A stretch of 64,000 nt of DNA, taken from NCBI RefSeq assembly GCF_000376845.1, contig NZ_AQXY01000028.1, positions 186,001-250,000 on the forward strand, written 5' to 3'. This stretch comes from Thioalkalivibrio sp. ALE14. Its GTDB lineage: Bacteria; Pseudomonadota; Gammaproteobacteria; Ectothiorhodospirales; Ectothiorhodospiraceae. The position numbers and the translations under genes were made by a program. Under the pieces are notes generated by a model that was given only the letters and a program-made list of their open reading frames with translations, ran no database searches and was not told the origin of the DNA. Of this stretch, positions 1 to 64,000 are shown in pieces (the first letter of the stretch is position 1; each line of letters begins with the position of its first letter).

Positions 1-20
1 CCATCGGAGGCTCACGGATA

Positions 21-193
21 CCGATTGCTTCGTCGTCCACGGCTCCTCGTAATGACCGGGAGGTAGAAAGTAGCGTCATCGCGAGGAGCGAAGCGACGTG
101 GCGACCTCCACGAGCAACCCCGGCGTCCACCGGAAGGCCACCGGGACTCGCCCGGGGCTTGCCGCGCCGGCTGCGGCGTCCCGCAATGACGTG
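21..193. repeat. REP-like dispersed repeats before dnaG
   Basis: Two copies of a GTCATNGCGAGGAGCGAAGCGAC-type element lie in opposite orientation (about 24-58 and 75-109), and a distal arm reading CCCGCAATGACG lies at about 181-192. Related copies occur near 51638 and 57301 in this window. This is intergenic palindromic DNA; no gene is visible before dnaG. Confidence 0.6.
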
Positions 194-264
194 TTGCGGC
201 CCGACGCTGGGCTATCATGCGAACCTGACGACGAGCACACCCCCGAGGAACACCCGGCGACACC

Positions 265-2052
265 ATGGCAGGTCTCATCCCCCAGGCATTCATCGACGAG
301 CTGCTCGAGCGCAGCGACATCGTCGAGATAATCCAGCGCCGCGTCAGCCTGAAAAAGGCCGGGCGCGAGTTCGCCGCCTGCTGCCCGTTCCACGGCGAGA
401 AGACCCCGTCGTTCTACGTCTCCCCGCAAAAGCAGTTCTATCACTGCTTCGGCTGCGGGGCGCACGGCACCGCCATCAGCTTCCTGATGGAGTACGAGAA
501 TCTGAGTTTTCCAGAGGCGGTGGAGCAGCTGGCCGAACAGGCCGGGCTCGAGGTACCGCGCGAGGCCGGAGGCGATGACAAGCGCGAGGCCCATGCTCCG
601 CTGTATGACGCCCTGAACGCCGCCGCCGAGTACTACGTACAGCAGCTGCGCCAGACCCCGAAGGCGGTCGAGTACCTGAAAAACCGCGGCATCGACGGCA
701 CCACCGCGCGCGACTACCAGATCGGCTGGGCACCGCCCTCGGGGCTGATCGAGGCCCTCAAGCCCCGCTTCACCCCGCAGCAGCTGGTGGATGCCGGCCT
801 GGCCGCGCGGCGCGACGACGGCGGCATCCGGGAGCGCTTTCGTACGCGCATCATGTTTCCGATTCGCGACCGGCGCGGGCGCATCACCGGCTTCGGCGGG
901 CGCCTGGTCGAGGACGGCGAGCCGAAGTACCTGAACAGCCCGGAGAGCGAAGTCTTCCACAAGGGCCAGGTGATCTACGGCCTGTTCGAGGCGCGCAAGG
1001 CGAACACCCGCCTGGACGACATCGTCGTGGTCGAAGGCTACATGGATGTGGTCGGCCTGGCGCGCGCCGGCTTCCGTCGCGCCGTGGCCTGCATGGGCAC
1101 CGCCCTGACCCGCGCCCATCTGGACAGCCTGTTCCGCCAGGTCTCGCGCATCACCCTGTGCTTCGACGGCGACGCCGCCGGCCGCCGCGCCGCGTGGCGC
1201 TCCCTGGCCGAGGCCCTGCCCGCGATCCAGGGCCTGCGCGAGGTTCGCGTGCTGTTCCTGCCGGAGGGCGATGACCCCGACAGCCTGGTGCTGCGCGACG
1301 GGCTGGACGGCTGGGAGGAACGCCTGGCCGGCGCCCTGCCCCTGTCCGAGACCCTGGTGCGGCTGCTGCGCGAGGAACACCCGACCGATACCGCCGAGGG
1401 CCGCACCCGCTTCGCCCATACCGCGATGAAGCTGGTCGCCACCACACGCGATCCACTGTTCCGCGACCAGCTGGTCGAGCGCATCGGCCAGGAAACCGGG
1501 CTGAGCCACGAGCGCCTGGAACAGGTCCTGTCCGAACAGCCCCCCGCACCCGCGCGCGGGGCCGACCCGGATGCGGGCGGCGAGCTGTCGACCCCGTCCG
1601 CCGGCGCCCCCGCACCCGCGGGTGGAGGGGAAAGCCCGCCGGCGCTGTGGGGCGCCCTGCTGGCCCGCGTGCTGCAACACCCGGATCTGGACTGGTCCCA
1701 GCCCGAATTCCGCCAGCTCGTCGAACTGCCCGGCGTGGCGGCGGCGACGCTGCGCGAACTCCTCGCGGCACTGGACGAAAACCCCGATCGGCATACCGCC
1801 GGGCTGCTGGAGCGCTTCCGCGACCAGCGCCACTTCCAGCGTCTGATGGCCCTGGCCCACCAGACGCTGGACGACGGCGAGGTGACCGTGACCCGGCAGA
1901 CGGCCCTGGACTGCGCCCGCCAGCTCCTGCGCCAGCACTATCGTTCGCGAATTCGTGAACTGACTCGCCCCGGCGCCGAGCTGGGGACGGAACAACGCGC
2001 CGAGCTCGCTCGTCTTACCGAGCAGTTGCAGAGATTCGACGTGCCGCGTTAG
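265..2052 (+). CDS. dnaG: DNA primase DnaG
   Basis: Primase that synthesises RNA primers at the replication fork and partners the replicative helicase DnaB. The 595-residue length is usual for the family. A CHC2 zinc finger is visible (C40, H43, C61, C64), followed by the catalytic TOPRIM region with an EGYMDV motif and a DGDAAG motif around residues 260-310, and a divergent C-terminal helicase-binding region from about 430. The ATG start is chosen because a GAGGA ribosome site lies upstream and the N-terminus aligns with known DnaG proteins. rpoD follows 239 bp downstream, the classical dnaG-rpoD order; rpsU is not inside the window. Confidence 0.97.
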   Translation: MAGLIPQAFIDELLERSDIVEIIQRRVSLKKAGREFAACCPFHGEKTPSFYVSPQKQFYHCFGCGAHGTAISFLMEYENLSFPEAVEQLAEQAGLEVPREAGGDDKREAHAPLYDALNAAAEYYVQQLRQTPKAVEYLKNRGIDGTTARDYQIGWAPPSGLIEALKPRFTPQQLVDAGLAARRDDGGIRERFRTRIMFPIRDRRGRITGFGGRLVEDGEPKYLNSPESEVFHKGQVIYGLFEARKANTRLDDIVVVEGYMDVVGLARAGFRRAVACMGTALTRAHLDSLFRQVSRITLCFDGDAAGRRAAWRSLAEALPAIQGLREVRVLFLPEGDDPDSLVLRDGLDGWEERLAGALPLSETLVRLLREEHPTDTAEGRTRFAHTAMKLVATTRDPLFRDQLVERIGQETGLSHERLEQVLSEQPPAPARGADPDAGGELSTPSAGAPAPAGGGESPPALWGALLARVLQHPDLDWSQPEFRQLVELPGVAAATLRELLAALDENPDRHTAGLLERFRDQRHFQRLMALAHQTLDDGEVTVTRQTALDCARQLLRQHYRSRIRELTRPGAELGTEQRAELARLTEQLQRFDVPR

Positions 2053-2203
2053 GGAAAAATGCCGCCCTCCCCCCCGGGCCTGCCAGGTCTTGAATCCGCG
2101 GCGAACGCCCGCACTATTGCTCCAGGCCGGAAGGCGCCAGAAAGCGGCACGCGCGCGCCTTGACCGCAATCCCGGTCAGGCCACCGGCAATATAAGAATC
2201 TTC

Positions 2204-2212
2204 TGCTACAAT
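2204..2212 (+). promoter_or_regulatory. Candidate extended -10 promoter for rpoD
   Basis: A TG-C-TACAAT extended -10 element lies about 80 bases before the rpoD start in an AT-richer part of the dnaG-rpoD spacer. No good -35 hexamer is seen at 17 bp, which suits an extended -10 promoter. A TTGACC at 2160 is too far upstream to pair with it. This would give rpoD its own transcription in addition to read-through from dnaG. Confidence 0.4.
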
Positions 2213-2291
2213 ACAGGATTGATTTTTCTGCGCCCATTTTCCCAGAGCCGTCTCGCCGCGGCTCGGACAAGCACCTCGGAGTACGACCGCA

Positions 2292-4202
<1,911 letters not shown>

Positions 4203-4306
4203 ACGGCGTCCCGGCCGCACGGCCGGAACCTGCCCTGCCGCTGCGGCGCCATCCCTGCCTTTCCGGGTAGAATGGCGCCGCAGTCGTTTGTACCCTCCCC
4301 GAATAC

Positions 4307-4383
<77 letters not shown>

Positions 4384-4461
4384 TTCAATCAATCGCTTAC
4401 GCGACCCTCGGCACAGCTTCCGCCCTCGATTTCAGTACACGAGTTACCCGGCGTGGACGGG

Positions 4462-5727
4462 TTACCGCCGCTCCACGGCAGTGATGCTGGGCATCCCGGT
4501 CACGCCGGCCACGTCGCACACGTCCCGCCAGAACTCCGCCGCAACCCGGGTCAGGTCTTCGGCCTCCACGAGCATGTAGCGAGGAAACCGCACAGGCGTA
4601 CGGATTTCGGGCGGACTCCTCCCGATGTTGAGAGCGGACCTCGGGTTGAACTCAAGCGAACGCCCAACGTGCTGGGAGCCGGCGTCACTACCGGCGGGGT
4701 TGGCGGTCGCGAATTCTACATCAATCATGAGCTCCGCTCGCCCAGCGCCTGCCTGCTCTCGAAGATCCACTGCGACCTCCGCTACACCCAAGAATTCCCC
4801 AATAACCGATAGTGCGGCGAGCGGGGCCTGGGGCACATCCATCACGGCCAAATCTACGGTGCCGTCCTCGAAAGCCGTGAACGTAACCGAACCGTTCGGC
4901 GCATCGTCCGTTCTTGCCCTGACGCCTCGCAAAAACGGGCGTTGTTTCACCAGTGCGTAATGAAACCCCGTGGACACGGTCTTAGTGGAACCCTCCTCCA
5001 TGTGAATCGTCCACTCAAGCGGCGGCACACCCTGCTTATGCTGGAACAAGCGTGTGGCGTTCTGCTTCAGACTGGGAACCCGGTAAACGGCGCGCGCTGG
5101 TGTTACCGTGATACGGAACCCTACCCCCGGGGGTTCATCGCCTCCACGGTATGCAGGCGGTATCAGTGCTTGGAACGCGGCCCGGCGCGCCTCAAGGCGC
5201 TGCTCCGCATCGTCCGCACGGCGGCGGGTCTCCAGCGTGTGCAGCTGGATGTCGCGCATGTCGAGCGGCTTGGCTTCCTCGCCGCGCCGGACCGTCACGC
5301 GGAAGCGCTGCTTGTCTTTGACGCCGTGGGGCGCTTCTGGGGAAGCGGGCACCCGGGCCACGATCACGCCGCCGTCATCGTTGTACGGAACCGGCCCCAC
5401 TTCGAGCCCCACCGGGTAGGGGTCGATGGTCGATGTGAAGGATCGGCGCAGGCTGTCGGCTACCTTCTCCGCTTCCGGGATCGGGACCACCCCGGTTGCT
5501 TGATTGCCTTCGTCCTTGATACCCAAGACCAACACGCCGCCGTCGGCATTGGCGAACGCCACGACCTCGCCGGCCAGGTCCAGGGCCGCCTTTTGCCACG
5601 TATCGGCCTTGCCCGGCGGTTCCTCCTTGAATTCCAGGTATTGGCTTTCAGGCTCGCCCCGCTGGGGCAGTGCGTCGATGTCTTCCGGGCGCAGCTCCGC
5701 CAGCGGCTTGTTGAACAGCTCGTGCAT
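4462..5727 (-). CDS. AlbA_2 (Schlafen-type) domain ATP-binding protein
   Basis: A 421-residue protein with an N-terminal AlbA_2/Schlafen-like domain: YLEFKEEP near residue 30, then VVAFANADGGVLVLGIKD near 53-70. In this family the domain occurs in transcriptional regulators and in accessory or defence loci. The remaining 250 residues match nothing I recognise. The start at 5727 has a GGAG site eight bases upstream; an in-frame upstream ATG would add 30 residues without such a site. It is divergent from the proteasome-like gene at 5927 and lies directly after the tRNA, so it is probably part of an acquired island. Its function is unknown. Confidence 0.75.
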   Translation of the reverse strand: MHELFNKPLAELRPEDIDALPQRGEPESQYLEFKEEPPGKADTWQKAALDLAGEVVAFANADGGVLVLGIKDEGNQATGVVPIPEAEKVADSLRRSFTSTIDPYPVGLEVGPVPYNDDGGVIVARVPASPEAPHGVKDKQRFRVTVRRGEEAKPLDMRDIQLHTLETRRRADDAEQRLEARRAAFQALIPPAYRGGDEPPGVGFRITVTPARAVYRVPSLKQNATRLFQHKQGVPPLEWTIHMEEGSTKTVSTGFHYALVKQRPFLRGVRARTDDAPNGSVTFTAFEDGTVDLAVMDVPQAPLAALSVIGEFLGVAEVAVDLREQAGAGRAELMIDVEFATANPAGSDAGSQHVGRSLEFNPRSALNIGRSPPEIRTPVRFPRYMLVEAEDLTRVAAEFWRDVCDVAGVTGMPSITAVERR

Positions 5728-5926
5728 GGTCAAATCTCCGGGTTGGCGCTGGATGAGCAACGGCAGCGGTCCGCGTCGCAGCAGTCGAGCGGCAATCCAG
5801 CGCGGAAACCCGACCATTGTACTGCTCGACGCTTCCCGTTCGTCCCCAGCAGCAGAACTTACGTTTAAGGCGATCGCCCCGCTGGTCCATACTGCCCCGC
5901 CAACTGCTGCTTACGGACTGATCTGG

Positions 5927-6757
5927 ATGACGGTTGCCATATCTATCACGGTAAATGATGGGGTCGTCATGGCGGCGGATAGCGCCACGTCCCTCACCGA
6001 CGAAAACAACCAGATAGTCAACGTCTATAACTCAGCCAACAAGATATTCAACCTCCGAAAAGGCTTACCCATCGGCGCGATGACATGGGGAGCGGGCGCT
6101 TTCGGTCCAGCATCGATCGAAACCTTGGCGAAAGACTTTCGCAAGGAAATTTCCGCAGACCGAAGGTTCGACCTCGACTCTCCCGACTACGATTTGGAGA
6201 CTGTTGCCTCTGAGTTCGCGGATTTCCTGTACCAGAATCACTATCAGCCAAACTACGGCGAAATCGGGGAACAACGCCCCCAAACCGGGCTAGTAATCGC
6301 AGGATATTCCCACGGGGCGGCGCTCCCGGAGCGTTGGCAAATCGATTTCGGGTCAGGCTCGGACGGCCCACAAATTCATCAATTATCCGAACCGGGTCAA
6401 TCCGGAATAACCGCTCACGCGCAACCCGAAGCCGTCAACAGGTTCGTCAACGGATTTTCTGTGCAATTGCCGGGACTTCTGCACCGTGCAGGGCTGACAC
6501 AAGAGCAAATAGATGAAATCTGCAACGCAGTTGCTAGGTCAGGACGATGGTTCACTCCCCCGCCGATGCCGATACAGGACACCATCGACCTGGCGCGGTT
6601 TCTCGTTGACATGACCATCGAGTATGTTAGATTCCAACCTGGCGCTCAGTCTGTCGGCGGCCCAGTTGAAGTGGCTGCCGTGACGAAGCACGAAGGCTTC
6701 AAATGGGTTCAACGCAAGCACTATTTCTCTCCGGAACTGAACCCGCCTCACGCATAA
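5927..6757 (+). CDS. Proteasome beta-like Ntn hydrolase (putative)
   Basis: A 276-residue protein whose N-terminus reads MTVAISITVNDGVVMAADS. Removal of Met would expose Thr1. The following GVVMAADS places an Asp at position 17, as in proteasome beta and HslV, and a KIF (Lys38) resembles the catalytic Lys33 region. A glycine-rich MTWGAGAFG segment matches the next conserved proteasome block. The first Met in this frame is the chosen one, which fits an N-terminal nucleophile. The C-terminal half is not recognised. It is neither classical HslV (no HslU nearby) nor clearly Anbu. Base composition is visibly AT-richer than the flanks, suggesting transfer. The peptidase assignment is inferred from motifs only. 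Confidence 0.6.
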   Translation: MTVAISITVNDGVVMAADSATSLTDENNQIVNVYNSANKIFNLRKGLPIGAMTWGAGAFGPASIETLAKDFRKEISADRRFDLDSPDYDLETVASEFADFLYQNHYQPNYGEIGEQRPQTGLVIAGYSHGAALPERWQIDFGSGSDGPQIHQLSEPGQSGITAHAQPEAVNRFVNGFSVQLPGLLHRAGLTQEQIDEICNAVARSGRWFTPPPMPIQDTIDLARFLVDMTIEYVRFQPGAQSVGGPVEVAAVTKHEGFKWVQRKHYFSPELNPPHA

Positions 6758-6778
6758 GCCATTGAAAGGGTTAAGATT

Positions 6779-6964
6779 ATGGACAAAGAACGATCCGGCG
6801 CAGAGCACAATGCCGCGTCCGAATACTGGACCCATAACTCGTGCCCTGAGGAACCCCGCGTCGATTACACACCTATCGACATGAGTACCGTCAGCACCTT
6901 TTACGGAGCAAACGGCACTGTCACGGTGGAGGTCTCGCGGCGCGCGGAACAGCACCCGGAATAA
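6779..6964 (+). CDS. Small protein downstream of the Ntn hydrolase
   Basis: A 61-residue, mostly polar protein with no recognised domain. It starts 21 bases after the proteasome-like gene and has a good AAAGGG ribosome site eight bases before its ATG, so it is probably co-transcribed. The C-terminal half contains a VTVEV stretch and a basic end. It could be a partner, substrate or inhibitor of the upstream enzyme, but nothing in the sequence proves this. Confidence 0.5.
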   Translation: MDKERSGAEHNAASEYWTHNSCPEEPRVDYTPIDMSTVSTFYGANGTVTVEVSRRAEQHPE

Positions 6965-7059
6965 TTCGCGGCTTGCAGCCTGGCCCACTGAACCCCCGGC
7001 AACTGCGCCAGGGGGTTCGGCGTGGTGTCGCAGGCTTGTCCCGCCGCCTCCAACTCCCC

Positions 7060-7542
7060 GTCTCCCCGTCTCCCAGTTCCTCCAGCGTCTGCTCGACCTC
7101 CTGTTCAATAAGGCGCTGCGCCTCGCCTGCCGATTCCACGCCGGTCATCTGAGGCGCAAATTTGGTCGGCATCGACAGGAGCCGCTGCCGGGCGGCCACC
7201 ACGAGTTCCGTCATGGCGCGTTCGACCAGCTCCAACTCGACTAGCCGGCCTTCCGTGGCGTCTGCCTCCAGCTCCGCCTTGCGCCGCTGATGCCGGGCCA
7301 GCTTGGCACGCTCTTGGTTGAGTTCCCATCATCATCCGTCGCAAGGGACCGGGGTCAAACCTTGCCTTTCGCAAGGGACCGGGGTCAGAGGGACCGGGGT
7401 CAAACCTTGCCTTTTGCTCTGCTTCGGCCCTGCGAAATCCTGCTTCGCGCCAGTACACGAAGGTCTCCACCCAATCAGGCCCAGCGGCCAAGCCGATATT
7501 TGCGGCGCAAAGCTGGCCTGAACTGAGCCTGGATCCAGCCAA
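7060..7542 (-). pseudogene. Phage terminase small subunit (Nu1-like) remnant
   Basis: Two separated pieces on the minus strand resemble a phage DNA-packaging (Nu1/terminase small) protein. The upstream piece (about 7418-7542) contains FVYWREAGFRRAEAEQKA. The downstream piece (about 7060-7325) reads ELNQERAKLARHQRRKAELEA, then RLLSMPTKFAPQMTG and a final EQEVEQTLEELG helix, typical of the C-terminal half of this family. A block of short repeats at 7341-7414 sits between them; an in-frame stop follows it, and the DNA-binding N-terminus is absent. It is a decayed prophage trace, not a working gene. Confidence 0.6.
7341..7414. repeat. Tandem short repeats inside the terminase remnant
   Basis: Three direct copies of a unit containing GGGACCGGGGTCA. 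Two of them continue with AACCTTGCCTTT; the middle copy is truncated and followed by AGAG. Full units are about 30 bp. Sequences of this kind commonly accompany REP-associated elements. The array interrupts the terminase-like reading frame. Confidence 0.7.
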
Positions 7543-7584
7543 GCCTGCCCCACCCCCTCAGCAGCACTCCCGCGGAAATCGCGC

Positions 7585-8013
7585 TCAGGACGTCTCGGCG
7601 GTGATGAGGCCTCGCTGGAGGTCGACGGTGATCCGCTCGCCCTCGATGACCGTCGCGCAGGCCAGCAGGAAGATCTCGACGAACTCGTTGCGCTCCTCCT
7701 CCGGCATCTCCGAGGAGGTATTGGAACCATTGAAGGTGCCGAACATGGTGTCGTGGGCGCCGGCCGAGTAGAGGATCAGTCGCTGCATGGCGGCCTGGTC
7801 GTCCGGCGATGGCGCGGCGGCATCCAGGACCGGCTCGTCCAGCTTCTGCTTGATGGTGGAATAGAGATGGAAGAGGTATTCCGCCGCGCTCTGGCGCCCC
7901 CGCCGATCCTGCAGGGTGAAGTCGGCCGAGACCGCCTGGCCACTGCGGGCACGCAGCACGATGTGCTTGGGTTCAGGCTGATCGTCGGCGTACGGGTTCA
8001 GGATGTTGGCCAC
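7585..8013 (-). CDS. Hypothetical protein, 142 aa
   Basis: Unrecognised acidic, apparently cytoplasmic protein with no membrane segment and no cysteine in a metal-binding arrangement. The GTG start at 8013 is supported by a TGGAG site five bases upstream. It lies between the decayed phage gene and nrdJb, 210 bp beyond the nrdJb stop on the same strand, so it could be the last gene of that unit or independent. Base composition matches the chromosome better than the island genes do. Confidence 0.55.
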   Translation of the reverse strand: MANILNPYADDQPEPKHIVLRARSGQAVSADFTLQDRRGRQSAAEYLFHLYSTIKQKLDEPVLDAAAPSPDDQAAMQRLILYSAGAHDTMFGTFNGSNTSSEMPEEERNEFVEIFLLACATVIEGERITVDLQRGLITAETS

Positions 8014-8223
8014 GATGTCTCCAGAGCGGAATGGACGAGCCGGGGAGACTACGAGACCCCCTTGGAGATTTCCACGGCGGCCCCGTCCGCCGAGGGGTTA
8101 TCCATGCTGGTTGATACGCGATGACGGCCAAGTGACGCTTCGATCGATCATCCATCACATGCAGGAGTCGAATGGCCCGGTGCGGTCGCGGGTAACACTT
8201 AGGGCCTTCCTCCGAAGAGGGAC

Positions 8224-8928
8224 CTAGCACTTCGAATAGCCGCAGTCACGACAGGTCGGGCAGCCGTCGATGATTTCGAGGTGGCCATCGCACTGCGGGC
8301 ACAGCGACGAACCCATTGGCCCAGACTGCGGGGAGTCCAAAATAGGAACGTCCGCAGGCCGAGTATTACGAGCCTTGTCGTGGTAGGCGGCCAGGTCGCG
8401 TAGCGGGCGGGGATGGCCGTCCGGGTCGAGGAAGCCGCGGCGCTGGAGGATGTTCTGCAGGGCAAAGGCGATGGCGGCGACCTCGGAAGGGTGATAGAGG
8501 GGTTTCCCGTAGTCGCTGGTGCCGCTGCGGACCGGACCGCGGTCCCAGGTGACCTTGCGCAGGTCGCGCAGGGCGCGGGCGGCATAGCCTCCTCGGGCCG
8601 CCAGCGACAGGCTGCGCATGGTGGCGGAGATCCACTGATAGGACTCGGAGTGCTGCCCGGTGGGCAGGAAGAATTCGATCGGACGCTCGATGGTCACGCG
8701 CTCGCCGCCCACCGTGCCGGAAACGGCCATGAAGCTGACCACCAGGTAGACCGTCTGCGGCCCCTCTTGGGTCCAGTAGCGGACCTTTTCGGTGACCGAC
8801 TCGAGCTCGCCCTCGGGGCGCGACGGGATACGCTTGCCCAGCGGGTTGTCGTCGCCCGCCGGGGCACTCTCCCCGGCCGCCGCATCCGAGCGGCGAAACG
8901 CGATGATGGGCTGATCGATCCGGTGCAT
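8224..8928 (-). CDS. nrdJb: B12-dependent ribonucleotide reductase, C-terminal subunit NrdJb
   Basis: A 234-residue protein equal to the C-terminal part of class II ribonucleotide reductase. It ends in a zinc-ribbon-like cysteine cluster (LCPQC near residue 210, then CPTCRDCGYSKC at the terminus); the terminal cysteines are thought to re-reduce the active site. It starts 19 bp after nrdJa on the same strand, so the two are an operon. The same split into NrdJa and NrdJb is known from Pseudomonas aeruginosa, where both chains are needed for activity. Confidence 0.9.
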   Translation of the reverse strand: MHRIDQPIIAFRRSDAAAGESAPAGDDNPLGKRIPSRPEGELESVTEKVRYWTQEGPQTVYLVVSFMAVSGTVGGERVTIERPIEFFLPTGQHSESYQWISATMRSLSLAARGGYAARALRDLRKVTWDRGPVRSGTSDYGKPLYHPSEVAAIAFALQNILQRRGFLDPDGHPRPLRDLAAYHDKARNTRPADVPILDSPQSGPMGSSLCPQCDGHLEIIDGCPTCRDCGYSKC

Positions 8929-8947
8929 CGTGTCCTCCCCGACGACG

Positions 8948-11083
8948 TCAGACGTCGTCGTAGTAGCCCTCGTCCAGCGCAGCGAAGAGGTTGGCGGCGG
9001 TGTGCACCTGGCCTTCGTATTCCACCTCTTCGTCGCCGCGCAGGGTCACCTCCTGGCCGTCCGCCAGCGTGAAGGTGTACCAGGTGCTGCGCAGGCGCTC
9101 CGGGTCCATCAACACACCCATCTGCGCCTGCGGGTTCGGCCGGTACGTGGTGCACCCCTTGAGCCCGGCGCGCCAGGCCTGCAGGTAGACCTGCTGGAAG
9201 TCCTCGAACGGCATATCGCTCGGGACGTTGAGCGTCTTGGAGATGGCCGAGTCCACCCATGGCTGCGCGGCCGCCTGCATGCGGATGTGGGCGTCCACGC
9301 TGACCCGGTCCGCGGTGATCGCAATGGCGGGCAGATCCTCCGGCCCCGCCTCGGCATCCACCAGCGCCCGGTAGGCCAGCAGCTCGTAGGAGTAGCAATC
9401 CACCGCCTCGCGGGTGCGCCGCCCGGGCCGGCGGATGTTGCGCGTGGTCCGATGCAGGAAGGTCGGCTCGATGCCGTTGCTGGCGTTGTTGGCCACCGAG
9501 AAGCTGATGGTCCCGGTGGGCGCGATGGAGGTGGCATGGGTAAAGCGCGCGCCCTCCTCCGCCAGCGCCGCGACCAGGGCCGGGTCCTCCCCGGCGATGC
9601 GCTGCATGTAGCGGCTGAAGCGCACGTGCAGTTCGCGGCCCTTCAGCACGTCGCCGACCTGGTAACCGGCCTCGGCCAGCGCCGGCTGACGACGCAGCCT
9701 GTCGGCCGTCAGCGTGAAGTCCTCATCCATGATGGGCGCCGGGCCCTTCTCCCGCGCGAGATCCAGTCCGGCCCGCCAGCTCTCCAGCGCCAGTCGGCGG
9801 CAGACCTCGCCTGTGAAGGCCGCGGCGGCCTCGGAGCCGTAGGCCTCCCCCAGCATCGCCAGCGCCGAGCCAAGCCCGAGGATGCCCATGCCGTGGCGGC
9901 GCTTGCGCAGCATCTCGGCGCGCTGCTCTGGCAGCGGCAGCCCGGAGATGTCCGCGACGTTATCCAGCATGCGCGTAAACACGCGCACCACCCGCTCGAA
10001 GCGTTCCCAGTCGAATGCCGCGTCTTCGGTGAAAGGATCGGAGACGAACCCCGTCAGGTTCACCGACCCCAGCAGGCAGGCCCCGTCCGGTGGCAGCGGC
10101 TCCTCACCACAGGGGTTGGTCGCGCGGATCACCTCGTCGAACCAAGCGTTGTTCATGCGGTTGATCTGATCGATCAGGATGACGCCGGGCTCCCCGACGT
10201 CATAGGTGCTGCGCATCAGGGTCTCCCACAGCTCGCGGGCACGGACGCGGCGGTAGATGCGGCAGGCGACGCGGCCCTGGTGGTCGACCCGGTAGTCCTC
10301 CTCGACCACCGGCCAGTCGCGGTAAACGATGTCGGCTTCCGCCACCAGGTCCTGCTCCACGGGAAGGAGCGGGAAGGCCAGCGCCCACTCCACGTCGTTC
10401 TCGACCGCCTCCAGGAAGGCGTCGCGCACCAGCACCGAGAGATTGAACTGGGTCAGCCGTCCCTTGCGCCGCTTGGCGAGAATAAAGCGCTCAATATCCG
10501 GATGACCGATGTCCAGGGTCGCCATCTGCGCCCCGCGGCGCCCGCCGGCTGCGCCGATGGTGCGGCAGGTCTGGTCGAAGATCTGCATGAACGCCACTGG
10601 GCCATTGGTTGGCGCGCCCGCACCCGCCACCAGCGCGCCCTTTGGCCGCAGGGTACTGAAGTCGTAGCCGATGCCGGCCCCGGCCTTCAGCGTCAGGCCG
10701 GCGGCGGTATTGGCCTCGAGAATGGCCTGCAGCGAGTCACGGATCGTGCGCGAGACCGTACAGTTGATCAGCGTGGTGTGCGGCTTGCAGGCCTCGGCCC
10801 CGGCATTGGCGAGGATGCGTCCGGCCGGGATCGCGCCGTTGGCCAGCGCCCAGCGAAAGTCCTGCTCGACCTGATCGCGCTTCTCCGGCGCCTCCACCGC
10901 GGCCAGGGCCCGGGCCACCCGGTCGAACATCGCCTCCATCGAGGCATCCACCGGCTCACCGTGCGCGTCACGCAGCTGATAGCGCTCGGCCCAGATCGAA
11001 TACGACGAGGCCTGCAGCGGCACGCCGGGCAGCGTGTCCCGCAATGGTGTCGTCTTGTCCTGCGATTGCCAGCTGTCGCCCAT
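8948..11083 (-). CDS. nrdJa: B12-dependent ribonucleotide reductase, catalytic subunit NrdJa
   Basis: Adenosylcobalamin-dependent class II enzyme that reduces ribonucleotides to deoxyribonucleotides with or without oxygen. The 711 residues carry the catalytic barrel: Cys108 in a TLINCTVS motif, the radical-site motif NPCGEE at 323-328, the nucleotide-binding APTGTISF segment around 545, and KGCTTYRPN near the C-terminus. The terminal cysteine domain is supplied by the adjacent nrdJb. No cobalamin riboswitch can be made out in the roughly 100 bases before the start. No other ribonucleotide reductase is in the window. Confidence 0.93.
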   Translation of the reverse strand: MGDSWQSQDKTTPLRDTLPGVPLQASSYSIWAERYQLRDAHGEPVDASMEAMFDRVARALAAVEAPEKRDQVEQDFRWALANGAIPAGRILANAGAEACKPHTTLINCTVSRTIRDSLQAILEANTAAGLTLKAGAGIGYDFSTLRPKGALVAGAGAPTNGPVAFMQIFDQTCRTIGAAGGRRGAQMATLDIGHPDIERFILAKRRKGRLTQFNLSVLVRDAFLEAVENDVEWALAFPLLPVEQDLVAEADIVYRDWPVVEEDYRVDHQGRVACRIYRRVRARELWETLMRSTYDVGEPGVILIDQINRMNNAWFDEVIRATNPCGEEPLPPDGACLLGSVNLTGFVSDPFTEDAAFDWERFERVVRVFTRMLDNVADISGLPLPEQRAEMLRKRRHGMGILGLGSALAMLGEAYGSEAAAAFTGEVCRRLALESWRAGLDLAREKGPAPIMDEDFTLTADRLRRQPALAEAGYQVGDVLKGRELHVRFSRYMQRIAGEDPALVAALAEEGARFTHATSIAPTGTISFSVANNASNGIEPTFLHRTTRNIRRPGRRTREAVDCYSYELLAYRALVDAEAGPEDLPAIAITADRVSVDAHIRMQAAAQPWVDSAISKTLNVPSDMPFEDFQQVYLQAWRAGLKGCTTYRPNPQAQMGVLMDPERLRSTWYTFTLADGQEVTLRGDEEVEYEGQVHTAANLFAALDEGYYDDV

Positions 11084-11184
11084 GATGGCCCGCCGCTCCG
11101 CGTTCGATCCGGGGCTTCAGGAAGCCCGTTCTCCGATCATGGGCGCCGTCGACGGACGCTGCAAGGCAGCGCCGCCGGCATCCA

Positions 11185-11904
11185 TCAGAAGCGATCGAGG
11201 CTCGCGAGCGGGCCGGAGAGGTCGCGGATACGCATCCAGGAGGCGATGCTGGCGCGCCAGCGGCGGGTGGGCAGGACGGCGTGGGGCACCGTCTGGCTGA
11301 GGAACATCACCAGGGTACCCGCGCGCGGCTGAATGCGGCGGATGTCGTGCCCCTCGTTGTCATAGATCGCGAGCTGGCCGCCGTCACGTTCGCGCCAGTG
11401 GCGATTCAGGTAGAACACCAGCGACAGGCGACGGCAGTTGCCGGCCTGGAAGGCGTCCACGTGGCGGGCATAGTGGGTGCCGGGCGGATACAGGGCGAAG
11501 TGGGATTCCGTCTCGAACAGGCCCGGGATCAGCGACCGGCCCACCTGCAGCCGGATCTCGTCCAGGCGCGCCATGAACACCTGCTGCGCAGGACTCGAAC
11601 CATCCAGCCAGTGAATCCAGTCACCCCGGGTCGACCGGTTACGATGGCGTTCCCCGGCGCGCCCGATCCGCGCCTGCTCCAGCCGCGCCGCATCCCGCAG
11701 CGCATACACCTCGTCGCGCAGGGCGTCGACCGTCGGCGCAGGCAGGAAGTCCGGCAAGACGAACAATTCCTCCTCAGCCAGTTTGCCGAGCCAGTCCGCC
11801 TCGACCTCGCGGCGGGGGACACGTGCACGGAGCACGGGCGAAGGGGTGGATGCCTGCAAAGCCGGCCGTTCAAAGACGCCGGACTCCGTTAATTCGGTTT
11901 TCAA
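11185..11904 (-). CDS. 2-oxoglutarate/Fe(II)-dependent dioxygenase, prolyl-hydroxylase type
   Basis: A non-haem iron oxygenase of the SM-20/prolyl 4-hydroxylase superfamily. The iron triad is visible as HVD in YARHVDAF plus a distal His in VPHAVLP, followed by the 2OG-binding Arg in RRWRASIASW. Related bacterial proteins hydroxylate proteins or small molecules; the substrate here is unknown. The start is uncertain: I chose the TTG at 11904 (about 239 residues), because a terminator at 12036-12068 excludes longer versions. The enzyme fold itself begins near LAEEELFVLPDF, so a shorter start is also possible. Confidence 0.8.
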   Translation of the reverse strand: MKTELTESGVFERPALQASTPSPVLRARVPRREVEADWLGKLAEEELFVLPDFLPAPTVDALRDEVYALRDAARLEQARIGRAGERHRNRSTRGDWIHWLDGSSPAQQVFMARLDEIRLQVGRSLIPGLFETESHFALYPPGTHYARHVDAFQAGNCRRLSLVFYLNRHWRERDGGQLAIYDNEGHDIRRIQPRAGTLVMFLSQTVPHAVLPTRRWRASIASWMRIRDLSGPLASLDRF

Positions 11905-12035
11905 GATAAAGGGACCCCGACCCAGCGCGCCCCGGAGGCGCGGGACCTGCTCTGCCGCGATTATGCGACGATCAATATACCGCTGTTTACTGGAAACGGG
12001 AGCAATCGGCGAGTAAAAACCGGGGCATCGGTCAT

Positions 12036-12068
12036 AAAGAAAAGAGCCATGACCGAAGGCCATGGCTC
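12036..12068 (-). terminator. Rho-independent terminator of the substrate-binding protein gene
   Basis: On the minus strand GAGCCATG and CATGGCTC form a perfect 8-bp stem with a 9-base loop, followed by TTTTCTTT. It lies about 45 bases beyond the stop of the gene at 12113 and separates it from the oxygenase gene. Confidence 0.85.
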
Positions 12069-12112
12069 CACGTGCAGGGCGGACGGAAAGGCCCGCCAGA
12101 TGGAAGGGACGT

Positions 12113-13459
12113 CTAGTAGCGCAATACGGCAAGCTCCGCGGTCGAGCCGCCATTGTTGGAGGCAAACGATTCGGCGTCAACGGCTCGCATGAAGGCAACG
12201 TAGTCCCCGTCATGTTCGACATATGACGCCACGTGTCCGAACAGCTTGAGGCCCGTGCCGTGATCGTAGACATAGGTGGCACGCACCTCTTCTCCAGCCG
12301 CCTCCGCTTCTTCCACGGCGTCGAGCATCTCGGCGATGGAGTCGTATTTCACGATCCCGGACTCCGCGAACCAGACCTCGGCCGGCGGGAAGCCGGGGGC
12401 GCCGGGTTCGGAACGGACGATCACCTCCAGCTGCGTCTCGTAATCCTTGCCCTGGTTCTCGTACACCGCCCGGACGAAGCTGTCGTCGACCCAGCGATCG
12501 AAGTCCAGATCCGGGACTGAACGCTCCCGCTGCAGGGTCGCATGGTGATACTTGAGGGCATCGACCCATTCGGGCTTCAAGGTCGGATCGACCGAGGTAA
12601 TCCCGCCCTCGCTGAAGTACAGGTACAGGACCTCCTTCTCGATGGTGGTCCACTCCTCCAGCTTGGTGGCCGCCCGCATCGGGTCTTCCATGATCCATTC
12701 CTGGGCCTCCATGGTGGCCGCGATATACGCCTCGACCACGCGAGGGTGCTCTTCCGCAAAATCGTCCCGAACCACGGTCCCGTGGAAGGTCGGCTGACCG
12801 ACCTCGCTGCCGTCGAACACCTTGCGGCCGAAGCCCCGGTATTCCATCACCTCGGACCATGGCGTGAAGTTGGCGTGGGCGTCGATATTGCCGGTCCGGA
12901 TGTTGGCGACCCCGACCGGAGGCCCCTGATCCCGCAACTGAATGTCGTCCAGGATTCCGGCCTGACTCAGTGCATCGAGGGTCATGCCCCAGGCGGCACT
13001 GCCGAACGGCGTGGACAGCTGATGGCCCGCGAGGTCCTCCAGCCGCTGGGCCTCATGGTCCACGGGCACCACGATGCCGTTGCCCGTTCCGCGGGCGTTA
13101 TAGCCCGTCATGGCAACGAACAGCGACTCGGCGCGCCCGGTATTCTGGAAGGTGGCGCCGTTCACGATCAGCGGATAGTCGCCCATCACGCCGAACTCGA
13201 GCTGCCCGGCGATCATGCGGTTGGTGATGGGGGGGCCGGAATCGAAATCGGCGTACTGCACGACAAACTCGACATCCTCGTACTTCCCATCGGTGGGCAG
13301 GTGTTCCTCGAACAGGCGCAAACGCTCGATCACGACCCCACCCGATACGGTATTGGTGACCTGGCTTTGGTGTCCGACCCGGATCTGAACCGTTTCGGCC
13401 ACCGCGGCCCCAGAAAAAGTGGCGATCGCGACCGCCGCGACAATTGGCTTCCAACGCAT
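12113..13459 (-). CDS. ABC substrate-binding protein (SsuA/TauA/NMT1 class) with NosL-like C-terminal domain
   Basis: Periplasmic binding protein of the nitrate/sulfonate/bicarbonate importer class. It has a Sec signal peptide (MRWKPIVAAVAIATFSGAAVA) and then a periplasmic-binding fold to about residue 345. At 448 residues it is roughly 100 longer than usual. The extra C-terminal part (about 350-448, containing VKYDSIAEML, TYVYDHGTG and ESFASNNGG) resembles the NosL copper-chaperone fold but lacks its metal-binding cysteine. A GGGAG ribosome site fixes the start. The matching ATPase and permease lie 10 kb away beyond the redox operon, so one importer is probably encoded in two units. Confidence 0.8.
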   Translation of the reverse strand: MRWKPIVAAVAIATFSGAAVAETVQIRVGHQSQVTNTVSGGVVIERLRLFEEHLPTDGKYEDVEFVVQYADFDSGPPITNRMIAGQLEFGVMGDYPLIVNGATFQNTGRAESLFVAMTGYNARGTGNGIVVPVDHEAQRLEDLAGHQLSTPFGSAAWGMTLDALSQAGILDDIQLRDQGPPVGVANIRTGNIDAHANFTPWSEVMEYRGFGRKVFDGSEVGQPTFHGTVVRDDFAEEHPRVVEAYIAATMEAQEWIMEDPMRAATKLEEWTTIEKEVLYLYFSEGGITSVDPTLKPEWVDALKYHHATLQRERSVPDLDFDRWVDDSFVRAVYENQGKDYETQLEVIVRSEPGAPGFPPAEVWFAESGIVKYDSIAEMLDAVEEAEAAGEEVRATYVYDHGTGLKLFGHVASYVEHDGDYVAFMRAVDAESFASNNGGSTAELAVLRY

Positions 13460-13582
13460 AGTTGTTCTCCCTAATAAAGGTGTCCGCACACTGGCGGGTG
13501 CAACGCTTGGATGGCCGGCTGAGCCCGGCATGAAGATCATTCGCCCTGTACTGACAGGCCATGACTGATCTGCAGGGTATGC

Positions 13583-13598
13583 AGCAGGTTCCGTGCCC
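13583..13598 (-). promoter_or_regulatory. Candidate sigma-54 (-24/-12) promoter
   Basis: On the minus strand GGGCACGGAACCTGCT matches the -24/-12 consensus: GGCACG, exactly ten bases between GG and GC, then TGCT. It lies about 124 bases upstream of the binding-protein start and points toward it. No activator binding site is identified, so this rests on the motif alone. Confidence 0.4.
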
Positions 13599-13848
13599 AA
13601 ACCGAGCATTGCCCGACAATTATTCTTTCTTTCTGTTTTTCATCGGGTTTTCGCCGCCATACACTCTCCATGCGGATACGGGGCCCGTCGGTTCCCGCCC
13701 CACGCTGGGGAATGCCTGCGCCATCCGGGTGCCAGCACCCGTCCTCGCGGGCGCAAGACCATGACAAGTAAGACAGCTTCGCGGCGCCCGATCCGGGGGG
13801 ATCCCCGTCCCGCTCGTCGTGTGGGCCTGAGAGCTACCCAGGGACACC

Positions 13849-13873
13849 AACTTATGACACGATATGATGAGTT
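13849..13873. promoter_or_regulatory. Candidate operator before GntR1
   Basis: AACTTAT and ATGAGTT form an inverted repeat with one mismatch and an 11-base spacer, 27 bases before the GntR1 start. The left half resembles the AACTTGT half-sites at 23628-23647 and 25642-25659. Autoregulation is plausible. Confidence 0.35.
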
Positions 13874-13900
13874 CACCTATTTGGAGCTCGAGGCCCTTCC

Positions 13901-14656
13901 ATGGAAACCCCCAGCCCGGATCGCCAGACCCTTCAGGAATCGCCGCAACCGCTCTACGTCCAGATCAAGGAAACCCTGCGTCAGCGGATCCTCGACGGCA
14001 CCTACCAGCCGCACCAGAAACTGCCCTCGGAGAGTGAACTCACGCGGCGTTTCGGGGTGAGCCGCATCACCATTCGGCAGGCGCTGCGCGACCTGCACAA
14101 CGAGGGGCTGATCTTCAGCTCGCAGGGCAAGGGCAGTTTTGTCAGCAAGCCAAAGGCGGTGCAAAACGTCCGCCGTCTGGAGGGCTTCGGCGAGGCCATG
14201 GCGGCACAGGGCTACGAGGCGACAGCCCGGGTCGTATCGATCGAGGAAATCGAGCCGCCCAAGAATGTCCGGGAGGCCCTCGGCCTGTCCGGACCGCAGG
14301 CCGGTTCCGTGGTCGAAGTCAAACGCGTGCGCTATCTGAACCGGGTTCCGGTCTCCCTGGAGATCAGCTATTTCCCGCTGGACGTCGGACGCCCGCTGTT
14401 TAGCCAGGATCTCTCCGGCGACATATTCCCGTTGCTGGAGAACCTGTCGGGCATCCCGCTGGGCGCGGCCAACATCAGCATTGATGCGGGCCTGGCGAAT
14501 GACGAGGTGCAGGAACAACTGGGGATGTCGGAGGCAGGACCGGTCCTGCAGGTGGAGCGTCTGACCCACGATCGGTCCGGGCGCCCGATCGACTTCGAGT
14601 TCCTGTTCTTCGTGGGCGACGCGTTCAAATACCGCTTCGAAATCGAACGCTCGTGA
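13901..14656 (+). CDS. GntR-family regulator with UTRA domain (GntR1)
   Basis: A 251-residue transcription regulator of the HutC/PhnF type. It has an N-terminal winged helix-turn-helix (about 16-82, with LPSESELTRRFGVSRITIRQ) and a C-terminal UTRA ligand-binding domain (about 100-245) that in this family senses a small metabolite. It lies between the divergent binding-protein gene and the convergent end of the redox operon, so it most likely controls one or both. It is clearly paralogous to GntR2 at 22830-23621. Which ligand it binds cannot be read from the sequence. Confidence 0.88.
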   Translation: METPSPDRQTLQESPQPLYVQIKETLRQRILDGTYQPHQKLPSESELTRRFGVSRITIRQALRDLHNEGLIFSSQGKGSFVSKPKAVQNVRRLEGFGEAMAAQGYEATARVVSIEEIEPPKNVREALGLSGPQAGSVVEVKRVRYLNRVPVSLEISYFPLDVGRPLFSQDLSGDIFPLLENLSGIPLGAANISIDAGLANDEVQEQLGMSEAGPVLQVERLTHDRSGRPIDFEFLFFVGDAFKYRFEIERS

Positions 14657-14693
14657 ACATCCGCCGGGGGAATCTCAAGCCCCCGGCGCCTTG

Positions 14694-15671
14694 TCAGGCT
14701 TCCGCGAGTTGCGAATCAGGCTCGCCGCGAAGCACACGGATCTTGTCCCGAAGTTCGGGCAGAATCTCGAACAGATCCCCTACCAGCCCGTAATCCGCTA
14801 CGCCGAAAATCGGTGCATCCGGGTCCTTGTTGATGGCAACGATGACCTTGGACCCGGTCATCCCGGCAAGGTGTTGAATGGCGCCGGAGATCCCCACTGC
14901 AATGTACAGCTCGGGCGCGACGACCTTGCCGGTCTGTCCCACCTGGCAGTCGTTGGGGGCGTAACCGGCATCCACGGCCGCGCGCGAGGCGCCCACGGCG
15001 GCGTTCAGACCCGCCGCCAGCTCCTCCAGCAGCCGGAATTTTTCCGGACTGCCAAAGGCGCGTCCGCCGGAGACCACGACCCCGGCGGATTCCAGTTGCG
15101 GACGATCCGACTCGTCCAACTGGAGATCGATCTCGCGCGAACGACCTTGAGGCTTGCCGGCTTCGACCGGTTCAACCCGGGCCTCGCCGCCGGCCACGGC
15201 CTCCTTGGCGAACGCCGTGGGACGGATGGTCAACAGCTTGTGCGGCTCCAGCACCCGCAGGGTTTCGTTGGCATTGCCCGCGTAGATCGGGTGCACGAAG
15301 GTCTCCGCATCCCGGATCGAGATGACATCCGACACCATCTGGATGTCGGCCAGGGCGGCCACCCGGGGCAGCAGGTTCTTCCCGAACGTCGTGGCCGGCG
15401 CCAGCACATGGCTGTACTCGCCAACATGCGCGGCCACCACCGCGGCCAGATCCTCAGCAAGCGCTCCGGCCAGATGGGGCGCTTCGGCGACGCGCACACA
15501 GCGGATATCCGCCATCGAAGCCAGGCTCTCGGCGGCCGAGCCAGTCTGCGCGCCCGCCACCAGGACGTCGATGGCACCACCCAGTTCACGGGCCGCCGTC
15601 AGTGTGACCAGCGTGCTGGCGGCAAGGCTGTCTCCAGCCGTCTCGGCTACAACCAATACGGTGTTCGTCAT
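14694..15671 (-). CDS. etfA: Electron transfer flavoprotein alpha subunit
   Basis: ETF alpha chain that carries FAD and passes electrons from dehydrogenases to ETF-quinone oxidoreductase. The 325 residues show the usual N-terminal domain and the conserved C-terminal FAD domain: VVVSGGRAFGS near 200, then GQTGKVVAPELYIAVGISGA and KDPDAPIFGVADYGLVGD. It is the last gene of the minus-strand redox operon, one base after etfB. Placing ETF in an operon with ETF-QO and an AprA-like enzyme, rather than with fatty-acid genes, suggests a dedicated electron route. Confidence 0.95.
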   Translation of the reverse strand: MTNTVLVVAETAGDSLAASTLVTLTAARELGGAIDVLVAGAQTGSAAESLASMADIRCVRVAEAPHLAGALAEDLAAVVAAHVGEYSHVLAPATTFGKNLLPRVAALADIQMVSDVISIRDAETFVHPIYAGNANETLRVLEPHKLLTIRPTAFAKEAVAGGEARVEPVEAGKPQGRSREIDLQLDESDRPQLESAGVVVSGGRAFGSPEKFRLLEELAAGLNAAVGASRAAVDAGYAPNDCQVGQTGKVVAPELYIAVGISGAIQHLAGMTGSKVIVAINKDPDAPIFGVADYGLVGDLFEILPELRDKIRVLRGEPDSQLAEA

Positions 15672-15672
15672 C

Positions 15673-16422
15673 TCAGATCACCCCTGCTTCGTTGCGTAGC
15701 TTGTGCAGCAGTTCGTCAACGTCCGCGACGCGAACGCCCGCCTCGCGGGGCACCGGCTCGCTGACCTCAACCCGTTCCACCCGCGGGCGCATGTCGACAC
15801 CCAAAGCCTCGGGCGTGCGCTCCTCGATCGGGCGCTTTTTCGCTTTCATCATCGCGGGCAGCTTCACGAAACGCGGCTCGTTGAGGCGAAGATCGGCCGT
15901 TATCACCGCCGGGAGTTCCAGCTCGACCGTCTGCTGACCACCGTCGATCTCGCGCGCAACTCGCGCGCGGCCATCTTCGATGGTCAGCTCGGAAGCGAAG
16001 GTCCCCTGAGGCCAGCCCAGCAATGCGGCGGTCATCTGTCCGGTCTGATTGGCGTCATCGTCGATCGCCTGCTTGCCCAGCAGCACAAGGTCGACGGCCT
16101 CCTCGCGCGCGAGCGCGGCCAGCAAGGCCGCCACGTTCAGGGGCTGGGGCGACGCCTCCGCGTGGATCCGGATTGCCCGGTCCGCGCCCATCGCAAGGGC
16201 ACTGCGCAGGACCTCCTGACTGGCCTCGTCCCCCACCGTCACCGCAATGAGTTCGCTGCAGATACCGGCCTCTTTCATTCGCACGGCCTCTTCCAACGCG
16301 ATTTCGTCAAAGGGATTGGCGGACATCCGCACGTTCTCGGTCTCGACGCCGGAGCCATCGGCCCTGACCCGGATATTGACGTTGTAGTCGATTACCCGCT
16401 TTACACCCACCAGCACTTTCAT
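15673..16422 (-). CDS. etfB: Electron transfer flavoprotein beta subunit
   Basis: ETF beta chain, 249 residues, normal length. Diagnostic segments are [15 protein letters not shown] at the start, [16 protein letters not shown], and [17 protein letters not shown] around residues 115-131, which forms the nucleotide site in this family. The gene is followed after one base by etfA and preceded by ETF-QO, so the whole electron-transfer branch is co-transcribed. It has the look of an ordinary rather than an obviously bifurcating ETF, but sequence alone does not settle this. Confidence 0.95.
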
Positions 16423-16472
16423 CGCTTGTCCTCCCGGTTACCGAGTGTTGCGGCACGCCCCGTGGCCGCGCC

Positions 16473-18107
16473 TCACATCTCCGAATAGATCGGCCCCTCG
16501 CCGCCCTGCGGCACACGCCACTGGATGTTCTGGGTCGGGTCCTTGATGTCACAGGTCTTGCAGTGCACGCAGTTGGCAGCATTGATCTGCAGCCGGGGGG
16601 CGGCCTCGTCGCCGATCATCTCGTACACCCCCGCCGGGCAGTAGCGTGTCTCCGGCGCGCCGAATTCGGGCAGGTTCACCCGGACCGGAACGTCCGGATC
16701 CCGCAGAGTCAGGTGGCAAGGCTGGTCCTCGTCATGGTTCGTGTTGGACAGGTGTACCGACGACAGCAGGGGAAAGGTCAGCACCCCGTCGGGCGCGGGG
16801 TACTCGATGGGCCGGGCATCTGCCTGGCGTTGCAGTTGTTCATGGTCGGCGTGATGGGGAAAGGTCCAGGGCGCGCGCCCGCGGAACAGGTATGTATCCG
16901 CCGCGGCATAGGCCAGCCCGCCCCAAAGCCCCCAACGGGCGAAGGCGGGACGAACGTTGCGCACGGCCCGGAGCTCGTCCCAGACCCAGGAATCGGTCAG
17001 CGCGCGATCCACGCCGGCAGCGCCCGTCGAACCGGATGCCTGTGCCCACTGCTCGAATACCGCATCCGCGGCCAGCATCCCCGACTTCATCGCGGTGTGG
17101 GTTCCCTTGATCCGCGCCACGTTTAGAAGACCCGCGGCATCCCCCACCAGTGTGCCGCCGGGGAACTCCAGCTTCGGGCAGGACTGCACCCCGCCTTCGA
17201 CGAGTGCGCGCGCCCCGTAGGACAGACGGCGACCGCCCTCCAGGTGGCGGCGAATCGCGGGATGGGTCTTGAACCGTTGCATCTCCTCGTAGGGCGAGAG
17301 ATGGGGGTTAGAATAGTCCAGTCCGATCACGAACCCGACCGAGACGCGGCGCTCGCCGAAGTGGTACACGAAGCCCCCACCGTAGGTTCGGGAGTCCAGG
17401 GGCCACCCGACGGTGTGGACCACGCTGCCCGGGCGGTGCACGGATGCGTCCACCTCCCAGACTTCCTTGATGCCGAGCCCGTAGGTCTGCGGATCCGCGT
17501 CCCCGTCGAGCCCGTAGGTGGCGATCACCTCCTGGCTGAGGGAACCGCGGCAACCCTCGGCCAGCACCGTACGCCCCGCCACGATCTCCACCCCCGGCTC
17601 GTGCCTCGGGCCGGGCGTTCCATCGGGTTGCAACCCCGTGTCGCCCGTCGCCACGCCGCGCACGGCGCCCGACTCGTCGTACAGGACCTCGGCCGCCGCG
17701 AACCCCGGATAGATCTCCACACCCAAGGCCTCCGCCTGATCACCCAGCCAGCGACACAGGCGCCCCAGCGAACCCACGTAGTTGCCCTCGTTCCGGAGCA
17801 GACGTGGCGTGGGGAGACGCAGCGCCCCCTGCTCGCGGAGCAGCAGGAAGTGATCGTCGCGAGCCGGGGTCGTCAGTGGCGCATCGCGCTCACGCCAGTC
17901 CGGGATCAGCTCGTCCAGTGCCCGCGGATCGATCACCGCTCCGGAGAGGATATGCGCCCCGACCTCGGGACCCTTTTCCAGTACGCAGACGGAGAGTTCA
18001 TCGCGACCCTGCTCCTGCGCCAGCTGACGCAGGCGGATCGCCGTCGCCAACCCGGCCGGCCCCGCGCCTACGATGGCCACATCCACCTCGATTTGCTCGC
18101 GCTCCAT
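16473..18107 (-). CDS. Electron transfer flavoprotein-ubiquinone oxidoreductase
   Basis: Membrane-associated flavo-iron-sulfur enzyme that moves electrons from reduced ETF into the quinone pool. The 544 residues contain an N-terminal FAD motif (VAIVGAGPAGLATA), a central quinone-binding region, and a C-terminal [4Fe-4S] domain with CPAGVYE and CVHCKTCDIKDPTQNIQW. The start at 18107 is supported by a GGGAG site; an upstream ATG would add 51 low-complexity residues. It sits between the ferredoxin-NADP reductase gene and etfB in the same operon. Confidence 0.95.
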   Translation of the reverse strand: MEREQIEVDVAIVGAGPAGLATAIRLRQLAQEQGRDELSVCVLEKGPEVGAHILSGAVIDPRALDELIPDWRERDAPLTTPARDDHFLLLREQGALRLPTPRLLRNEGNYVGSLGRLCRWLGDQAEALGVEIYPGFAAAEVLYDESGAVRGVATGDTGLQPDGTPGPRHEPGVEIVAGRTVLAEGCRGSLSQEVIATYGLDGDADPQTYGLGIKEVWEVDASVHRPGSVVHTVGWPLDSRTYGGGFVYHFGERRVSVGFVIGLDYSNPHLSPYEEMQRFKTHPAIRRHLEGGRRLSYGARALVEGGVQSCPKLEFPGGTLVGDAAGLLNVARIKGTHTAMKSGMLAADAVFEQWAQASGSTGAAGVDRALTDSWVWDELRAVRNVRPAFARWGLWGGLAYAAADTYLFRGRAPWTFPHHADHEQLQRQADARPIEYPAPDGVLTFPLLSSVHLSNTNHDEDQPCHLTLRDPDVPVRVNLPEFGAPETRYCPAGVYEMIGDEAAPRLQINAANCVHCKTCDIKDPTQNIQWRVPQGGEGPIYSEM

Positions 18108-18138
18108 CCCTTGCTCCCGCTGCGTCGTCAACGACGGT

Positions 18139-18915
18139 TTACTGCTCGACAAAGGCCCGCTCGATGACGTACTCGCCCGGAACACCGGTCTTCGGCGAAG
18201 CGGTAAAGCCCATCTGATCGAGCATGCGGGAGAGATCCTCGAGCATGGCCGGACTGCCACAGATCATGGCCCGGTCGCGTTCGGGGTCGAGGCGCGGGAG
18301 GCCCAGATCGTCGGTTATCCTGCCGCTCTCGATCAGGTCCGTGATGCGGCCCTGATGGGAAAAATCCTCACGCGTGACGGTCGGGTAATAGAGCAACTGT
18401 TCCTGCACCAACTCACCGAGATATTCGTGGTTGGGCAGTTCCTCGGTCAGGTATTCGTGGTACGCCAGCTCGCTCTTGTAGCGCACACCGTGGACGAGGA
18501 TGACTTTCTCGAACCGCTCGTAGGTCTCGGGGTCGCGGATGATGCTCATGTAGGGCGCCAGCCCCGTGCCGGTGCCAAACAGGTACAGGTTCTTGCCCGG
18601 CAGCAGGTCGTGGATGACCAGCGTGCCGGTGGCCTTGCGGCTTACCAGGAGCGCGTCGCCCTCGTTGATGTGCTGCAGGCGCGAGGTCAGTGGACCATCC
18701 GGCACCTTGATGCTCAGAAACTCGAGATACTCCTCGTGATTCGGACTGACGATGCTGTAGGCGCGCAACAGGGGCTTGCCCTCCACTTCGAGCCCGATCA
18801 TCAAGAAATGACCGTTCTCGAAACGCAGACCGGGGTCGCGGGTCGTGGTGAAACTGAACAACGTGTCATTCCAGTGGTGCACGCTCAGTACTTCTTGCGG
18901 GTCACAGGCTGCCAT
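18139..18915 (-). CDS. Ferredoxin-NADP(+) reductase (Fpr type), copy 1
   Basis: FAD enzyme that exchanges electrons between ferredoxin and NADP(H). The 258 residues match the bacterial Fpr subfamily in length, with the FAD motif LRAYSIVSPNHEEYLEF, the NADP site GTGTGLAPYMSII and MICGSPAML near the C-terminus. It ends in ERAFVEQ rather than the aromatic residue common in plant-type enzymes. It lies in the redox operon between DUF971 and ETF-QO genes, so the ferredoxins encoded upstream are its likely partners. A second, less similar copy is at 49344-50084. Confidence 0.93.
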   Translation of the reverse strand: MAACDPQEVLSVHHWNDTLFSFTTTRDPGLRFENGHFLMIGLEVEGKPLLRAYSIVSPNHEEYLEFLSIKVPDGPLTSRLQHINEGDALLVSRKATGTLVIHDLLPGKNLYLFGTGTGLAPYMSIIRDPETYERFEKVILVHGVRYKSELAYHEYLTEELPNHEYLGELVQEQLLYYPTVTREDFSHQGRITDLIESGRITDDLGLPRLDPERDRAMICGSPAMLEDLSRMLDQMGFTASPKTGVPGEYVIERAFVEQ

Positions 18916-18920
18916 GGGGT

Positions 18921-19268
18921 CTACCTCCCAGATTCCAGTCGGGCTGTGTTTTCATCATTGATTGAACGGGACGCGTCCCTGACGCTGATGTCCCACAGAT
19001 AGCGCCAGGGATAGATGCCCTGCTCGTGACCGTCGGAGAACACGAAGCGAACCCCGCTGACGCCGAACGGGACGATATCGACCACGTCCACGTGAGCCGC
19101 ATCCGTTACCGGCTCGTCCCGCCGCCGCGCCAGGGTGCAATGGGCGCAACGGCAGGCCAGGCGCAGCGCCTCGAAACGCTTGCAAGTAACTTCACCGGAC
19201 GGCCAGCAAAACTGCACCTCGCCGGATCGCCCCTGCAGACGAATTTCGCTGGGTGGCTGGATACTCAT
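18921..19268 (-). CDS. DUF971 (GBBH-like N-terminal) protein
   Basis: A 115-residue single-domain DUF971 protein: the PSEIRLQGRSGEVQFCW start, a CRCAHC cysteine motif, and a C-terminal GIYPWRYLWDI segment. The domain occurs alone or fused to iron-sulfur carriers and to gamma-butyrobetaine hydroxylase, and the cysteines probably bind a metal. Its ATG overlaps the stop codon of the upstream 74-residue gene by one base, and a GGAG site lies inside that gene, so translation is coupled. It may help iron-sulfur assembly on the operon's redox proteins; that is inference. Confidence 0.8.
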   Translation of the reverse strand: MSIQPPSEIRLQGRSGEVQFCWPSGEVTCKRFEALRLACRCAHCTLARRRDEPVTDAAHVDVVDIVPFGVSGVRFVFSDGHEQGIYPWRYLWDISVRDASRSINDENTARLESGR

Positions 19269-19492
19269 TACGTGCGCTCCTCGGTGGCGATCGGGCCACT
19301 TTCCACCGGACAGGTCCGGGCAAGTTCCGCCAGTACGGCTTCTTCGATCACCAGGGTGGTGACCGGCGGCCAGAGCAGCGGGTGATCCGGATCGTCCACC
19401 GGTCGCGCTCCAAGCAGGGTGGCCACACCGGTCAACCAAGCGCCCAGGAACGCGACACGCATGATCCATCCTGTAATGACAAGACTGGACAT
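19268..19492 (-). CDS. Small membrane-associated protein, 74 aa
   Basis: A short protein with one N-terminal hydrophobic segment (about residues 3-27, ITGWIMRVAFLGAWLTGVATLL) followed by an acidic soluble tail with one cysteine. No family is recognised. It begins six bases after the 7Fe ferredoxin gene and overlaps DUF971 by one base, so it is embedded in the operon and almost certainly translated. It might anchor the soluble redox proteins to the membrane; this is speculation from topology. Confidence 0.6.
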   Translation of the reverse strand: MSSLVITGWIMRVAFLGAWLTGVATLLGARPVDDPDHPLLWPPVTTLVIEEAVLAELARTCPVESGPIATEERT

Positions 19493-19498
19493 GCCGAT

Positions 19499-19822
19499 TC
19501 AGCGCTCCAGCTCGGCCAGCTTGCCCGTGCGTTCGATCCACTCTTCCGCCTCCGGGAGCGGGTCCTTGCTCGAATTGATCACGGGCCAGATCGCAGCCAG
19601 TTCCGCATTCAAGTCGAGCAGGTAGCGCTGGTCGTCGGTCAATTCACCCTCGGGCTGTATCGCCTCGGGTGGGCACTCCGGCACGCACAGATCGCAGTCG
19701 ATGCATTCCGCCGGATTAATCACCAGCATGTTGGGGCCCTCGTGGAAGCAGTCCGCCGGACACACTTCGACGCAATCGGTGTACTTGCACCGGATACAGT
19801 TCTCGTTCACTACGTAAGTCAC
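19499..19822 (-). CDS. 7Fe ferredoxin, FdxA/Azotobacter FdI type
   Basis: A 107-residue ferredoxin with one [3Fe-4S] and one [4Fe-4S] cluster. The cysteines at 9, 12, 17, 21, 25, 40, 43, 46 and 50 reproduce the Azotobacter ferredoxin I pattern shifted by one, and the 50-residue C-terminal extension is also typical. The start is GTG with a strong GGAGG site. In this operon it is the natural electron carrier between the AprA-like enzyme and the ferredoxin-NADP reductase. Confidence 0.93.
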
Positions 19823-19871
19823 GGTTGCCTCCGTATGGCGACGTGTCGCACTCGGTGAAGCACGCGGCGAA

Positions 19872-20831
19872 TCAGCTCGCCACGCGCAGCTTCGACTGGG
19901 CCCACAGGGCCGTCTTGCGGACATCAGGATCCGGATCGTCCAGCGCGCTTTCCACGTACGCCTGGGCCTTGGCATCGCCAATCTCGCCCAGGGCGCCAAC
20001 GGCGGCCTTGCGCAGGTTCGAAACCGGGTCATCGGTGCACACGCCCACTGCCTCCACGGCCTGCGGGTCACCCAGAGTCCCGAGGGCCTCCACGGCTTTC
20101 TCGCGCACCTGCCAGAAGGAGTCGCGCGTGCCCTCGATCAAGCTCTGCAGCGCCAACCGCAGGCGCAGCTTGCCGATCATGGAGGCGGCCTCTGCGCGGA
20201 CCTGCCAGTTCTCGTCCTGCAGACCCGCCAGCAGGGCATCGCCGATCGAGTCCGGATCACCGTACGAAAGGGCGCTCACGGCAACGCGTCGCACGTCCGG
20301 ATCGGCGTCCTCGCGGGCCCGCTCGATCAGAACCGGAAGGTTCGCCGGGGAACGCAACCACCCGAGAACGGAGACCGCCTCGCGACGCACGCCGGCATCC
20401 GCATGCTGAAGCATGCCCAGGGCCGGTTCGCAGCTCTCGGCGAGCCGCATGGGCTTGAGGGCTCCCAGCACGCCGATGATGACGAACGGGTCGTCGCTGC
20501 CTTTCAACGCACCCAGTAGTGGCTGCGCCGCGTCGGTATCCTTCAGATCCGCGAGGGCATGGGCGGCGGCATTGCGCACCGCCTCGTCGCTGTCGCTCAG
20601 GGCTGCCAGCAAGGCATCCGCAATGTCGGCGGACTCGAACTCGTCGACCACCTTGGCCGCCTCGCGGCGGACCGACGGGTCGGGGTCCTTCAGGGCCGTC
20701 GTCAGCAGATCGGCGGCCTCGGGCTCGGCACTGTCCACCAGGGCCAGCACACCCACACGGCGCATTTCCACATCGTCGGAGGCCAGCTTGTCTGCAATGT
20801 CCTGCAGTTCGGGATCGTCGTATTGGCTCAT
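19872..20831 (-). CDS. HEAT-repeat (PBS-lyase type) protein
   Basis: A 319-residue alpha-solenoid of about nine HEAT-like repeats, each near 30 residues with the [14 protein letters not shown] and [12 protein letters not shown] pattern. The protein is strongly acidic and has no catalytic motif. Such repeats act as scaffolds or as chaperones for cofactor-containing proteins. It is placed between two ferredoxin genes, 11 bases after the AprB-like gene, with an AAGGTGA ribosome site. A role in holding the AprA-like enzyme and ferredoxins together is a reasonable inference. Confidence 0.88.
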
Positions 20832-20842
20832 TTGGCTCACCT

Positions 20843-21076
20843 TCAGCTCAGCAGGTACGGGATGTTCACGGTGACCGCGTCGGTCGGACAGTCCTTTTCG
20901 CAAGGCATGCAGTACCAGCATTCGTCGTAATGCATGTGGGCCTTGCCGGTGACCTCGTCGATCAGCAGGACATCCAGCGGGCAGACGTCGATGCAGACTC
21001 GGCAGCCCTTGTCGGCGATGCATTTCTCCTCATCGACCACCACCGGGACGGTGGTCTTGTGGTTGGCTACAGGCAT
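20843..21076 (-). CDS. AprB-like small 2x[4Fe-4S] ferredoxin
   Basis: A 77-residue ferredoxin with two clusters: an expanded first motif CIADKGCRVCIDVCP (Cys 19, 25, 28, 32) and a second, CWYCMPCEKDCP. The expanded first motif recalls the beta subunit of APS reductase, but the long AprB C-terminal tail is absent. It starts 11 bases after the AprA-like gene, as AprA and AprB genes are usually adjacent. It is probably the immediate electron acceptor of the flavoprotein. Confidence 0.88.
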   Translation of the reverse strand: MPVANHKTTVPVVVDEEKCIADKGCRVCIDVCPLDVLLIDEVTGKAHMHYDECWYCMPCEKDCPTDAVTVNIPYLLS

Positions 21077-21087
21077 TTCGTTTCCCC

Positions 21088-22833
21088 TTATTCGGCGGCG
21101 ACTTCGTCGGTGTTTTCGATCCGCATGGACTGGTAGGCCGACAGCTCGTCGTCATCCAGCGGGATGATGTAGGGATCCACCGGACGCGTGCCCGTGCACA
21201 TGGCCCCGTCTTCGCCCTTGTACAGGCGGCTGTGACAGAACCAGTTCTCGTCGTCGCGCTCGGGGTAGTCGATGGAGTAGTGGTACAGCCCCCAACGGGA
21301 CTCCTTGCGGGCCATCGAGGCACGTGCGGCCATCTCGGCGCAGTCGACGATCGAATGCACCTCCAGGGCACGCAGCAGCTCGTGCGGATCGCGGGCGTGG
21401 AGCTTCGAAAGGTCCTCGCGCACCTGCAGGATGCGGCTGAGCCCGATCTCCATCTTCTTGGTGACCTTGGGCGGTTGCAGGTAGTCGTTCACCAGGCGGC
21501 GCACCTTGTATTCCATCTGTTCCGGCGGGATCCCGTCCTCGGCATTCAGCGGCGCCATCACGCGCTCGAGTTCCGCGGCCACAAGGGCATCGTCCAGCGG
21601 GGCGTCGTTCCAGTCGCCGACGTACCGGGCTGCGCTCTCGCCGCATATCTGGCCGTAGACGAATGCGCCCAGCATGTAGCTGTGCGGGACCGAACCCATG
21701 TCACCGGCCGCGTACAGACCCGGCACGGTGGTCTCGCCGTGTTCGTTGATCCACACCCCGGAGGCGGAGTGACCGCTGCAGAAGCCGACCTCGGAGATAT
21801 GCATCTCGAGCATGTGCTCGCGATAGTTGGTGCCGCGCCCGGCGTGGAACCGTTCACGCGACGGCCGTTCATTGGTATGCAGGACCGTCTCGATCTCCTG
21901 GATGGTCTCCTCGGCGAGGTGATCAACCTTCAGGTAGACCGGGCCCTTGCCGCCCTCCAGCTCGCGGTAGAATTCGAGCATCATCTGGCCCGACCAGTAG
22001 TCGCACTCGATGAAGCGCTCACCCTGGGCGTTCGCCGTGTAACCACCCAGCGGGCCTGTAACGTAGGCGCAGGCCGGGCCGTTGTAGTCCTTCAGCAACG
22101 GGTTAATCTGGTAACACTCCAGATTCGCGAGATCCGCGCCGGCGTGATAGGCCATCGCGTGGCCGTCACCCACATTGGTGGGATTCTCGTAGGTACCGTA
22201 GAGATACCCGGAGGTGGGCAGGCCCAGACGCCCGGCGGCACCGGTCGCCATGATCACGGCCTTGGCGCGAATCAGCATCGGTTCCGAGGTGCGGGTGTTC
22301 ACTGCAAAGGCCCCGGCGATCTTGCCGTCACGATCCTTCAGAAGGCGCGTGGCCTGGTAGCGGTTTTCCACCTTCACGCGATTGCGGCGCAGGCGCCGGT
22401 ACAGGATCTTCTTGACGTTGTGTCCCTCGGGCATGGGCAGCACGTAGCTCCCCATGTGATGGACCTTCTTCACGTCGTAGTCGCCGGTCTCGTCCTTCTG
22501 GAAATGCACGCCCCAGGAGTCCAGCTTCTGGATCATGTCGTAGGAACGCTCGGCGTAGGCCAGTACGGCCTTCTGATGGACGATGCCGTCATTGGCGGTG
22601 GTGATCTCCTTCACGTACTGCTCGGGGGTCGCCCGCCCCGGGATGATGGCGTTGTTCAGCCCATCCATCCCCATGGAGATCGCCCCGGATCGTTTCACGT
22701 TGGCCTTTTCCAGCAACATGACGTCCAGATCCGGGTTCTCCTCCTTGACGGTGACGGCCGCCAGCGGCCCGCCAGTCCCGCCACCAATCACCAGGACGTC
22801 CATCTCGACTGTTTTGATTTCGCTGACTTTCAT
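21088..22833 (-). CDS. AprA-like FAD flavoprotein (fumarate reductase/APS reductase superfamily)
   Basis: The presumed core enzyme of the operon. Its 581 residues carry the FAD motif VIGGGTGG (15-22), ATGAAGRLG (196-204), a GHSASG motif (354-359) and GLYAAGD (372-378), all in the positions expected for the succinate dehydrogenase/APS reductase family. The capping domain and the GHSASGVWI block look more AprA-like than fumarate-reductase-like. It is shorter than true AprA (over 600), and no ATP sulfurylase or AprM is nearby, so APS itself may not be the substrate. The start overlaps the GntR2 stop by four bases (ATGA), with a GAGGAG site. Confidence 0.82.
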   Translation of the reverse strand: MKVSEIKTVEMDVLVIGGGTGGPLAAVTVKEENPDLDVMLLEKANVKRSGAISMGMDGLNNAIIPGRATPEQYVKEITTANDGIVHQKAVLAYAERSYDMIQKLDSWGVHFQKDETGDYDVKKVHHMGSYVLPMPEGHNVKKILYRRLRRNRVKVENRYQATRLLKDRDGKIAGAFAVNTRTSEPMLIRAKAVIMATGAAGRLGLPTSGYLYGTYENPTNVGDGHAMAYHAGADLANLECYQINPLLKDYNGPACAYVTGPLGGYTANAQGERFIECDYWSGQMMLEFYRELEGGKGPVYLKVDHLAEETIQEIETVLHTNERPSRERFHAGRGTNYREHMLEMHISEVGFCSGHSASGVWINEHGETTVPGLYAAGDMGSVPHSYMLGAFVYGQICGESAARYVGDWNDAPLDDALVAAELERVMAPLNAEDGIPPEQMEYKVRRLVNDYLQPPKVTKKMEIGLSRILQVREDLSKLHARDPHELLRALEVHSIVDCAEMAARASMARKESRWGLYHYSIDYPERDDENWFCHSRLYKGEDGAMCTGTRPVDPYIIPLDDDELSAYQSMRIENTDEVAAE

Positions 22834-23621
22834 AGGTACTCCTCGTTGGGATCCGTGCGGAACTTGCAGTTGAAGGTGTCTTCGCGGAAGGACAGACATT
22901 CGACGTCAAACGGACGGCCGGAACGATCCATGAAAACCCGGGTGAGTTTCAGGATGGATGCCGATACGGGCAGCTTGAGCGCAGCGGCTGCGGCCGGCTC
23001 CGGGTGACACGCCTCGATCTCGATACGCGCCCCGCGGACACCGATTCCCAGGCGGTTCTTGATCACCGTCAGGGTGTCCATGGCGAGGTCGCGGCTGAAG
23101 ATCCGCCGTCCGATGGCGAGGGGCAGGAAGCTCTCGCCGACCATGACCGGCTGTGAGCGCAGGTACTGCACCTGCCGGATTGCAGTGACCCGATCCTCCG
23201 GTTTCAGCCGGAGCTCCCGCGCGAACCGGGGCGACGGGGTGACCTCGCTCAGAGACAGCAGCCGCACATCGGCCTGGCCGATCTGGCTGGTCACCGTCTC
23301 GCCGAAAGCCTCCATGCTTCGAAGCTCCTGGCTGACCCGTGGCCGGGCGACAAAGTTGCCCCGCCCCTGCGCCGTCACGACCAGGCCCTCCGCGCGCAAC
23401 TCCTGCAGGGCCCGGCGCACGGTGATCCGGCTCACACCGAAGGCCTCGATCAGTTCCTTTTCCGTAGCCAGCCGCTCGTTCGGCGCCCGCAGACCCTGGA
23501 GGATCTCGCGCCGCAGGCTGTCCCGGACCCAGCCGTACAGCGGCTCGCCCCGGTGGGCCCGTATCGGGCTTCGCGGTGGCCCGGAAGCCATGGAGCGTTG
23601 TTGAGGGTTGAATTCCAGCAT
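22830..23621 (-). CDS. GntR-family regulator with UTRA domain (GntR2)
   Basis: A 263-residue HutC-type regulator. The winged helix-turn-helix (about 27-95) contains LATEKELIEAFGVSRITVRRAL, and a UTRA sensor domain follows. The gene lies inside the operon, directly before and translationally coupled to the AprA-like gene. A near-perfect palindrome (23628-23647) sits just upstream of its start. The start at 23621 is the most upstream plausible ATG beyond that palindrome; the next Met (23594) has no ribosome site. Together with GntR1 it probably makes expression respond to the substrate or its product. Confidence 0.88.
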   Translation of the reverse strand: MLEFNPQQRSMASGPPRSPIRAHRGEPLYGWVRDSLRREILQGLRAPNERLATEKELIEAFGVSRITVRRALQELRAEGLVVTAQGRGNFVARPRVSQELRSMEAFGETVTSQIGQADVRLLSLSEVTPSPRFARELRLKPEDRVTAIRQVQYLRSQPVMVGESFLPLAIGRRIFSRDLAMDTLTVIKNRLGIGVRGARIEIEACHPEPAAAAALKLPVSASILKLTRVFMDRSGRPFDVECLSFREDTFNCKFRTDPNEEYL

Positions 23622-23627
23622 ATGTAC

Positions 23628-23647
23628 TAACCTATCATGACAAGTTA
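23628..23647. promoter_or_regulatory. Candidate GntR operator (20-bp palindrome)
   Basis: TAACCTATC-AT-GACAAGTTA is an inverted repeat matching at seven of nine positions per arm, centred seventeen bases before the GntR2 start. A related 18-bp site with the same AACTTGT half lies before the permease gene at 25642. Palindromes of this size and AT-rich core fit UTRA-type GntR proteins. Confidence 0.5.
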
Positions 23648-23679
23648 TATTGAGCAATCCACGACAGGGCGGATTCGGG

Positions 23680-24558
23680 CTAGACCGCCTGCCCCTGCTG
23701 TTCGAATGCGCGCGTAGTCTCGGCGCGGATCAGGTCGAGGCACTGCTTCTTCAACTCGACGAAGCGCGGCTCGGTCACGATCTCGTGGGTACGCGGGTGC
23801 GGGAGGTCGACCCGGATGTCCTCGATCAGGCGCCCCGGGCTGGCACTCATGACGATGATCCGGTCGGCCAGAAACACCGCTTCCTCGATGTCATGCGTCA
23901 CAAAGATGATGGTGGTGTGAAACTCCTGGCGCAGGTCCACGAGGTTCTGCTGCATCATCGAGCGGGTCTGGGCATCGAGGGCGCCGAACGGCTCGTCCAT
24001 CAGCAACACGTCCGGGTAGTTCGCCAATGCGCGGGCAATCCCGACACGCTGCTGCATACCGCCGGAGAGCTGCGAGGGGTAGTGGTTGCCATAGGCCGAC
24101 AACCCGACCATGCCGAGAAAGGTGCGCGCGATACTGTCGGACTCGGTGACCGAGTGACCGGCCATGCGCGGGCCAAAGGCGACGTTCTTGCGCACGCTCT
24201 TCCAGGGAAACAGCGAGTGCTGCTGGAATACCATTCCGCGTTCGGGCGCGGGGCCGTTCACCCGCTTGCCATCGACCTCCACATGCCCGGCTGTCGGCTC
24301 GACAAAACCCGCCACCGCGTTCATCAGTGTCGACTTGCCGCAGCCCGAGGGACCCAGCAGGCAGATGAACTCGCCCGGTTCGACCTCCAGGTCCGCGCCA
24401 TCAACCGCGACGTTTCGGCGACCATTGGTATTGAATTCGATGGAGACATCCGAGATCCGGATCCGGCCCGTCTCCGGGCGCGCTCCCGGCGACCCGACAT
24501 GAACGGGCCCCTTGCGCGAGGGTCCCTCGCCAAACGCCCACAGGTTTCCAAGTCTCAT
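23680..24558 (-). CDS. ABC transporter ATP-binding protein (SsuB/TauB class)
   Basis: ATPase of the nitrate/sulfonate/taurine importer class, 292 residues. Walker A GPSGCGKST, Q-loop VFQQHSLFPW, signature LSGGMQQR, Walker B VLLMDEPFGALD and switch THDIEE are all present. A 40-residue N-terminal extension precedes the usual start. The chosen ATG at 24558 has a GGGG site; no better start is seen. It follows the permease gene by 59 bp. The matching binding protein is presumably the one at 12113-13459. Confidence 0.93.
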   Translation of the reverse strand: MRLGNLWAFGEGPSRKGPVHVGSPGARPETGRIRISDVSIEFNTNGRRNVAVDGADLEVEPGEFICLLGPSGCGKSTLMNAVAGFVEPTAGHVEVDGKRVNGPAPERGMVFQQHSLFPWKSVRKNVAFGPRMAGHSVTESDSIARTFLGMVGLSAYGNHYPSQLSGGMQQRVGIARALANYPDVLLMDEPFGALDAQTRSMMQQNLVDLRQEFHTTIIFVTHDIEEAVFLADRIIVMSASPGRLIEDIRVDLPHPRTHEIVTEPRFVELKKQCLDLIRAETTRAFEQQGQAV

Positions 24559-24617
24559 TTCGTACCCCGTTGCAAAATCGTTTGTACAAGTCGCATCGCG
24601 AATGGCCGGCCGCCGGT

Positions 24618-25586
24618 TCAGCGCTGCCAGCGCAGGAAGGGCCGCGTGCCGTATCGCACCAAGAGGGTGGAGAGGGTCCCCAGCAGTCCGATCGTGACCA
24701 TGCCCACGATGATCTGCGGGTACTGGATCAGCGAATAGGAACTCCAGGTGAAGTAGCCAATGCCGTACTGGCCACTGATGATTTCGCCGGCCAGCAGGGA
24801 GAACCATGCGATGCCCATGCCAATCGCCATGCCCGCGACGATGCTGGGCAGGGCCGCCGGCAGCACCACATGAATCAGGATGGAGGTACTGGATGCGCCC
24901 AGGGCGCGGGCCGCGCGGACCAGGTCCTTCGGTGTCTGGTCGACGCCATGCATGGTATTCAGCACGATCGGGAAAAATGCGCCCAGGAACGTGATGAAGA
25001 TGATGCTGCTCTGCTCGGTCGGGAGCATCAGGATCGCCAGCGGAATCCAGGCCACCGCGGGAATGGGCCGGAAGATCTCCACGTAGGGCGAGAATACGTC
25101 CTCCACCAGGCGGATCCGCCCCATAAAGACGCCCAGCGCTACCCCGGAGACCGTGGCAAGCCCGAAGGCAATCGCCACGCGTTCGACGCTAGCCGCGATG
25201 TGTCGGTAGAACGTGTCCGACGACAGCAGCTCGAGCAGCACACCACCCACGACACCCGGCGCCGGTACGTTCTCGAAATTGAGCAACAGCCGGAAATCAT
25301 AGGTGGAAGCCAGATGCCACAGGCCGATCAGGACCAGCACGGAAAGGATGCGGACGGTGTAACGGCCCCACCAGGTACCGCTCGACTTCTTGAGCCAGGC
25401 GCGGGTGCTCACAGCCGTGGCCGCGCCCCCGTCGCTCGCGCCGCCTCGGCTCACGGCCGTCCGTACGTCCGTTCGGGATTCGCCGGGGGCCTCGGCGGGC
25501 ACATCCGCCATGGTGGCGCCGGCTTCCGGCGCGACGGGCTCGACCTTTGCCGGGTCATCCGCAACAGACACAGTCTTGTCAGTCAT
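24618..25586 (-). CDS. ABC transporter permease (SsuC/TauC class)
   Basis: Inner-membrane permease, 322 residues. After an unusual 70-residue Ala/Asp/Glu-rich N-terminal extension there are about six membrane segments. The EAA loop (DLVRAARALGASSTSILIHVVLPAALPSI, near 220-250) contacts the ATPase. It is the first gene of the long minus-strand unit running to etfA. A GAGGGA site supports the ATG. The family carries nitrate, taurine, alkanesulfonates and other small anions or pyrimidines, so the substrate cannot be named. Confidence 0.92.
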   Translation of the reverse strand: MTDKTVSVADDPAKVEPVAPEAGATMADVPAEAPGESRTDVRTAVSRGGASDGGAATAVSTRAWLKKSSGTWWGRYTVRILSVLVLIGLWHLASTYDFRLLLNFENVPAPGVVGGVLLELLSSDTFYRHIAASVERVAIAFGLATVSGVALGVFMGRIRLVEDVFSPYVEIFRPIPAVAWIPLAILMLPTEQSSIIFITFLGAFFPIVLNTMHGVDQTPKDLVRAARALGASSTSILIHVVLPAALPSIVAGMAIGMGIAWFSLLAGEIISGQYGIGYFTWSSYSLIQYPQIIVGMVTIGLLGTLSTLLVRYGTRPFLRWQR

Positions 25587-25641
25587 CAACCATCCCTCGT
25601 TTCCGTGGATCCCGGCGAGACGCTCGGGACAACGAACACCC

Positions 25642-25659
25642 AACTTGTGCTGACGTGTT
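25642..25659. promoter_or_regulatory. Candidate GntR operator before the permease gene
   Basis: AACTTGTGCTGACGTGTT shares 13 of 18 positions with the palindrome before GntR2 and keeps a perfect AACTTGT half-site. It lies just downstream of the possible transcription start of the operon, a typical repressor position. Confidence 0.35.
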
Positions 25660-25677
25660 CTTACGCCCTGAGAAACT

Positions 25678-25694
25678 TGCAGCATCCATGCCAA
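25678..25694 (-). promoter_or_regulatory. Candidate sigma-54 promoter of the redox operon
   Basis: On the minus strand TTGGCATGGATGCTGCA has GG and GC separated by exactly ten bases and fits the TGGCAY-N5-YTGCW pattern. It lies about 92 bases before the permease start. It resembles the element before the binding-protein gene, which increases interest, but a chance match is possible. Confidence 0.3.
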
Positions 25695-25734
25695 TACCCC
25701 TGCTCAAGCAGAGAGATCGTGTAAGGGGCTGTTT

Positions 25735-25893
25735 ATAGGGAAGTGCCTGGCACCCCAGGGCGAGCGCAGGAGGGCGCAACACGGAAGGATGTGCATCACG
25801 TTCGGGCACGCCAGCCCCAATACGGGGCGACGAATTCGAAAAACCGGGGGGTCGAGAGGACAAGTGCCCGCCCGTGGGCGGGACACTACCGAT
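25735..25893. repeat. Intergenic hairpin region between permease and CinA-like genes
   Basis: This spacer holds a short palindrome GTGCCTGGCAC near 25743 and a strong hairpin near 25866-25890, in which CCCGCCC and GGGCGGG are separated by two bases. The second lies directly after the 25897 gene end and may terminate it, although no T-run follows. No coding gene is supported. Confidence 0.45.
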
Positions 25894-25896
25894 CGG

Positions 25897-26685
25897 TCAG
25901 TGGCCGAGAAAACCGCCGGCGATCAGGTGCTGGCGCAGGGCCGCCTGGCCCTCGGTGACGCGGGCGCGCGGGCCGCGCAGGCCCAGTTCGACCTGCGGGG
26001 CCTGGCGGTCCATGCGCGGCAGGCAGGAGATGCGCAGGTCGGGGAAGGCGGCCTCCATCGCTTCCAGGATCGGCACGAGGCGACTTTCGGTGACGTTCTC
26101 CAGTCGCAGGATCTCCTCGACGGCCCCGGACGCGGCATCGCGGTCGGGGAAGCGCTGCTCCAGGACCCAGCGGGCCATGGGCTCGGCCATGGCCGGGAAG
26201 CCGGGCACGCAGTGGTGGCGTTCGCAGCTGAAGCCGGGGATCCCGTTGACCGGGTTGGGAATCAGGCTGGCGCCTTCGGGGAGCTCGGCCATGCGCACGC
26301 GGTGGGGCCAGGCCTCGGCGCCGAAGCGCTCCTCGAGGATGGCCATGAACTCCGGGTGCGGCACCAGCGGCCGGTCCAGGGCCTCGGCCAGGCAAGCGCG
26401 GGTCCGGTCATCCGGGGTCGCGCCGATGCCGCCAAAGCTGAACACCTCGGCGCCGCTTGCCAGGGTTTCGCGGAAGGTCTGCGCCAGCACGCGCGCGTTA
26501 TCGCCAACGATACGCAACCAGGCGAGCTCGAGGCCCTTCTCCGCCAGCGCCTCGGTCAGGTGTGCCTGATGCCGGTCGCGGCGCTTGCCGCTGAGGAGTT
26601 CGTCGCCAATGATCACGGCGCCGATCTCGATCTCGCCCGTCTCGGTGGGCGCTTGCTCCCGTTCGGCCATCACGGGTCGTTCCAT
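25897..26685 (-). CDS. CinA/MoaB-type molybdopterin-binding domain protein
   Basis: A 262-residue protein with the MoaB/CinA N-terminal fold: IGAVIIGDELLSGKRRDRH near residue 20, then VFSFGGIGATPDD around 85-97 and a NPVNGIPGF segment. The deamidase domain of full CinA is missing, so this is the short competence-damage-like form. It starts seven bases after the hemH stop, without a clear ribosome site; the Met five residues later is an alternative. The exact function of the stand-alone domain is not established. Confidence 0.85.
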   Translation of the reverse strand: MERPVMAEREQAPTETGEIEIGAVIIGDELLSGKRRDRHQAHLTEALAEKGLELAWLRIVGDNARVLAQTFRETLASGAEVFSFGGIGATPDDRTRACLAEALDRPLVPHPEFMAILEERFGAEAWPHRVRMAELPEGASLIPNPVNGIPGFSCERHHCVPGFPAMAEPMARWVLEQRFPDRDAASGAVEEILRLENVTESRLVPILEAMEAAFPDLRISCLPRMDRQAPQVELGLRGPRARVTEGQAALRQHLIAGGFLGH

Positions 26686-26692
26686 CGCGGCG

Positions 26693-27787
26693 TTACTGTT
26701 TCGCGCCCAACGCGAGCGCGCGCTCGCGGGCGGCGGCGCGCGCCTCGGGGGCGTTGTCCGGATCGTTGAGCCACGGCGCCAGATGCTGGTGCAGCAGCCC
26801 GGCCAGGAAGTCGAGGTGGTCGGCGCGGTCATTCAGGGCCGGGATATAGTGGAAGCGCTCGCCGCCGGCCTCCTGGAAGATCTCGCGATTCTCGTCGCCG
26901 ATCTCCTCAATGGTCTCCAGGCAGTCGGCGGAGAAGCCGGGGCAGATCACGTCCACCGAGCGCACGCCCTGCCCCGGCAGGGCCTCCATCGTCTTGTCGG
27001 TATAGGGCTGCAGCCACTCCTCGCGGCCGAAGCGCGACTGGAAGGTCACCTGCCACTGGTCCTCGTTCAGCCCCAGCGCCTGGGCCAGCTTGTGCCCGGT
27101 GGCCTGGCACAGGCAGTGGTAGGGGTCGCCCTGCAGCAGGTAGCGCTTGGGGATGCCGTGGAAGGACATCACCAGGCGGTCGGCCTGGCCGTGCTCCTTC
27201 CAGTGCTCGCGAACGCTGTTGGCCAGGGCCTCGATATAGCCGGGCTGGGCGTCATAGGCGGCGATGAACTGCAGGTCCGGCACCCAGCGCCAGCCCTTGA
27301 GCACCTCGGCCACGGCGTCGAAGGTGGAGCCGTTGGTGCTGGCCGAGTACTGCGGATACAGCGGGAGCACGACCACGCGGCGCACGCCCTGGCGGCGCAG
27401 CTCGTCCAGCCCCGCGGCGATCGACGGGTTGCCATAGCGCATGCCCAGCGCAACCGGGATCGCCTCCCCTGCCTGTTCGGCAAGGCGGCGGCGCACGCCC
27501 TCGGCCTGGCGCTTCGAGATCGCCAGAAGCGGCGAACCTTCGTCGGTCCAGACGGTGGCGTACTTGGCGGCCGAGCGCTTGGGCCGAATGTTCAGGATGA
27601 CGCCGTTCAGGATCAGCCACCAGATCGGGCGCGGCACCTCGACCACGCGCGGATCCCAGAGAAATTCCTTCAGGTAGCGGCGCAGGGCGGGCGCAGTGGG
27701 CTCGTCCGGCGTGCCCAGGTTGGTCAGCAACACGCCGACGTCGCGCGCCTGGCCGTGGCGATAGTCCGCTTCTCCGAAGTACTTCAT
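26693..27787 (-). CDS. hemH: Ferrochelatase
   Basis: Inserts Fe(II) into protoporphyrin IX, the last step of haem synthesis, needed here for cytochromes such as FccA. The 364 residues include GVLLTNLGTPDEPT at the N-terminus, the catalytic His in MSFHGIPKRY near 211, and the conserved CPGFSADCLETIEEI near the C-terminus with the acidic metal-path residues. The start is set by an AAGGAG site four bases before the ATG. It is the first gene of a two-gene unit with the CinA-like gene. Confidence 0.96.
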   Translation of the reverse strand: MKYFGEADYRHGQARDVGVLLTNLGTPDEPTAPALRRYLKEFLWDPRVVEVPRPIWWLILNGVILNIRPKRSAAKYATVWTDEGSPLLAISKRQAEGVRRRLAEQAGEAIPVALGMRYGNPSIAAGLDELRRQGVRRVVVLPLYPQYSASTNGSTFDAVAEVLKGWRWVPDLQFIAAYDAQPGYIEALANSVREHWKEHGQADRLVMSFHGIPKRYLLQGDPYHCLCQATGHKLAQALGLNEDQWQVTFQSRFGREEWLQPYTDKTMEALPGQGVRSVDVICPGFSADCLETIEEIGDENREIFQEAGGERFHYIPALNDRADHLDFLAGLLHQHLAPWLNDPDNAPEARAAARERALALGAKQ

Positions 27788-27913
27788 GGGGCTCCTTGCA
27801 GGCATGGGGTACGGGGACACCCTGTCGGAGTGCCCGAGGGGCATTTTGGTTCAGCACGGGATCGGGTTTGCGGCAAGGATACCGCGGCGGGGACTGCCCG
27901 CGCCGGGCCGAGG

Positions 27914-28495
27914 TCAGCCGAGGCGGCCCCGCAACGGGCTGGTGCGCGGGAAGTGTGCCTGCAGGAACTCCATCTGGTCCGCGAGCACGCGCTTGCCCTT
28001 GAGGAAGATGTATTCCGCGTGCGTGGGCGTGAACGGGATGGCCAGCAGCTGCATCCCGGCCTCTTCCGGCGTGAACCCGGCCTTGTGGTTGTTGCAGCGC
28101 TTGCAGGCGGTGACCACGTTGGTCCAGGTGTCTTCGCCATTCTGGCTGATCGGGGTCACATGGTCCCGGGACAGGTCGCGTTCGGGGAAGGCGTTACCGC
28201 AGTACAGGCACAGATGGGCATCGCGGCGGAACAGGGTGGTGTTGTTGAGCGGGGGGATGTAATCGTTGAAGCGGGACTGGCGGGTGCCGTGCGTGGCGAT
28301 GATCGAGTTGACCTCGACCCGCGACTGCAACCCGGTGCGGGCGTTGATGCCGCCGCGCATGCGATAAAGCGGGCTGCCACAGGTGTAGGCCACCTGCTCG
28401 GTGTAGTAGAGGCGCACGGCCTGCTCCAGGCCGATCCACTCCAGCGGCATGCCCGCGGCGTCCGTGCGCAGGACCTGATGCTCGTTCGGCAACAT
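27914..28495 (-). CDS. HNH endonuclease family protein
   Basis: A 193-residue protein with a C-terminal-central HNH domain: CLYCGNAFPERDLSRDHVTP (near 96-115) and the second zinc pair in CKRCNNHKAG (about 131-140). The DH pair of the active site is intact. The N-terminal 90 residues are conserved in many proteobacterial homologues that are not linked to phage, so it is likely a chromosomal housekeeping protein of unknown role. Monocistronic. Confidence 0.85.
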   Translation of the reverse strand: MLPNEHQVLRTDAAGMPLEWIGLEQAVRLYYTEQVAYTCGSPLYRMRGGINARTGLQSRVEVNSIIATHGTRQSRFNDYIPPLNNTTLFRRDAHLCLYCGNAFPERDLSRDHVTPISQNGEDTWTNVVTACKRCNNHKAGFTPEEAGMQLLAIPFTPTHAEYIFLKGKRVLADQMEFLQAHFPRTSPLRGRLG

Positions 28496-28887
28496 GACCC
28501 GTCCCGTCTCAAGGAAACACGGATTTGCTCACGCCGGATCGAGTGAACAAATCCATGCCCCCTTTGGGAGACGCTGATTGAATCGCACGCCCGCGTCTCC
28601 CTCAGGGCAACACTGACAGGGCAACACTGACCGGAAAAACAATAAACAGCCTTCGGGAACAAAGCAATTACAACGCCATGAGCCGAGGTATCGTACGCTC
28701 CGCGGCCCGGAACAAGCCCCTGCAAACGCAGGACACGGTTTAAGCACGGGGCCGATTCCGCTACACTCGCGGGTCGTTTTTTGTGCGGCTCGCCTGTTTC
28801 GTGCGGGCCGCATCCGATTTCACCACCCGCGAGCGCGGCTGATCGCCCCATAGGGAATAGGGGACGCTTGGCCCGGGGAGAGAGCGC
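28496..28887. other. Spacer before pntAA with tandem duplication and promoter
   Basis: A 392-bp region without a gene. It contains an inverted repeat GGGAGACGC/GCGTCTCCC (28566-28601, 18-base loop), a perfect tandem pair of the 14-mer AGGGCAACACTGAC (28604-28631), and a possible pnt promoter (TTTAAG at 28739, TACACT at 28762, 17-bp spacing). Confidence 0.5.
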
Positions 28888-30021
28888 ATGGCAATCAAAT
28901 TATCCGTTCCCAAGGAGTCCGCCAGCGGCGAGCGCCGCGTGGCCCTGGATCCGTCGGTAGCGGCCAAGTTCAGCGATCTGGGCGTCACCGTGCAGCTGGA
29001 GAAGGGGGCCGGTTCCAACGCCCAGTTTCCGGACACGGCCTACGAGAAGGCCACCGTGGTCGACACCGAGACCGCCTACGGCCAGTCGGACCTGATGGTC
29101 CGCGTGGCACCGCCGACGGTCGAGGAGATCAACCAGCTGCCGGAGGGCTCGACCGTGGTCAGCCTGTTCCACGCCCACCGCAATCCGGACGTGGTCAAGG
29201 CGATGCAGGAGCGCAAGATCCTGAGCTTCGCGATGGAGCTGATCCCGCGGATCTCGCGCGCCCAGAGCATGGACGTGCTGTCCTCGCAGGCGGCCGTGGT
29301 CGGCTACAAGGGCGCGATCATGGGCTCCGACCTGTCCTGCCGGTTCTTCCCGATGCTGACCACCGCGGCCGGCACCATCCGCCCGGCCAAGGTCATCGTG
29401 ATCGGCGCCGGCGTGGCCGGGCTGCAGGCGATCGCCACGGCCAAGCGCCTCGGGGCGATGGTCGAGGCCTATGACGTGCGCTCCGCCACCAAGGAGCAGG
29501 TCGAGTCGCTGGGCGCGAAGTTCCTCGATCTCGGTGTCTCCGCCGAGGGCGAGGGCGGCTACGCCCGCGAGCTGACCGCGGAAGAGAAACAGCAGCAGCA
29601 GGACGCCCTGGGCGAGTTCATCTCCAAGGCCGACGTGCTGATCACTACCGCCGCGATCCCGGGTCGCGATGCGCCGAAGCTGATCCCGAAGGACATGGTC
29701 GAGGGCATGAAGCCCGGCGCGGTCATCATCGATCTGGCGGCCGAGGGTGGCGGCAACTGCGAGCTGTCCAAGCCGGGCAAGACCAGCAAGCACAAGGGCG
29801 TGACCATTCATGCCCCGCTGAACGTGCCCTCGCAAGTCCCGCTGCATGCCTCCGAGATGTATGCCAAGAACCTGCTGAATTTCCTCACGCCGATGATCGC
29901 CGAGGGCGGCGAGTTCCAGCCCGACTGGGATGACGAGGTCATCGCCAAGAGCGTGCTGACCCGCGACGGCGAGATCGTGCACGAGGCCACCCGCGAGGCC
30001 CTGAAGGGAGCGAACTCATGA
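28888..30021 (+). CDS. pntAA: NAD(P) transhydrogenase subunit alpha 1
   Basis: NAD(H)-binding domain I of the proton-translocating transhydrogenase that makes NADPH from NADH at the expense of proton-motive force. The 377 residues include the RVALDPSVAAKF start, the NAD fold VIGAGVAGLQAIATAKRLGA near 171-190, and the mobile-loop region. The gene overlaps pntAB by four bases. The alpha chain is split in two, as in Rhodospirillum rubrum, unlike the fused E. coli PntA. NADPH supply fits an autotroph. Confidence 0.96.
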   Translation: MAIKLSVPKESASGERRVALDPSVAAKFSDLGVTVQLEKGAGSNAQFPDTAYEKATVVDTETAYGQSDLMVRVAPPTVEEINQLPEGSTVVSLFHAHRNPDVVKAMQERKILSFAMELIPRISRAQSMDVLSSQAAVVGYKGAIMGSDLSCRFFPMLTTAAGTIRPAKVIVIGAGVAGLQAIATAKRLGAMVEAYDVRSATKEQVESLGAKFLDLGVSAEGEGGYARELTAEEKQQQQDALGEFISKADVLITTAAIPGRDAPKLIPKDMVEGMKPGAVIIDLAAEGGGNCELSKPGKTSKHKGVTIHAPLNVPSQVPLHASEMYAKNLLNFLTPMIAEGGEFQPDWDDEVIAKSVLTRDGEIVHEATREALKGANS

Positions 30022-30329
30022 TCATCGAAGGCTTTATCGCGCTGTACATCTTCATGCTCGCGGCCTTCACCGGCTACGAGATCATCTCCAAGGTCCCGGT
30101 CATCCTGCATACCCCGCTGATGTCCGGTTCCAACTTCGTCCACGGCATCGTGCTGGTCGGGACCATGGTCGCGCTCGGCCATGCCACGACCCCGCTGGAA
30201 CAGGCGATCGGCTTTGTCGCCGTGATCCTGGCCGCGGGCAACGCCGTGGGTGGCTACGTCGTCACCGAACGCATGCTGGAGATGTTCAAGACCAGCAAGA
30301 AGGACGACAAGAAGGGAGATAACGCATGA
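30018..30329 (+). CDS. pntAB: NAD(P) transhydrogenase subunit alpha 2 (membrane part)
   Basis: A 103-residue integral membrane subunit with three to four hydrophobic segments (EGFIALYIFMLAAFTGYEII, then FVHGIVLVGTMVALG and GFVAVILAAGNAVGGYVV) and a short lysine-rich C-terminus. It corresponds to the membrane portion of E. coli PntA. It overlaps both neighbours by four bases (ATGA), which gives translational coupling and fixed stoichiometry. Confidence 0.95.
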   Translation: MIIEGFIALYIFMLAAFTGYEIISKVPVILHTPLMSGSNFVHGIVLVGTMVALGHATTPLEQAIGFVAVILAAGNAVGGYVVTERMLEMFKTSKKDDKKGDNA

Positions 30330-31714
30330 GCCTGATCATCAACCTCGCCTACTTTGCGGCGGCGGTACTGTTCATCGTCGGCCTCAAGCAGATGTCCTCG
30401 CCGACCACCGCGCGGCCGGGCATCATCTGGGCCGGCGTGGGCATGGTGATCGCCACGCTCGTGACCTTCGTGCACCCGGAAGTCTCCGGGGGCGTGAACT
30501 ACACCCTGATCATCCTGGGTATCGCCATCGGTGGCGGCCTGGCCTGGTGGAGCGGCAAGAAGGTCGCGATGACCGACATGCCGCAGATGATCGCGCTGTA
30601 CAACGGCATGGGCGGCGGCGCCGCAGCCGGCATCGGCGCGATCTACCTGCTGCAGGCGACCCCGGAAACGGTCAGCAACACCGGCCTGGCGATCGCCACG
30701 ACCGGCTCGCTGATCGGTTCGGTGGCCTTCTCCGGATCGCTGGTGGCCTACGCCAAGCTGCAGGGCCTGATGAAGAAGACCTTCACCTTCGCGGGCCAGC
30801 AGTTCGTGAATATCGCCATCTTCGTCATCACCGTGATTCTCGGCTTCATGCTGGCGACCGGCGGCGGCGAGATCGGCTCGGCGACCCTGCTGCTGTTCTT
30901 CATCCTGTCGCTGGCCTTCGGCATCCTGATGACCCTGCCGATCGGCGGCGCCGACATGCCGGTGGTCATCTCGCTGTACAACGCCCTGACCGGCCTGGCG
31001 GTCGGCCTCAAGGGCATCGTGCTCGACAACCCGGCGCTGATGATCGCCGGTATCGTCGTCGGCGCGGCCGGTACGCTGCTCACGCAGCTGATGGCCAAGG
31101 CGATGAACCGCCCGATCAAGAACATCCTGTTCAGCCAGTTCGGGGGTTCCAGCGGCGGTGCCGAAGAAGAGATCGAAGGCACCATGAAGGAGATCCAGGC
31201 CAACGACGCCGGGATCATGATGGCCTACGCCGAGAAGGTCATCATCGTGCCGGGCTACGGCATGGCGGTGGCGCAGGCGCAGCACAAGATCTGGGAATTC
31301 ACCCAGCTGCTGCAGAAGCGCGGCGTGGACGTGAAGTTCGCGATCCATCCGGTCGCGGGCCGCATGCCCGGCCACATGAACGTGCTGCTGGCCGAGGCCG
31401 GCGTGCCCTACGACATCATCTTCGACCTCGACGAGATCAACGAAGAGTTCAAGACCGCCGATGTCGCGATGGTAATCGGCGCGAACGACGTCGTGAACCC
31501 GGTGGCCCGGACCAACCCGGACTCGCCGATCTACGGCATGCCGATCCTGAACGCCGACCAGGCCAGGAACGTCATCTGCGTGAAGCGCGGCAAGGGCTCC
31601 GGTTTCTCGGGCATCGAGAACCACCTGTTCTACGCCGACAACAACCAGATGCTCTACGGCGACGGCCAGAAGGTGGCCGCCGAACTCGTGGCGTCGGTCA
31701 AGGCCCTCGGCTAG
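30326..31714 (+). CDS. pntB: NAD(P) transhydrogenase subunit beta
   Basis: Membrane domain plus NADP(H)-binding domain III, 462 residues. About nine membrane segments occupy the first 260 residues. The C-terminal domain contains VPGYGMAVAQAQHKIWE near 308, HPVAGRMPGHMNVLLAEAGV, and the NADP-binding IGANDVVNPVA near 387. It is followed by a strong terminator, which ends the pnt operon. Confidence 0.96.
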   Translation: MSLIINLAYFAAAVLFIVGLKQMSSPTTARPGIIWAGVGMVIATLVTFVHPEVSGGVNYTLIILGIAIGGGLAWWSGKKVAMTDMPQMIALYNGMGGGAAAGIGAIYLLQATPETVSNTGLAIATTGSLIGSVAFSGSLVAYAKLQGLMKKTFTFAGQQFVNIAIFVITVILGFMLATGGGEIGSATLLLFFILSLAFGILMTLPIGGADMPVVISLYNALTGLAVGLKGIVLDNPALMIAGIVVGAAGTLLTQLMAKAMNRPIKNILFSQFGGSSGGAEEEIEGTMKEIQANDAGIMMAYAEKVIIVPGYGMAVAQAQHKIWEFTQLLQKRGVDVKFAIHPVAGRMPGHMNVLLAEAGVPYDIIFDLDEINEEFKTADVAMVIGANDVVNPVARTNPDSPIYGMPILNADQARNVICVKRGKGSGFSGIENHLFYADNNQMLYGDGQKVAAELVASVKALG

Positions 31715-31758
31715 TCGGCCTGCCCCGTGCGGGGCCCGCGCATGGGCCCCGTTACCGA

Positions 31759-31793
31759 AACCCGGCAACCGCCTCACGGTGCCGGGTTTTTTG
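31759..31793 (+). terminator. Rho-independent terminator of the pnt operon
   Basis: AACCCGGCA and TGCCGGGTT form a 9-bp stem with a 12-base loop, followed by six T residues. It lies 45 bases after the pntB stop. Confidence 0.9.
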
Positions 31794-32165
31794 TTGCCTG
31801 CCCCTCGGGCCTCCGCAAGCCAGGATATGCAGGGGGTTGACCCAACCCCCTCTAAAATGGGTGCAGGAACCCGAATTCTGTACACGCCCTGTACAGACTA
31901 CCCACAAGCGCGGCAACCGCACCCCGCTTAGCGCACACAGCCGCCATTCCGTTTCACATAAGCCATACAACCTATTGTTTTTATTGCCCATGATGCATCT
32001 GGTCGATTTTTGGCCAATTCAAGCAGGCCCTAGCAGTAACAAGCGTTTAGGGGTATTCCCGGCGTTTCACCCACAGAGTTATCCACAGTTTTTGTGGATA
32101 ACAATGGCCGGCCGGGAAGAGACACCCGCCGCCCCCGCCGGGGCACGACGCAGTAGACTGTGCGC
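31794..32165. other. Spacer before priA with multiple palindromes
   Basis: This region is AT-richer than its flanks around 31965-32000. It contains a perfect 9-bp inverted repeat AGGGGGTTG/CAACCCCCT (31831-31851), a CTGTACA/TGTACAG repeat (31878-31896) and a cluster of DnaA boxes (32067-32101). No gene is supported. The combination is unusual for a plain intergenic region. Confidence 0.6.
32067..32101. promoter_or_regulatory. DnaA-box cluster forming a perfect hairpin
   Basis: Two exact consensus DnaA boxes, TTATCCACA (32079-32087) and its reverse complement (32093-32101), face each other and form a 10-bp perfect palindrome with a 5-base loop. A weaker box, TCACCCACA, lies at 32067-32075. 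The cluster is 65 bases before priA, so DnaA could regulate priA or be titrated here. Confidence 0.7.
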
Positions 32166-34364
32166 ATGCCTGCCGCGCCCCGAATTGCCCGTATCGCGCT
32201 GGATCGCCCCCTGGACCGGCTGTTCGACTATCAGATCCCCGACGCCCTGTCGCTCGCGCCGGGGCAGCGGGTTCGCGTGCCCTTCGGCCGCGGGACCACC
32301 ATCGGCGTCGTCGTCACCCTGACCGATCAAAGCGAGGTCCCGGCCAACCGCCTGCGCCCGGTCCTCGAAGCCCCGGAGGCCGAACCGCTCCTGGCACCCC
32401 GCCTGATGCAGCTCCTGCAATTCGGGGCCCGGTACTACCACCATCCTCTGGGCGAGGCGCTGCTGGGCGCCCTCCCCCCGGCCCTGCGTCACGGCGACCC
32501 GTTGCCCGCACTGACGCCGGAGACGCTGTGGCGACAAACCCCGGAGGGCGCCCGGGCGCTGGCCGCCGGCGAGGTCCGCGGGAGACGTCAGCAGGCGGTA
32601 CTCCGTGCACTGGAACGCGGCGCACCGGCCCTGGACCGCGCCACCCTTGCCGCCGCCACCGGGCTGCAGCTCGCCCCGCGCGAACTGCGCGCCCTCGCCG
32701 AACGCGGATGGCTGGAGGCGATTACGCCCGATCCCGAAGACCCGCCCACTCCGAACGCCAGCAACCACGCCCTCACCCCAGACCAGCGCGCCGCCGTCGA
32801 CGCCCTGACCCCGGAGACCACGGCACCGCTGCTGCTGGAGGGCGTGACCGGGAGCGGCAAGACCGAGGTCTACCTGCAGATGGCCGAGCGCGTGCTGGCA
32901 CGCGGGAAACAGGTCCTGTTCCTGATCCCCGAGATCGCGCTGACACCCCAACTGAGCGCGCGCATCCAGCAGCGCTTCCCGGGCCAGGTCGCCCTGCTCC
33001 ACTCGGGTCTCGCCGAGGGCGAACGCCTGCGGGCCTGGGAGGCCGCGCGCCGGGGCCAGCGCCGGATCGTGGTCGGCACGCGCTCCGCCCTGTTCACGCC
33101 CGTGCCGGACCTGGGACTGATCATCGTGGACGAGGAGCACGACAGCGCCTTCAAGCAGCAGGACGGCTTTCGCTACAACGCCCGCGACCTGGCCATCAAG
33201 CGCGGCCAGCTGGAACAGGCGCCGGTGGTCCTGGGTTCGGCGACGCCGACCCTGGAGAGCCTGCATGCCGCCACGACCGGCCGCTACGGCCACGCGCGCC
33301 TGACCATGCGCCCGGACGGCACGCAGCCACCGACCGTCGAGACCGTCGACACCCGCGTGCATACCCCGGACGAGGGTCTGACCGCGCCCCTTCTGGACAC
33401 GATGCAGCAGACCCTGGCGGCCGGCCACCAGTGCTTCCTGCTGCTGAACCGGCGGGGTTTCGCCCGCGTCCTGGCCTGCGACGCCTGCGGCTGGGTGGCC
33501 GAATGCCCCGACTGCGACGCGCGGCTCACGATCCACGCGCACAACCCGCGCGCGGTCTGCCACCTGTGCGGCCACCAGGAAACGCGGCCCGAACGCTGCC
33601 CCGAATGCGGCGAGCCCCTGGCCCAGCGCGGTCTGGGGACCCAGCGCCTGGAACAGGCCCTGGCGCGGCACTTCCCCAATATCCCCCTGATCCGACTGGA
33701 CCGCGACAGCATCCGCCACAAGGGAGCCCTGGAGGCGGCACTGGACCGCATCCGCCAACTGGATGCGGCGATCGTCGTCGGGACCCAGATGCTGGCGAAG
33801 GGCCACGACTTCCCGCAGGTAGGCCTGGTCGGCGTGATCGATGTCGACCAGGGCCTGTTCAGCGTCGACCTGCGCGCCACCGAGAACACCCTGCAACTGA
33901 TCGTGCAGGCGGCCGGCCGTGCCGGGCGCGGCTCCGGAGGCGGTCGCGTACTGCTGCAGACCGGGCACCCCGATCATCCCCTGATCCGCGGCCTCGACGC
34001 CGCGGACTACCCGGCCATGGTCGCGCCGCTGCTGGAGGAGCGTGCCGCAGCCGAGATGCCACCCTACGGCCACCTGGCGCTGGTCCGCGTCGAGGCCGGC
34101 GATGCCGAGACCACCCGCCGTCACGCCGAGCGCGTCGCCACTCACCTGCGCAACACGGCCGCCGAGGGCCTGCGTGTGCTCGGCCCGGCCCCGGCACCCC
34201 GCCACCGCGTCAATCGCCGCTTCCGCGAGCAGATCCTGCTGCAGTCCACGCGCCGCAACCCCCTGCACGAGAGCCTGGCCCGAGCCCGCCAGGCGTGGCA
34301 GGCCGACGACCTGCCGCGCGGTACCCGCATCGCCATCGACATTGATCCGGTCTCGCTCGCCTGA
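32166..34364 (+). CDS. priA: Primosomal protein N' (replication restart helicase PriA)
   Basis: 3'-5' DNA helicase that recognises stalled forks and reloads DnaB. The 732 residues are typical. Domains: an N-terminal 3'-DNA-binding region (1-100), Walker A GVTGSGKTE near 226-234, DEEHD near 323, a zinc-binding insert with CDACGWVAECPDCDARL and CHLCGH and CPECGEP (about 438-482), and C-terminal helicase motifs with GTQMLAKGHDFP and QAAGRAGRG. A GTG two codons earlier is an alternative start. A DnaA-box hairpin lies directly upstream. Confidence 0.96.
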   Translation: MPAAPRIARIALDRPLDRLFDYQIPDALSLAPGQRVRVPFGRGTTIGVVVTLTDQSEVPANRLRPVLEAPEAEPLLAPRLMQLLQFGARYYHHPLGEALLGALPPALRHGDPLPALTPETLWRQTPEGARALAAGEVRGRRQQAVLRALERGAPALDRATLAAATGLQLAPRELRALAERGWLEAITPDPEDPPTPNASNHALTPDQRAAVDALTPETTAPLLLEGVTGSGKTEVYLQMAERVLARGKQVLFLIPEIALTPQLSARIQQRFPGQVALLHSGLAEGERLRAWEAARRGQRRIVVGTRSALFTPVPDLGLIIVDEEHDSAFKQQDGFRYNARDLAIKRGQLEQAPVVLGSATPTLESLHAATTGRYGHARLTMRPDGTQPPTVETVDTRVHTPDEGLTAPLLDTMQQTLAAGHQCFLLLNRRGFARVLACDACGWVAECPDCDARLTIHAHNPRAVCHLCGHQETRPERCPECGEPLAQRGLGTQRLEQALARHFPNIPLIRLDRDSIRHKGALEAALDRIRQLDAAIVVGTQMLAKGHDFPQVGLVGVIDVDQGLFSVDLRATENTLQLIVQAAGRAGRGSGGGRVLLQTGHPDHPLIRGLDAADYPAMVAPLLEERAAAEMPPYGHLALVRVEAGDAETTRRHAERVATHLRNTAAEGLRVLGPAPAPRHRVNRRFREQILLQSTRRNPLHESLARARQAWQADDLPRGTRIAIDIDPVSLA

Positions 34365-34452
34365 GCCCGGGCGCAGACGATGCGCCGGGGCGGCACGTCC
34401 GGCGCTTCCGGGTTAGAATGCGGCCCTTTTTACACGACGGATCGAGCCCCTC

Positions 34453-36216
34453 TTGAAAGACACCCTCACCGAGGCCCTCGCGGCCGCCCTCGAGACCCTG
34501 GTGGCCGATGGCCGCGTACCTGCCGACCACGGGGTCGAGGTCCAGGTCACGCGCGCCCGCGACCGCGAACACGGCGATTTCGCCAGCAACCTCGCGATGC
34601 AGCTCGCGCGCCCGGCGAAGTCGAAGCCGCGCGAGCTGGCCGAGGCCCTCTGCGCCGCGATGCCCGAGGTGCCCGGCCTCGCCGCCACCGAGATCGCCGG
34701 CCCCGGTTTCATCAACTTCCGCCTGGCCGCCGATGCCCGCACGCTGGTGCTGGGCCGTATCGCGACCCAGGGCGCTGACTTCGGCCGCTCCAGCGTGGGC
34801 GGCGGGCGTCCGGTGCAGGTGGAGTTTGTCTCCGCCAACCCCACCGGACCCCTGCATGTGGGCCATGGCCGCGGCGCGGCCTTCGGCGCCACCGTCGCCG
34901 ACCTGCTGGATTTCTGCGGCTTCGACGTCACCCGCGAGTACTACGTGAACGATGCCGGGCGGCAGATGAACATCCTCGCCGCCAGCGTCTGGCTGCGCTA
35001 TCTCGAGCAGCACGGCGTGCAGGTCCCGTTCCCGGCCAACGGCTATCAGGGTGACTACATCTACCCGGTCGCCGAGGCGCTGACCGCACAGATCGGCGAA
35101 CAGGCCGTGCACGCGACCGAGGCCGTCACCCGCGACCTCCCGCCGGACGAGCCGGCCGGCGGCGACAAGGAGGTCTACATCGACGCGGTGATCGCCCGTG
35201 CCCGCGAGCTGCTGGGTTCGGAGCTGTACCGCACGGTGTTCGACTGCGGTCTGAACGCCATCCTCGACGACATCCGCGACGACCTGCGCGAGTTCGGCGT
35301 CGAGTACCAGTGCTGGTTCTCCGAGCGCAGCCTGGCCGACGCCGGGGCCATCGACGCCGCGGTGGAGGATCTTCAGGGGCGCGGGGCACTGTACGAGCAG
35401 GACGGCGCCCTGTGGTTCCGTTCCAGCGACTACGGCGACGACAAGGACCGTGTGGTGCGCCGCGAGAACGGCGACTACACCTATTTCGCCTCCGACATCG
35501 CCTACCACCGCGAGAAGTTCCAGCGCGGCTTCGAACGCGTGATCAACATCTGGGGCGCCGACCACCACGGCTACGTCCCGCGCGTGCGCGCCGCGCTCCA
35601 GGCCCTCGGCCTGGAGGCCGACCGCCTCGACGTGCTGCTGGTGCAGTTCGCGATCCTCTATCGCGGTGGCGAGCGCCTGCCGATGTCCACCCGCGCCGGG
35701 CAGTTCGTGACCCTGCGCGAGCTGCGCGGCGAGGTCGGCTCGGATGCCGCGCGTTTCTTCTACGTACAGCGCCGCTGCGATCAGCACCTGGATTTCGACC
35801 TGGATCTCGCCAAGTCGCAGTCCAACGACAACCCGATGTACTACATCCAGTACGCCCACGCACGCATCGCCAGCGTACTGCGCACCGCCGCCGAGCGCGG
35901 CCATGCCCCGGCCGCGGCCGATACCGAGGGCCTCAGCACGCGCCTGACCGAACCGCAGGAGGACGACCTGCTGGACCGCCTCGACCGCTTCCCCGAGGTG
36001 ATCGCGGCCGCCGCCGAGGCCTGCGAGCCGCATCAGATCGCCCAGTACCTGCGCGAACTGGCCGCCGGCTTCCACGCCTACTACAACGCCGTACCCTTCC
36101 TGAACGCGGAGGACGCCAACGTGATCGGTGCCCGTCTCGCGTTGCTGACCGGCGCCAAGCAGGTCCTGCACAATGGCCTGCGCCTGCTGGGCGTAACCGC
36201 CCCGGAACGGATGTAG
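34453..36216 (+). CDS. argS: Arginyl-tRNA synthetase
   Basis: Class I synthetase charging tRNA-Arg, 587 residues. The HIGH-type motif appears as HVGHG near residue 135 within ANPTGPLHVGHGRG, and the KMSKS loop is the degenerate MSTRAG near 410, as is usual for ArgRS. An N-terminal Add1 domain and a C-terminal anticodon-binding domain are both present. The start is a TTG (34453), the only codon that yields the full N-terminal domain. The SPOR-domain gene follows after three bases. Confidence 0.96.
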   Translation: MKDTLTEALAAALETLVADGRVPADHGVEVQVTRARDREHGDFASNLAMQLARPAKSKPRELAEALCAAMPEVPGLAATEIAGPGFINFRLAADARTLVLGRIATQGADFGRSSVGGGRPVQVEFVSANPTGPLHVGHGRGAAFGATVADLLDFCGFDVTREYYVNDAGRQMNILAASVWLRYLEQHGVQVPFPANGYQGDYIYPVAEALTAQIGEQAVHATEAVTRDLPPDEPAGGDKEVYIDAVIARARELLGSELYRTVFDCGLNAILDDIRDDLREFGVEYQCWFSERSLADAGAIDAAVEDLQGRGALYEQDGALWFRSSDYGDDKDRVVRRENGDYTYFASDIAYHREKFQRGFERVINIWGADHHGYVPRVRAALQALGLEADRLDVLLVQFAILYRGGERLPMSTRAGQFVTLRELRGEVGSDAARFFYVQRRCDQHLDFDLDLAKSQSNDNPMYYIQYAHARIASVLRTAAERGHAPAAADTEGLSTRLTEPQEDDLLDRLDRFPEVIAAAAEACEPHQIAQYLRELAAGFHAYYNAVPFLNAEDANVIGARLALLTGAKQVLHNGLRLLGVTAPERM

Positions 36217-36219
36217 ACC

Positions 36220-36804
36220 ATGGCCCAGGCGCGCAAGACCCGTCGCAAGTCCACCCCCGCCAAGGCCTCGCGGCCAATCCCGGGCTGGGTGTGGATGCTG
36301 ATCGGCCTGCTGATCGGGCTGGGGATTGCCGCTGTGCTGTACCTCCAGGGCGCGGACCGCTCGCCGGACCTGGGCGCGCTGTTCGGCGACCCGCCGAGCG
36401 ACACCGCCGCTCCGACTCCGGCCCCGGTGGAACGCGACACCGTGCCCTCGGACGACGAACCGCGCTTTCGCTACTACGAGCTGCTGCCCGAGGACGAGAT
36501 CCGCGTACCGGAGTCCGAGCGCGACACCCCTGCCCCGACCCTGCCGCCCGCCGCATCCCCCAGCGAGGGGGAGCCGGTGGTCCTGCAAACCGGGTCGTTC
36601 CGCCGCTTCGCCCAGGCCGACGAGATGAAGGCCCGCCTGACCCTGCTGGGCCTCGACCCGCAGGTGCACGAGGTCGAGATCCAGGGCGAGACCTGGTACC
36701 GCGTCTACCTCGGCCCGTTCAGTGACGAGGACCGCGTGCGCCAGGCGCTGGAACGGCTGCGCACCGAGAATATCGAGGCCCTGCGTCTGCGCTACCAGGG
36801 CTGA
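36220..36804 (+). CDS. SPOR-domain membrane protein, FtsN-like
   Basis: A 194-residue bitopic protein. A short basic cytoplasmic tail is followed by one membrane helix (about 23-43, WVWMLIGLLIGLGIAAVLYL), a Pro/Asp-rich linker, and a C-terminal SPOR domain (about 120-190, VVLQTGSFRRFAQADEMKARL to YRVYLGPF) that binds denuded septal peptidoglycan. Its position directly after argS is where ftsN is found in many gammaproteobacteria, so it is probably the FtsN equivalent. The downstream gene is hrpA rather than the common hslVU. Confidence 0.88.
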   Translation: MAQARKTRRKSTPAKASRPIPGWVWMLIGLLIGLGIAAVLYLQGADRSPDLGALFGDPPSDTAAPTPAPVERDTVPSDDEPRFRYYELLPEDEIRVPESERDTPAPTLPPAASPSEGEPVVLQTGSFRRFAQADEMKARLTLLGLDPQVHEVEIQGETWYRVYLGPFSDEDRVRQALERLRTENIEALRLRYQG

Positions 36805-36806
36805 CC

Positions 36807-39800
36807 GTGGAACCGGCCTCCGCACCGGATCTCGACGCCCTCGCGGCCCGCATCGAGGCGCTGCCCGCCGGCCCCGAACGCAAGGACCTCGCGGACCTGC
36901 TGCGCCGCGCCCGCCAGCGCCAGAAGCGCGGGCAACCCTGCGACCGCATGGCCCGCACCCTCGCGGAGCGCCTCGACACCGCCGAAGGGGGCAGCGACGA
37001 GCGCACCCGCCTGCGACCGCAACCCGTCTATGCCGGCGACCTGCCGATCCACGCCGAGCGCGAACGGATCGTCACCGCGATCCGCGAGCACCCGGTACTG
37101 GTGCTGTGCGGTGAAACCGGCTCCGGCAAGACCACCCAGCTGCCCAAGCTGTGCCTGGAGGCCGGGCGCGGCGAGGCCGGACTGATCGGCCACACCCAGC
37201 CGCGCCGGATCGCCGCGCGTTCGGTGGCCAGCCGTATCGCCGAGGAACTGGGCACCACGCTGGGCGGTGACCGCGACTCCACGGTCGGTTTCAAGGTGCG
37301 CTTCTCCGACCAGACCGGCCCGAACAACTGGGTCAAGCTGATGACCGACGGCATCCTGCTGGCGGAACTGGCACACGACCCGGAGCTGCGCGCCTACGAC
37401 ACCATCATCGTGGACGAGGCCCACGAGCGCAGCCTGAACATCGACTTCCTGATGGGCGTGCTCAAGCGCCTGTCACAGAAGCGCCCCGAGCTGCGCATCA
37501 TCATCACCTCGGCCACCCTGGACCCGGAACGCCTGTCGGCGTTCTTCGACGATGCCCCGATCCTGACCGTGGCCGGGCGCACCTATCCGGTGGAGCTGCG
37601 CTACCGCCCGATCGAGCCCGAGGACAGCGGCGAGAACGAGGCCCGGGATCATGACGAGGGCCGCGGCGAACGCGACCTGTTCGACGGCATCCGTGACGCG
37701 GTGGCCGAGTGCGAACGCGCCGGCCCCGGCGACGTGCTGGTGTTCCTGCCCGGCGAGCGCGAGATCCGCGACGCCCACAAGGCACTGCGCGGCCAGGTCC
37801 GCACCGACACCGAGATCCTCGCGCTGTACGCCCGCCTCTCCGCGCGCGAGCAGGCGCGGGTGTTCCAGTCGCACCGCGGGCGGCGCATCGTGCTCGCGAC
37901 CAACGTGGCCGAGACCGCCCTGACCGTCCCCGGCATCCGCTTCGTGATCGACTCCGGACTGGCGCGCATCTCGCGCTACTCCTGGCGCTCGCGGGTCCAG
38001 CGCCTGAGCCTGGAGCCGATCTCGCAGGCCGCCTGCGACCAGCGCGCCGGGCGCTGCGGACGGCTGGGCCCCGGTATCTGCATCCGCCTTTTCTCGGAAG
38101 ACGACTTCAACCTGCGTCCGCCGTTCACCGATCCCGAGATCCAGCGCTCCAACCTCGCCTCGGTGATCCTGCAGATGGCCGCGCTGAAGCTCGGCCAGCC
38201 GCGCCAGTTCCCGTTCGTCGACCCGCCCGACCCGCGCCTGGTCAAGGACGGCTACCGCCTGCTGGAAGAACTGGGCGCGGTGGATACGCGCGGCCGCATC
38301 ACGCCACGCGGCCGCCAGCTCGCGCGCATGCCCATCGACCCGCGCCACGGCGCGATGCTGCTGGCCGGCACCGATCACCAGTGCGTGACCGAGACCGCCA
38401 CCATCGCCGCCTTCCTGTCGCTGCAGGACCCACGCGAGCGCCCGGCCGAGGCGACCCAGGCCGCGGACCAGGCCCACCGCGAATTCCAGGTCGAGGGCTC
38501 CGACTTCATGGGCATGCTGCGCCTGTGGGACGCCTGGCACACGGCGCGCGAGGACCTCGGCTCGAATGCCCTGAAACGCTGGTGCCGCGAGCACTTCCTC
38601 AACTTCCTGCGCATGCGCGAGTGGCAGGAACTGCGCGTGCAGCTGCTGCGCCTGGCACGCGAGATGGACCTGAATCCGAATCACCAGCCCGCCGACGCCG
38701 AGGCCGTGCACCGCGCGCTGCTGACGGGCCTGGTCAGCCAGGTCGGGCAGAAGACCGAGCGTGGCGACTACCTCGGCGCGCGCAACCGTCGCTTCCAGAT
38801 CCACCCCGGATCGGTGCTGGCGAAGAAGAAGCCGGCCTGGGTCATGAGTGCGGAGATCGCCGAGACCACGCGCGTCTACGCCCGCGACAACGCGCGCATC
38901 GAACCCGACTGGATCCTGGCTGCTGCCCCGCACCTGCTCAAGCACCATATCTTCGAGCCGCACTTCCAGCGCCGCAGCGGGCGCGTCGGGGCGTTCGACC
39001 GCATCACCCTCTACGGACTGGTCGTGGCGCCGAAGAAGCCGGTGGACTTCGCGAAACACGACCCGGCCGAGGCAAGGCGCATCCTGATCCGCGAGGGCCT
39101 GGTCGGCGGCGAGCTGCGCACCCGCTCGAAGGGCGTGCAGGCCAACCGTGCGGCGGTCGCCGAGATCGCCGAGCAGGAGGCGCGCGGGCGCCGGCGCGAC
39201 CTGCTGGTGGAGGAAGACCGGCTGTTCGATTTCTACGACGCCCGCCTGCCGGCGGACATCACCGACGGCACGCGCTTCGAGACCTGGGCGCGCAAGGCCG
39301 AGAAGCAGAACCCCGACGCCCTGCGGATCGACCGCGCGGAGCTGCTGAACGAGCCGGACGCCACCCTCCCGCAGGGCGCCTATCCGGATCACCTGGAGCT
39401 GGAGGGCCTGCGCCTGCCGCTGGCCTATCGCTTCGAGCCCGGCCAGCCGGACGACGGCGTGACCGTCACCATCCCCATTGCCGCGCTGAACGCGGTGCCC
39501 GACTGGCTGGGCGACTGGCTGGTGCCGGGGCTGCTGGAGGAGCGCGTGACCGCGCTGCTGCGGAGCCTGCCCAAGGGCCTGCGCCGCCAGTTCGTCCCCG
39601 CCCCGGACTTCGCGAGCGCCGCGCTGGCGCGCATCGAGCACCGCCAGGGCCCGCTGATCCCGGCGCTGGCCGAGGCCCTGCGCGCGATGACCGGCACCGA
39701 GATCCCGCTGGACGCCTGGCGCCCGGAGGCGCTGGAGCCGCACCTGGTGATGCGCTTCCGCATCCTCGACCCGGAGGGCCACGAGCAGGCCACCGGCCGC

Positions 39801-40745
39801 GACCTGGCCGCGCTGAAGCGCCAGCTGGGCGACAGCGCCGAGGCCCATTTCGACGCCAGCCGCCCGGACGAGGTTACCCGCGAGGGCATCACCGAATGGG
39901 ACTTCGGCACGCTGCCGGAGAGCGTCGAGTTCGACCACCAGGGGGCCCAGCTGCGCGCCTTCCCGGTCCTGGTCGACCGCAGCGACGCCGTCTCGCTGGA
40001 GCTGGAACCCGACCCCGCGAAGGCCGAACGCGCCCACCGTGCGGGCCTGCGCCGGCTGTTCCTGCTCGGCGCGCGCAAGACCGCGCGCGACCTGCGCCGC
40101 CAGCTCCCGGAGATCGAGCGCGCCTGCCTGAACTACTCGACGCTGGGTAGCTGCGAGGCCCTGCGCGACCAGATCCTGGAGGCCGCCGCCGACCGCGTGT
40201 TCCTGACCGAGCCCTGGCCGCGTGACGCCGACGCCTTCACCCGCCGGCTGGACGAGGCACTGCCCGGCTTCTCGCCCACGGTGATGGAGCTCTCGCGCCT
40301 GACGGCCGAGATCCTGCGCCGCTGGCACGACCTGCGCACCCGCCTGCAGGGCGATCTGCCCCTGTCCTGGATCGAGGCCGCGCGCGACATCCGCGGGCAA
40401 CTGGATGCCCTGGTCCCGGCCGACTTCCTGCTGCGCATCCCGCACGACGTGCTGCCGGAACTGCCGCGCTACCTGGACGCGATCGACAAGCGCCTGGAAC
40501 GCATCACTCAGGCCCCGGACAAGGACCGCGCCCGGCGCGTCGCGGTGGAACCGCTGTGGCAGCAGGCACAGGAGCTGATCGCACGCGCGCCGGACCATCC
40601 GGATGTGCTGGCCTTTCGCTACCGCATCGAGGAATTCCGCGTCTCCCAGTTCGCCCAGGAGCTGGGCACTCGCGAGAAGGTCTCCCCCAAGCGCCTGGAA
40701 CGCGAATACGCGACACTGATCCAACAACTGGCGAGTGGCACATGA
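36807..40745 (+). CDS. hrpA: ATP-dependent RNA helicase HrpA
   Basis: A large DEAH-box helicase of 1312 residues, close to the E. coli protein (about 1300), implicated in mRNA processing and rescue of stalled ribosomes. Walker A CGETGSGKTTQ (101-111), DEAHERS near 202-208, SATLD, and the C-terminal OB-fold and DUF3418 regions are present. The start is GTG, two bases after the SPOR gene stop. It seems to be the last gene of the argS unit, followed 25 bases on by the amino-acid oxidase. Confidence 0.95.
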   Translation: MEPASAPDLDALAARIEALPAGPERKDLADLLRRARQRQKRGQPCDRMARTLAERLDTAEGGSDERTRLRPQPVYAGDLPIHAERERIVTAIREHPVLVLCGETGSGKTTQLPKLCLEAGRGEAGLIGHTQPRRIAARSVASRIAEELGTTLGGDRDSTVGFKVRFSDQTGPNNWVKLMTDGILLAELAHDPELRAYDTIIVDEAHERSLNIDFLMGVLKRLSQKRPELRIIITSATLDPERLSAFFDDAPILTVAGRTYPVELRYRPIEPEDSGENEARDHDEGRGERDLFDGIRDAVAECERAGPGDVLVFLPGEREIRDAHKALRGQVRTDTEILALYARLSAREQARVFQSHRGRRIVLATNVAETALTVPGIRFVIDSGLARISRYSWRSRVQRLSLEPISQAACDQRAGRCGRLGPGICIRLFSEDDFNLRPPFTDPEIQRSNLASVILQMAALKLGQPRQFPFVDPPDPRLVKDGYRLLEELGAVDTRGRITPRGRQLARMPIDPRHGAMLLAGTDHQCVTETATIAAFLSLQDPRERPAEATQAADQAHREFQVEGSDFMGMLRLWDAWHTAREDLGSNALKRWCREHFLNFLRMREWQELRVQLLRLAREMDLNPNHQPADAEAVHRALLTGLVSQVGQKTERGDYLGARNRRFQIHPGSVLAKKKPAWVMSAEIAETTRVYARDNARIEPDWILAAAPHLLKHHIFEPHFQRRSGRVGAFDRITLYGLVVAPKKPVDFAKHDPAEARRILIREGLVGGELRTRSKGVQANRAAVAEIAEQEARGRRRDLLVEEDRLFDFYDARLPADITDGTRFETWARKAEKQNPDALRIDRAELLNEPDATLPQGAYPDHLELEGLRLPLAYRFEPGQPDDGVTVTIPIAALNAVPDWLGDWLVPGLLEERVTALLRSLPKGLRRQFVPAPDFASAALARIEHRQGPLIPALAEALRAMTGTEIPLDAWRPEALEPHLVMRFRILDPEGHEQATGRDLAALKRQLGDSAEAHFDASRPDEVTREGITEWDFGTLPESVEFDHQGAQLRAFPVLVDRSDAVSLELEPDPAKAERAHRAGLRRLFLLGARKTARDLRRQLPEIERACLNYSTLGSCEALRDQILEAAADRVFLTEPWPRDADAFTRRLDEALPGFSPTVMELSRLTAEILRRWHDLRTRLQGDLPLSWIEAARDIRGQLDALVPADFLLRIPHDVLPELPRYLDAIDKRLERITQAPDKDRARRVAVEPLWQQAQELIARAPDHPDVLAFRYRIEEFRVSQFAQELGTREKVSPKRLEREYATLIQQLASGT

Positions 40746-40770
40746 GCCACGCTTTCGTAAGGATCAAGGA

Positions 40771-42027
40771 ATGCGCGTAGCGGTGATCGGCGCCGGGGTG
40801 ATTGGCGTGACCACAGCCTGGTATCTGCAGGAGGCCGGAGCGGAGGTGGTGCTGCTGGATGCCGCGCCGGAACCGGCGAGCGGGGCCAGCTTCGCCAATG
40901 GCGGCATGCTGCATGCCAGCCATGCCGAACCGTGGAATACTCCCGGGGTCGGACTCGACCTGCTGCGCTATCTGGGCCGCAGTGACTCGCCGTTGCTGGT
41001 GCGCCCGCGCGCCGTACCGGGCCTGATCGGCTGGGGGCTGCGCTTCCTGGCCAACAGCCGCCGGGCGCGCTTCGAGGAACACACCCGGATCAACGCGCGC
41101 CTGGCCGCCTACTCTCTCCAGGAGATCGACCGCCTGCAGCGCGAGCTTGGCCCCGAGGGACTGGACTTCGGCTTTCGGCGCAGCGGGATCCTCAAGCTGT
41201 TTCAGGATCCGGCCAGCCAGGCCCGCAATCGTGCGGCCAGCGAGGACATGGAAGACGTCGGTGTGCGCTTCGAGGACTGGGACGTGGACCGCATCATCAC
41301 CGAGGAGCCCGCGCTGGAACCCGTGCGCGACCAGCTGTGCGGCGGGCTGTACTTCCCCGACGATGCCATTGGCGATGCCGCCCTCTTTACCACGAACCTG
41401 CTGGCCATCGCCCGGCGCCGAGGGATGACCTACTACCCGGGCGTGACGGTGCGGCGCCTGCGCACCTTCCAGGGGCGCCTCGACACGCTGGAGACCTCGG
41501 AAGGGCCGATCGCCGCGGATGCCTGTGTGGTCGCCAATGGCTACCACGCGCCGGATCTGCTGCGCCCGCTGGGCATCCGGCTGGCCGTGGCACCGGTAAA
41601 GGGCTACTCCCTGACCCTGCCGATGGACGCCGGGACGCGGCTGAAGCTGCCGCTGATCGACGACGCCAACAAGGTGGTGATGACGCCACTGGGCGGGCGC
41701 CTGCGTCTGGCCGGGACGGCGGAATTCGCCGGGCGCGACCGCCGGCTGAACCCGCAGCGCGCCGCCAGCGTACTGGACCACTGCCGCCACACCCTAGTGG
41801 GGCTACCCGCGCAGCTGGACACCGAAACCATGGCGCCGTGGACCGGTCTGCGCCCGATGAGCGCACGTGGCACCCCGATCCTCGGGGCCACCAAAGTGCC
41901 GGGGCTCTATCTCAACACCGGTTCCGGCCACCTCGGCTGGACCTTCGCCTGCGGTGCCGCCGCGCTGGTGCGCGACCAGGTACTGGGCGAACCCCCGGCG
42001 CTGCCGCTGGACGGCCTGACGCTCTGA
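40771..42027 (+). CDS. DadA-like FAD-dependent amino-acid dehydrogenase
   Basis: A 418-residue flavoprotein of the D-amino-acid dehydrogenase small-subunit family, which oxidises D-amino acids to keto acids and passes electrons to quinone. It has the dinucleotide motif VIGAGVIGVTTAWYL at the N-terminus, SGASFANGGMLHASHAEPW (about 35-52) and the C-terminal LNTGSGHLGWTFACGAA near 385-400. The ATG has AAGGA directly upstream. Substrate specificity cannot be fixed from sequence; glycine or D-alanine are both possible in this family. Confidence 0.88.
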   Translation: MRVAVIGAGVIGVTTAWYLQEAGAEVVLLDAAPEPASGASFANGGMLHASHAEPWNTPGVGLDLLRYLGRSDSPLLVRPRAVPGLIGWGLRFLANSRRARFEEHTRINARLAAYSLQEIDRLQRELGPEGLDFGFRRSGILKLFQDPASQARNRAASEDMEDVGVRFEDWDVDRIITEEPALEPVRDQLCGGLYFPDDAIGDAALFTTNLLAIARRRGMTYYPGVTVRRLRTFQGRLDTLETSEGPIAADACVVANGYHAPDLLRPLGIRLAVAPVKGYSLTLPMDAGTRLKLPLIDDANKVVMTPLGGRLRLAGTAEFAGRDRRLNPQRAASVLDHCRHTLVGLPAQLDTETMAPWTGLRPMSARGTPILGATKVPGLYLNTGSGHLGWTFACGAAALVRDQVLGEPPALPLDGLTL

Positions 42028-42062
42028 TTTCCAACCGTTTGGGGCGCGAGACAGCCCTGGTC

Positions 42063-42165
42063 GATGCGTTTCGCTACGCTCAACGCATCCTACAAGGCTC
42101 CGCAACGGCACTCCCCGGCTGGACACCGTCCGCCGTAGGATGCGTTGAGCACAGCGAAACGCATC
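42063..42165. repeat. REP-like inverted pair (GATGCGTT family)
   Basis: Two arms, GATGCGTTTCGCT.. at 42063-42093 and its near-perfect reverse complement at 42135-42165, flank about 40 bases. Related copies occur at 48276-48360 and 56251-56325. It lies between convergent genes and may also help terminate them. Confidence 0.75.
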
Positions 42166-42197
42166 AAGGGAGAGCCCCGACTCCGTCCGCACTGTCT

Positions 42198-43532
42198 TCA
42201 GGACGCGGAGAACACCATGCGGATGCGCGCCCCGTGGAGGTCCGGTGCCTGTTCGATGAACAGGGCGCCGCCGTGGTCGGTCACCAGGGTGTGGATGATG
42301 CTGAGCCCCAGCCCCTGACCCTCGCCCGGGCCGTCGTCCTGGCCACCCCGGGTATCCGCTCGCTGGCCACGCTCCAGCACCCGGGCACGGTCGTCCGGCG
42401 GGATGCCGGGACCATCGTCGTCGATGATCAGCGTCACCTCGCGGGCTTGGCAGCGGGTGGTGATGCGCACCCGTGTGGTGGCGTGGCGGATGGCATTGTC
42501 GAGGGTGTTGCCCAGGAGTTCGAAGATGGCACCACTGTCCATGCGCAGGGCACAGCCCGGCGCCAGATCGGTCTCCAGCGCCACCCCCTCCTGCGCCGCG
42601 AGCCGGCCCAGCGCCTGACCGGTCCGCTCGATGATCGGGGTCAGCGGCTCGGCGGCCTGGAAGGGGGCGGGGCCAAGGCGCTGGGCCTGGTTAAGCTGGT
42701 GCTGGACGATCGCCTGCAGCCGGTCCACCTGGCGCTGCATGTCGTCGGGGTCCGGGCGGGTGCTCTCGAGATTCAGGCGCAGCGCGGAGATCGGCGTCTT
42801 CAGGCTGTGGGCCAGATCCGCCAGGGCGTTCTGCTGACGGACCAGACGCGCCCGTTCGAACTCGACCAGGTCGTTGATGCTGCCGGTCAGGGCACGCACC
42901 TCGGTGGGGTAATCGCCCGCCAGGCGGGCGTGGTCACCATGGCGCAGGGCATCCAGATCCCGCCGCACCTGGCGCAGCGGACGCAGGCCCCAGAACCACA
43001 ACGCCAGAGAGAGGACCAGGATCATGGACAGGGTCATCGCGCCCAGCCCCTGCCACAGGCTGGTGCGATACTGCTCGACCTGCTCGTTGAAGGCCTCGCG
43101 ATCCTCCAGCATCTGGAAGGTCAGGCCGATCTGGTCGCCCTCCAGCTCCCACTGCACCGGGAGGCTGAAGCTGAAGTACTCGTCCTCCGACCAGCCGCGC
43201 AACGAGACGCCCACCGTCGAGGGCGAACGCCAGAGGGTTTCGCCCTCCTCGCCGAGGATGCGCGCGTAGAGCCCGCTGACCGGCAGCTGCAGCCGGCTCT
43301 CGGGGAGCATCTCGGGAACCCGCACATCGGCCGGGCCGATCACGTCGGCCAGCCCCATCAGCAGCAGGACCTGGGCCTCCAGGCGGGTCTCCACGGCATC
43401 CGCCGCATTGTCGCGAAACGCTGCCTCCAGCACCCAGGCCGTGAGGAGCGAGAAGATCAGCACGGTGATCGCCGTGACCCCCGCCAGACGCAGGACCAGG
43501 CTGCCACGCAGCTTGCGCAGGACCGCCTTCAT
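42198..43532 (-). CDS. Two-component sensor histidine kinase (PhoQ-like)
   Basis: A 444-residue membrane kinase. The first membrane helix is at about 12-35 (LAGVTAITVLIFSLLTAWVL), a periplasmic sensor follows, and the second helix is at about 165-185. Then come a HAMP-like linker, the phospho-acceptor His in DLAHSLKTPISALRL near 247, and an HATPase domain with DNAIRHA, DDGPGIP and GLGLSI. It follows the response regulator gene by 25 bases. The short cognate PepSY protein encoded first suggests a PepSY-regulator-kinase operon, which in Pseudomonas relatives responds to cations or membrane stress. Confidence 0.92.
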   Translation of the reverse strand: MKAVLRKLRGSLVLRLAGVTAITVLIFSLLTAWVLEAAFRDNAADAVETRLEAQVLLLMGLADVIGPADVRVPEMLPESRLQLPVSGLYARILGEEGETLWRSPSTVGVSLRGWSEDEYFSFSLPVQWELEGDQIGLTFQMLEDREAFNEQVEQYRTSLWQGLGAMTLSMILVLSLALWFWGLRPLRQVRRDLDALRHGDHARLAGDYPTEVRALTGSINDLVEFERARLVRQQNALADLAHSLKTPISALRLNLESTRPDPDDMQRQVDRLQAIVQHQLNQAQRLGPAPFQAAEPLTPIIERTGQALGRLAAQEGVALETDLAPGCALRMDSGAIFELLGNTLDNAIRHATTRVRITTRCQAREVTLIIDDDGPGIPPDDRARVLERGQRADTRGGQDDGPGEGQGLGLSIIHTLVTDHGGALFIEQAPDLHGARIRMVFSAS

Positions 43533-43557
43533 GCGGACCGGGCAGCCTCGCAGCGCG

Positions 43558-44274
43558 TCATCCGGCGTTGTCCGACTCGTTTTCCGGCGCGGCGTCGGGT
43601 TCGCGGGCAAAGCGGTAGCCGCGCCCGCGCAGGGTCTCGATCAGGCCCAGGCTGCCGTCGCCATCCAGCTTGCGGCGCAGACGCCCGATGAGGACCTCGA
43701 TCACATTGCTCTCGCGATCCTCGTCGTGATCGTAGAGGTAGTCCGCCAGCGCATCCTTGCTGAGCACCCGACCGGCCTGGCGCACCAGGGTCATCAGCAG
43801 GCGGTACTCGAAGGTGGTCAGGGTCACCGGTTCGCCGTTCAGCCAGACCTCGTCCCCGGCAGTATCGATCACCAGCGGGCCGAAGTGCAGTCGCTCCTGG
43901 CCGGACTGGAGGCTGCGCCGCGCAAGAGCACGCAGCCGCGCCAGCAGCTCCTGGATGTGGAAGGGCTTGGCCAGGTAGTCGTCGGCGCCGGCCTCCAGGC
44001 CCTCGACCTTGTCCTGCCAGCGATCGCGCGCGGTCAGGATCAGGATGGGCAGCCGGGGCTTCGACTCGCGCGCCTTGCGGATCACGTCCAACCCGTCCAT
44101 ACCCGGCAGGCCGAGATCGACCACGGCGATATCACAGTGGTATTCGGTCAGCAGGTACAGCCCGGTCTCGCCGTCCGAGGCGGTATCCACACGACAGCCA
44201 CTGCGGTCCAGCTCCTCGCCAATCTGGTTGCGCAGGGCAACGTCGTCCTCGATCAATACCACGCGCAGGTTCAT
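43558..44274 (-). CDS. OmpR/PhoP-type response regulator
   Basis: A 238-residue regulator with an N-terminal receiver domain (acidic pair EDD near 9-11, phospho-accepting Asp in VVDLGLPGMDG near 52, Lys in LAKPF near 102) and a C-terminal winged-helix DNA-binding domain (about 128-225) ending with TLRGRGYRFA. It is transcribed with the histidine kinase downstream, and its start overlaps the PepSY gene stop by four bases. Confidence 0.95.
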   Translation of the reverse strand: MNLRVVLIEDDVALRNQIGEELDRSGCRVDTASDGETGLYLLTEYHCDIAVVDLGLPGMDGLDVIRKARESKPRLPILILTARDRWQDKVEGLEAGADDYLAKPFHIQELLARLRALARRSLQSGQERLHFGPLVIDTAGDEVWLNGEPVTLTTFEYRLLMTLVRQAGRVLSKDALADYLYDHDEDRESNVIEVLIGRLRRKLDGDGSLGLIETLRGRGYRFAREPDAAPENESDNAG

Positions 44275-44600
44275 TCCGGGAGCTCCACTTCGGTGCCTTC
44301 CTCGATGCGCAGGGTACGCACTTGCTGGTCGTTGGTCAGGATACGGATCACGAACAGGCGCGCCCCGAAGCGGCTGACGTCTTCGCGCGCATGCAGGACC
44401 CGACCGGGATAATGCGCCTCGATCTGGGCGACGGCCTCGTCGAGGTCCCAGACCGCGGCCTCGGGGTCATCGGTGTTGAACTGGCCCTGGGCCGGAAGCG
44501 CGACCAGCAGCAGCGTTGCCAGTACCAGCACCGGACCCGTGCGGGGCCGCGTCAGGTCCCGCCCGTGGTATCCGGGCTGCAGGTCCGGCGTCGGTCGCAT
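44271..44600 (-). CDS. PepSY-domain secreted protein
   Basis: A 109-residue protein with a twenty-residue basic N-terminus, a hydrophobic export segment (about 24-38, VLVLATLLLVALPAQG) and a C-terminal PepSY domain (about 50-105, with AVAQIEAHYPGRVLHARED). PepSY domains bind or inhibit other periplasmic proteins. It is encoded first in the operon with the response regulator and kinase and may modulate the kinase sensor domain. A GGAGG site supports the start at 44600. Confidence 0.82.
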   Translation of the reverse strand: MRPTPDLQPGYHGRDLTRPRTGPVLVLATLLLVALPAQGQFNTDDPEAAVWDLDEAVAQIEAHYPGRVLHAREDVSRFGARLFVIRILTNDQQVRTLRIEEGTEVELPE

Positions 44601-44695
44601 GTCGGTGCATCCTCCGGGCATTTGCGTGGAAAGGTCTTGAAGATGCAAGGGTATCGGCCTAGCCTGAACCATATCTGAAACCGACCGGAACCGTC

Positions 44696-45007
44696 ATGCA
44701 CGACGCCCCCGCCGAACAACCCGAAATCCCGCTTGAAGAAGAGGCCGGCCCGCTGCCATGGAAGGAACTCATGCCGCATTTCGCCCGTGGCGTGGTGATC
44801 CGCGTGGCCCCGGAGCTGGACCTGATCGAAGTGGCCCGCGCCATCCGTGACGATGCCACCCATCAGGTCAGCGAATGGATCGCCAACGACCAGGTCGCGC
44901 GCGCCTCGGATGACGACGCCCGCCGCTGGGCCGCGAACGACCCGATCTTCACCGCCATCGTGGCCGCCCCCTGGGTCCTCGCCCAGGAACGGACCCCGGC
45001 CCACTAG
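44696..45007 (+). CDS. DUF2288 family protein
   Basis: A 103-residue cytoplasmic protein matching the DUF2288 pattern: PLPWKELMPHFARGVVIRVAPELDLIEVA, then WIANDQVARASDD and a final ANDPIFTAIVAAPWVL. The family is conserved in proteobacteria and cyanobacteria without an assigned function. It is divergent from the PepSY operon and is followed nine bases later by the DUF3775 gene, so the two are probably co-transcribed. Confidence 0.8.
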   Translation: MHDAPAEQPEIPLEEEAGPLPWKELMPHFARGVVIRVAPELDLIEVARAIRDDATHQVSEWIANDQVARASDDDARRWAANDPIFTAIVAAPWVLAQERTPAH

Positions 45008-45016
45008 GGCCCAGCG

Positions 45017-45409
45017 ATGGCCGTCTCCCTTGGAATCACCGGCGAGACCCTGGAGCGGCTGATCCAGGCCGCGCGGGAGTTCCATGCCAAGGAAGACGTC
45101 GTGTTCCCCGACACCGGCGCGGAGGGCAGCGACGACGACTGGGCCCTGCAGGTTCTGGCCGACCACGCCAGCGACCTGACCCTGCAGGAACTGGAGGAGA
45201 CGCTTCGCGATCTGGGTCCCGAACAGCAGGCGGAGCTGCAGACGCTGAGCGCCGTCGGGCGCGGCGATTACGCGGTGGAGGATTGGGACATGGCCTTGCA
45301 GGAGGCGCGCGACGACTGGAGCGCGGACACCGTGCACTGGCTGCTGACCAACCCGCAGATCGCCGACGAATGGGCTGCGGGCATGGAACAGATCGAGCGG
45401 GAGGCGTAG
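45017..45409 (+). CDS. DUF3775 family protein
   Basis: A 130-residue acidic alpha-helical protein with the DUF3775-type pattern: an N-terminal helix ending in REFHAKEDVVFPD, a central LTLQELEETLRDLGPEQQAEL, and a C-terminal VHWLLTNPQIADEWAAGMEQI. No function is known. The ATG follows the DUF2288 stop by nine bases. Confidence 0.65.
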   Translation: MAVSLGITGETLERLIQAAREFHAKEDVVFPDTGAEGSDDDWALQVLADHASDLTLQELEETLRDLGPEQQAELQTLSAVGRGDYAVEDWDMALQEARDDWSADTVHWLLTNPQIADEWAAGMEQIEREA

Positions 45410-45437
45410 CGCTGCGGTGCCGGGTATTGCGGCAACC

Positions 45438-45746
45438 CTATTCGAGTTCCTCGGGGTCGAAGCGCACGGCGATGCCGCCGTCCATCACCCGCACCACCTG
45501 GGCCTTCACCCGCGGCGCCTCGCCACCATCGCCCAGCATCCCGAAGACCTGCAGCATCAGTTCGTCGTCCGAGGCGAGCTTCATCAGGTGGCCCACACAG
45601 GCATTTTCCGGGTCGTCCCATTGCAGGAAGGCCCCGCCGCCGGAGATATCGTTGGTGGTCAGGGTCACCCGGTCCCCGCTCTCGCATTCGGCCACGACCT
45701 CGACCGTCATGGGGATCCGTGGATGACGTCGTCGTTCCCCTGTCAT
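45438..45746 (-). CDS. PilZ-domain protein (possible c-di-GMP receptor)
   Basis: A 102-residue single PilZ domain. The c-di-GMP binding signature is visible as RRRHPRIP at residues 5-12 and NDISGGGAFLQW near 32-43, both essentially intact (RxxxR and D/NxSxxG). It could link second-messenger level to motility or pili; the pilus genes in this window lie 12 kb away. It is convergent with the DUF3775 gene. Confidence 0.88.
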   Translation of the reverse strand: MTGERRRHPRIPMTVEVVAECESGDRVTLTTNDISGGGAFLQWDDPENACVGHLMKLASDDELMLQVFGMLGDGGEAPRVKAQVVRVMDGGIAVRFDPEELE

Positions 45747-45782
45747 GGCACTCCTCCTGACCGCAGTTGCCTTTGCAATCTA

Positions 45783-45811
45783 TCGAAAAGGCGATTTTTA
45801 TGTGCTATACG
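45783..45811 (+). promoter_or_regulatory. Promoter of fccAB
   Basis: An extended -10 element (TG-C-TATACG, ending at 45811) has a TCGAAA -35-like hexamer 17 bp upstream. It lies 160 bases before fccA in a comparatively AT-rich stretch, giving a long leader of about 150 bases. Confidence 0.5.
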
Positions 45812-45971
45812 GGGTTCATGATCGTTGGTTTCCGCGATCAGGCGCAACTACCGGGCTCGAACCCGGTGGCGTATATCACAACCCGGATCATCACACCGGG
45901 CCAGAGGATGAAGGCAGTACTCCACAGCTGTCGCTCGCAAACAGCCACTTCTTACGGAGGAGTCCGTTTCA

Positions 45972-46283
45972 ATGAAGAAATCGCACTTGTACCTGGTGGG
46001 GCTCGCTGCCTCGCTGGCGATGGCGGGCACTGCTACCCAGGCCCTTGCCGACGACGAAATCACCCGGGGCCAGCTAATGGCCGCATCCTGCAAGGCCTGC
46101 CACAACGCCGCTGCTGCTGACAGCGGGGTTCCTGACCTGAACCGTATTCCCGCTGACGTCATCGTGAGTCAGATGAAGGCATTCCGCGACGGAGACCGCG
46201 ACGCGACGATCATGGATCGTCACGCCAAGGGCTATACCGACGAGGAAATGGAAGCGATGGCCGGCTACTTCAGCCGCTTCTGA
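45972..46283 (+). CDS. fccA: Flavocytochrome c sulfide dehydrogenase, cytochrome subunit
   Basis: Periplasmic class I c-type cytochrome, 103 residues. A Sec signal peptide (MKKSHLYLVGLAASLAMAGTATQALA) is followed by one haem motif CKACH (40-44) and a distal Met in the ATIMDRH region. It receives electrons from the flavin of FccB during sulfide oxidation to sulfur and passes them to the respiratory chain. A GGAGG site precedes the ATG, and fccB follows 16 bases later. Confidence 0.92.
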   Translation: MKKSHLYLVGLAASLAMAGTATQALADDEITRGQLMAASCKACHNAAAADSGVPDLNRIPADVIVSQMKAFRDGDRDATIMDRHAKGYTDEEMEAMAGYFSRF

Positions 46284-46299
46284 TCAGGGGGAATCTCAC

Positions 46300-47595
46300 A
46301 TGCATAACTTTAATCGACGCAATTTTCTGAAGGTCGCTGGCATCAGCAGTGCCGCGGCCCTCACCGGGGTCGGCTGCGCCACCAACGGCATGCGCGGAGC
46401 CGACAAGGCCCACGTGGTCGTCGTTGGCGGCGGTTCCGGCGGTGCCACCGCCGCGAAATACATCAAGCAGTTCTCGCCCAACATGCGCGTGACGCTGATC
46501 GAGCCGAACGCCACCTACTACACCTGCTACGGCAGTAACTGGGTGATCGGCGGCTTCGCCGGCATGGATGACATCGCTCACGGCTACGATACCCTGCGCG
46601 ACGACTACGGCATCGAGATCGTCCAGGACCGCGTCACGGCGGTGGACGCCGCCGCCCGCAGCGTACGCCTGGCCGGTGGCGACAGCATGGGCTATGACAA
46701 GCTCGTGATGTCGCCCGGGATCGATTTCCGCTACGACGACATGCCGGGCATCTCCGAGGCCGACGCCGACCGCATCCCGCACGCCTGGAAGGCCGGCTCG
46801 CAGACCGAGCTGCTGCGCTCCCAGCTGCGCAACATGCCCAATGGCGGCGTGTTCGTCATGGTCGCCCCGCCGAACCCGTTCCGCTGCCCCCCGGGTCCGT
46901 ACGAGCGTGTCTCGCTGGTGGCGAACTACTTCAAGCAGGAAAAGCCGCGGTCCAAGATCATCATCCTCGATCCGAAGGACGGCTTCTCCAAGCAGGGCCT
47001 GTTCGAGGAAGGCTGGGCCGAACACTACGGCGACATGATCGAGTGGCGTGCCGGCTCCGCTGGCGGTCGCGCCGAGGAGATCGACGTCAACAACATGACC
47101 GTTCTGGCTGACAGCGGCTTCGAACGCGTTCGCGCCGACGTCCTGAACTTCATCCCCGCCCAGCGGGCTGCGCAGATCGCCCATGACGCGGGCCTGACCA
47201 ACGACGCAGGCTGGGTACCAGTGGACCAGCTGACCTTCAAGTCGGAGATGGACGACAACATCTACGTCCTGGGGGACTCCAGCGTGGCCGGAGCCATGCC
47301 GAAGTCGGGCCACTCGGCCAACAACCAGGGCAAGATCGTGGCCGCCGCCATCGTGCGCGAGGTCTCTGGCCAGGAGCCGATCAACCCGTCCTCCGCCAAC
47401 ACCTGCTACAGCCTGGTTACCCCGGACTACGCGATCAGCGTGGCCGCGGTCTACCAGTACCAGGATGGCGCGATGGCCGGGGTATCCGGTGCGGGTGGTG
47501 TCAGCCCGTCGGGTGCCAGCTCCAGCTTCCGCCGCCGCGAGGCGGAATACACCCGGGCCTGGTACGCCGGCATCACCCACGACATCTGGGGCTAG
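46300..47595 (+). CDS. fccB: Flavocytochrome c sulfide dehydrogenase, flavoprotein subunit
   Basis: FAD subunit that oxidises sulfide in the periplasm. The 431 residues start with a Tat signal (NRRNFLKVAG) and the FAD fold VVVGGGSGGATAAKYI (39-54). The two redox-active cysteines of the family are present in NPFRCPPGPYER (near 195) and NTCYSLV (near 368), and the C-terminal FAD-binding IYVLGDSS is also seen. This gene pair is direct evidence of sulfide-based lithotrophy. A strong terminator follows 30 bases downstream. Confidence 0.95.
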   Translation: MHNFNRRNFLKVAGISSAAALTGVGCATNGMRGADKAHVVVVGGGSGGATAAKYIKQFSPNMRVTLIEPNATYYTCYGSNWVIGGFAGMDDIAHGYDTLRDDYGIEIVQDRVTAVDAAARSVRLAGGDSMGYDKLVMSPGIDFRYDDMPGISEADADRIPHAWKAGSQTELLRSQLRNMPNGGVFVMVAPPNPFRCPPGPYERVSLVANYFKQEKPRSKIIILDPKDGFSKQGLFEEGWAEHYGDMIEWRAGSAGGRAEEIDVNNMTVLADSGFERVRADVLNFIPAQRAAQIAHDAGLTNDAGWVPVDQLTFKSEMDDNIYVLGDSSVAGAMPKSGHSANNQGKIVAAAIVREVSGQEPINPSSANTCYSLVTPDYAISVAAVYQYQDGAMAGVSGAGGVSPSGASSSFRRREAEYTRAWYAGITHDIWG

Positions 47596-47625
47596 TCCCC
47601 GGCGTTCCTGTACGGAACACACTCG

Positions 47626-47653
47626 AACGGCGCCTCCGGGCGCCGTTTTTTTT
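47626..47653 (+). terminator. Rho-independent terminator of fccAB
   Basis: AACGGCGCC and GGCGCCGTT form a 9-bp stem with a 4-base loop, followed by a run of eight T residues. Confidence 0.92.
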
Positions 47654-47655
47654 GC

Positions 47656-47890
47656 TCACCACGAAGCGCGCGAGGAAATGGAAGGTCAAGATCGGTTAAC
47701 AGGAAGGATGGAAGAGCGGAAGACAAACAGATTGTTTTGCGGCTGGTCGTGAGCCCCGGACCCGACCGACGGGTGAACGCTTACCAGATCGATCTTGACC
47801 CAAGACCAATAGCCTTGCCTTTCTTCGCTTCTTCTAATCTTCCTGTCAGGCGCTTTTCTCTCCTGCGTGTCCCCGTGTGCTTCGTGGTGA
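47656..47890. repeat. Large imperfect inverted repeat downstream of fccAB
   Basis: TCACCACGAAG at 47656-47666 matches CTTCGTGGTGA at 47880-47890, and an inner pair GGTCAAGATCG (47682-47692) matches CGATCTTGACC (47790-47800). The arms are nested, so the whole 235-bp block could fold on itself. No gene is inside. Its nature is unknown: it may be a miniature element or a widespread intergenic repeat. Confidence 0.65.
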
Positions 47891-47900
47891 ATAAGGCGGG

Positions 47901-48101
47901 TCAGGCGTTGAGGTCGGGGATCAGGCGGCTGCGCAGGCGCTGGATGGCATCCTTGAGCTGCAGCTTGCGCTTCTTCAATCGCTGGATCGCGAAGATGTCC
48001 GGGGCGGCCTGCTCGTGCATCACGCCGATGGCGGAATCCAGGGCCCGGTGCTCGGCCTCCAGCTCGGCCAGGCGTGCGCGAATCTGACTCTCGGTTTCCA
48101 A
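47901..48101 (-). CDS. DUF465 (YdcH-like) small protein
   Basis: A 66-residue, two-helix coiled-coil-like protein with the DUF465 pattern: EAEHRALDSAIGVM, followed by LKKRKLQLKDAIQRL. The family is common and uncharacterised in proteobacteria. No operon partner is evident. Confidence 0.85.
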   Translation of the reverse strand: METESQIRARLAELEAEHRALDSAIGVMHEQAAPDIFAIQRLKKRKLQLKDAIQRLRSRLIPDLNA

Positions 48102-48449
48102 GCCGGCCCCCAGTGGTCCCGTGAAGTGGTGGCCGTGTACCGGGGGACTCCCCGCGTGGCCATTCGGATCATCAAACCCGTATGATCGCAGACCGCCCCC
48201 GGCGGGACCACCATAACCAGTGCTTCCCTAACAGCCGGCCTGACGAGCAATGACGTTCAGCCAGCCGCCGGGTCGCAGGATGGGATGAGCGCAGCGAATC
48301 CCATCAAGGGACTGGCACGACGCGGGTAATGGTGCGTTTCGCTGCGCTCAACGGCACCCTGCCGCGGCGGAAGGGAGCCGACCCGTGGGCGAATATTCCC
48401 TGCAATTGGCTGAAGCTGGTTGCTAATCAGGACACCCGGAGACCACCCG
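48102..48449. repeat. Spacer with REP-like palindromes (GATGCGTT family)
   Basis: Between the DUF465 gene and the hydrolase, two opposed arms occur at 48276-48306 (with GATGAGCGCAGCGAATCCCATC) and 48331-48360 (GTGCGTTTCGCTGCGCTCAACGGCAC). They belong to the family at 42063 and 56251. Upstream of them nothing is recognised. Confidence 0.6.
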
Positions 48450-49220
<771 letters not shown>

Positions 49221-49253
49221 CGTCGGGGGCCCCACTCCGAAGATTTCCTGCTC

Positions 49254-49332
49254 GTGGGAGCCTGCTTGCAGGCGAATGCTCCTGCCCGCGTTCGAGTTGG
49301 GCAGGGGCTTCGCGTGCAAGCACGCTCCTACA
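49254..49332. repeat. REP-like palindrome (TAGGAGCCTGCTTGCAGGC family)
   Basis: Imperfect inverted arms GTGGGAGCCTGCTTGCAGGC and GCGTGCAAGCACGCTCCTAC flank a central region. Other copies lie at 52574-52599 and 53311-53342. This one sits between convergent genes. Confidence 0.7.
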
Positions 49333-49343
49333 TATCCGAGGGC

Positions 49344-50084
49344 CTACCAGTAATTCTCCGTCGTAATCTGCCCCGGCTTGCGGCGGCGGTTCTTGGCCAG
49401 CCCGCGTTCCTTCAGGATGGCGGTGGTGTCCTGCACCATGGCCGGGTTACCACACAGCATCACCTGGGAATGCTCCGGCGTGATCTTCAGGCCCGCATGG
49501 TGTTCCAGGCGCCCCTCGGCGATTGCGGCCGGTACGCGGCCTTCGAGCCCGCCAGGGAACGGCTCGCGACTGACGAACGGGATGTACTGGAACTGTTTCG
49601 GGGCACGCTCCTGAAACTGCTGGATCGTCTCCTGGTAGGTGAGCTCCTCCGCCTGGCGGACCGCATGGATCAGCCGGATGTTCTCGAAGCGCTCCCAGGG
49701 GGTGTCCGTCTTGAGCATGGACAGGAATGGCCCCAGCGCCGTGCCCGTGGACAGCAGCCACAGGTCGCGACTGTCCGGGAGTTCATCCAGAGTGAAGAAG
49801 CCGGTCGCGCGCGGCATCAGCTCCACCGTGTCACCGGGCTCCAGCTGCACGAGGCGGTTGGACAATGGGCCGTCCGGCACGGTGATCAGGTAAAAGTCCA
49901 GCGGGGTCTCGCCCGGGGCGTTCACGTACGAATACGGTCGCCCCACCATCTCCCCGCCGATCTCCAGGCGCAGGCGGTTGAACTGTCCCGCCTTGAACGG
50001 CTCGACCTCGGCATCCACGCGCAGCGAGAACAGGCGGTCCGTCCACTGCTTGCGCTCCTGCACGACACCGGTCACCCAGCCCAT
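49344..50084 (-). CDS. Ferredoxin-NADP(+) reductase (Fpr type), copy 2
   Basis: A 246-residue FAD/NADP enzyme of the same subfamily as copy 1 but clearly different in sequence. It has the FAD motif GRPYSYVNAPGETPLDFYLI, the NADP site STGTALGPFLSML and MLCGNPAMV, and ends in an aromatic residue (TENYW), as E. coli Fpr does. A GGAG site lies before the ATG. It is monocistronic and therefore more likely than copy 1 to be the general housekeeping enzyme. Confidence 0.93.
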   Translation of the reverse strand: MGWVTGVVQERKQWTDRLFSLRVDAEVEPFKAGQFNRLRLEIGGEMVGRPYSYVNAPGETPLDFYLITVPDGPLSNRLVQLEPGDTVELMPRATGFFTLDELPDSRDLWLLSTGTALGPFLSMLKTDTPWERFENIRLIHAVRQAEELTYQETIQQFQERAPKQFQYIPFVSREPFPGGLEGRVPAAIAEGRLEHHAGLKITPEHSQVMLCGNPAMVQDTTAILKERGLAKNRRRKPGQITTENYW

Positions 50085-50141
50085 ATTCCTTACTCCATTA
50101 CTCAGGTATTATTTGAAAGAGTGCTGGCGCGCCCGGAAGGT

Positions 50142-50171
50142 TTCAAGCACCCCCGGCCAACGCCGTATAAT
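50142..50171 (+). promoter_or_regulatory. Sigma-70 promoter of the thioredoxin-fold gene
   Basis: A perfect TATAAT at 50166-50171 has a TTCAAG -35-like hexamer 18 bp upstream. Transcription would start about 20 bases before the GGAG ribosome site of the gene at 50200. Confidence 0.6.
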
Positions 50172-50199
50172 TGTCGCAAATCCGACTACTGGAGCAGTC

Positions 50200-50781
50200 A
50201 TGGCCCGCACCCCTTCGCAGATGATCGAACTCGGCACCGAGGCGCCGAACTTCTCCCTGCCGGACGTCGTCTCCGGCGAGACCATCAGCCTCGACAGCTT
50301 TCCCGACGCAAAAGGCTACATGATTGCGTTCATCTGCAATCACTGCCCGTTCGTGCAGCTGATCCGCCACGAATTCGCCCGCTACGGCCGCGAATATTCG
50401 AACAAGGGCATCGCGGTGATCGCCATCAACTCCAACGACATCCAGGCCGTGCCGGACGACGCCCCGGACAAGATGAAGGATGACGCCCGCCGCTTCGGCT
50501 ACAACTTCCCCTACTGCCTGGACGAGGACCAGTCCGTGGCCAAGGCCTATCACGCGGCCTGCACCCCGGATCTGTACCTGTTCGACGCCGAGCGCAAGCT
50601 GTACTACCGCGGCCAGTTCGACGGAACCCGCCCCGGATCGGACACTCCGGTCACCGGCCGCGACCTGCGCGCCGCCAGCGACGCCCTGCTCGCCGGGCAG
50701 CCGGCCCCGGATCCGCAACACCCCAGCCTCGGCTGCAATATCAAGTGGCGCCCCGGCAACGAGCCCGATTACTTCGGCTGA
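50200..50781 (+). CDS. Thioredoxin-fold (AhpC/TSA-like) protein
   Basis: A 193-residue peroxiredoxin-like protein: LGTEAPNFSLPDVVSGE at the N-terminus, a CNHCPFV motif near 47-53 where a redox cysteine pair would sit, then NSNDIQAVPDDAPDKM and CTPDLYLFDAERKLYYRG. Homologues are annotated as thioredoxin family or peroxiredoxin-like proteins; the exact reductant and substrate are not known. A GGAG site and a consensus promoter precede it. Confidence 0.85.
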   Translation: MARTPSQMIELGTEAPNFSLPDVVSGETISLDSFPDAKGYMIAFICNHCPFVQLIRHEFARYGREYSNKGIAVIAINSNDIQAVPDDAPDKMKDDARRFGYNFPYCLDEDQSVAKAYHAACTPDLYLFDAERKLYYRGQFDGTRPGSDTPVTGRDLRAASDALLAGQPAPDPQHPSLGCNIKWRPGNEPDYFG

Positions 50782-50949
50782 ACTGAGCGCCCCGCTTGAA
50801 TCGAGGACGATCCAAGGGGCTGGACAAGTGGGCCCGCCCCTGTGGGAGGGGGTCTGCCCGCGAATTGCCCAGCCCTCATCAGCCAACAACCCAGGCGGTC
50901 GCTACCGCGTGCCACATACCGCCCCGAACCCCCGGATGATGGTCGCCAG

Positions 50950-51480
50950 ATGCCGCCCAGCAACGTAATCGACGGCCCCCGGGTCGCCACCTGGCGCTGT
51001 TCCTCCTGCCAGGAGTCCGTGCCGCGCCTGTTGCCGAACGGCGAGAACAACCGCATTGCACTCTCGCCGGAACGCATGGCCCTGCCCGACACCACCGTGC
51101 AGCAGGCCTGCGAGCGCGTACAGGGGCTGCGCGCGCCCGAGATCTGCTATGCCTGCGACCAGGCCTATCAGGAGCTGCTGGGCACGCTGGTCCGCCCGCC
51201 GGCCGAACTGGGCGATGCCCGCGGCGAACCCGGCCTGAACGACACCGGGATCATCGGGGCGCTGCTGCCCATCGCCGACCAGGGCACGCAGATCCTGATT
51301 TTCAACGTGATCAACGAGGAGCTGCGCTGCACCGAGATCGAACGCCTGATCAGCTTCAACCCCGACCGCCTCACCTACCCGGGATCGCGCGGCGCCATCG
51401 CCCCGCGCATCTGGGCGCTCTACGAGGACCATCTGGCCCAGCTGCACGCCCGCGCCCCGACGCCCTACACCCCCGACTAG
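50950..51480 (+). CDS. Hypothetical protein with two CxxC pairs
   Basis: A 176-residue protein of unknown function. The cysteine pairs WRCSSCQ (near residue 17) and CYACDQ (about 66-71) suggest a zinc ribbon. The C-terminal part is hydrophilic and mixed alpha/beta. The ATG at 50950 is chosen because the protein-like sequence begins there; the ribosome site is weak. No operon partner. Confidence 0.6.
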   Translation: MPPSNVIDGPRVATWRCSSCQESVPRLLPNGENNRIALSPERMALPDTTVQQACERVQGLRAPEICYACDQAYQELLGTLVRPPAELGDARGEPGLNDTGIIGALLPIADQGTQILIFNVINEELRCTEIERLISFNPDRLTYPGSRGAIAPRIWALYEDHLAQLHARAPTPYTPD

Positions 51481-51900
51481 GAGGCCTACAGGGAAAACTG
51501 ACCCGTCATCGCGTGACGTGCAGCAGCGAGCCGCGTGGACAGCCCCGACGCAGAGCCAGGCAACCCGCAGCGGTTGCGTCCGCAGATGGCCACGGCCCCT
51601 GACGGAGCCTCGCCATGACGCGGACTGCGAGAAGCATCGTCATCGCGAGGCGCGCAGCGCCGTGGCGATCGGTCGGAACCAACCCGGGCGCGCCCCTCGC
51701 GATCACGCCCGGGTATCCCCGATCACCCCTCTCGACGTCATCCCGGAAACCGCGCAGCGGTTATCCGGGATCTAATACGTCCGGTCAAAGTAACGACCGC
51801 AGATCCCGGCTCTCCGCTTCGCTGCGGCCGGGATGGCCAGGGATGGGCTATCACGATTTCTTCGGTGAAGGTGCCGCGCGGGACCAACGGATAGACGACG
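51481..51900. repeat. Repeat-rich spacer without genes
   Basis: Two elements are visible: a GTCATCGCGAGG-type repeat at 51638-51672 (the same family as at 21-193), and a palindromic pair at 51739-51834, in which ATCCCGGAAACCGCGCAGCGG.. is mirrored by ..CTGCGGCCGGGAT. Neither contains a coding gene. Confidence 0.65.
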
Positions 51901-52254
51901 TCAGGCGTCGTCGGCATCCACCCGCGCCAGCATGCGCATACCACCCACCATGCAGCGAAGCGCCTCAAGCGTCTGCAGATCGAAGTCGGCCCCGGTCTCG
52001 CGCGGGAGTCGCCAGTACTTTGGACGGCAGGTAGCCGGGCGCCCGGCCGGCATAGCCCGCGCGGCAGGTTCATCCACCGCCACCAGCAGGTCCGCCCAGT
52101 CCAGCTCCTCCTGCGTCACCTCGGCCATCGCGCGAGCGGGACGCACCTCGATCCAATCCTCGAACTCCGCCGCCCCGGCCAGTTCGGCCACGCGGGCGGC
52201 ACGCCCATCGGGGTGCTCGGCCGCCACCAGCAACCGCGCGCGGCGCTTAAACAT
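51901..52254 (-). CDS. Degenerate low-molecular-weight phosphatase-like protein
   Basis: A 117-residue protein. The middle (TQEELDWADLLVAVDEPAARAMP) and the RPKYWRLP segment follow the layout of low-molecular-weight tyrosine phosphatase-like proteins. The catalytic CX5R loop is absent at the N-terminus, so catalytic activity is not expected. Weak family resemblance only. The GGAG site is unusually close to the ATG. Confidence 0.45.
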   Translation of the reverse strand: MFKRRARLLVAAEHPDGRAARVAELAGAAEFEDWIEVRPARAMAEVTQEELDWADLLVAVDEPAARAMPAGRPATCRPKYWRLPRETGADFDLQTLEALRCMVGGMRMLARVDADDA

Positions 52255-52352
52255 CTCCGACGCCCCGCAAGCCCATTTGTCCGCTGACCGGTGTCAACAC
52301 CAAGCTGTCGTGATCGATACTGATTCCCCATCGCATACGGAGAACGGACACC

Positions 52353-52559
52353 ATGGCCCACCTCGACTGGTCAAACTACCCGGTAAATGAACTGAAGCTC
52401 GTCTACAGCACGCTGCATGCGCAGCTGACACTGGAGCCCGATCTGATGGATTCCGAACTGATGGCCGACCTGCAGACCTTCCTCCAGCAGGCCGCCAAGA
52501 CCGACGGCGTGGACGTCTCCACCCACTCTCAATGGGCCGCCTGGCTGAACGACCGGTAA
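52353..52559 (+). CDS. Small conserved protein, 68 aa
   Basis: A short acidic helical protein (AHLDWSNYPVNELKLVYSTLH at the start) with a clear GGAG ribosome site and no membrane segment. I do not recognise the family. It is followed by a palindromic repeat that may serve as its terminator. Confidence 0.6.
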   Translation: MAHLDWSNYPVNELKLVYSTLHAQLTLEPDLMDSELMADLQTFLQQAAKTDGVDVSTHSQWAAWLNDR

Positions 52560-52573
52560 ACAGCAATCCCATC

Positions 52574-52599
52574 GTAGGAGCCTGCTTGCAGGCTCCTAC
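52574..52599. repeat. Perfect REP-like palindrome
   Basis: GTAGGAGCCTG and CAGGCTCCTAC, each 11 bp, are separated by four bases. This is the cleanest copy of the family also seen at 49254 and 53311. It lies just after the 68-residue gene. Confidence 0.85.
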
Positions 52600-52641
52600 A
52601 GAGACGGGATGTCGGGCGCCGCTCACCGAGGGAAATCTCGG

Positions 52642-52974
52642 TCAGTCGACTTCAATCAGCGATTCGCCGTGCTCCAGAGCCTGCAACACGCGAGGTAGAA
52701 GCGGCTTGAACCATTCAAGCAAGGCCGCTTTCCGGGTATTGCCGATTCGAAGCCAGACGACGGCCGGATAGTCCCCCGAATCCGCAGAGCGCCACACAGC
52801 GGAATCCTCATCCTTGGTCACGATGACAGCCCGCGTGCGGAGAGCTTCCGCCCAGATTTCTTTATCGGAAGCCTCAAGCAGTCCGACATCCGCAACATGC
52901 TCGGCTGCAACACCCTGATCAACCAGCCAACGCGCGAGGGCCGGCGGCAGCTGTGCGTCAACCAAGAAGCGCAT
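52642..52974 (-). CDS. DUF5615 PIN-like toxin
   Basis: A 110-residue PIN-like protein: MRFLVDAQLPPALARWL, then VTKDEDSAVW, with the acidic residues of a PIN nuclease site. It directly follows the DUF433 gene with no spacing, the standard arrangement of this class of putative toxin-antitoxin pair. Toxic activity of DUF5615 proteins is predicted from the fold and context. Confidence 0.85.
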   Translation of the reverse strand: MRFLVDAQLPPALARWLVDQGVAAEHVADVGLLEASDKEIWAEALRTRAVIVTKDEDSAVWRSADSGDYPAVVWLRIGNTRKAALLEWFKPLLPRVLQALEHGESLIEVD

Positions 52975-53199
52975 TCAGGCAACGTGAAGAACAGGATGAT
53001 CCGTTTGGCGCGCGGCAAACCGCAAAGCCTCGGTGATGTCTTCGCCCGTCAGGTAGGGGTAGTCCTCCAGAATTTCCTCCCGCGAGGCCCCTGCCGCCAG
53101 AAGGTCAAGGACATCCCGCACTCGCATCCGGGTACCGCGGATGCAAGGGCGGCCACCACAGATTTCCGGATCAAAGGTGATGCGTTGCATCTCGCTCAT
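52975..53199 (-). CDS. DUF433 antitoxin
   Basis: A 74-residue DUF433 protein with FDPEICGGRPCIRGTRMRVRDVLDLLAAGAS and a C-terminal YPYLTGEDITEALRFAA, a winged-helix-like DNA-binding fold that usually represses its own operon. It immediately precedes the DUF5615 gene. The start follows from the family N-terminus. Confidence 0.87.
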   Translation of the reverse strand: MSEMQRITFDPEICGGRPCIRGTRMRVRDVLDLLAAGASREEILEDYPYLTGEDITEALRFAARQTDHPVLHVA

Positions 53200-53310
53200 G
53201 ATGGCCTCCTGCGCAGACGACCAGAGAATGTATCAGCGGAGTGTATCGTTATCGGACCACTGCTGGAGCAAGCGGGTCCGCGAATGTCATGTTCGCCAGA
53301 GTCGGGCGCG

Positions 53311-53342
53311 GGCAGGGGCTTCGCCTGCAAGCAGGCTCCTAC
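53311..53342. repeat. REP-like element (TAGGAGCCTGCTTGCAGGC family)
   Basis: GGCAGGGGCTTCGCCTGCAA followed by GCAGGCTCCTAC. It is the third clear copy of this family within 4 kb and lies between the toxin-antitoxin pair and nadA. Confidence 0.7.
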
Positions 53343-53353
53343 AAGACACCTCG

Positions 53354-54436
53354 TCAGGCGTCGCCTGCGGTGGCCTTGCGGTGTTCGGCGGCGAAATCGA
53401 GCATGCGCTGGGTCGCGACCAGGGCCTTCCGGCGCGCGGTCTCGTCGACGAAGATCTCGTTGTTCGCCGGCTCGCTGGTGTCTTCCAGGGTCTCGGCCAG
53501 CGAGACCAGGTCGTTCATCGCCATCCACGGGCAGTGTGCACAACTGGTGCAGGTGGCACTGTGACCGCCGGTCGGGGCCTCGATCAGCTTCTTGTCCGGG
53601 GCGGCCTGCTGCATCTTGTAGAAGATGCCCTTGTCGGTCGCCACGATGAATTCCTGTTCCGGGCGGTTCTTCACCGCCGCGATCAACTGGCTGGTGGAGC
53701 CGACCACATCGGCCTGGTGGATCACCTCGCGCGGAGACTCCGGGTGCACCAGCACGGCGGCGCCGGGGTGGCGGCCACGCAGGTCCTCCAGCGCCCAGGA
53801 ACGGAACTCGTCGTGCACCACGCAGGAGCCGTCCCACAGCACCATGTCGGCGCCGGTGGTGCGGCGGATGTAGTCGCCCAGGTGCTTGTCCGGGGCCCAG
53901 AGGACCTTCTTGCCCTGATCACGCAAGTGCTCGACCAGTGGCACGGCGATGCTGGAGGTGACGACGTAATCGGCCTGCGCCTTCACGTCCACCGAGGTAT
54001 TCGAGTACACCACCACGGTGTGGTCCGGATACTGAGCCCGGAACTTCGCAAACTCGTCAGCCGGGCAGCCCAGGTCCAGCGAGCACTCGGCCTCCAGCGT
54101 CGGCATCAGCACGCGCTTGTCCGGGCTCAGGATCTTGGCCGTCTCGCCCATGAAACGCACCCCCGCCACCACCAGCGTCTCGGCCGGGTGATCCTTGCCG
54201 AAGCGCGCCATCTCCAGGGAGTCGGCCACGCAGCCGCCGGTCTCGTCCGCCAGGCGCTGCAGGGATTCATCCACGTAGTAATGGGCGACCAGCACCGCGT
54301 TGCGCTCGATCAGGAGCCGCTTGATACGGCGCACCAGTTCATCACGCTGGGAGTCGGTCAGCGCGTGCAGCGAAGCCGTCACATGCGCCGTCGTGGGCAC
54401 GTGGAAGATCGGTTTTTCGGTCACCGGAGCGTTCAT
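53354..54436 (-). CDS. nadA: Quinolinate synthase
   Basis: [4Fe-4S] enzyme that condenses iminoaspartate with dihydroxyacetone phosphate to quinolinate in NAD synthesis. The 360 residues include [16 protein letters not shown], then [12 protein letters not shown], and the cluster cysteines in the LGCPADEF and [10 protein letters not shown] regions. The GAGAGG site supports the ATG at 54436. nadB and nadC are not in the window. It is divergent from the gene at 54570, sharing a 133-bp control region. Confidence 0.95.
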
Positions 54437-54519
54437 GCGTCCTCTCACCCCGGGATCGGGGTAGATCATTGTCTTCTAATAGTACGACAGGCCCCCGGGC
54501 GCTGTCGTTCCTACACATT

Positions 54520-54535
54520 GTGGGGGCGCCCCCAC
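54520..54535. promoter_or_regulatory. Perfect 16-bp palindrome between nadA and a divergent gene
   Basis: GTGGGGGC and GCCCCCAC form a perfect palindrome without spacer, 20 bases upstream of the TATAAT at 54555. It overlaps the -35 region of the rightward promoter, so it could be an operator. Confidence 0.5.
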
Positions 54536-54554
54536 GCATCCCAACCACCCCGCC

Positions 54555-54560
54555 TATAAT
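54555..54560 (+). promoter_or_regulatory. -10 element giving a leaderless transcript
   Basis: A perfect TATAAT ends ten bases before the ATG at 54570. Transcription would begin within a few bases of the start codon, and no ribosome site is visible, so the message is probably leaderless or nearly so. No clear -35 hexamer is present. Confidence 0.5.
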
Positions 54561-54569
54561 GCCCCGGCC

Positions 54570-55001
54570 ATGACCGAGCTGAAGCAGCAATACAAGGCGA
54601 TGACGTTCGAGGAACGCATGGATCTGGCCCTGTCCGGGGACCTCGAGGACCACTGGCGCCCGCTGCTGGTGCGTGACCAGCACGCCCAGGTGAAGGCCTA
54701 TTTCTCCCGTCGCATGGACCTGACGCCGGAGGAGGTCACGCTGTTGCTGGCCGACCCCAATCAGACCGTGCGCCTGAACTGCGCCAAGCGCCCGGACCTG
54801 AGCGCGGAGCAGGTCGAGGCCTGCGTGAACGACCGCGACCCCAACCTGCGCTACTTCGTCGCGCGCAACCCGCTGCTGACCGAAGCGCAGCGGGAACGCC
54901 TGATGGACGACGAGGACGAACTGGTACGCATCGCCGTGCGCAAGGGCCCCAAGAAGCGGGGCACCCGCGCCCGCCCCGGACAAGCCGAGATGATCCGTTG
55001 A
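54570..55001 (+). CDS. Leucine-rich-variant/HEAT-like repeat protein
   Basis: A 143-residue helical-repeat protein with units such as TLLLADPNQTVRLNCAKRPDLS and ACVNDRDPNLRYFVARNPLL, which recall leucine-rich variant repeats. The function is unknown; such repeats mediate protein contacts. No ribosome site is seen, and a -10 box lies ten bases upstream. The downstream gene starts inside its stop codon, so the two are translationally linked. Confidence 0.75.
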   Translation: MTELKQQYKAMTFEERMDLALSGDLEDHWRPLLVRDQHAQVKAYFSRRMDLTPEEVTLLLADPNQTVRLNCAKRPDLSAEQVEACVNDRDPNLRYFVARNPLLTEAQRERLMDDEDELVRIAVRKGPKKRGTRARPGQAEMIR

Positions 55002-55537
55002 CCGAAACCTCGCCCGAAAAACCGAAACGCCCGAAGCCCTCCGGGCGCCGCCGCGCGCTGTCATGGGGCATCCAGATCGGCCTCGCACTGGTGATCTTCC
55101 TGGCCGTGCGTGCCTGGATGGCCCGCGACATGGTCGAGGGCCCGGCCCCCGCGTTCGAGGCGCACCTGCTGGACGGCACGCCCGTGACGCTCGCGGACTA
55201 CGCGGACGAACCCATGCTGCTGCACTTCTGGGCCACCTGGTGCCCGATCTGCCGCCTGGAGGAAGGCGAGATCGTGCGCCTGTCGCAAAGCCACCCGGTG
55301 CTGACAGTCGCCATGCAGTCCGGCGTGGAAGAAGAGGTGCTCGACCACCTGAATGAGCGCGAGCGGGAACTGGCCGTGATCAACGACCCGGACGGCGCCC
55401 TGGCCGCGCGCTACAACGTGCGTGGCGTCCCGGCCACCTTCATCATCAACCCCGACGGCGAGATCGTCTTCCGCAAGCAGGGCTACGCCCCCCCGTTCGA
55501 ACTCCGCCTGCGCCTCTGGCTCGCCCGCTGGCTGTAA
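54998..55537 (+). CDS. TlpA/DsbE-like membrane-anchored thioredoxin
   Basis: A 179-residue protein with a basic cytoplasmic N-terminus, one membrane anchor (about 23-40, WGIQIGLALVIFLAVRAW), and a periplasmic thioredoxin domain with active site WCPIC near 81-85, followed by GVPATFIINPDG with the cis-Pro. It probably reduces or exchanges disulfides in the periplasm. The start is TTG, overlapping the upstream TGA. Homologues are annotated as protein disulfide oxidoreductases (ScsD/DsbE type). Confidence 0.88.
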   Translation: MTETSPEKPKRPKPSGRRRALSWGIQIGLALVIFLAVRAWMARDMVEGPAPAFEAHLLDGTPVTLADYADEPMLLHFWATWCPICRLEEGEIVRLSQSHPVLTVAMQSGVEEEVLDHLNERERELAVINDPDGALAARYNVRGVPATFIINPDGEIVFRKQGYAPPFELRLRLWLARWL

Positions 55538-55598
55538 GCCACCCCATCGCCCAACGGCGCGTCTCGCCGCGCTCAGCGCTCCCTACATTCAATCGCGG

Positions 55599-55898
55599 TC
55601 ACGCAGCGCGGGGGTCGATCTCGCCACGCACACGGTCCGAGAGTTCGATCTGGGCGCGCCGCAATTCGTATTCAACCTGCAGGTTCAGCCAGAAACGCTC
55701 GGATGTGCCGAAGTAGCGTGCCAGCCTCATGGCCGTGTCGGCAGAGACTCCCCGCCGCTCGCGCACGATGTCATTCATGCGTGTCGTCGGCACATGCAGG
55801 GCACCGGCGAGAGCGTTCACGCTCATCCCGAGCGGTACCAGATATTCTTCGCGCAGGATCTCTCCCGGATGGACGGGCCGCATTCCGTTTGTGCTCAT
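55599..55898 (-). CDS. higA: HigA-family antitoxin
   Basis: A 99-residue XRE-type helix-turn-helix protein of the HigA/VapI class: RPVHPGEILREEYLVPLGMS at the N-terminus, then TTRMNDIVRERRGVSADTAMRLARYFGTSERFWLNLQ. It neutralises HigB and represses the operon. It lies 27 bases after the toxin gene, the reversed order characteristic of higBA. Confidence 0.93.
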   Translation of the reverse strand: MSTNGMRPVHPGEILREEYLVPLGMSVNALAGALHVPTTRMNDIVRERRGVSADTAMRLARYFGTSERFWLNLQVEYELRRAQIELSDRVRGEIDPRAA

Positions 55899-55925
55899 GC
55901 TAGTAATCCTCCCGAAGACTCGTGC

Positions 55926-56204
55926 TCAGTGGTAATCGACGATCTCCACATCCTCGACCCCTTCGTCAGTCCACCGGAAACAGACACGCCATTGGGCGTT
56001 GATGCGAATGCTGTGCTGTCCCTCGCGATCTCCAGACAGGACCTCCAGCCGATTACCCGGCGGCGAACGCAAATCCTGCAGCGTCTCCGCCGCTTGAAGC
56101 TGGACCAACTTGCGCTCCGCAATCGCTCTGATACCGGACCAACGCCGACTCCTTCCGGTTTCGAACAGCGCCCGGGTTTCCCTACACCGAAAGCTCCTGA
56201 TCAT
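55926..56204 (-). CDS. higB: HigB-family toxin
   Basis: A 92-residue RelE-superfamily ribosome-dependent mRNA interferase: MIRSFRCRETRALFETGRSRRW, then LRSPPGNRLEVLSGDREGQHSIRIN and a final VEDVEIVDYH. The start at 56204 matches the family N-terminus. A TATATT -10-like box lies a dozen bases upstream and no ribosome site is visible, so the transcript may be nearly leaderless. Confidence 0.92.
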   Translation of the reverse strand: MIRSFRCRETRALFETGRSRRWSGIRAIAERKLVQLQAAETLQDLRSPPGNRLEVLSGDREGQHSIRINAQWRVCFRWTDEGVEDVEIVDYH

Positions 56205-56250
56205 GTGATACAGAATATAACGCTTAACGGTAACCAGCAAACCAATGGTG

Positions 56251-56325
56251 CAGTTCTCTACGCTCAGCGCACCCTACGTGCCCAAGCCCGGCCGCAGGAT
56301 GCTGTTGAGCGCAGCGAAACGCGTC
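56251..56325. repeat. REP-like inverted pair (GATGCGTT family)
   Basis: Degenerate arms, CTCTACGCTCAGCGCACCCTAC (56256-56277) and GGATGCTGTTGAGCGCAGCG.. (56297-56325), are related to the copies at 42063 and 48276. Confidence 0.6.
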
Positions 56326-56345
56326 GTGCGAAGGGCGGCCAGCGA

Positions 56346-57212
56346 TTAATCGTCCAGCTCGCGCAGGACGCGGAAGCCCAGGTTGGTATCCATCTCGTCG
56401 ATGTTGCGGCGGCGCCGGGCGGCGCTGCGAGTATTCACGGCGGCATCGAACCAGGAACCGCCCTTGGTGACCACCCACTCGTTGTCCGGGTCGGCGCGAT
56501 AGACACCGTCGCGGGGGCAGTTCGCGTGGCTGTCGTGCCATGGCGTCGAAGTAAACTCCTGCACATTGCCGTGCATGTCGTACAACCCCCAGAGGTTGGG
56601 CTGAAAGCTGCCCACATCCAGAGGCCGCGACAGCGGGAAACACGCCGGGATGTACCACTTGCGCCGCTGGCGTCGCTCCTCGTACGGGAACAGCGAATTG
56701 AAGTGCACGTCGCGACACCCCACCACTTCGCCAAAGGCAAACGGCGTGCGAGTACCGGCCCGGCAGGCGTATTCCCACTCCGCCTCGGTCGGCAGGCGAT
56801 AACGCTTGCCCGTCTCCTCGCTCAGCCAGTCCAGATACTGCTGGATGCTATCCGGCTTGATATTGAAGATCGGCATGCGCGGCGTACTCGGCCACACCAG
56901 CCACTCCCAGGGCTCCCAACCCGTCGCCGCCTGGAACGCCTCCCACTCCTCGCGCGTAATCGCGTAGCGCCCCAGGGCGAAGGGTCGCTCCAGCGCCACG
57001 AAGCGGCGCGGCCCCTCGTGCGGCTGATGGCCGTACTCCGAGGCATCCGAACCCATCTCGAACTCCCCGGCCGGGATCACCTGCAGCTCCGGCGTCGGCG
57101 CACCGGAGCGCGCCTCGTCACGAAACCCGACCGCCACGCCCGCCTGGCGCGCCGCCTGCTGCTGCAGATCCAGCAAATCCGCCTGATCCAACCGCTGCAC
57201 GTCCTTCACCAT
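56346..57212 (-). CDS. FGE-sulfatase (SUMF1-fold) domain protein without FGE cysteines
   Basis: A 288-residue protein built around a formylglycine-generating-enzyme fold: VIPAGEFEMGSDA near 46, FALGRYAITREEWEAF, LPTEAEWEYACRAGT near 142, GLYDMHGNVQEF near 212 and the terminal GFRVLRELDD. The cysteine pair used by genuine FGE, near the GGSW segment, is absent (GGSWFDAAVNTRSAARRRR), so sulfatase activation is unlikely. No sulfatase gene is nearby. It may be a binding or regulatory member of the family. The start at 57212 follows an AGCAGG stretch. Confidence 0.85.
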   Translation of the reverse strand: MVKDVQRLDQADLLDLQQQAARQAGVAVGFRDEARSGAPTPELQVIPAGEFEMGSDASEYGHQPHEGPRRFVALERPFALGRYAITREEWEAFQAATGWEPWEWLVWPSTPRMPIFNIKPDSIQQYLDWLSEETGKRYRLPTEAEWEYACRAGTRTPFAFGEVVGCRDVHFNSLFPYEERRQRRKWYIPACFPLSRPLDVGSFQPNLWGLYDMHGNVQEFTSTPWHDSHANCPRDGVYRADPDNEWVVTKGGSWFDAAVNTRSAARRRRNIDEMDTNLGFRVLRELDD

Positions 57213-57545
57213 GGGCCTGCTCACCTCCAACACCTTCAATCTCGCAGCAGACGCAACATCCCGTCACTGCCAGCCCTACCCTGTCATTGCCATCCCCACT
57301 CCGTCATTGCGAGCGAAGCGAAGCAATCGCCTGCCTGAACCCAGGCGCTTCTTCGCCACCCATCCCAACCGGCGGTTCGAACTACCCGGCAATGCAGACA
57401 ACACGATAGCGCCGCCTGCCACCTGCGCCGCCTTCCTGTAGGCAAGCGCCAACGCCCGAGGTTCGCCCCGACACGCCTTCACTTGCAGGCTCTGCAACGC
57501 CATTTTACGCTTCGGATCTTGTTTGGACTCAGGGAGGAGTCAAAC
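57213..57545. repeat. Spacer before the pilin cluster with a GTCATTGCGAG repeat
   Basis: A clear copy of the CGTCATTGCGAGCGAAGCGAAGCAATC family lies at 57301-57330. A GGAGGAG ribosome site for the first pilin gene is at the right end. No gene and no convincing promoter are seen in the rest. Confidence 0.6.
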
Positions 57546-58070
57546 ATGCCGCATATGCGTGGCTTCACGCTCGTGGAGCTGATGGTTACCCTCTTGGTGG
57601 CGTCGATCCTGCTCGGCATCGGAGTCCCTGCCTTCAGCAACCTCGCTGAACAGACCCGTCTCACCACCACGACCAACCAGTTCCTGACCAACCTGCACAT
57701 GACCCGCAGCGAGGCCATCCGCCGTGGCGCCCTGGTCACGCTGTGCACCTCCACCGACGGCGCCACCTGCACCGACACAAACTGGGACGCTGGCTGGATC
57801 CTGTTCGCCAATCCGGGCCGCTCCAACCAGCCAACTGACCCTGACAGCATCTTGCGCGTGGGCAACGCCTGGACCGACCCGAGCATCGCGGTAACCGGCA
57901 ATCAGCCCGTCAGCCAACACATCTCCTACAATCCCCTCGGCCAATCCGAACGACTTTCCGGCGCCCTGCTCATGGGCACCGTCACCATCTGCGCCACAGG
58001 AGCCGAAGGCCGGGCCATCGTCATCAGCAGCGCCGGCCGCCCTCGCGTCGCCACTACCGACTGCACCTGA
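57546..58070 (+). CDS. Type IV minor pilin, FimT/GspH type (copy 1)
   Basis: A 174-residue prepilin. The short leader MPHMRG is followed by the processing motif FTLVELMVTLLVASILLGIG, with Glu5 after cleavage, and a GspH-like C-terminal domain that ends with a cysteine-containing TICATGAEGR...TDCT. Minor pilins prime pilus assembly. A GGAGGAG site precedes the ATG. It is the first gene of the pilus cluster that runs to the window end. Confidence 0.9.
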   Translation: MPHMRGFTLVELMVTLLVASILLGIGVPAFSNLAEQTRLTTTTNQFLTNLHMTRSEAIRRGALVTLCTSTDGATCTDTNWDAGWILFANPGRSNQPTDPDSILRVGNAWTDPSIAVTGNQPVSQHISYNPLGQSERLSGALLMGTVTICATGAEGRAIVISSAGRPRVATTDCT

Positions 58071-58228
58071 ACCGAGGCTGCTTGCCGTCACGCCCCCGAT
58101 AACGCCTCTGCAGCCGTCACGGCAACCGCTCATCGGCGCGATTCGACCACTAACCCGGCCGCACCTTGCAGTGTACGCATGGCGTGCTTATCACTAGGGT
58201 TACGGAAACCCCGAACGGCTGACGCCCA

Positions 58229-58762
58229 ATGACCCGACCCCACGGATTCACGCTCGTAGAGCTAATGATCACCATCGCGGTGGCCGCCATCCTGATGGCA
58301 ATCGCGGTCCCCAGCTTCATGAACCTGCGCATCAGCAACGGCCTGACCACGCAGGCTAACGAGCTGATTACAGCCGTAAGCATCGCGCGCTCGGAGGCGA
58401 TCAAGCGCAACCGCAGCGTTCGGTTTTGCCGCACGACCAGCTCCACCGCCACCCAATGCGCAGGCAACTCGGGCGCATGGACCGACTGGGCCGTGTTAAC
58501 CAATACCACCGCCGGCGGGACCGACGTCATCCGTCGGGGAACCGTCAGCGATTTCGGCGGGCGCTTCACGACGACCTCCGATCTCTCTTCCGACGAGATG
58601 CTGATCCGCGGGGACGGTCTGACCTACGACGGCGACAACCTCATTCAGGATCGATATATCCAGGTGCAATCCAACACGGGCCCGTCGGAGAACACCCGTT
58701 GCATCAACCTGGGCGCCGGCAGCCGCATCTCGATCGCCCGCCAGTCGGGGGACTGTTCATGA
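58229..58762 (+). CDS. Type IV minor pilin, FimT/GspH type (copy 2)
   Basis: A 177-residue prepilin with leader MTRPHG and core FTLVELMITIAVAAILMAIA. It is similar in layout to copy 1 but not identical (C-terminal disulfide candidates in RFCRTTSSTATQC and the terminal DCS). It overlaps pilV by four bases. Two tandem FimT/GspH-type genes suggest a duplication followed by divergence. The 158 bases between the two copies may contain a separate promoter, but none is convincing. Confidence 0.9.
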   Translation: MTRPHGFTLVELMITIAVAAILMAIAVPSFMNLRISNGLTTQANELITAVSIARSEAIKRNRSVRFCRTTSSTATQCAGNSGAWTDWAVLTNTTAGGTDVIRRGTVSDFGGRFTTTSDLSSDEMLIRGDGLTYDGDNLIQDRYIQVQSNTGPSENTRCINLGAGSRISIARQSGDCS

Positions 58763-59226
58763 ATTCGACCGCTAACCGCAGCCATCGGCTGAACCCCGCA
58801 CACATTCGGGGGGTCGGCCTCATTGAAATACTGATCGCAGTGCTTGTGCTCTCCATTGGTCTGCTGGGTCTGGCCGCGCTGCAAACCCGCGCCCTTGCCA
58901 ACAACGAATCGGCATTCCAGCGCAGCGTCGCGGTGATGGAGAGCTACTCCATCGCCGACGCCCTTCGGGCCAACCCCGCTGGCCAGCCCCTCTCTTCGTT
59001 CGAGATCGGCATCGACGATGACGCCCCCACGGGTAGCAGCTTCGCCGCGACGGCGGTCAGCTCCTGGCGCCAAAACCTCCAGGCCCTGCTGGGCGAGGAA
59101 GCGACCGGGTCGATCAACTGCCAGAACGAACGCTGCACCATCTCCACCCGCTGGAACCAGGCACGTGCCACGCAAAGCGCTGACGACGACGAATTGCAGA
59201 CTCTGACAATCGAGGTCCGGATATGA
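58759..59226 (+). CDS. pilV: Type IV pilus minor pilin PilV
   Basis: A 155-residue prepilin with a longer, basic leader (about 18 residues) and the cleavage region GVGLIEILIAVLVLSIGLLGLAALQ, typical of PilV. The Glu5 equivalent is present. It overlaps the upstream gene and pilW by four bases each, so translation of the cluster is coupled. Confidence 0.92.
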   Translation: MNSTANRSHRLNPAHIRGVGLIEILIAVLVLSIGLLGLAALQTRALANNESAFQRSVAVMESYSIADALRANPAGQPLSSFEIGIDDDAPTGSSFAATAVSSWRQNLQALLGEEATGSINCQNERCTISTRWNQARATQSADDDELQTLTIEVRI

Positions 59227-60257
59227 ACAAGCGTCATTCCAGCAAGCGGATGTCGTCCCGCACCCTCCATGGTTTCACCCTGGTGGAGTTGATGATCGCG
59301 ATGGTGCTCGGGCTGCTTGTGGTCGGCGCAACCATCGGCGTCTTCCTCTCCAACCAGCAGACCTACCGCATCAACGAAGGCCTTTCACAGATCCAGGAAA
59401 GCGCCCGAACCTCGTTTGAAATTTTGGGTCGCGAACTTCGCCAGGCGGCCGGAAATGCCTGCGGAGACAGCACCCGGGTCGCGAACGTCCTGAACAATGC
59501 GGGTAGCGACGAATGGGCCACCTGGGCCGGCATCCGCGCTTATGAAGGGGACGAGGCAACGGGCATGGCTCCGTTCGGCACTGATCCCGGCGATCGTGTG
59601 CAGGGCACCCATGCGGTACACATCCAAGGTACGGATGGCCTCGGGGTTGGATTGGCCGACCGTCAGTCCGCCGCACAGTCAGCGAACCTCTTCCTGAATC
59701 TCCCGACCGACGAGTTCGAAGCCGGTGACATCTTGATGGTGTGCGACCCCAATCAGGCAACGATTTTTCAGGTCACTAACTACCAGCAACAGAACACCAC
59801 AGTCGTCGCCAATTCCGGTGCCGGAAACCCAGGGAATTGCTCTACAGGACAGGGCTACCCAACCGTTTGTCAGAACCCCGGGACCCCCTACATCTACGAC
59901 ACAAACGCCACCGTCGCCTACTTCAAATCTGTCACTTGGTACATCGGCCATAACGGACGCGACGACGAAGGCGGATTCTCGCTCTACCGCGCACGCGTGA
60001 ATCAGGGAAATGTTGTCCGCGAGGAGGTTGTAGCGGGCGTTAGCGACATGACCATCCGGGCCCACCGCAGTGGCATGGACGGCTGGGATAACCCCAGCGC
60101 ACTGAATGCCACGGCGTGGGAACAGGTCGACGCCCTTGAACTGACCTTGAGCTTCCTGAGCGCTGCCGATCGAATTACCACCAACCCCAACCAGGACGAT
60201 GGCCGTCTGTCGCGCGACGTCACCCACGTGATCGCCCTGAGGAACCGTCTGCCATGA
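59223..60257 (+). CDS. pilW: Type IV pilus assembly protein PilW
   Basis: A 344-residue minor pilin, longer than the others as usual for PilW. The leader is followed by GFTLVELMIAMVLGLLVVGATIGVFLSNQQTYR, with a large C-terminal globular domain. It is part of the priming complex for the type IV pilus with PilV, PilX and the adhesin PilY1. It overlaps pilX by four bases. Confidence 0.93.
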   Translation: MNKRHSSKRMSSRTLHGFTLVELMIAMVLGLLVVGATIGVFLSNQQTYRINEGLSQIQESARTSFEILGRELRQAAGNACGDSTRVANVLNNAGSDEWATWAGIRAYEGDEATGMAPFGTDPGDRVQGTHAVHIQGTDGLGVGLADRQSAAQSANLFLNLPTDEFEAGDILMVCDPNQATIFQVTNYQQQNTTVVANSGAGNPGNCSTGQGYPTVCQNPGTPYIYDTNATVAYFKSVTWYIGHNGRDDEGGFSLYRARVNQGNVVREEVVAGVSDMTIRAHRSGMDGWDNPSALNATAWEQVDALELTLSFLSAADRITTNPNQDDGRLSRDVTHVIALRNRLP

Positions 60258-60832
60258 ATAACCACCCTTACCCCCTGGGCAGCCGACACTTCTCCCCACA
60301 GCACCACCAGCGTGGTGTAGCGCTCGTCGTCACCCTGGTCCTCCTGGTCATCATCACCCTGGTGGGTGTCGCCGGCATGCAGGGCGTTACGCTCCAGGAA
60401 CGCATGAGCGGCAACCAGTACGACCGAAGCCTGGCCTTCCAGGCCGCCGAAGCTGCGCTCCGTGCTGGCGAGGATGCAATCCGGAGTGACCCGGATCTGC
60501 AGTCCCTAACCCACGAAGACTGCCGCCCCGGTGAGCTTTGCGACGTGGTGCCGATGGGGACCGGCGGTGTATGGCAAAACGTCGGAGGCAATTTCACCGT
60601 CAACACCGCCCTGACGGAGACCACCGCGCAATATTACATCCAGTTTCTCGGGGTCGGTTCGGGCGAAAGTGACCTCGGACAGGACCGCAGCGCAGGTGCC
60701 CAACAGTATGGCGCGACCGATGGCACCGCCATCGCCAACTTCTTCCGCGTCACCGCGCGCAACCGCGCACCCAATGTCGACGAAGACCGCTCCTATGTGG
60801 TTCTGCAGAGCACCATCAAGGTCGCGAACTAG
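60254..60832 (+). CDS. pilX: Type IV pilus assembly protein PilX
   Basis: A 192-residue minor pilin with the PilX hallmark QRGVALVVTLVLLVIITLVGVAGMQGVTLQERMSGN followed by AFQAAEAALRAGEDAI. PilX often lacks Glu5 of the mature pilin; here the position is a small hydrophobic residue, as expected. It is followed by pilY1 after 31 bases. Confidence 0.93.
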   Translation: MNNHPYPLGSRHFSPQHHQRGVALVVTLVLLVIITLVGVAGMQGVTLQERMSGNQYDRSLAFQAAEAALRAGEDAIRSDPDLQSLTHEDCRPGELCDVVPMGTGGVWQNVGGNFTVNTALTETTAQYYIQFLGVGSGESDLGQDRSAGAQQYGATDGTAIANFFRVTARNRAPNVDEDRSYVVLQSTIKVAN

Positions 60833-60863
60833 ATCTCGGGCCAACCGCCCCGGAGCCAACATC

Positions 60864-63800
60864 ATGAAACCTATCCATCGCTCGACCATCAAGACAAAAG
60901 CCCTCATGGCCTTGGCCCTGGCCATTGCGACCTTCACCTGGGGCACTACCGCTCAGGCGAATGTCGACGTGGCACAACAACCATTGATCGTCGCTCCGGC
61001 GATTCCCCCGAACATCCTGTTTATCCTGGATGATTCTGGGTCCATGCAATGGTCTTTCATTCCGGATGGGATATTCGGTGCCCGTACCACGGACCGCGCC
61101 AAGTCTTCCACATTCAATGCCCAGTATTACGACCCTGAGTACACGTATCAGCCGCCGGTTGATGCCGACGGAGAATCCCTGGGTGATGCCGACTTCACCG
61201 CCGCATGGACGAATGGGTATGCCGAAAACCGTGATAACAGTACGGTGGATTTAAGTGCCGACTTCCGGCCTACCTGGTACTACTCTTGGACTGCCCAAGC
61301 CTATGCAGGCCCCGAGGAGCCCGCCTACTACTTCGAATACGCCCCCAGCTGCGGCAACGTGAATGATGATGCCTGCTACAGCAAAGTTCAGGTAAGCGCC
61401 ACATCCGGACCCGGCGGCGCGGACGAACGGACGAATTTCGCCAACTGGTACAGCTATTACCGGACACGACTCATGTCCGCCAAGGCCAGCATGACGATCG
61501 CCTTTTCGGAATTTGGCCTAGCGTCAGATGGCACGACAGAGATCGGGCAGGATATCCAGCTCGGATGGGGGAGAATCAACCAAAGCCCATCCGTGGAAGA
61601 AGACTTAGCCCAATTCGGGGGCACACACCGCCAGAACTTTTTTCAATGGATCTTCGACACGCCTGCTTCGGGCAGCACGCCCCTACGCCGCGCACTTTAT
61701 CAAGCAGGCGAATACTATGAAGAGAATGCCTGGGACGATGGCGTATCGTGCCGCCAGTCCTACACCATCCTGAATACGGACGGGTTCTGGAACGGGAATT
61801 TCTCGGGACTAGGGAACGCGGATGGACAGGGCGGGGGCGAAATCACCGGCCCATCCGGGCGCGCGTTCCAGTACCAACCTGGACCTCCGTTCGCAGCCGA
61901 TGACTCCGACATGCTGGCCGATATTGCCATGCACTTCTGGAAAAGGGACCTGAAACCGGACCTGACCAACAACGTCCCAACTAACCGGGAAAATCCAGCA
62001 TTCTGGCAACACATGGTCACCATCGGCCTCGGCTTGGGGGTAGAACCGGCAGGATTACCGTCTGGCTGGGACGTTGATCGCATCTTCGCGTCCATTCTCG
62101 ATGACGATGACGAGTTTCCCGAGGATGGCTGGCCCACTCCGGTCGCGAATACAGCAACAACGATCACCGACTTAGCTCACGCGGCGGTCAACAGCCGGGG
62201 GCAATTCTATGCCACTCAAAGCCCGGAAGAGTTCGCGGACGGCATCCGCGAAGCCGTTCGCAGAGCAACCGAACGGGTTGGCGCGAGCTCGTCGGTTGCC
62301 GCGAACTCTACCGAACTGGAGACGGACTCGCGCATCTATCAGGCCCAGTACGTCAGCGGAACGTGGGCAGGGGATCTGCGCGCATTTGATCTGGACCCGG
62401 ATACCGGAGTCGCATCGGACAACCCCGTGTGGTCGGCTTCCGAAGAACTCCCCCTCCCGAATGATCGAGGGATTTACTCTACCCGGGTCCAAGGGAATTC
62501 CCTGCTGCTGGAGCCTTTTGAGTGGCCGGAATTCAGCGAGGTTGGCTCCGAAGCGGTTCTCGACTACATCCGGGGCGACCAGTCGTTAGAGCAGCAAAAC
62601 GGCGTCGGCGATTTCCGGGACCGAGAATCGGTTCTCGGATCTCTTATCAACTCTCAACCCGTCTTCGTTGGTGCACCGTCGCTAACACGCTTTCTTGGTG
62701 CGGGGTTCTCCGGCTCGGACGACTACCAGCAGTTTGCGGAAGACAACATCGGCCGCACACCGGTAGTTTACATTGGGGGCAATGACGGCATGCTTCACGG
62801 ATTCAATGCCGACACGGGTGAAGAGCTTTTTGCGTTTATTCCGCGATTCCTCGTGAACGACCTGGCCGCCCTGGCGGATCCCGCCTACGAACACCAGTAC
62901 TTCGTCGACGGCGAGCTCACTGTGGCGGACGTCTACCTTCCCGGAGGGCAGGGAGGCTGGAAAACGATACTCGTCGGGACCCTGGGCCGCGGTGGCCCAG
63001 GAGCTTTCGCGCTCGACGTAACCGATCCCAACGATATCGAAATCCTGTGGGAACTCGACGGCGATGCCTTTGGCGACGAGTTGGGGCAAAACCTCGGCAA
63101 GCCGATCATCGCGCAAGTAGCCGATGGTGATTGGCGCGTACTAATGGGCAACGGAGCAAACGCTTCCGACGGCGGTGCCCGACTGGTCTCGGTCGGCATC
63201 GACGATGGCGACATCACCACCATCCTGGCGGAAACGGGTGACTCCAACGCGCTTGCCGGCATCGCGGCATGGGATGCCGAAGGCGACGGCTTCACCGACA
63301 CGGTCTACGCCGGCGACATGGAAGGCAACGTCTGGCGCTTTGATCTGGACAACAACAGCCGGGAACTGCTGTTCGCTGCCGAAGACAGCAGCGGCAACCC
63401 TCAGCCCATCACCGCCGCCCCGCTGGTCGGAATTGACCCGCAAACCGGCCGCACCTGGGTGTTCGTGGGGACCGGCCGCTACCTGGGCGAGAGCGATCTC
63501 GACGACACCAGCGTGCAGACCTGGTATGGCCTGATCGACGACGGCTCCACAATCGACGACCGCGATGATCTGGTAGAACGCCAGATCGAAGCACAAACCA
63601 CAGTCAGCGGACGCGAAGTGAGGACTATCGAGGATGGTTCGGCCTCGGACTTCGAAGACGCCACCACTGGAGAACAGCGTCGCGGCTGGTACATCGACCT
63701 GGTCGCCAACAGCAATCCCCAAGGCGAACGCATGGTGACCCCCAATCAGTTCCGGGCGAACGTGCTGATCGGGCAAACCCGCATCCCCGACGGAAGTGAC

Positions 63801-64000
63801 CCCTGCGAACCGACAGGGCGCGGGTTTATCTACGCCATCAATCCGTTTACAGGCGCACGTCTCCCGTTCACATTCTTCGACGTGGATGGCGACGGCGACT
63901 TCACCGACGCCGACATGATGGACGTCAACGGCGAACTGGTACCTGTATCCGCCATCGGCACGGTGAGCAGCCCGAACCAGCCAACGTTCGTTGGGGATTC
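60864..64000 (+). CDS. pilY1: Type IV pilus tip adhesin/assembly factor PilY1 (truncated by window end)
   Basis: At least 1045 codons, open at the right edge. A signal peptide (MKPIHRSTIKTKALMALALAIATFTWGTTAQA) is followed by a von Willebrand A-like start with the metal-site motif DDSGSM near 56-61. The C-terminal half is the PilY1 beta-propeller: VVYIGGNDGMLHGFNADTGEE, DAEGDGFTDTVYAGDMEGNVWRFD, which includes an EF-like calcium loop, and DVDGDGDFTDAD near the window edge. A CGGAG site supports the ATG. The calcium loop in this family controls pilus retraction. Confidence 0.95.
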   Translation, partial: MKPIHRSTIKTKALMALALAIATFTWGTTAQANVDVAQQPLIVAPAIPPNILFILDDSGSMQWSFIPDGIFGARTTDRAKSSTFNAQYYDPEYTYQPPVDADGESLGDADFTAAWTNGYAENRDNSTVDLSADFRPTWYYSWTAQAYAGPEEPAYYFEYAPSCGNVNDDACYSKVQVSATSGPGGADERTNFANWYSYYRTRLMSAKASMTIAFSEFGLASDGTTEIGQDIQLGWGRINQSPSVEEDLAQFGGTHRQNFFQWIFDTPASGSTPLRRALYQAGEYYEENAWDDGVSCRQSYTILNTDGFWNGNFSGLGNADGQGGGEITGPSGRAFQYQPGPPFAADDSDMLADIAMHFWKRDLKPDLTNNVPTNRENPAFWQHMVTIGLGLGVEPAGLPSGWDVDRIFASILDDDDEFPEDGWPTPVANTATTITDLAHAAVNSRGQFYATQSPEEFADGIREAVRRATERVGASSSVAANSTELETDSRIYQAQYVSGTWAGDLRAFDLDPDTGVASDNPVWSASEELPLPNDRGIYSTRVQGNSLLLEPFEWPEFSEVGSEAVLDYIRGDQSLEQQNGVGDFRDRESVLGSLINSQPVFVGAPSLTRFLGAGFSGSDDYQQFAEDNIGRTPVVYIGGNDGMLHGFNADTGEELFAFIPRFLVNDLAALADPAYEHQYFVDGELTVADVYLPGGQGGWKTILVGTLGRGGPGAFALDVTDPNDIEILWELDGDAFGDELGQNLGKPIIAQVADGDWRVLMGNGANASDGGARLVSVGIDDGDITTILAETGDSNALAGIAAWDAEGDGFTDTVYAGDMEGNVWRFDLDNNSRELLFAAEDSSGNPQPITAAPLVGIDPQTGRTWVFVGTGRYLGESDLDDTSVQTWYGLIDDGSTIDDRDDLVERQIEAQTTVSGREVRTIEDGSASDFEDATTGEQRRGWYIDLVANSNPQGERMVTPNQFRANVLIGQTRIPDGSDPCEPTGRGFIYAINPFTGARLPFTFFDVDGDGDFTDADMMDVNGELVPVSAIGTVSSPNQPTFVGD

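Follow-up and report, generated by a model that had tools for sequence, protein, structure and literature searches.

A survey by Fuchs, Alva and Lupas in 2021 (PMC8665760) described 22 new groups of proteasome-like proteins, which came from matches below significance, and the closest described relatives of the protein analysed here are found among its PMI homologues. According to the parts of that paper available to us, propeptides are absent from proteasome-like homologues except for proteasome beta and HslV, and its authors saw nothing in the gene neighbourhoods of the new groups that would point to a particular role. PMI-2 (reference sequence WP_137109689.1) is described there as having an insertion between helices H3 and H4 and no long pore-loop insertion, and PMI-4 as having a further pore-loop insertion and being present in phages. 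On the side of toxin-antitoxin systems, known type II antitoxins are degraded mainly by host Lon or Clp (PMC8165232, available in part), and the TAC module is activated by a lambda tail protein (PMC11980606, likewise available in part).

The window, i.e. the whole stretch of 64,000 nucleotides from Thioalkalivibrio sp. ALE14 that was analysed, carries a gene for a 276-residue protein, P0001 (5927..6757, forward strand), followed by a gene for a 61-residue protein, P0002 (6779..6964, forward strand). An AlphaFold2 model of P0001, with an input of 62 sequences, has a pLDDT of 92.9 and a pTM of 0.90, and all 50 of the 50 matches listed by Foldseek are proteasome entries, including proteasome beta and Anbu. 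By VIA, the model aligns with Anbu at Z 19.9 (207 residues, 3.2 Å), starting with model residue 2 against residue 1 of the Anbu chain, and with yeast beta5, also at Z 19.9 (190 residues, 2.7 Å). This is the proteasome alpha-beta-beta-alpha fold that the original prediction, made from the bare letters of the DNA, had proposed to look for, and P0001 is a true proteasome-family (Ntn) protein.

The same prediction had read a pattern of Thr1, Asp17 and a KIF lysine, with a first Met placed such that its loss would expose the Thr, and both readings hold. The frame begins M-T, so numbered that the equivalent of the nucleophile Thr1 is Thr2 (codon 5930..5932), that of Asp17 is Asp18 (5978..5980), and that of Lys33, the KIF lysine, is Lys39 (6041..6043, all on the forward strand). 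In the 62-sequence alignment, consisting of the window protein and 61 relatives, position 2 is Thr in 54 sequences and Ser in 8, and Asp18 and Lys39 are each present in all 62, so the pattern is not a product of chance. Ser19 is kept in 62 of 62 and Gly55, the oxyanion-hole Gly, in 61 of 62. The family start is conserved directly at M-T/S, and an N-terminal propeptide is absent. P0001 would thus need neither a propeptide nor a dedicated ATPase: removal of the initiator Met would expose Thr1 as the nucleophile. Peptidase activity is predicted from the fold and these residues.

Profile searches, also proposed originally, gave a divided answer. Neither the Pfam Proteasome model PF00227 (E = 0.22, 11.6 bits, below the 22.4 cut-off) nor an archaeal beta profile (E = 0.0011, far under its cut-off) recognises P0001 with significance, and a sequence search of the PDB returned chance RecA matches only, but phrog_5990 matches it at E = 8.7e-33, the best stretch being the first 102 residues. 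P0001 resembles Anbu, and by PMC8665760, as far as available, HslV, in its fold; unlike in those systems, no HslU-like gene was found among the scanned neighbours of its gene, and it is too distant from them for the Pfam model. With the PMI homologues, and PMI-2 in particular, it shares (according to the available parts of PMC8665760) the fold, the Thr/Ser1-Asp17-Lys33 site, the lack of a propeptide, the spread over bacteria and Euryarchaeota and the lack of a known ATPase partner. The idea of a new proteasome-like family must therefore be given up: P0001 fits a known kind and falls within the PMI homologues already described.

Placing it more finely than this is less direct. Going by the group descriptions and taxonomic range in the available parts of PMC8665760, rather than by reference alignments, we infer that the short form found in the window is PMI-2-like. 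Its relatives cover, by record titles compared with Table 1 of that paper, the Proteobacteria, Firmicutes, Actinobacteria, Bacteroidetes, PVC and Euryarchaeota, which matches PMI-2 but does not single it out, since the ranges of other PMI groups, as given there, overlap. The model has extra helices at 181-187 and 192-205, between those at 168-175 and 216-235, which may correspond to the H3/H4 insertion. A longer form of about 400-430 residues, represented by phrog_5990 and found in phages, satellites and plasmids, is probably PMI-4, again going by the group descriptions. The two forms share a similar C-terminal WIxRK motif, and the long form differs in being about 120-160 residues longer in most members and in carrying SKGDGxxWI in most, as against TKHEGFKWI in the short form. 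The short-form signature TKHEGFKW (residues 253-260; 6683..6706, forward strand) is present in 62 of 62 sequences, an invariance that is biased because TKHEGFKW itself served as a scan pattern; finds made without the pattern have the near-matches TKHENFKW (L143) and HEGFRWI (L138).

The P0002 gene had been singled out in the original prediction for its good ribosome site, and its ATG is indeed preceded, at 8 nt, by the Shine-Dalgarno-like AAAGGG (6765..6770, forward strand), as read from the sequence; the same reading found no clear Shine-Dalgarno site upstream of the P0001 gene. GC is 0.546 in the P0001 gene and 0.581 in the P0002 gene compared to 0.659 in the window, in agreement with the claim that the pair is AT-richer than its surroundings, and third codon positions have the highest GC in both genes alike, which is coding-like. 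P0002 has no match in Pfam, NCBIfam, PADLOC or PHROGs and thus stands outside the families known there. The claimed absence of an ATPase partner holds locally, as none of the three genes called from the tRNA-Met upstream to the next conserved gene has an AAA+ domain by Pfam. A by-eye impression of a Nu1-like terminase remnant at 6924-7325 (reverse strand), for which Pfam found no terminase model, is not claimed.

We collected loci of relatives, 69 from genomes, and 9 and 14, overlapping, from viral contigs, and in these a small ORF is often the next gene. A small gene was scored as present if an ORF of 40-145 residues with a Shine-Dalgarno core started between -20 and +40 from the peptidase stop. 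Such a gene lies directly downstream in 54 of 68 relatives (9 named loci being left out as duplicates, as the window or as broken or at an edge, and 2 more for having less than 500 nt downstream), compared with 22 of 256 control genes, some of which are false genes because ORF length was the criterion for calling them (Fisher p = 1.8e-30). Counted differently, 108 short-form loci reduce to 81 distinct ones, 72 of which combine a frame of at least 240 residues with 600 nt or more of downstream sequence. These 72 include the window and also L057, despite a frameshift near its end. A small gene comes next in 57 of these 72 distinct intact loci, made up of 50 of the 63 from unfocused scans, the window itself and 6 of the 8 from focused genome searches. 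By position, the small gene is a recurrent partner of the peptidase, as had been supposed for this locus. A family of methanogen paralogues of about 310 residues (L170-L186), which we take to be possibly connectase, has no small ORF in any of 17 cases under a similar rule, one of them having a 307-residue ORF there.

What recurs is the position, and hardly the sequence. The small proteins evolve fast and resemble one another at the clade level only. In all 14 pairs of small ORFs compared, third codon positions are the most different, by little in some; the pairs share members, are uncorrected for relatedness and were aligned as proteins, a procedure that biases the first two codon positions towards agreement. 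In a tblastn search against 79 loci, P0002 matched nothing but itself at E < 0.3. A Y-x-Y-Q motif, picked after looking, occurs in 10 of 46 small proteins compared to a shuffle mean of 0.15, in a sample that includes some spurious ORFs and a wrong 40-residue frame for the window, and most of the ten carriers form one related set. A PSSM built from 12 Y-x-Y-Q proteins did not recognise P0002 significantly (p = 0.21), nor any of the toxin-linked small proteins tested (none at p < 0.05), and the notion of a shared motif uniting P0002 with other partners was dropped. With no significant match by PSSM or tblastn, P0002 belongs to the set by position and not by sequence. The closest relative of P0001 is only about 50% identical, so that the pair cannot be traced through close orthologues.

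One could also speculate that the 61-residue frame of the window arose by chance or is what is left of a decayed gene, the peptidase acting alone here. The lack of a significant match between P0002 and other partners, its lack of a close orthologue, and the 15 of 72 loci in which no small ORF passes the rule would fit such a view, but the Shine-Dalgarno site, a codon-position GC like that of the P0001 gene, and the small gene that 56 of the 71 remaining distinct intact loci have at the same place argue against it, and we consider it improbable.

A pointer to a function is found one gene further downstream. If a third gene abuts the small gene or overlaps with it, that gene often encodes a toxin. 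In 12 of the 63 distinct intact loci from unfocused scans, about a fifth, a toxin gene of the PIN, ParE/RelE or PemK type is third in line on the same strand. Adding the window and two focused searches, which were centred on toxin-bearing loci and supplied 8 loci, 6 of them with a toxin, the third slot is occupied in 18 of 72 (10 PIN, 6 ParE and 2 PemK), all by tblastn similarity, 200-448 nt downstream of the peptidase and on the same strand. Because the toxin queries were drawn from the same loci, so that self-matches count and other toxin families would be missed, this count shows placement and is not an independent discovery. The sole match of these queries outside the slot is a PemK in L010, on the opposite strand at +1265. 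In the remaining 54 of 72 loci, including the window, no toxin was found by this similarity search. Only 13 of the 18 toxin loci pass the Shine-Dalgarno rule for the small gene, the other small ORFs being read without it. PMC8665760 reports no informative context of this kind; the one seen here consists of a small gene behind the peptidase and of a toxin gene in 18 of 72 loci.

Several of these toxins exceed their Pfam cut-offs, namely PemK in L004 (E = 1.4e-25) and L006 (E = 1e-19), PIN in L025 (E = 8.2e-8) and L142 (E = 3.8e-7), and ParE in L060 (E = 3.5e-6), L163 (E = 5.8e-8) and L166 (E = 1.3e-7). The cut-off is missed by those of L039 and L168 (ParE) and L143 (PIN), and in L123 (the same locus as L047) no Pfam match to ParE was found. 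In an HMM search of 299 genomes centred on an acidobacterium, 7 loci score E < 1e-100; a PIN gene follows in 5 of them (L122 and L140-L143), while the other two, L138 and L139, carry the third gene described below, and no toxin was found in any of the four weaker, near-full-length matches (L144-L147). In a search of 151 genomes centred on a methanogen, full-length short-form loci number 7, and 6 of them (L123, L163, L164 and L166-L168) continue into a ParE-type gene; the sequence of the seventh, L165, stops 587 nt past the peptidase. PIN falls in one clade of the PMI tree, ParE in one and PemK in two places, so that the state changed no fewer than 4 times, with weak support at many of the tree's forks. 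The window's own locus has no toxin match: no toxin gene was found in its operon, and the next genes, at 7585-8013 and 8224-8928, are on the minus strand and belong to no toxin family by Pfam.

Some further frames near the peptidase were noted by eye. YoeB-like frames occur upstream in L024 (753-1019, forward strand) and on the opposite strand after the peptidase in L052 (7127-7644, reverse strand), where a YefM-like frame is also seen outside the third slot; toxins are thus not confined to the slot. A ParE-like frame behind the small gene of L001 was not counted. Two acidobacterial loci and one of Helarchaeota share a third gene with QGDIL and LSxxCDLE motifs (L138:2710-3375; L139:191-880, reverse strand; L002:4123-4695), which has no significant Pfam match, and a fold model of its L138 product has a pLDDT of 33.4. 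In L035 (6846-7885), the peptidase is followed by a 185-residue protein with a GWDGEDAEPI motif and then by a 193-residue protein, neither matched by Pfam, which is possibly another three-gene variant.

How the small gene relates to the toxin bears on what it might do. Among 15 toxin loci, 10 have an overlap of exactly 4 nt between the small gene and the toxin gene, and the small proteins have a median length of 113 residues with a toxin (n = 16) versus 58 without (n = 46; p = 2e-8, with no correction for relatedness), a difference that would be explained by the addition of a toxin-binding part. These features speak against the small protein being an assembly factor or a trans-acting propeptide or activator, with the toxin genes as passengers gained a few times, as it would then be harder to see why three unrelated toxin families share one slot and so often the 4-nt overlap, and why the small proteins are longer beside them. 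The absence of propeptides from homologues other than proteasome beta and HslV (PMC8665760, in the parts available) and the 54 of 72 loci where no toxin was found are in favour of this explanation, which we regard as somewhat unlikely. The toxin linkage is left unexplained if the enzyme were a connectase-like protein ligase or processing enzyme instead of a protease, with the small protein as its dedicated substrate. Such a role is suggested by connectase, a proteasome-family member that is a highly specific protein ligase (PMC8665760, as far as available), and by the short and variable small proteins; we find it improbable.

The long form shows a comparable arrangement on mobile elements. A small CDS is annotated next to it in 6 of 13 phage, satellite and plasmid records; in the other 7, 2 stop at the record end and 5 have no annotated small CDS, unannotated small ORFs of 35, 46 and 55 residues lying behind the long form in 3 of these 5. 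As several phage members adjoin holin or lysozyme genes or head-tail genes, the pair might be a lysis- or morphogenesis-related phage accessory, carried as prophage cargo and without any role in defence or as a toxin-antitoxin system. Its carriers, however, also include satellites, plasmids, IS1595-flanked loci, archaea and a chromosomal island, which together with the toxin linkage makes this explanation unlikely.

Among 131 of the 236 filtered neighbour ORFs, which is the part that was scanned, Pfam identified an IS1595 transposase in 4, and the pair may be IS1595 cargo. Neighbours also match defence models (AriA, AbiLi, HEC-01 and others), transposases and endolysins; as the scan had no control set, an enrichment for defence is not claimed. 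Six loci (L013, L023, L041, L042, L051 and L065) have in common a transposase-like gene that is no more than a few genes away from the peptidase. The matches in L065-L069 are confined to the last 20-35 residues of the family, sometimes with a small ORF or toxin behind, and these are probably decayed or truncated peptidase genes. On the Mesorhizobium plasmid NZ_AP023255.1 (L112), the long-form gene is near genes annotated as a multiubiquitin-domain protein and a ThiF-family adenylyltransferase on the opposite strand, and in the Streptococcus satellite phage Javan421 (L115) it is followed, at a distance of about 1.7 kb, by an annotated RelB/RelE pair. Matches were seen in 51 of the 151 methanogen genomes, many with frames of about 370-450 residues, i.e. 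of long-form size and apart from the paralogues of about 310 residues, and some genomes have two such places (e.g. G858 and G791).

In the window, the pair sits on a tRNA-adjacent island, much as originally described. A tRNA-Met (4307..4383, forward strand, by ARAGORN) lies 1.5 kb upstream of the P0001 gene and forms the left edge of an AT-richer insert of about 3.2 kb (4387..7580), delimited by comparison within the genus. Twelve rpoD loci were fetched, 11 of them other than the window's own. In 6 of these 11 genomes the flanks are only about 75-300 nt apart after the tRNA-Met, which makes 4387-7580 look like an insert in this genome; in one they are about 1 kb apart, and in 4 the right flank is outside the available sequence (in L156 the contig ends after 79 nt). 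The flank match starts at window position 7581, or at 7462 in one of the compared genomes. Near the right edge, at 7335-7410, there are repeated copies of a GGGACCGGGGTCAAACCTTGCC-like sequence, which presumably resemble sequences near REP-associated transposases.

The gene appears to have a patchy distribution around its host. A whole-model match is found in only 1 of 47 genomes of the family, this one, and in a sample of 398 genomes of the phylum the short form occurs here only, 7 others having weaker matches with frames of 407-462 residues (long-form size). Judging from this distribution, the P0001 gene is most likely a sporadic acquisition. The same insert carries a gene for an SLFN AlbA_2 protein (4462..5733, reverse strand; PF04326, E = 2.9e-16), so that the AlbA_2 neighbour that had been pointed out is real; as a linked partner of the peptidase it was rejected, since a tblastn search with this protein matched the window's locus only among the PMI loci compared.

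The suggestion that the pair is perhaps defensive fares less clearly. PADLOC matches neither P0001 nor P0002, nor a long-form member; on the other hand, toxins in the third slot (the 12 of 63 above) and a gene matching the PADLOC dCTPase model (E = 1.1e-95) at the same tRNA-Met in L161 (2751-3900; genome G025, of the same genus and one of the 4 above in which the right flank was out of reach) point towards defence. Given the latter, the tRNA-Met site may, going by its gene content, be a defence hot spot, the genes at this site in L152 and L154 having no PADLOC match. A defence role of the pair is plausible and unproven.

How, then, might the pair work? We tentatively propose, at somewhat short of even chances, that the peptidase is a dedicated one, with the small partner as its target or its restraint, and that its role in three-gene loci is to destroy an antitoxin. 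Tying the activity of the peptidase to its small partner is the simplest model that accommodates both the two-gene and the three-gene form. The peptidase gene comes first in a mobile operon, and the second gene encodes the fast-evolving small protein, which most likely binds the peptidase as inhibitor, substrate or both. In three-gene loci, where a toxin of known family lies directly behind the small gene as in type II toxin-antitoxin systems, the middle protein would be the antitoxin of the toxin behind it, and the peptidase would most likely govern toxin release by destroying the antitoxin when a phage or stress, the trigger that we infer, upsets the complex. This model is drawn by analogy with TAC (higBAC), in which a third gene likewise accompanies the toxin and antitoxin of a type II system and its product acts on the antitoxin; there, however, the third protein is a SecB-like chaperone that protects the antitoxin, whereas here it would be a peptidase, encoded first in the operon (PMC11980606, as far as available). 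In two-gene versions such as that of the window, the absence of a toxin gene behind the pair means that the peptidase would itself be the effector, with the small protein keeping it in check, or would act on a target that is not linked to it.

Taken one step further, the peptidase could be the constant part of a previously undescribed module of peptidase, small protein and optional toxin, which phages, satellites and islands have carried into bacteria and archaea alike, with a proteolytic trigger: infection or stress would lead to loss of the antitoxin or inhibitor, upon which an RNase toxin or the peptidase would shut down the cell. We regard this joint claim as a doubtful but real possibility. 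Among the texts searched, which were available in part, proteasome homologues of this kind were not found tied to a small partner or a toxin operon. The recurrent partner and the toxins in the third slot give these homologues a testable function, regulated proteolysis inside an operon, and, if true, this would amount to a toxin-antitoxin or defence module with its own proteasome-like protease.
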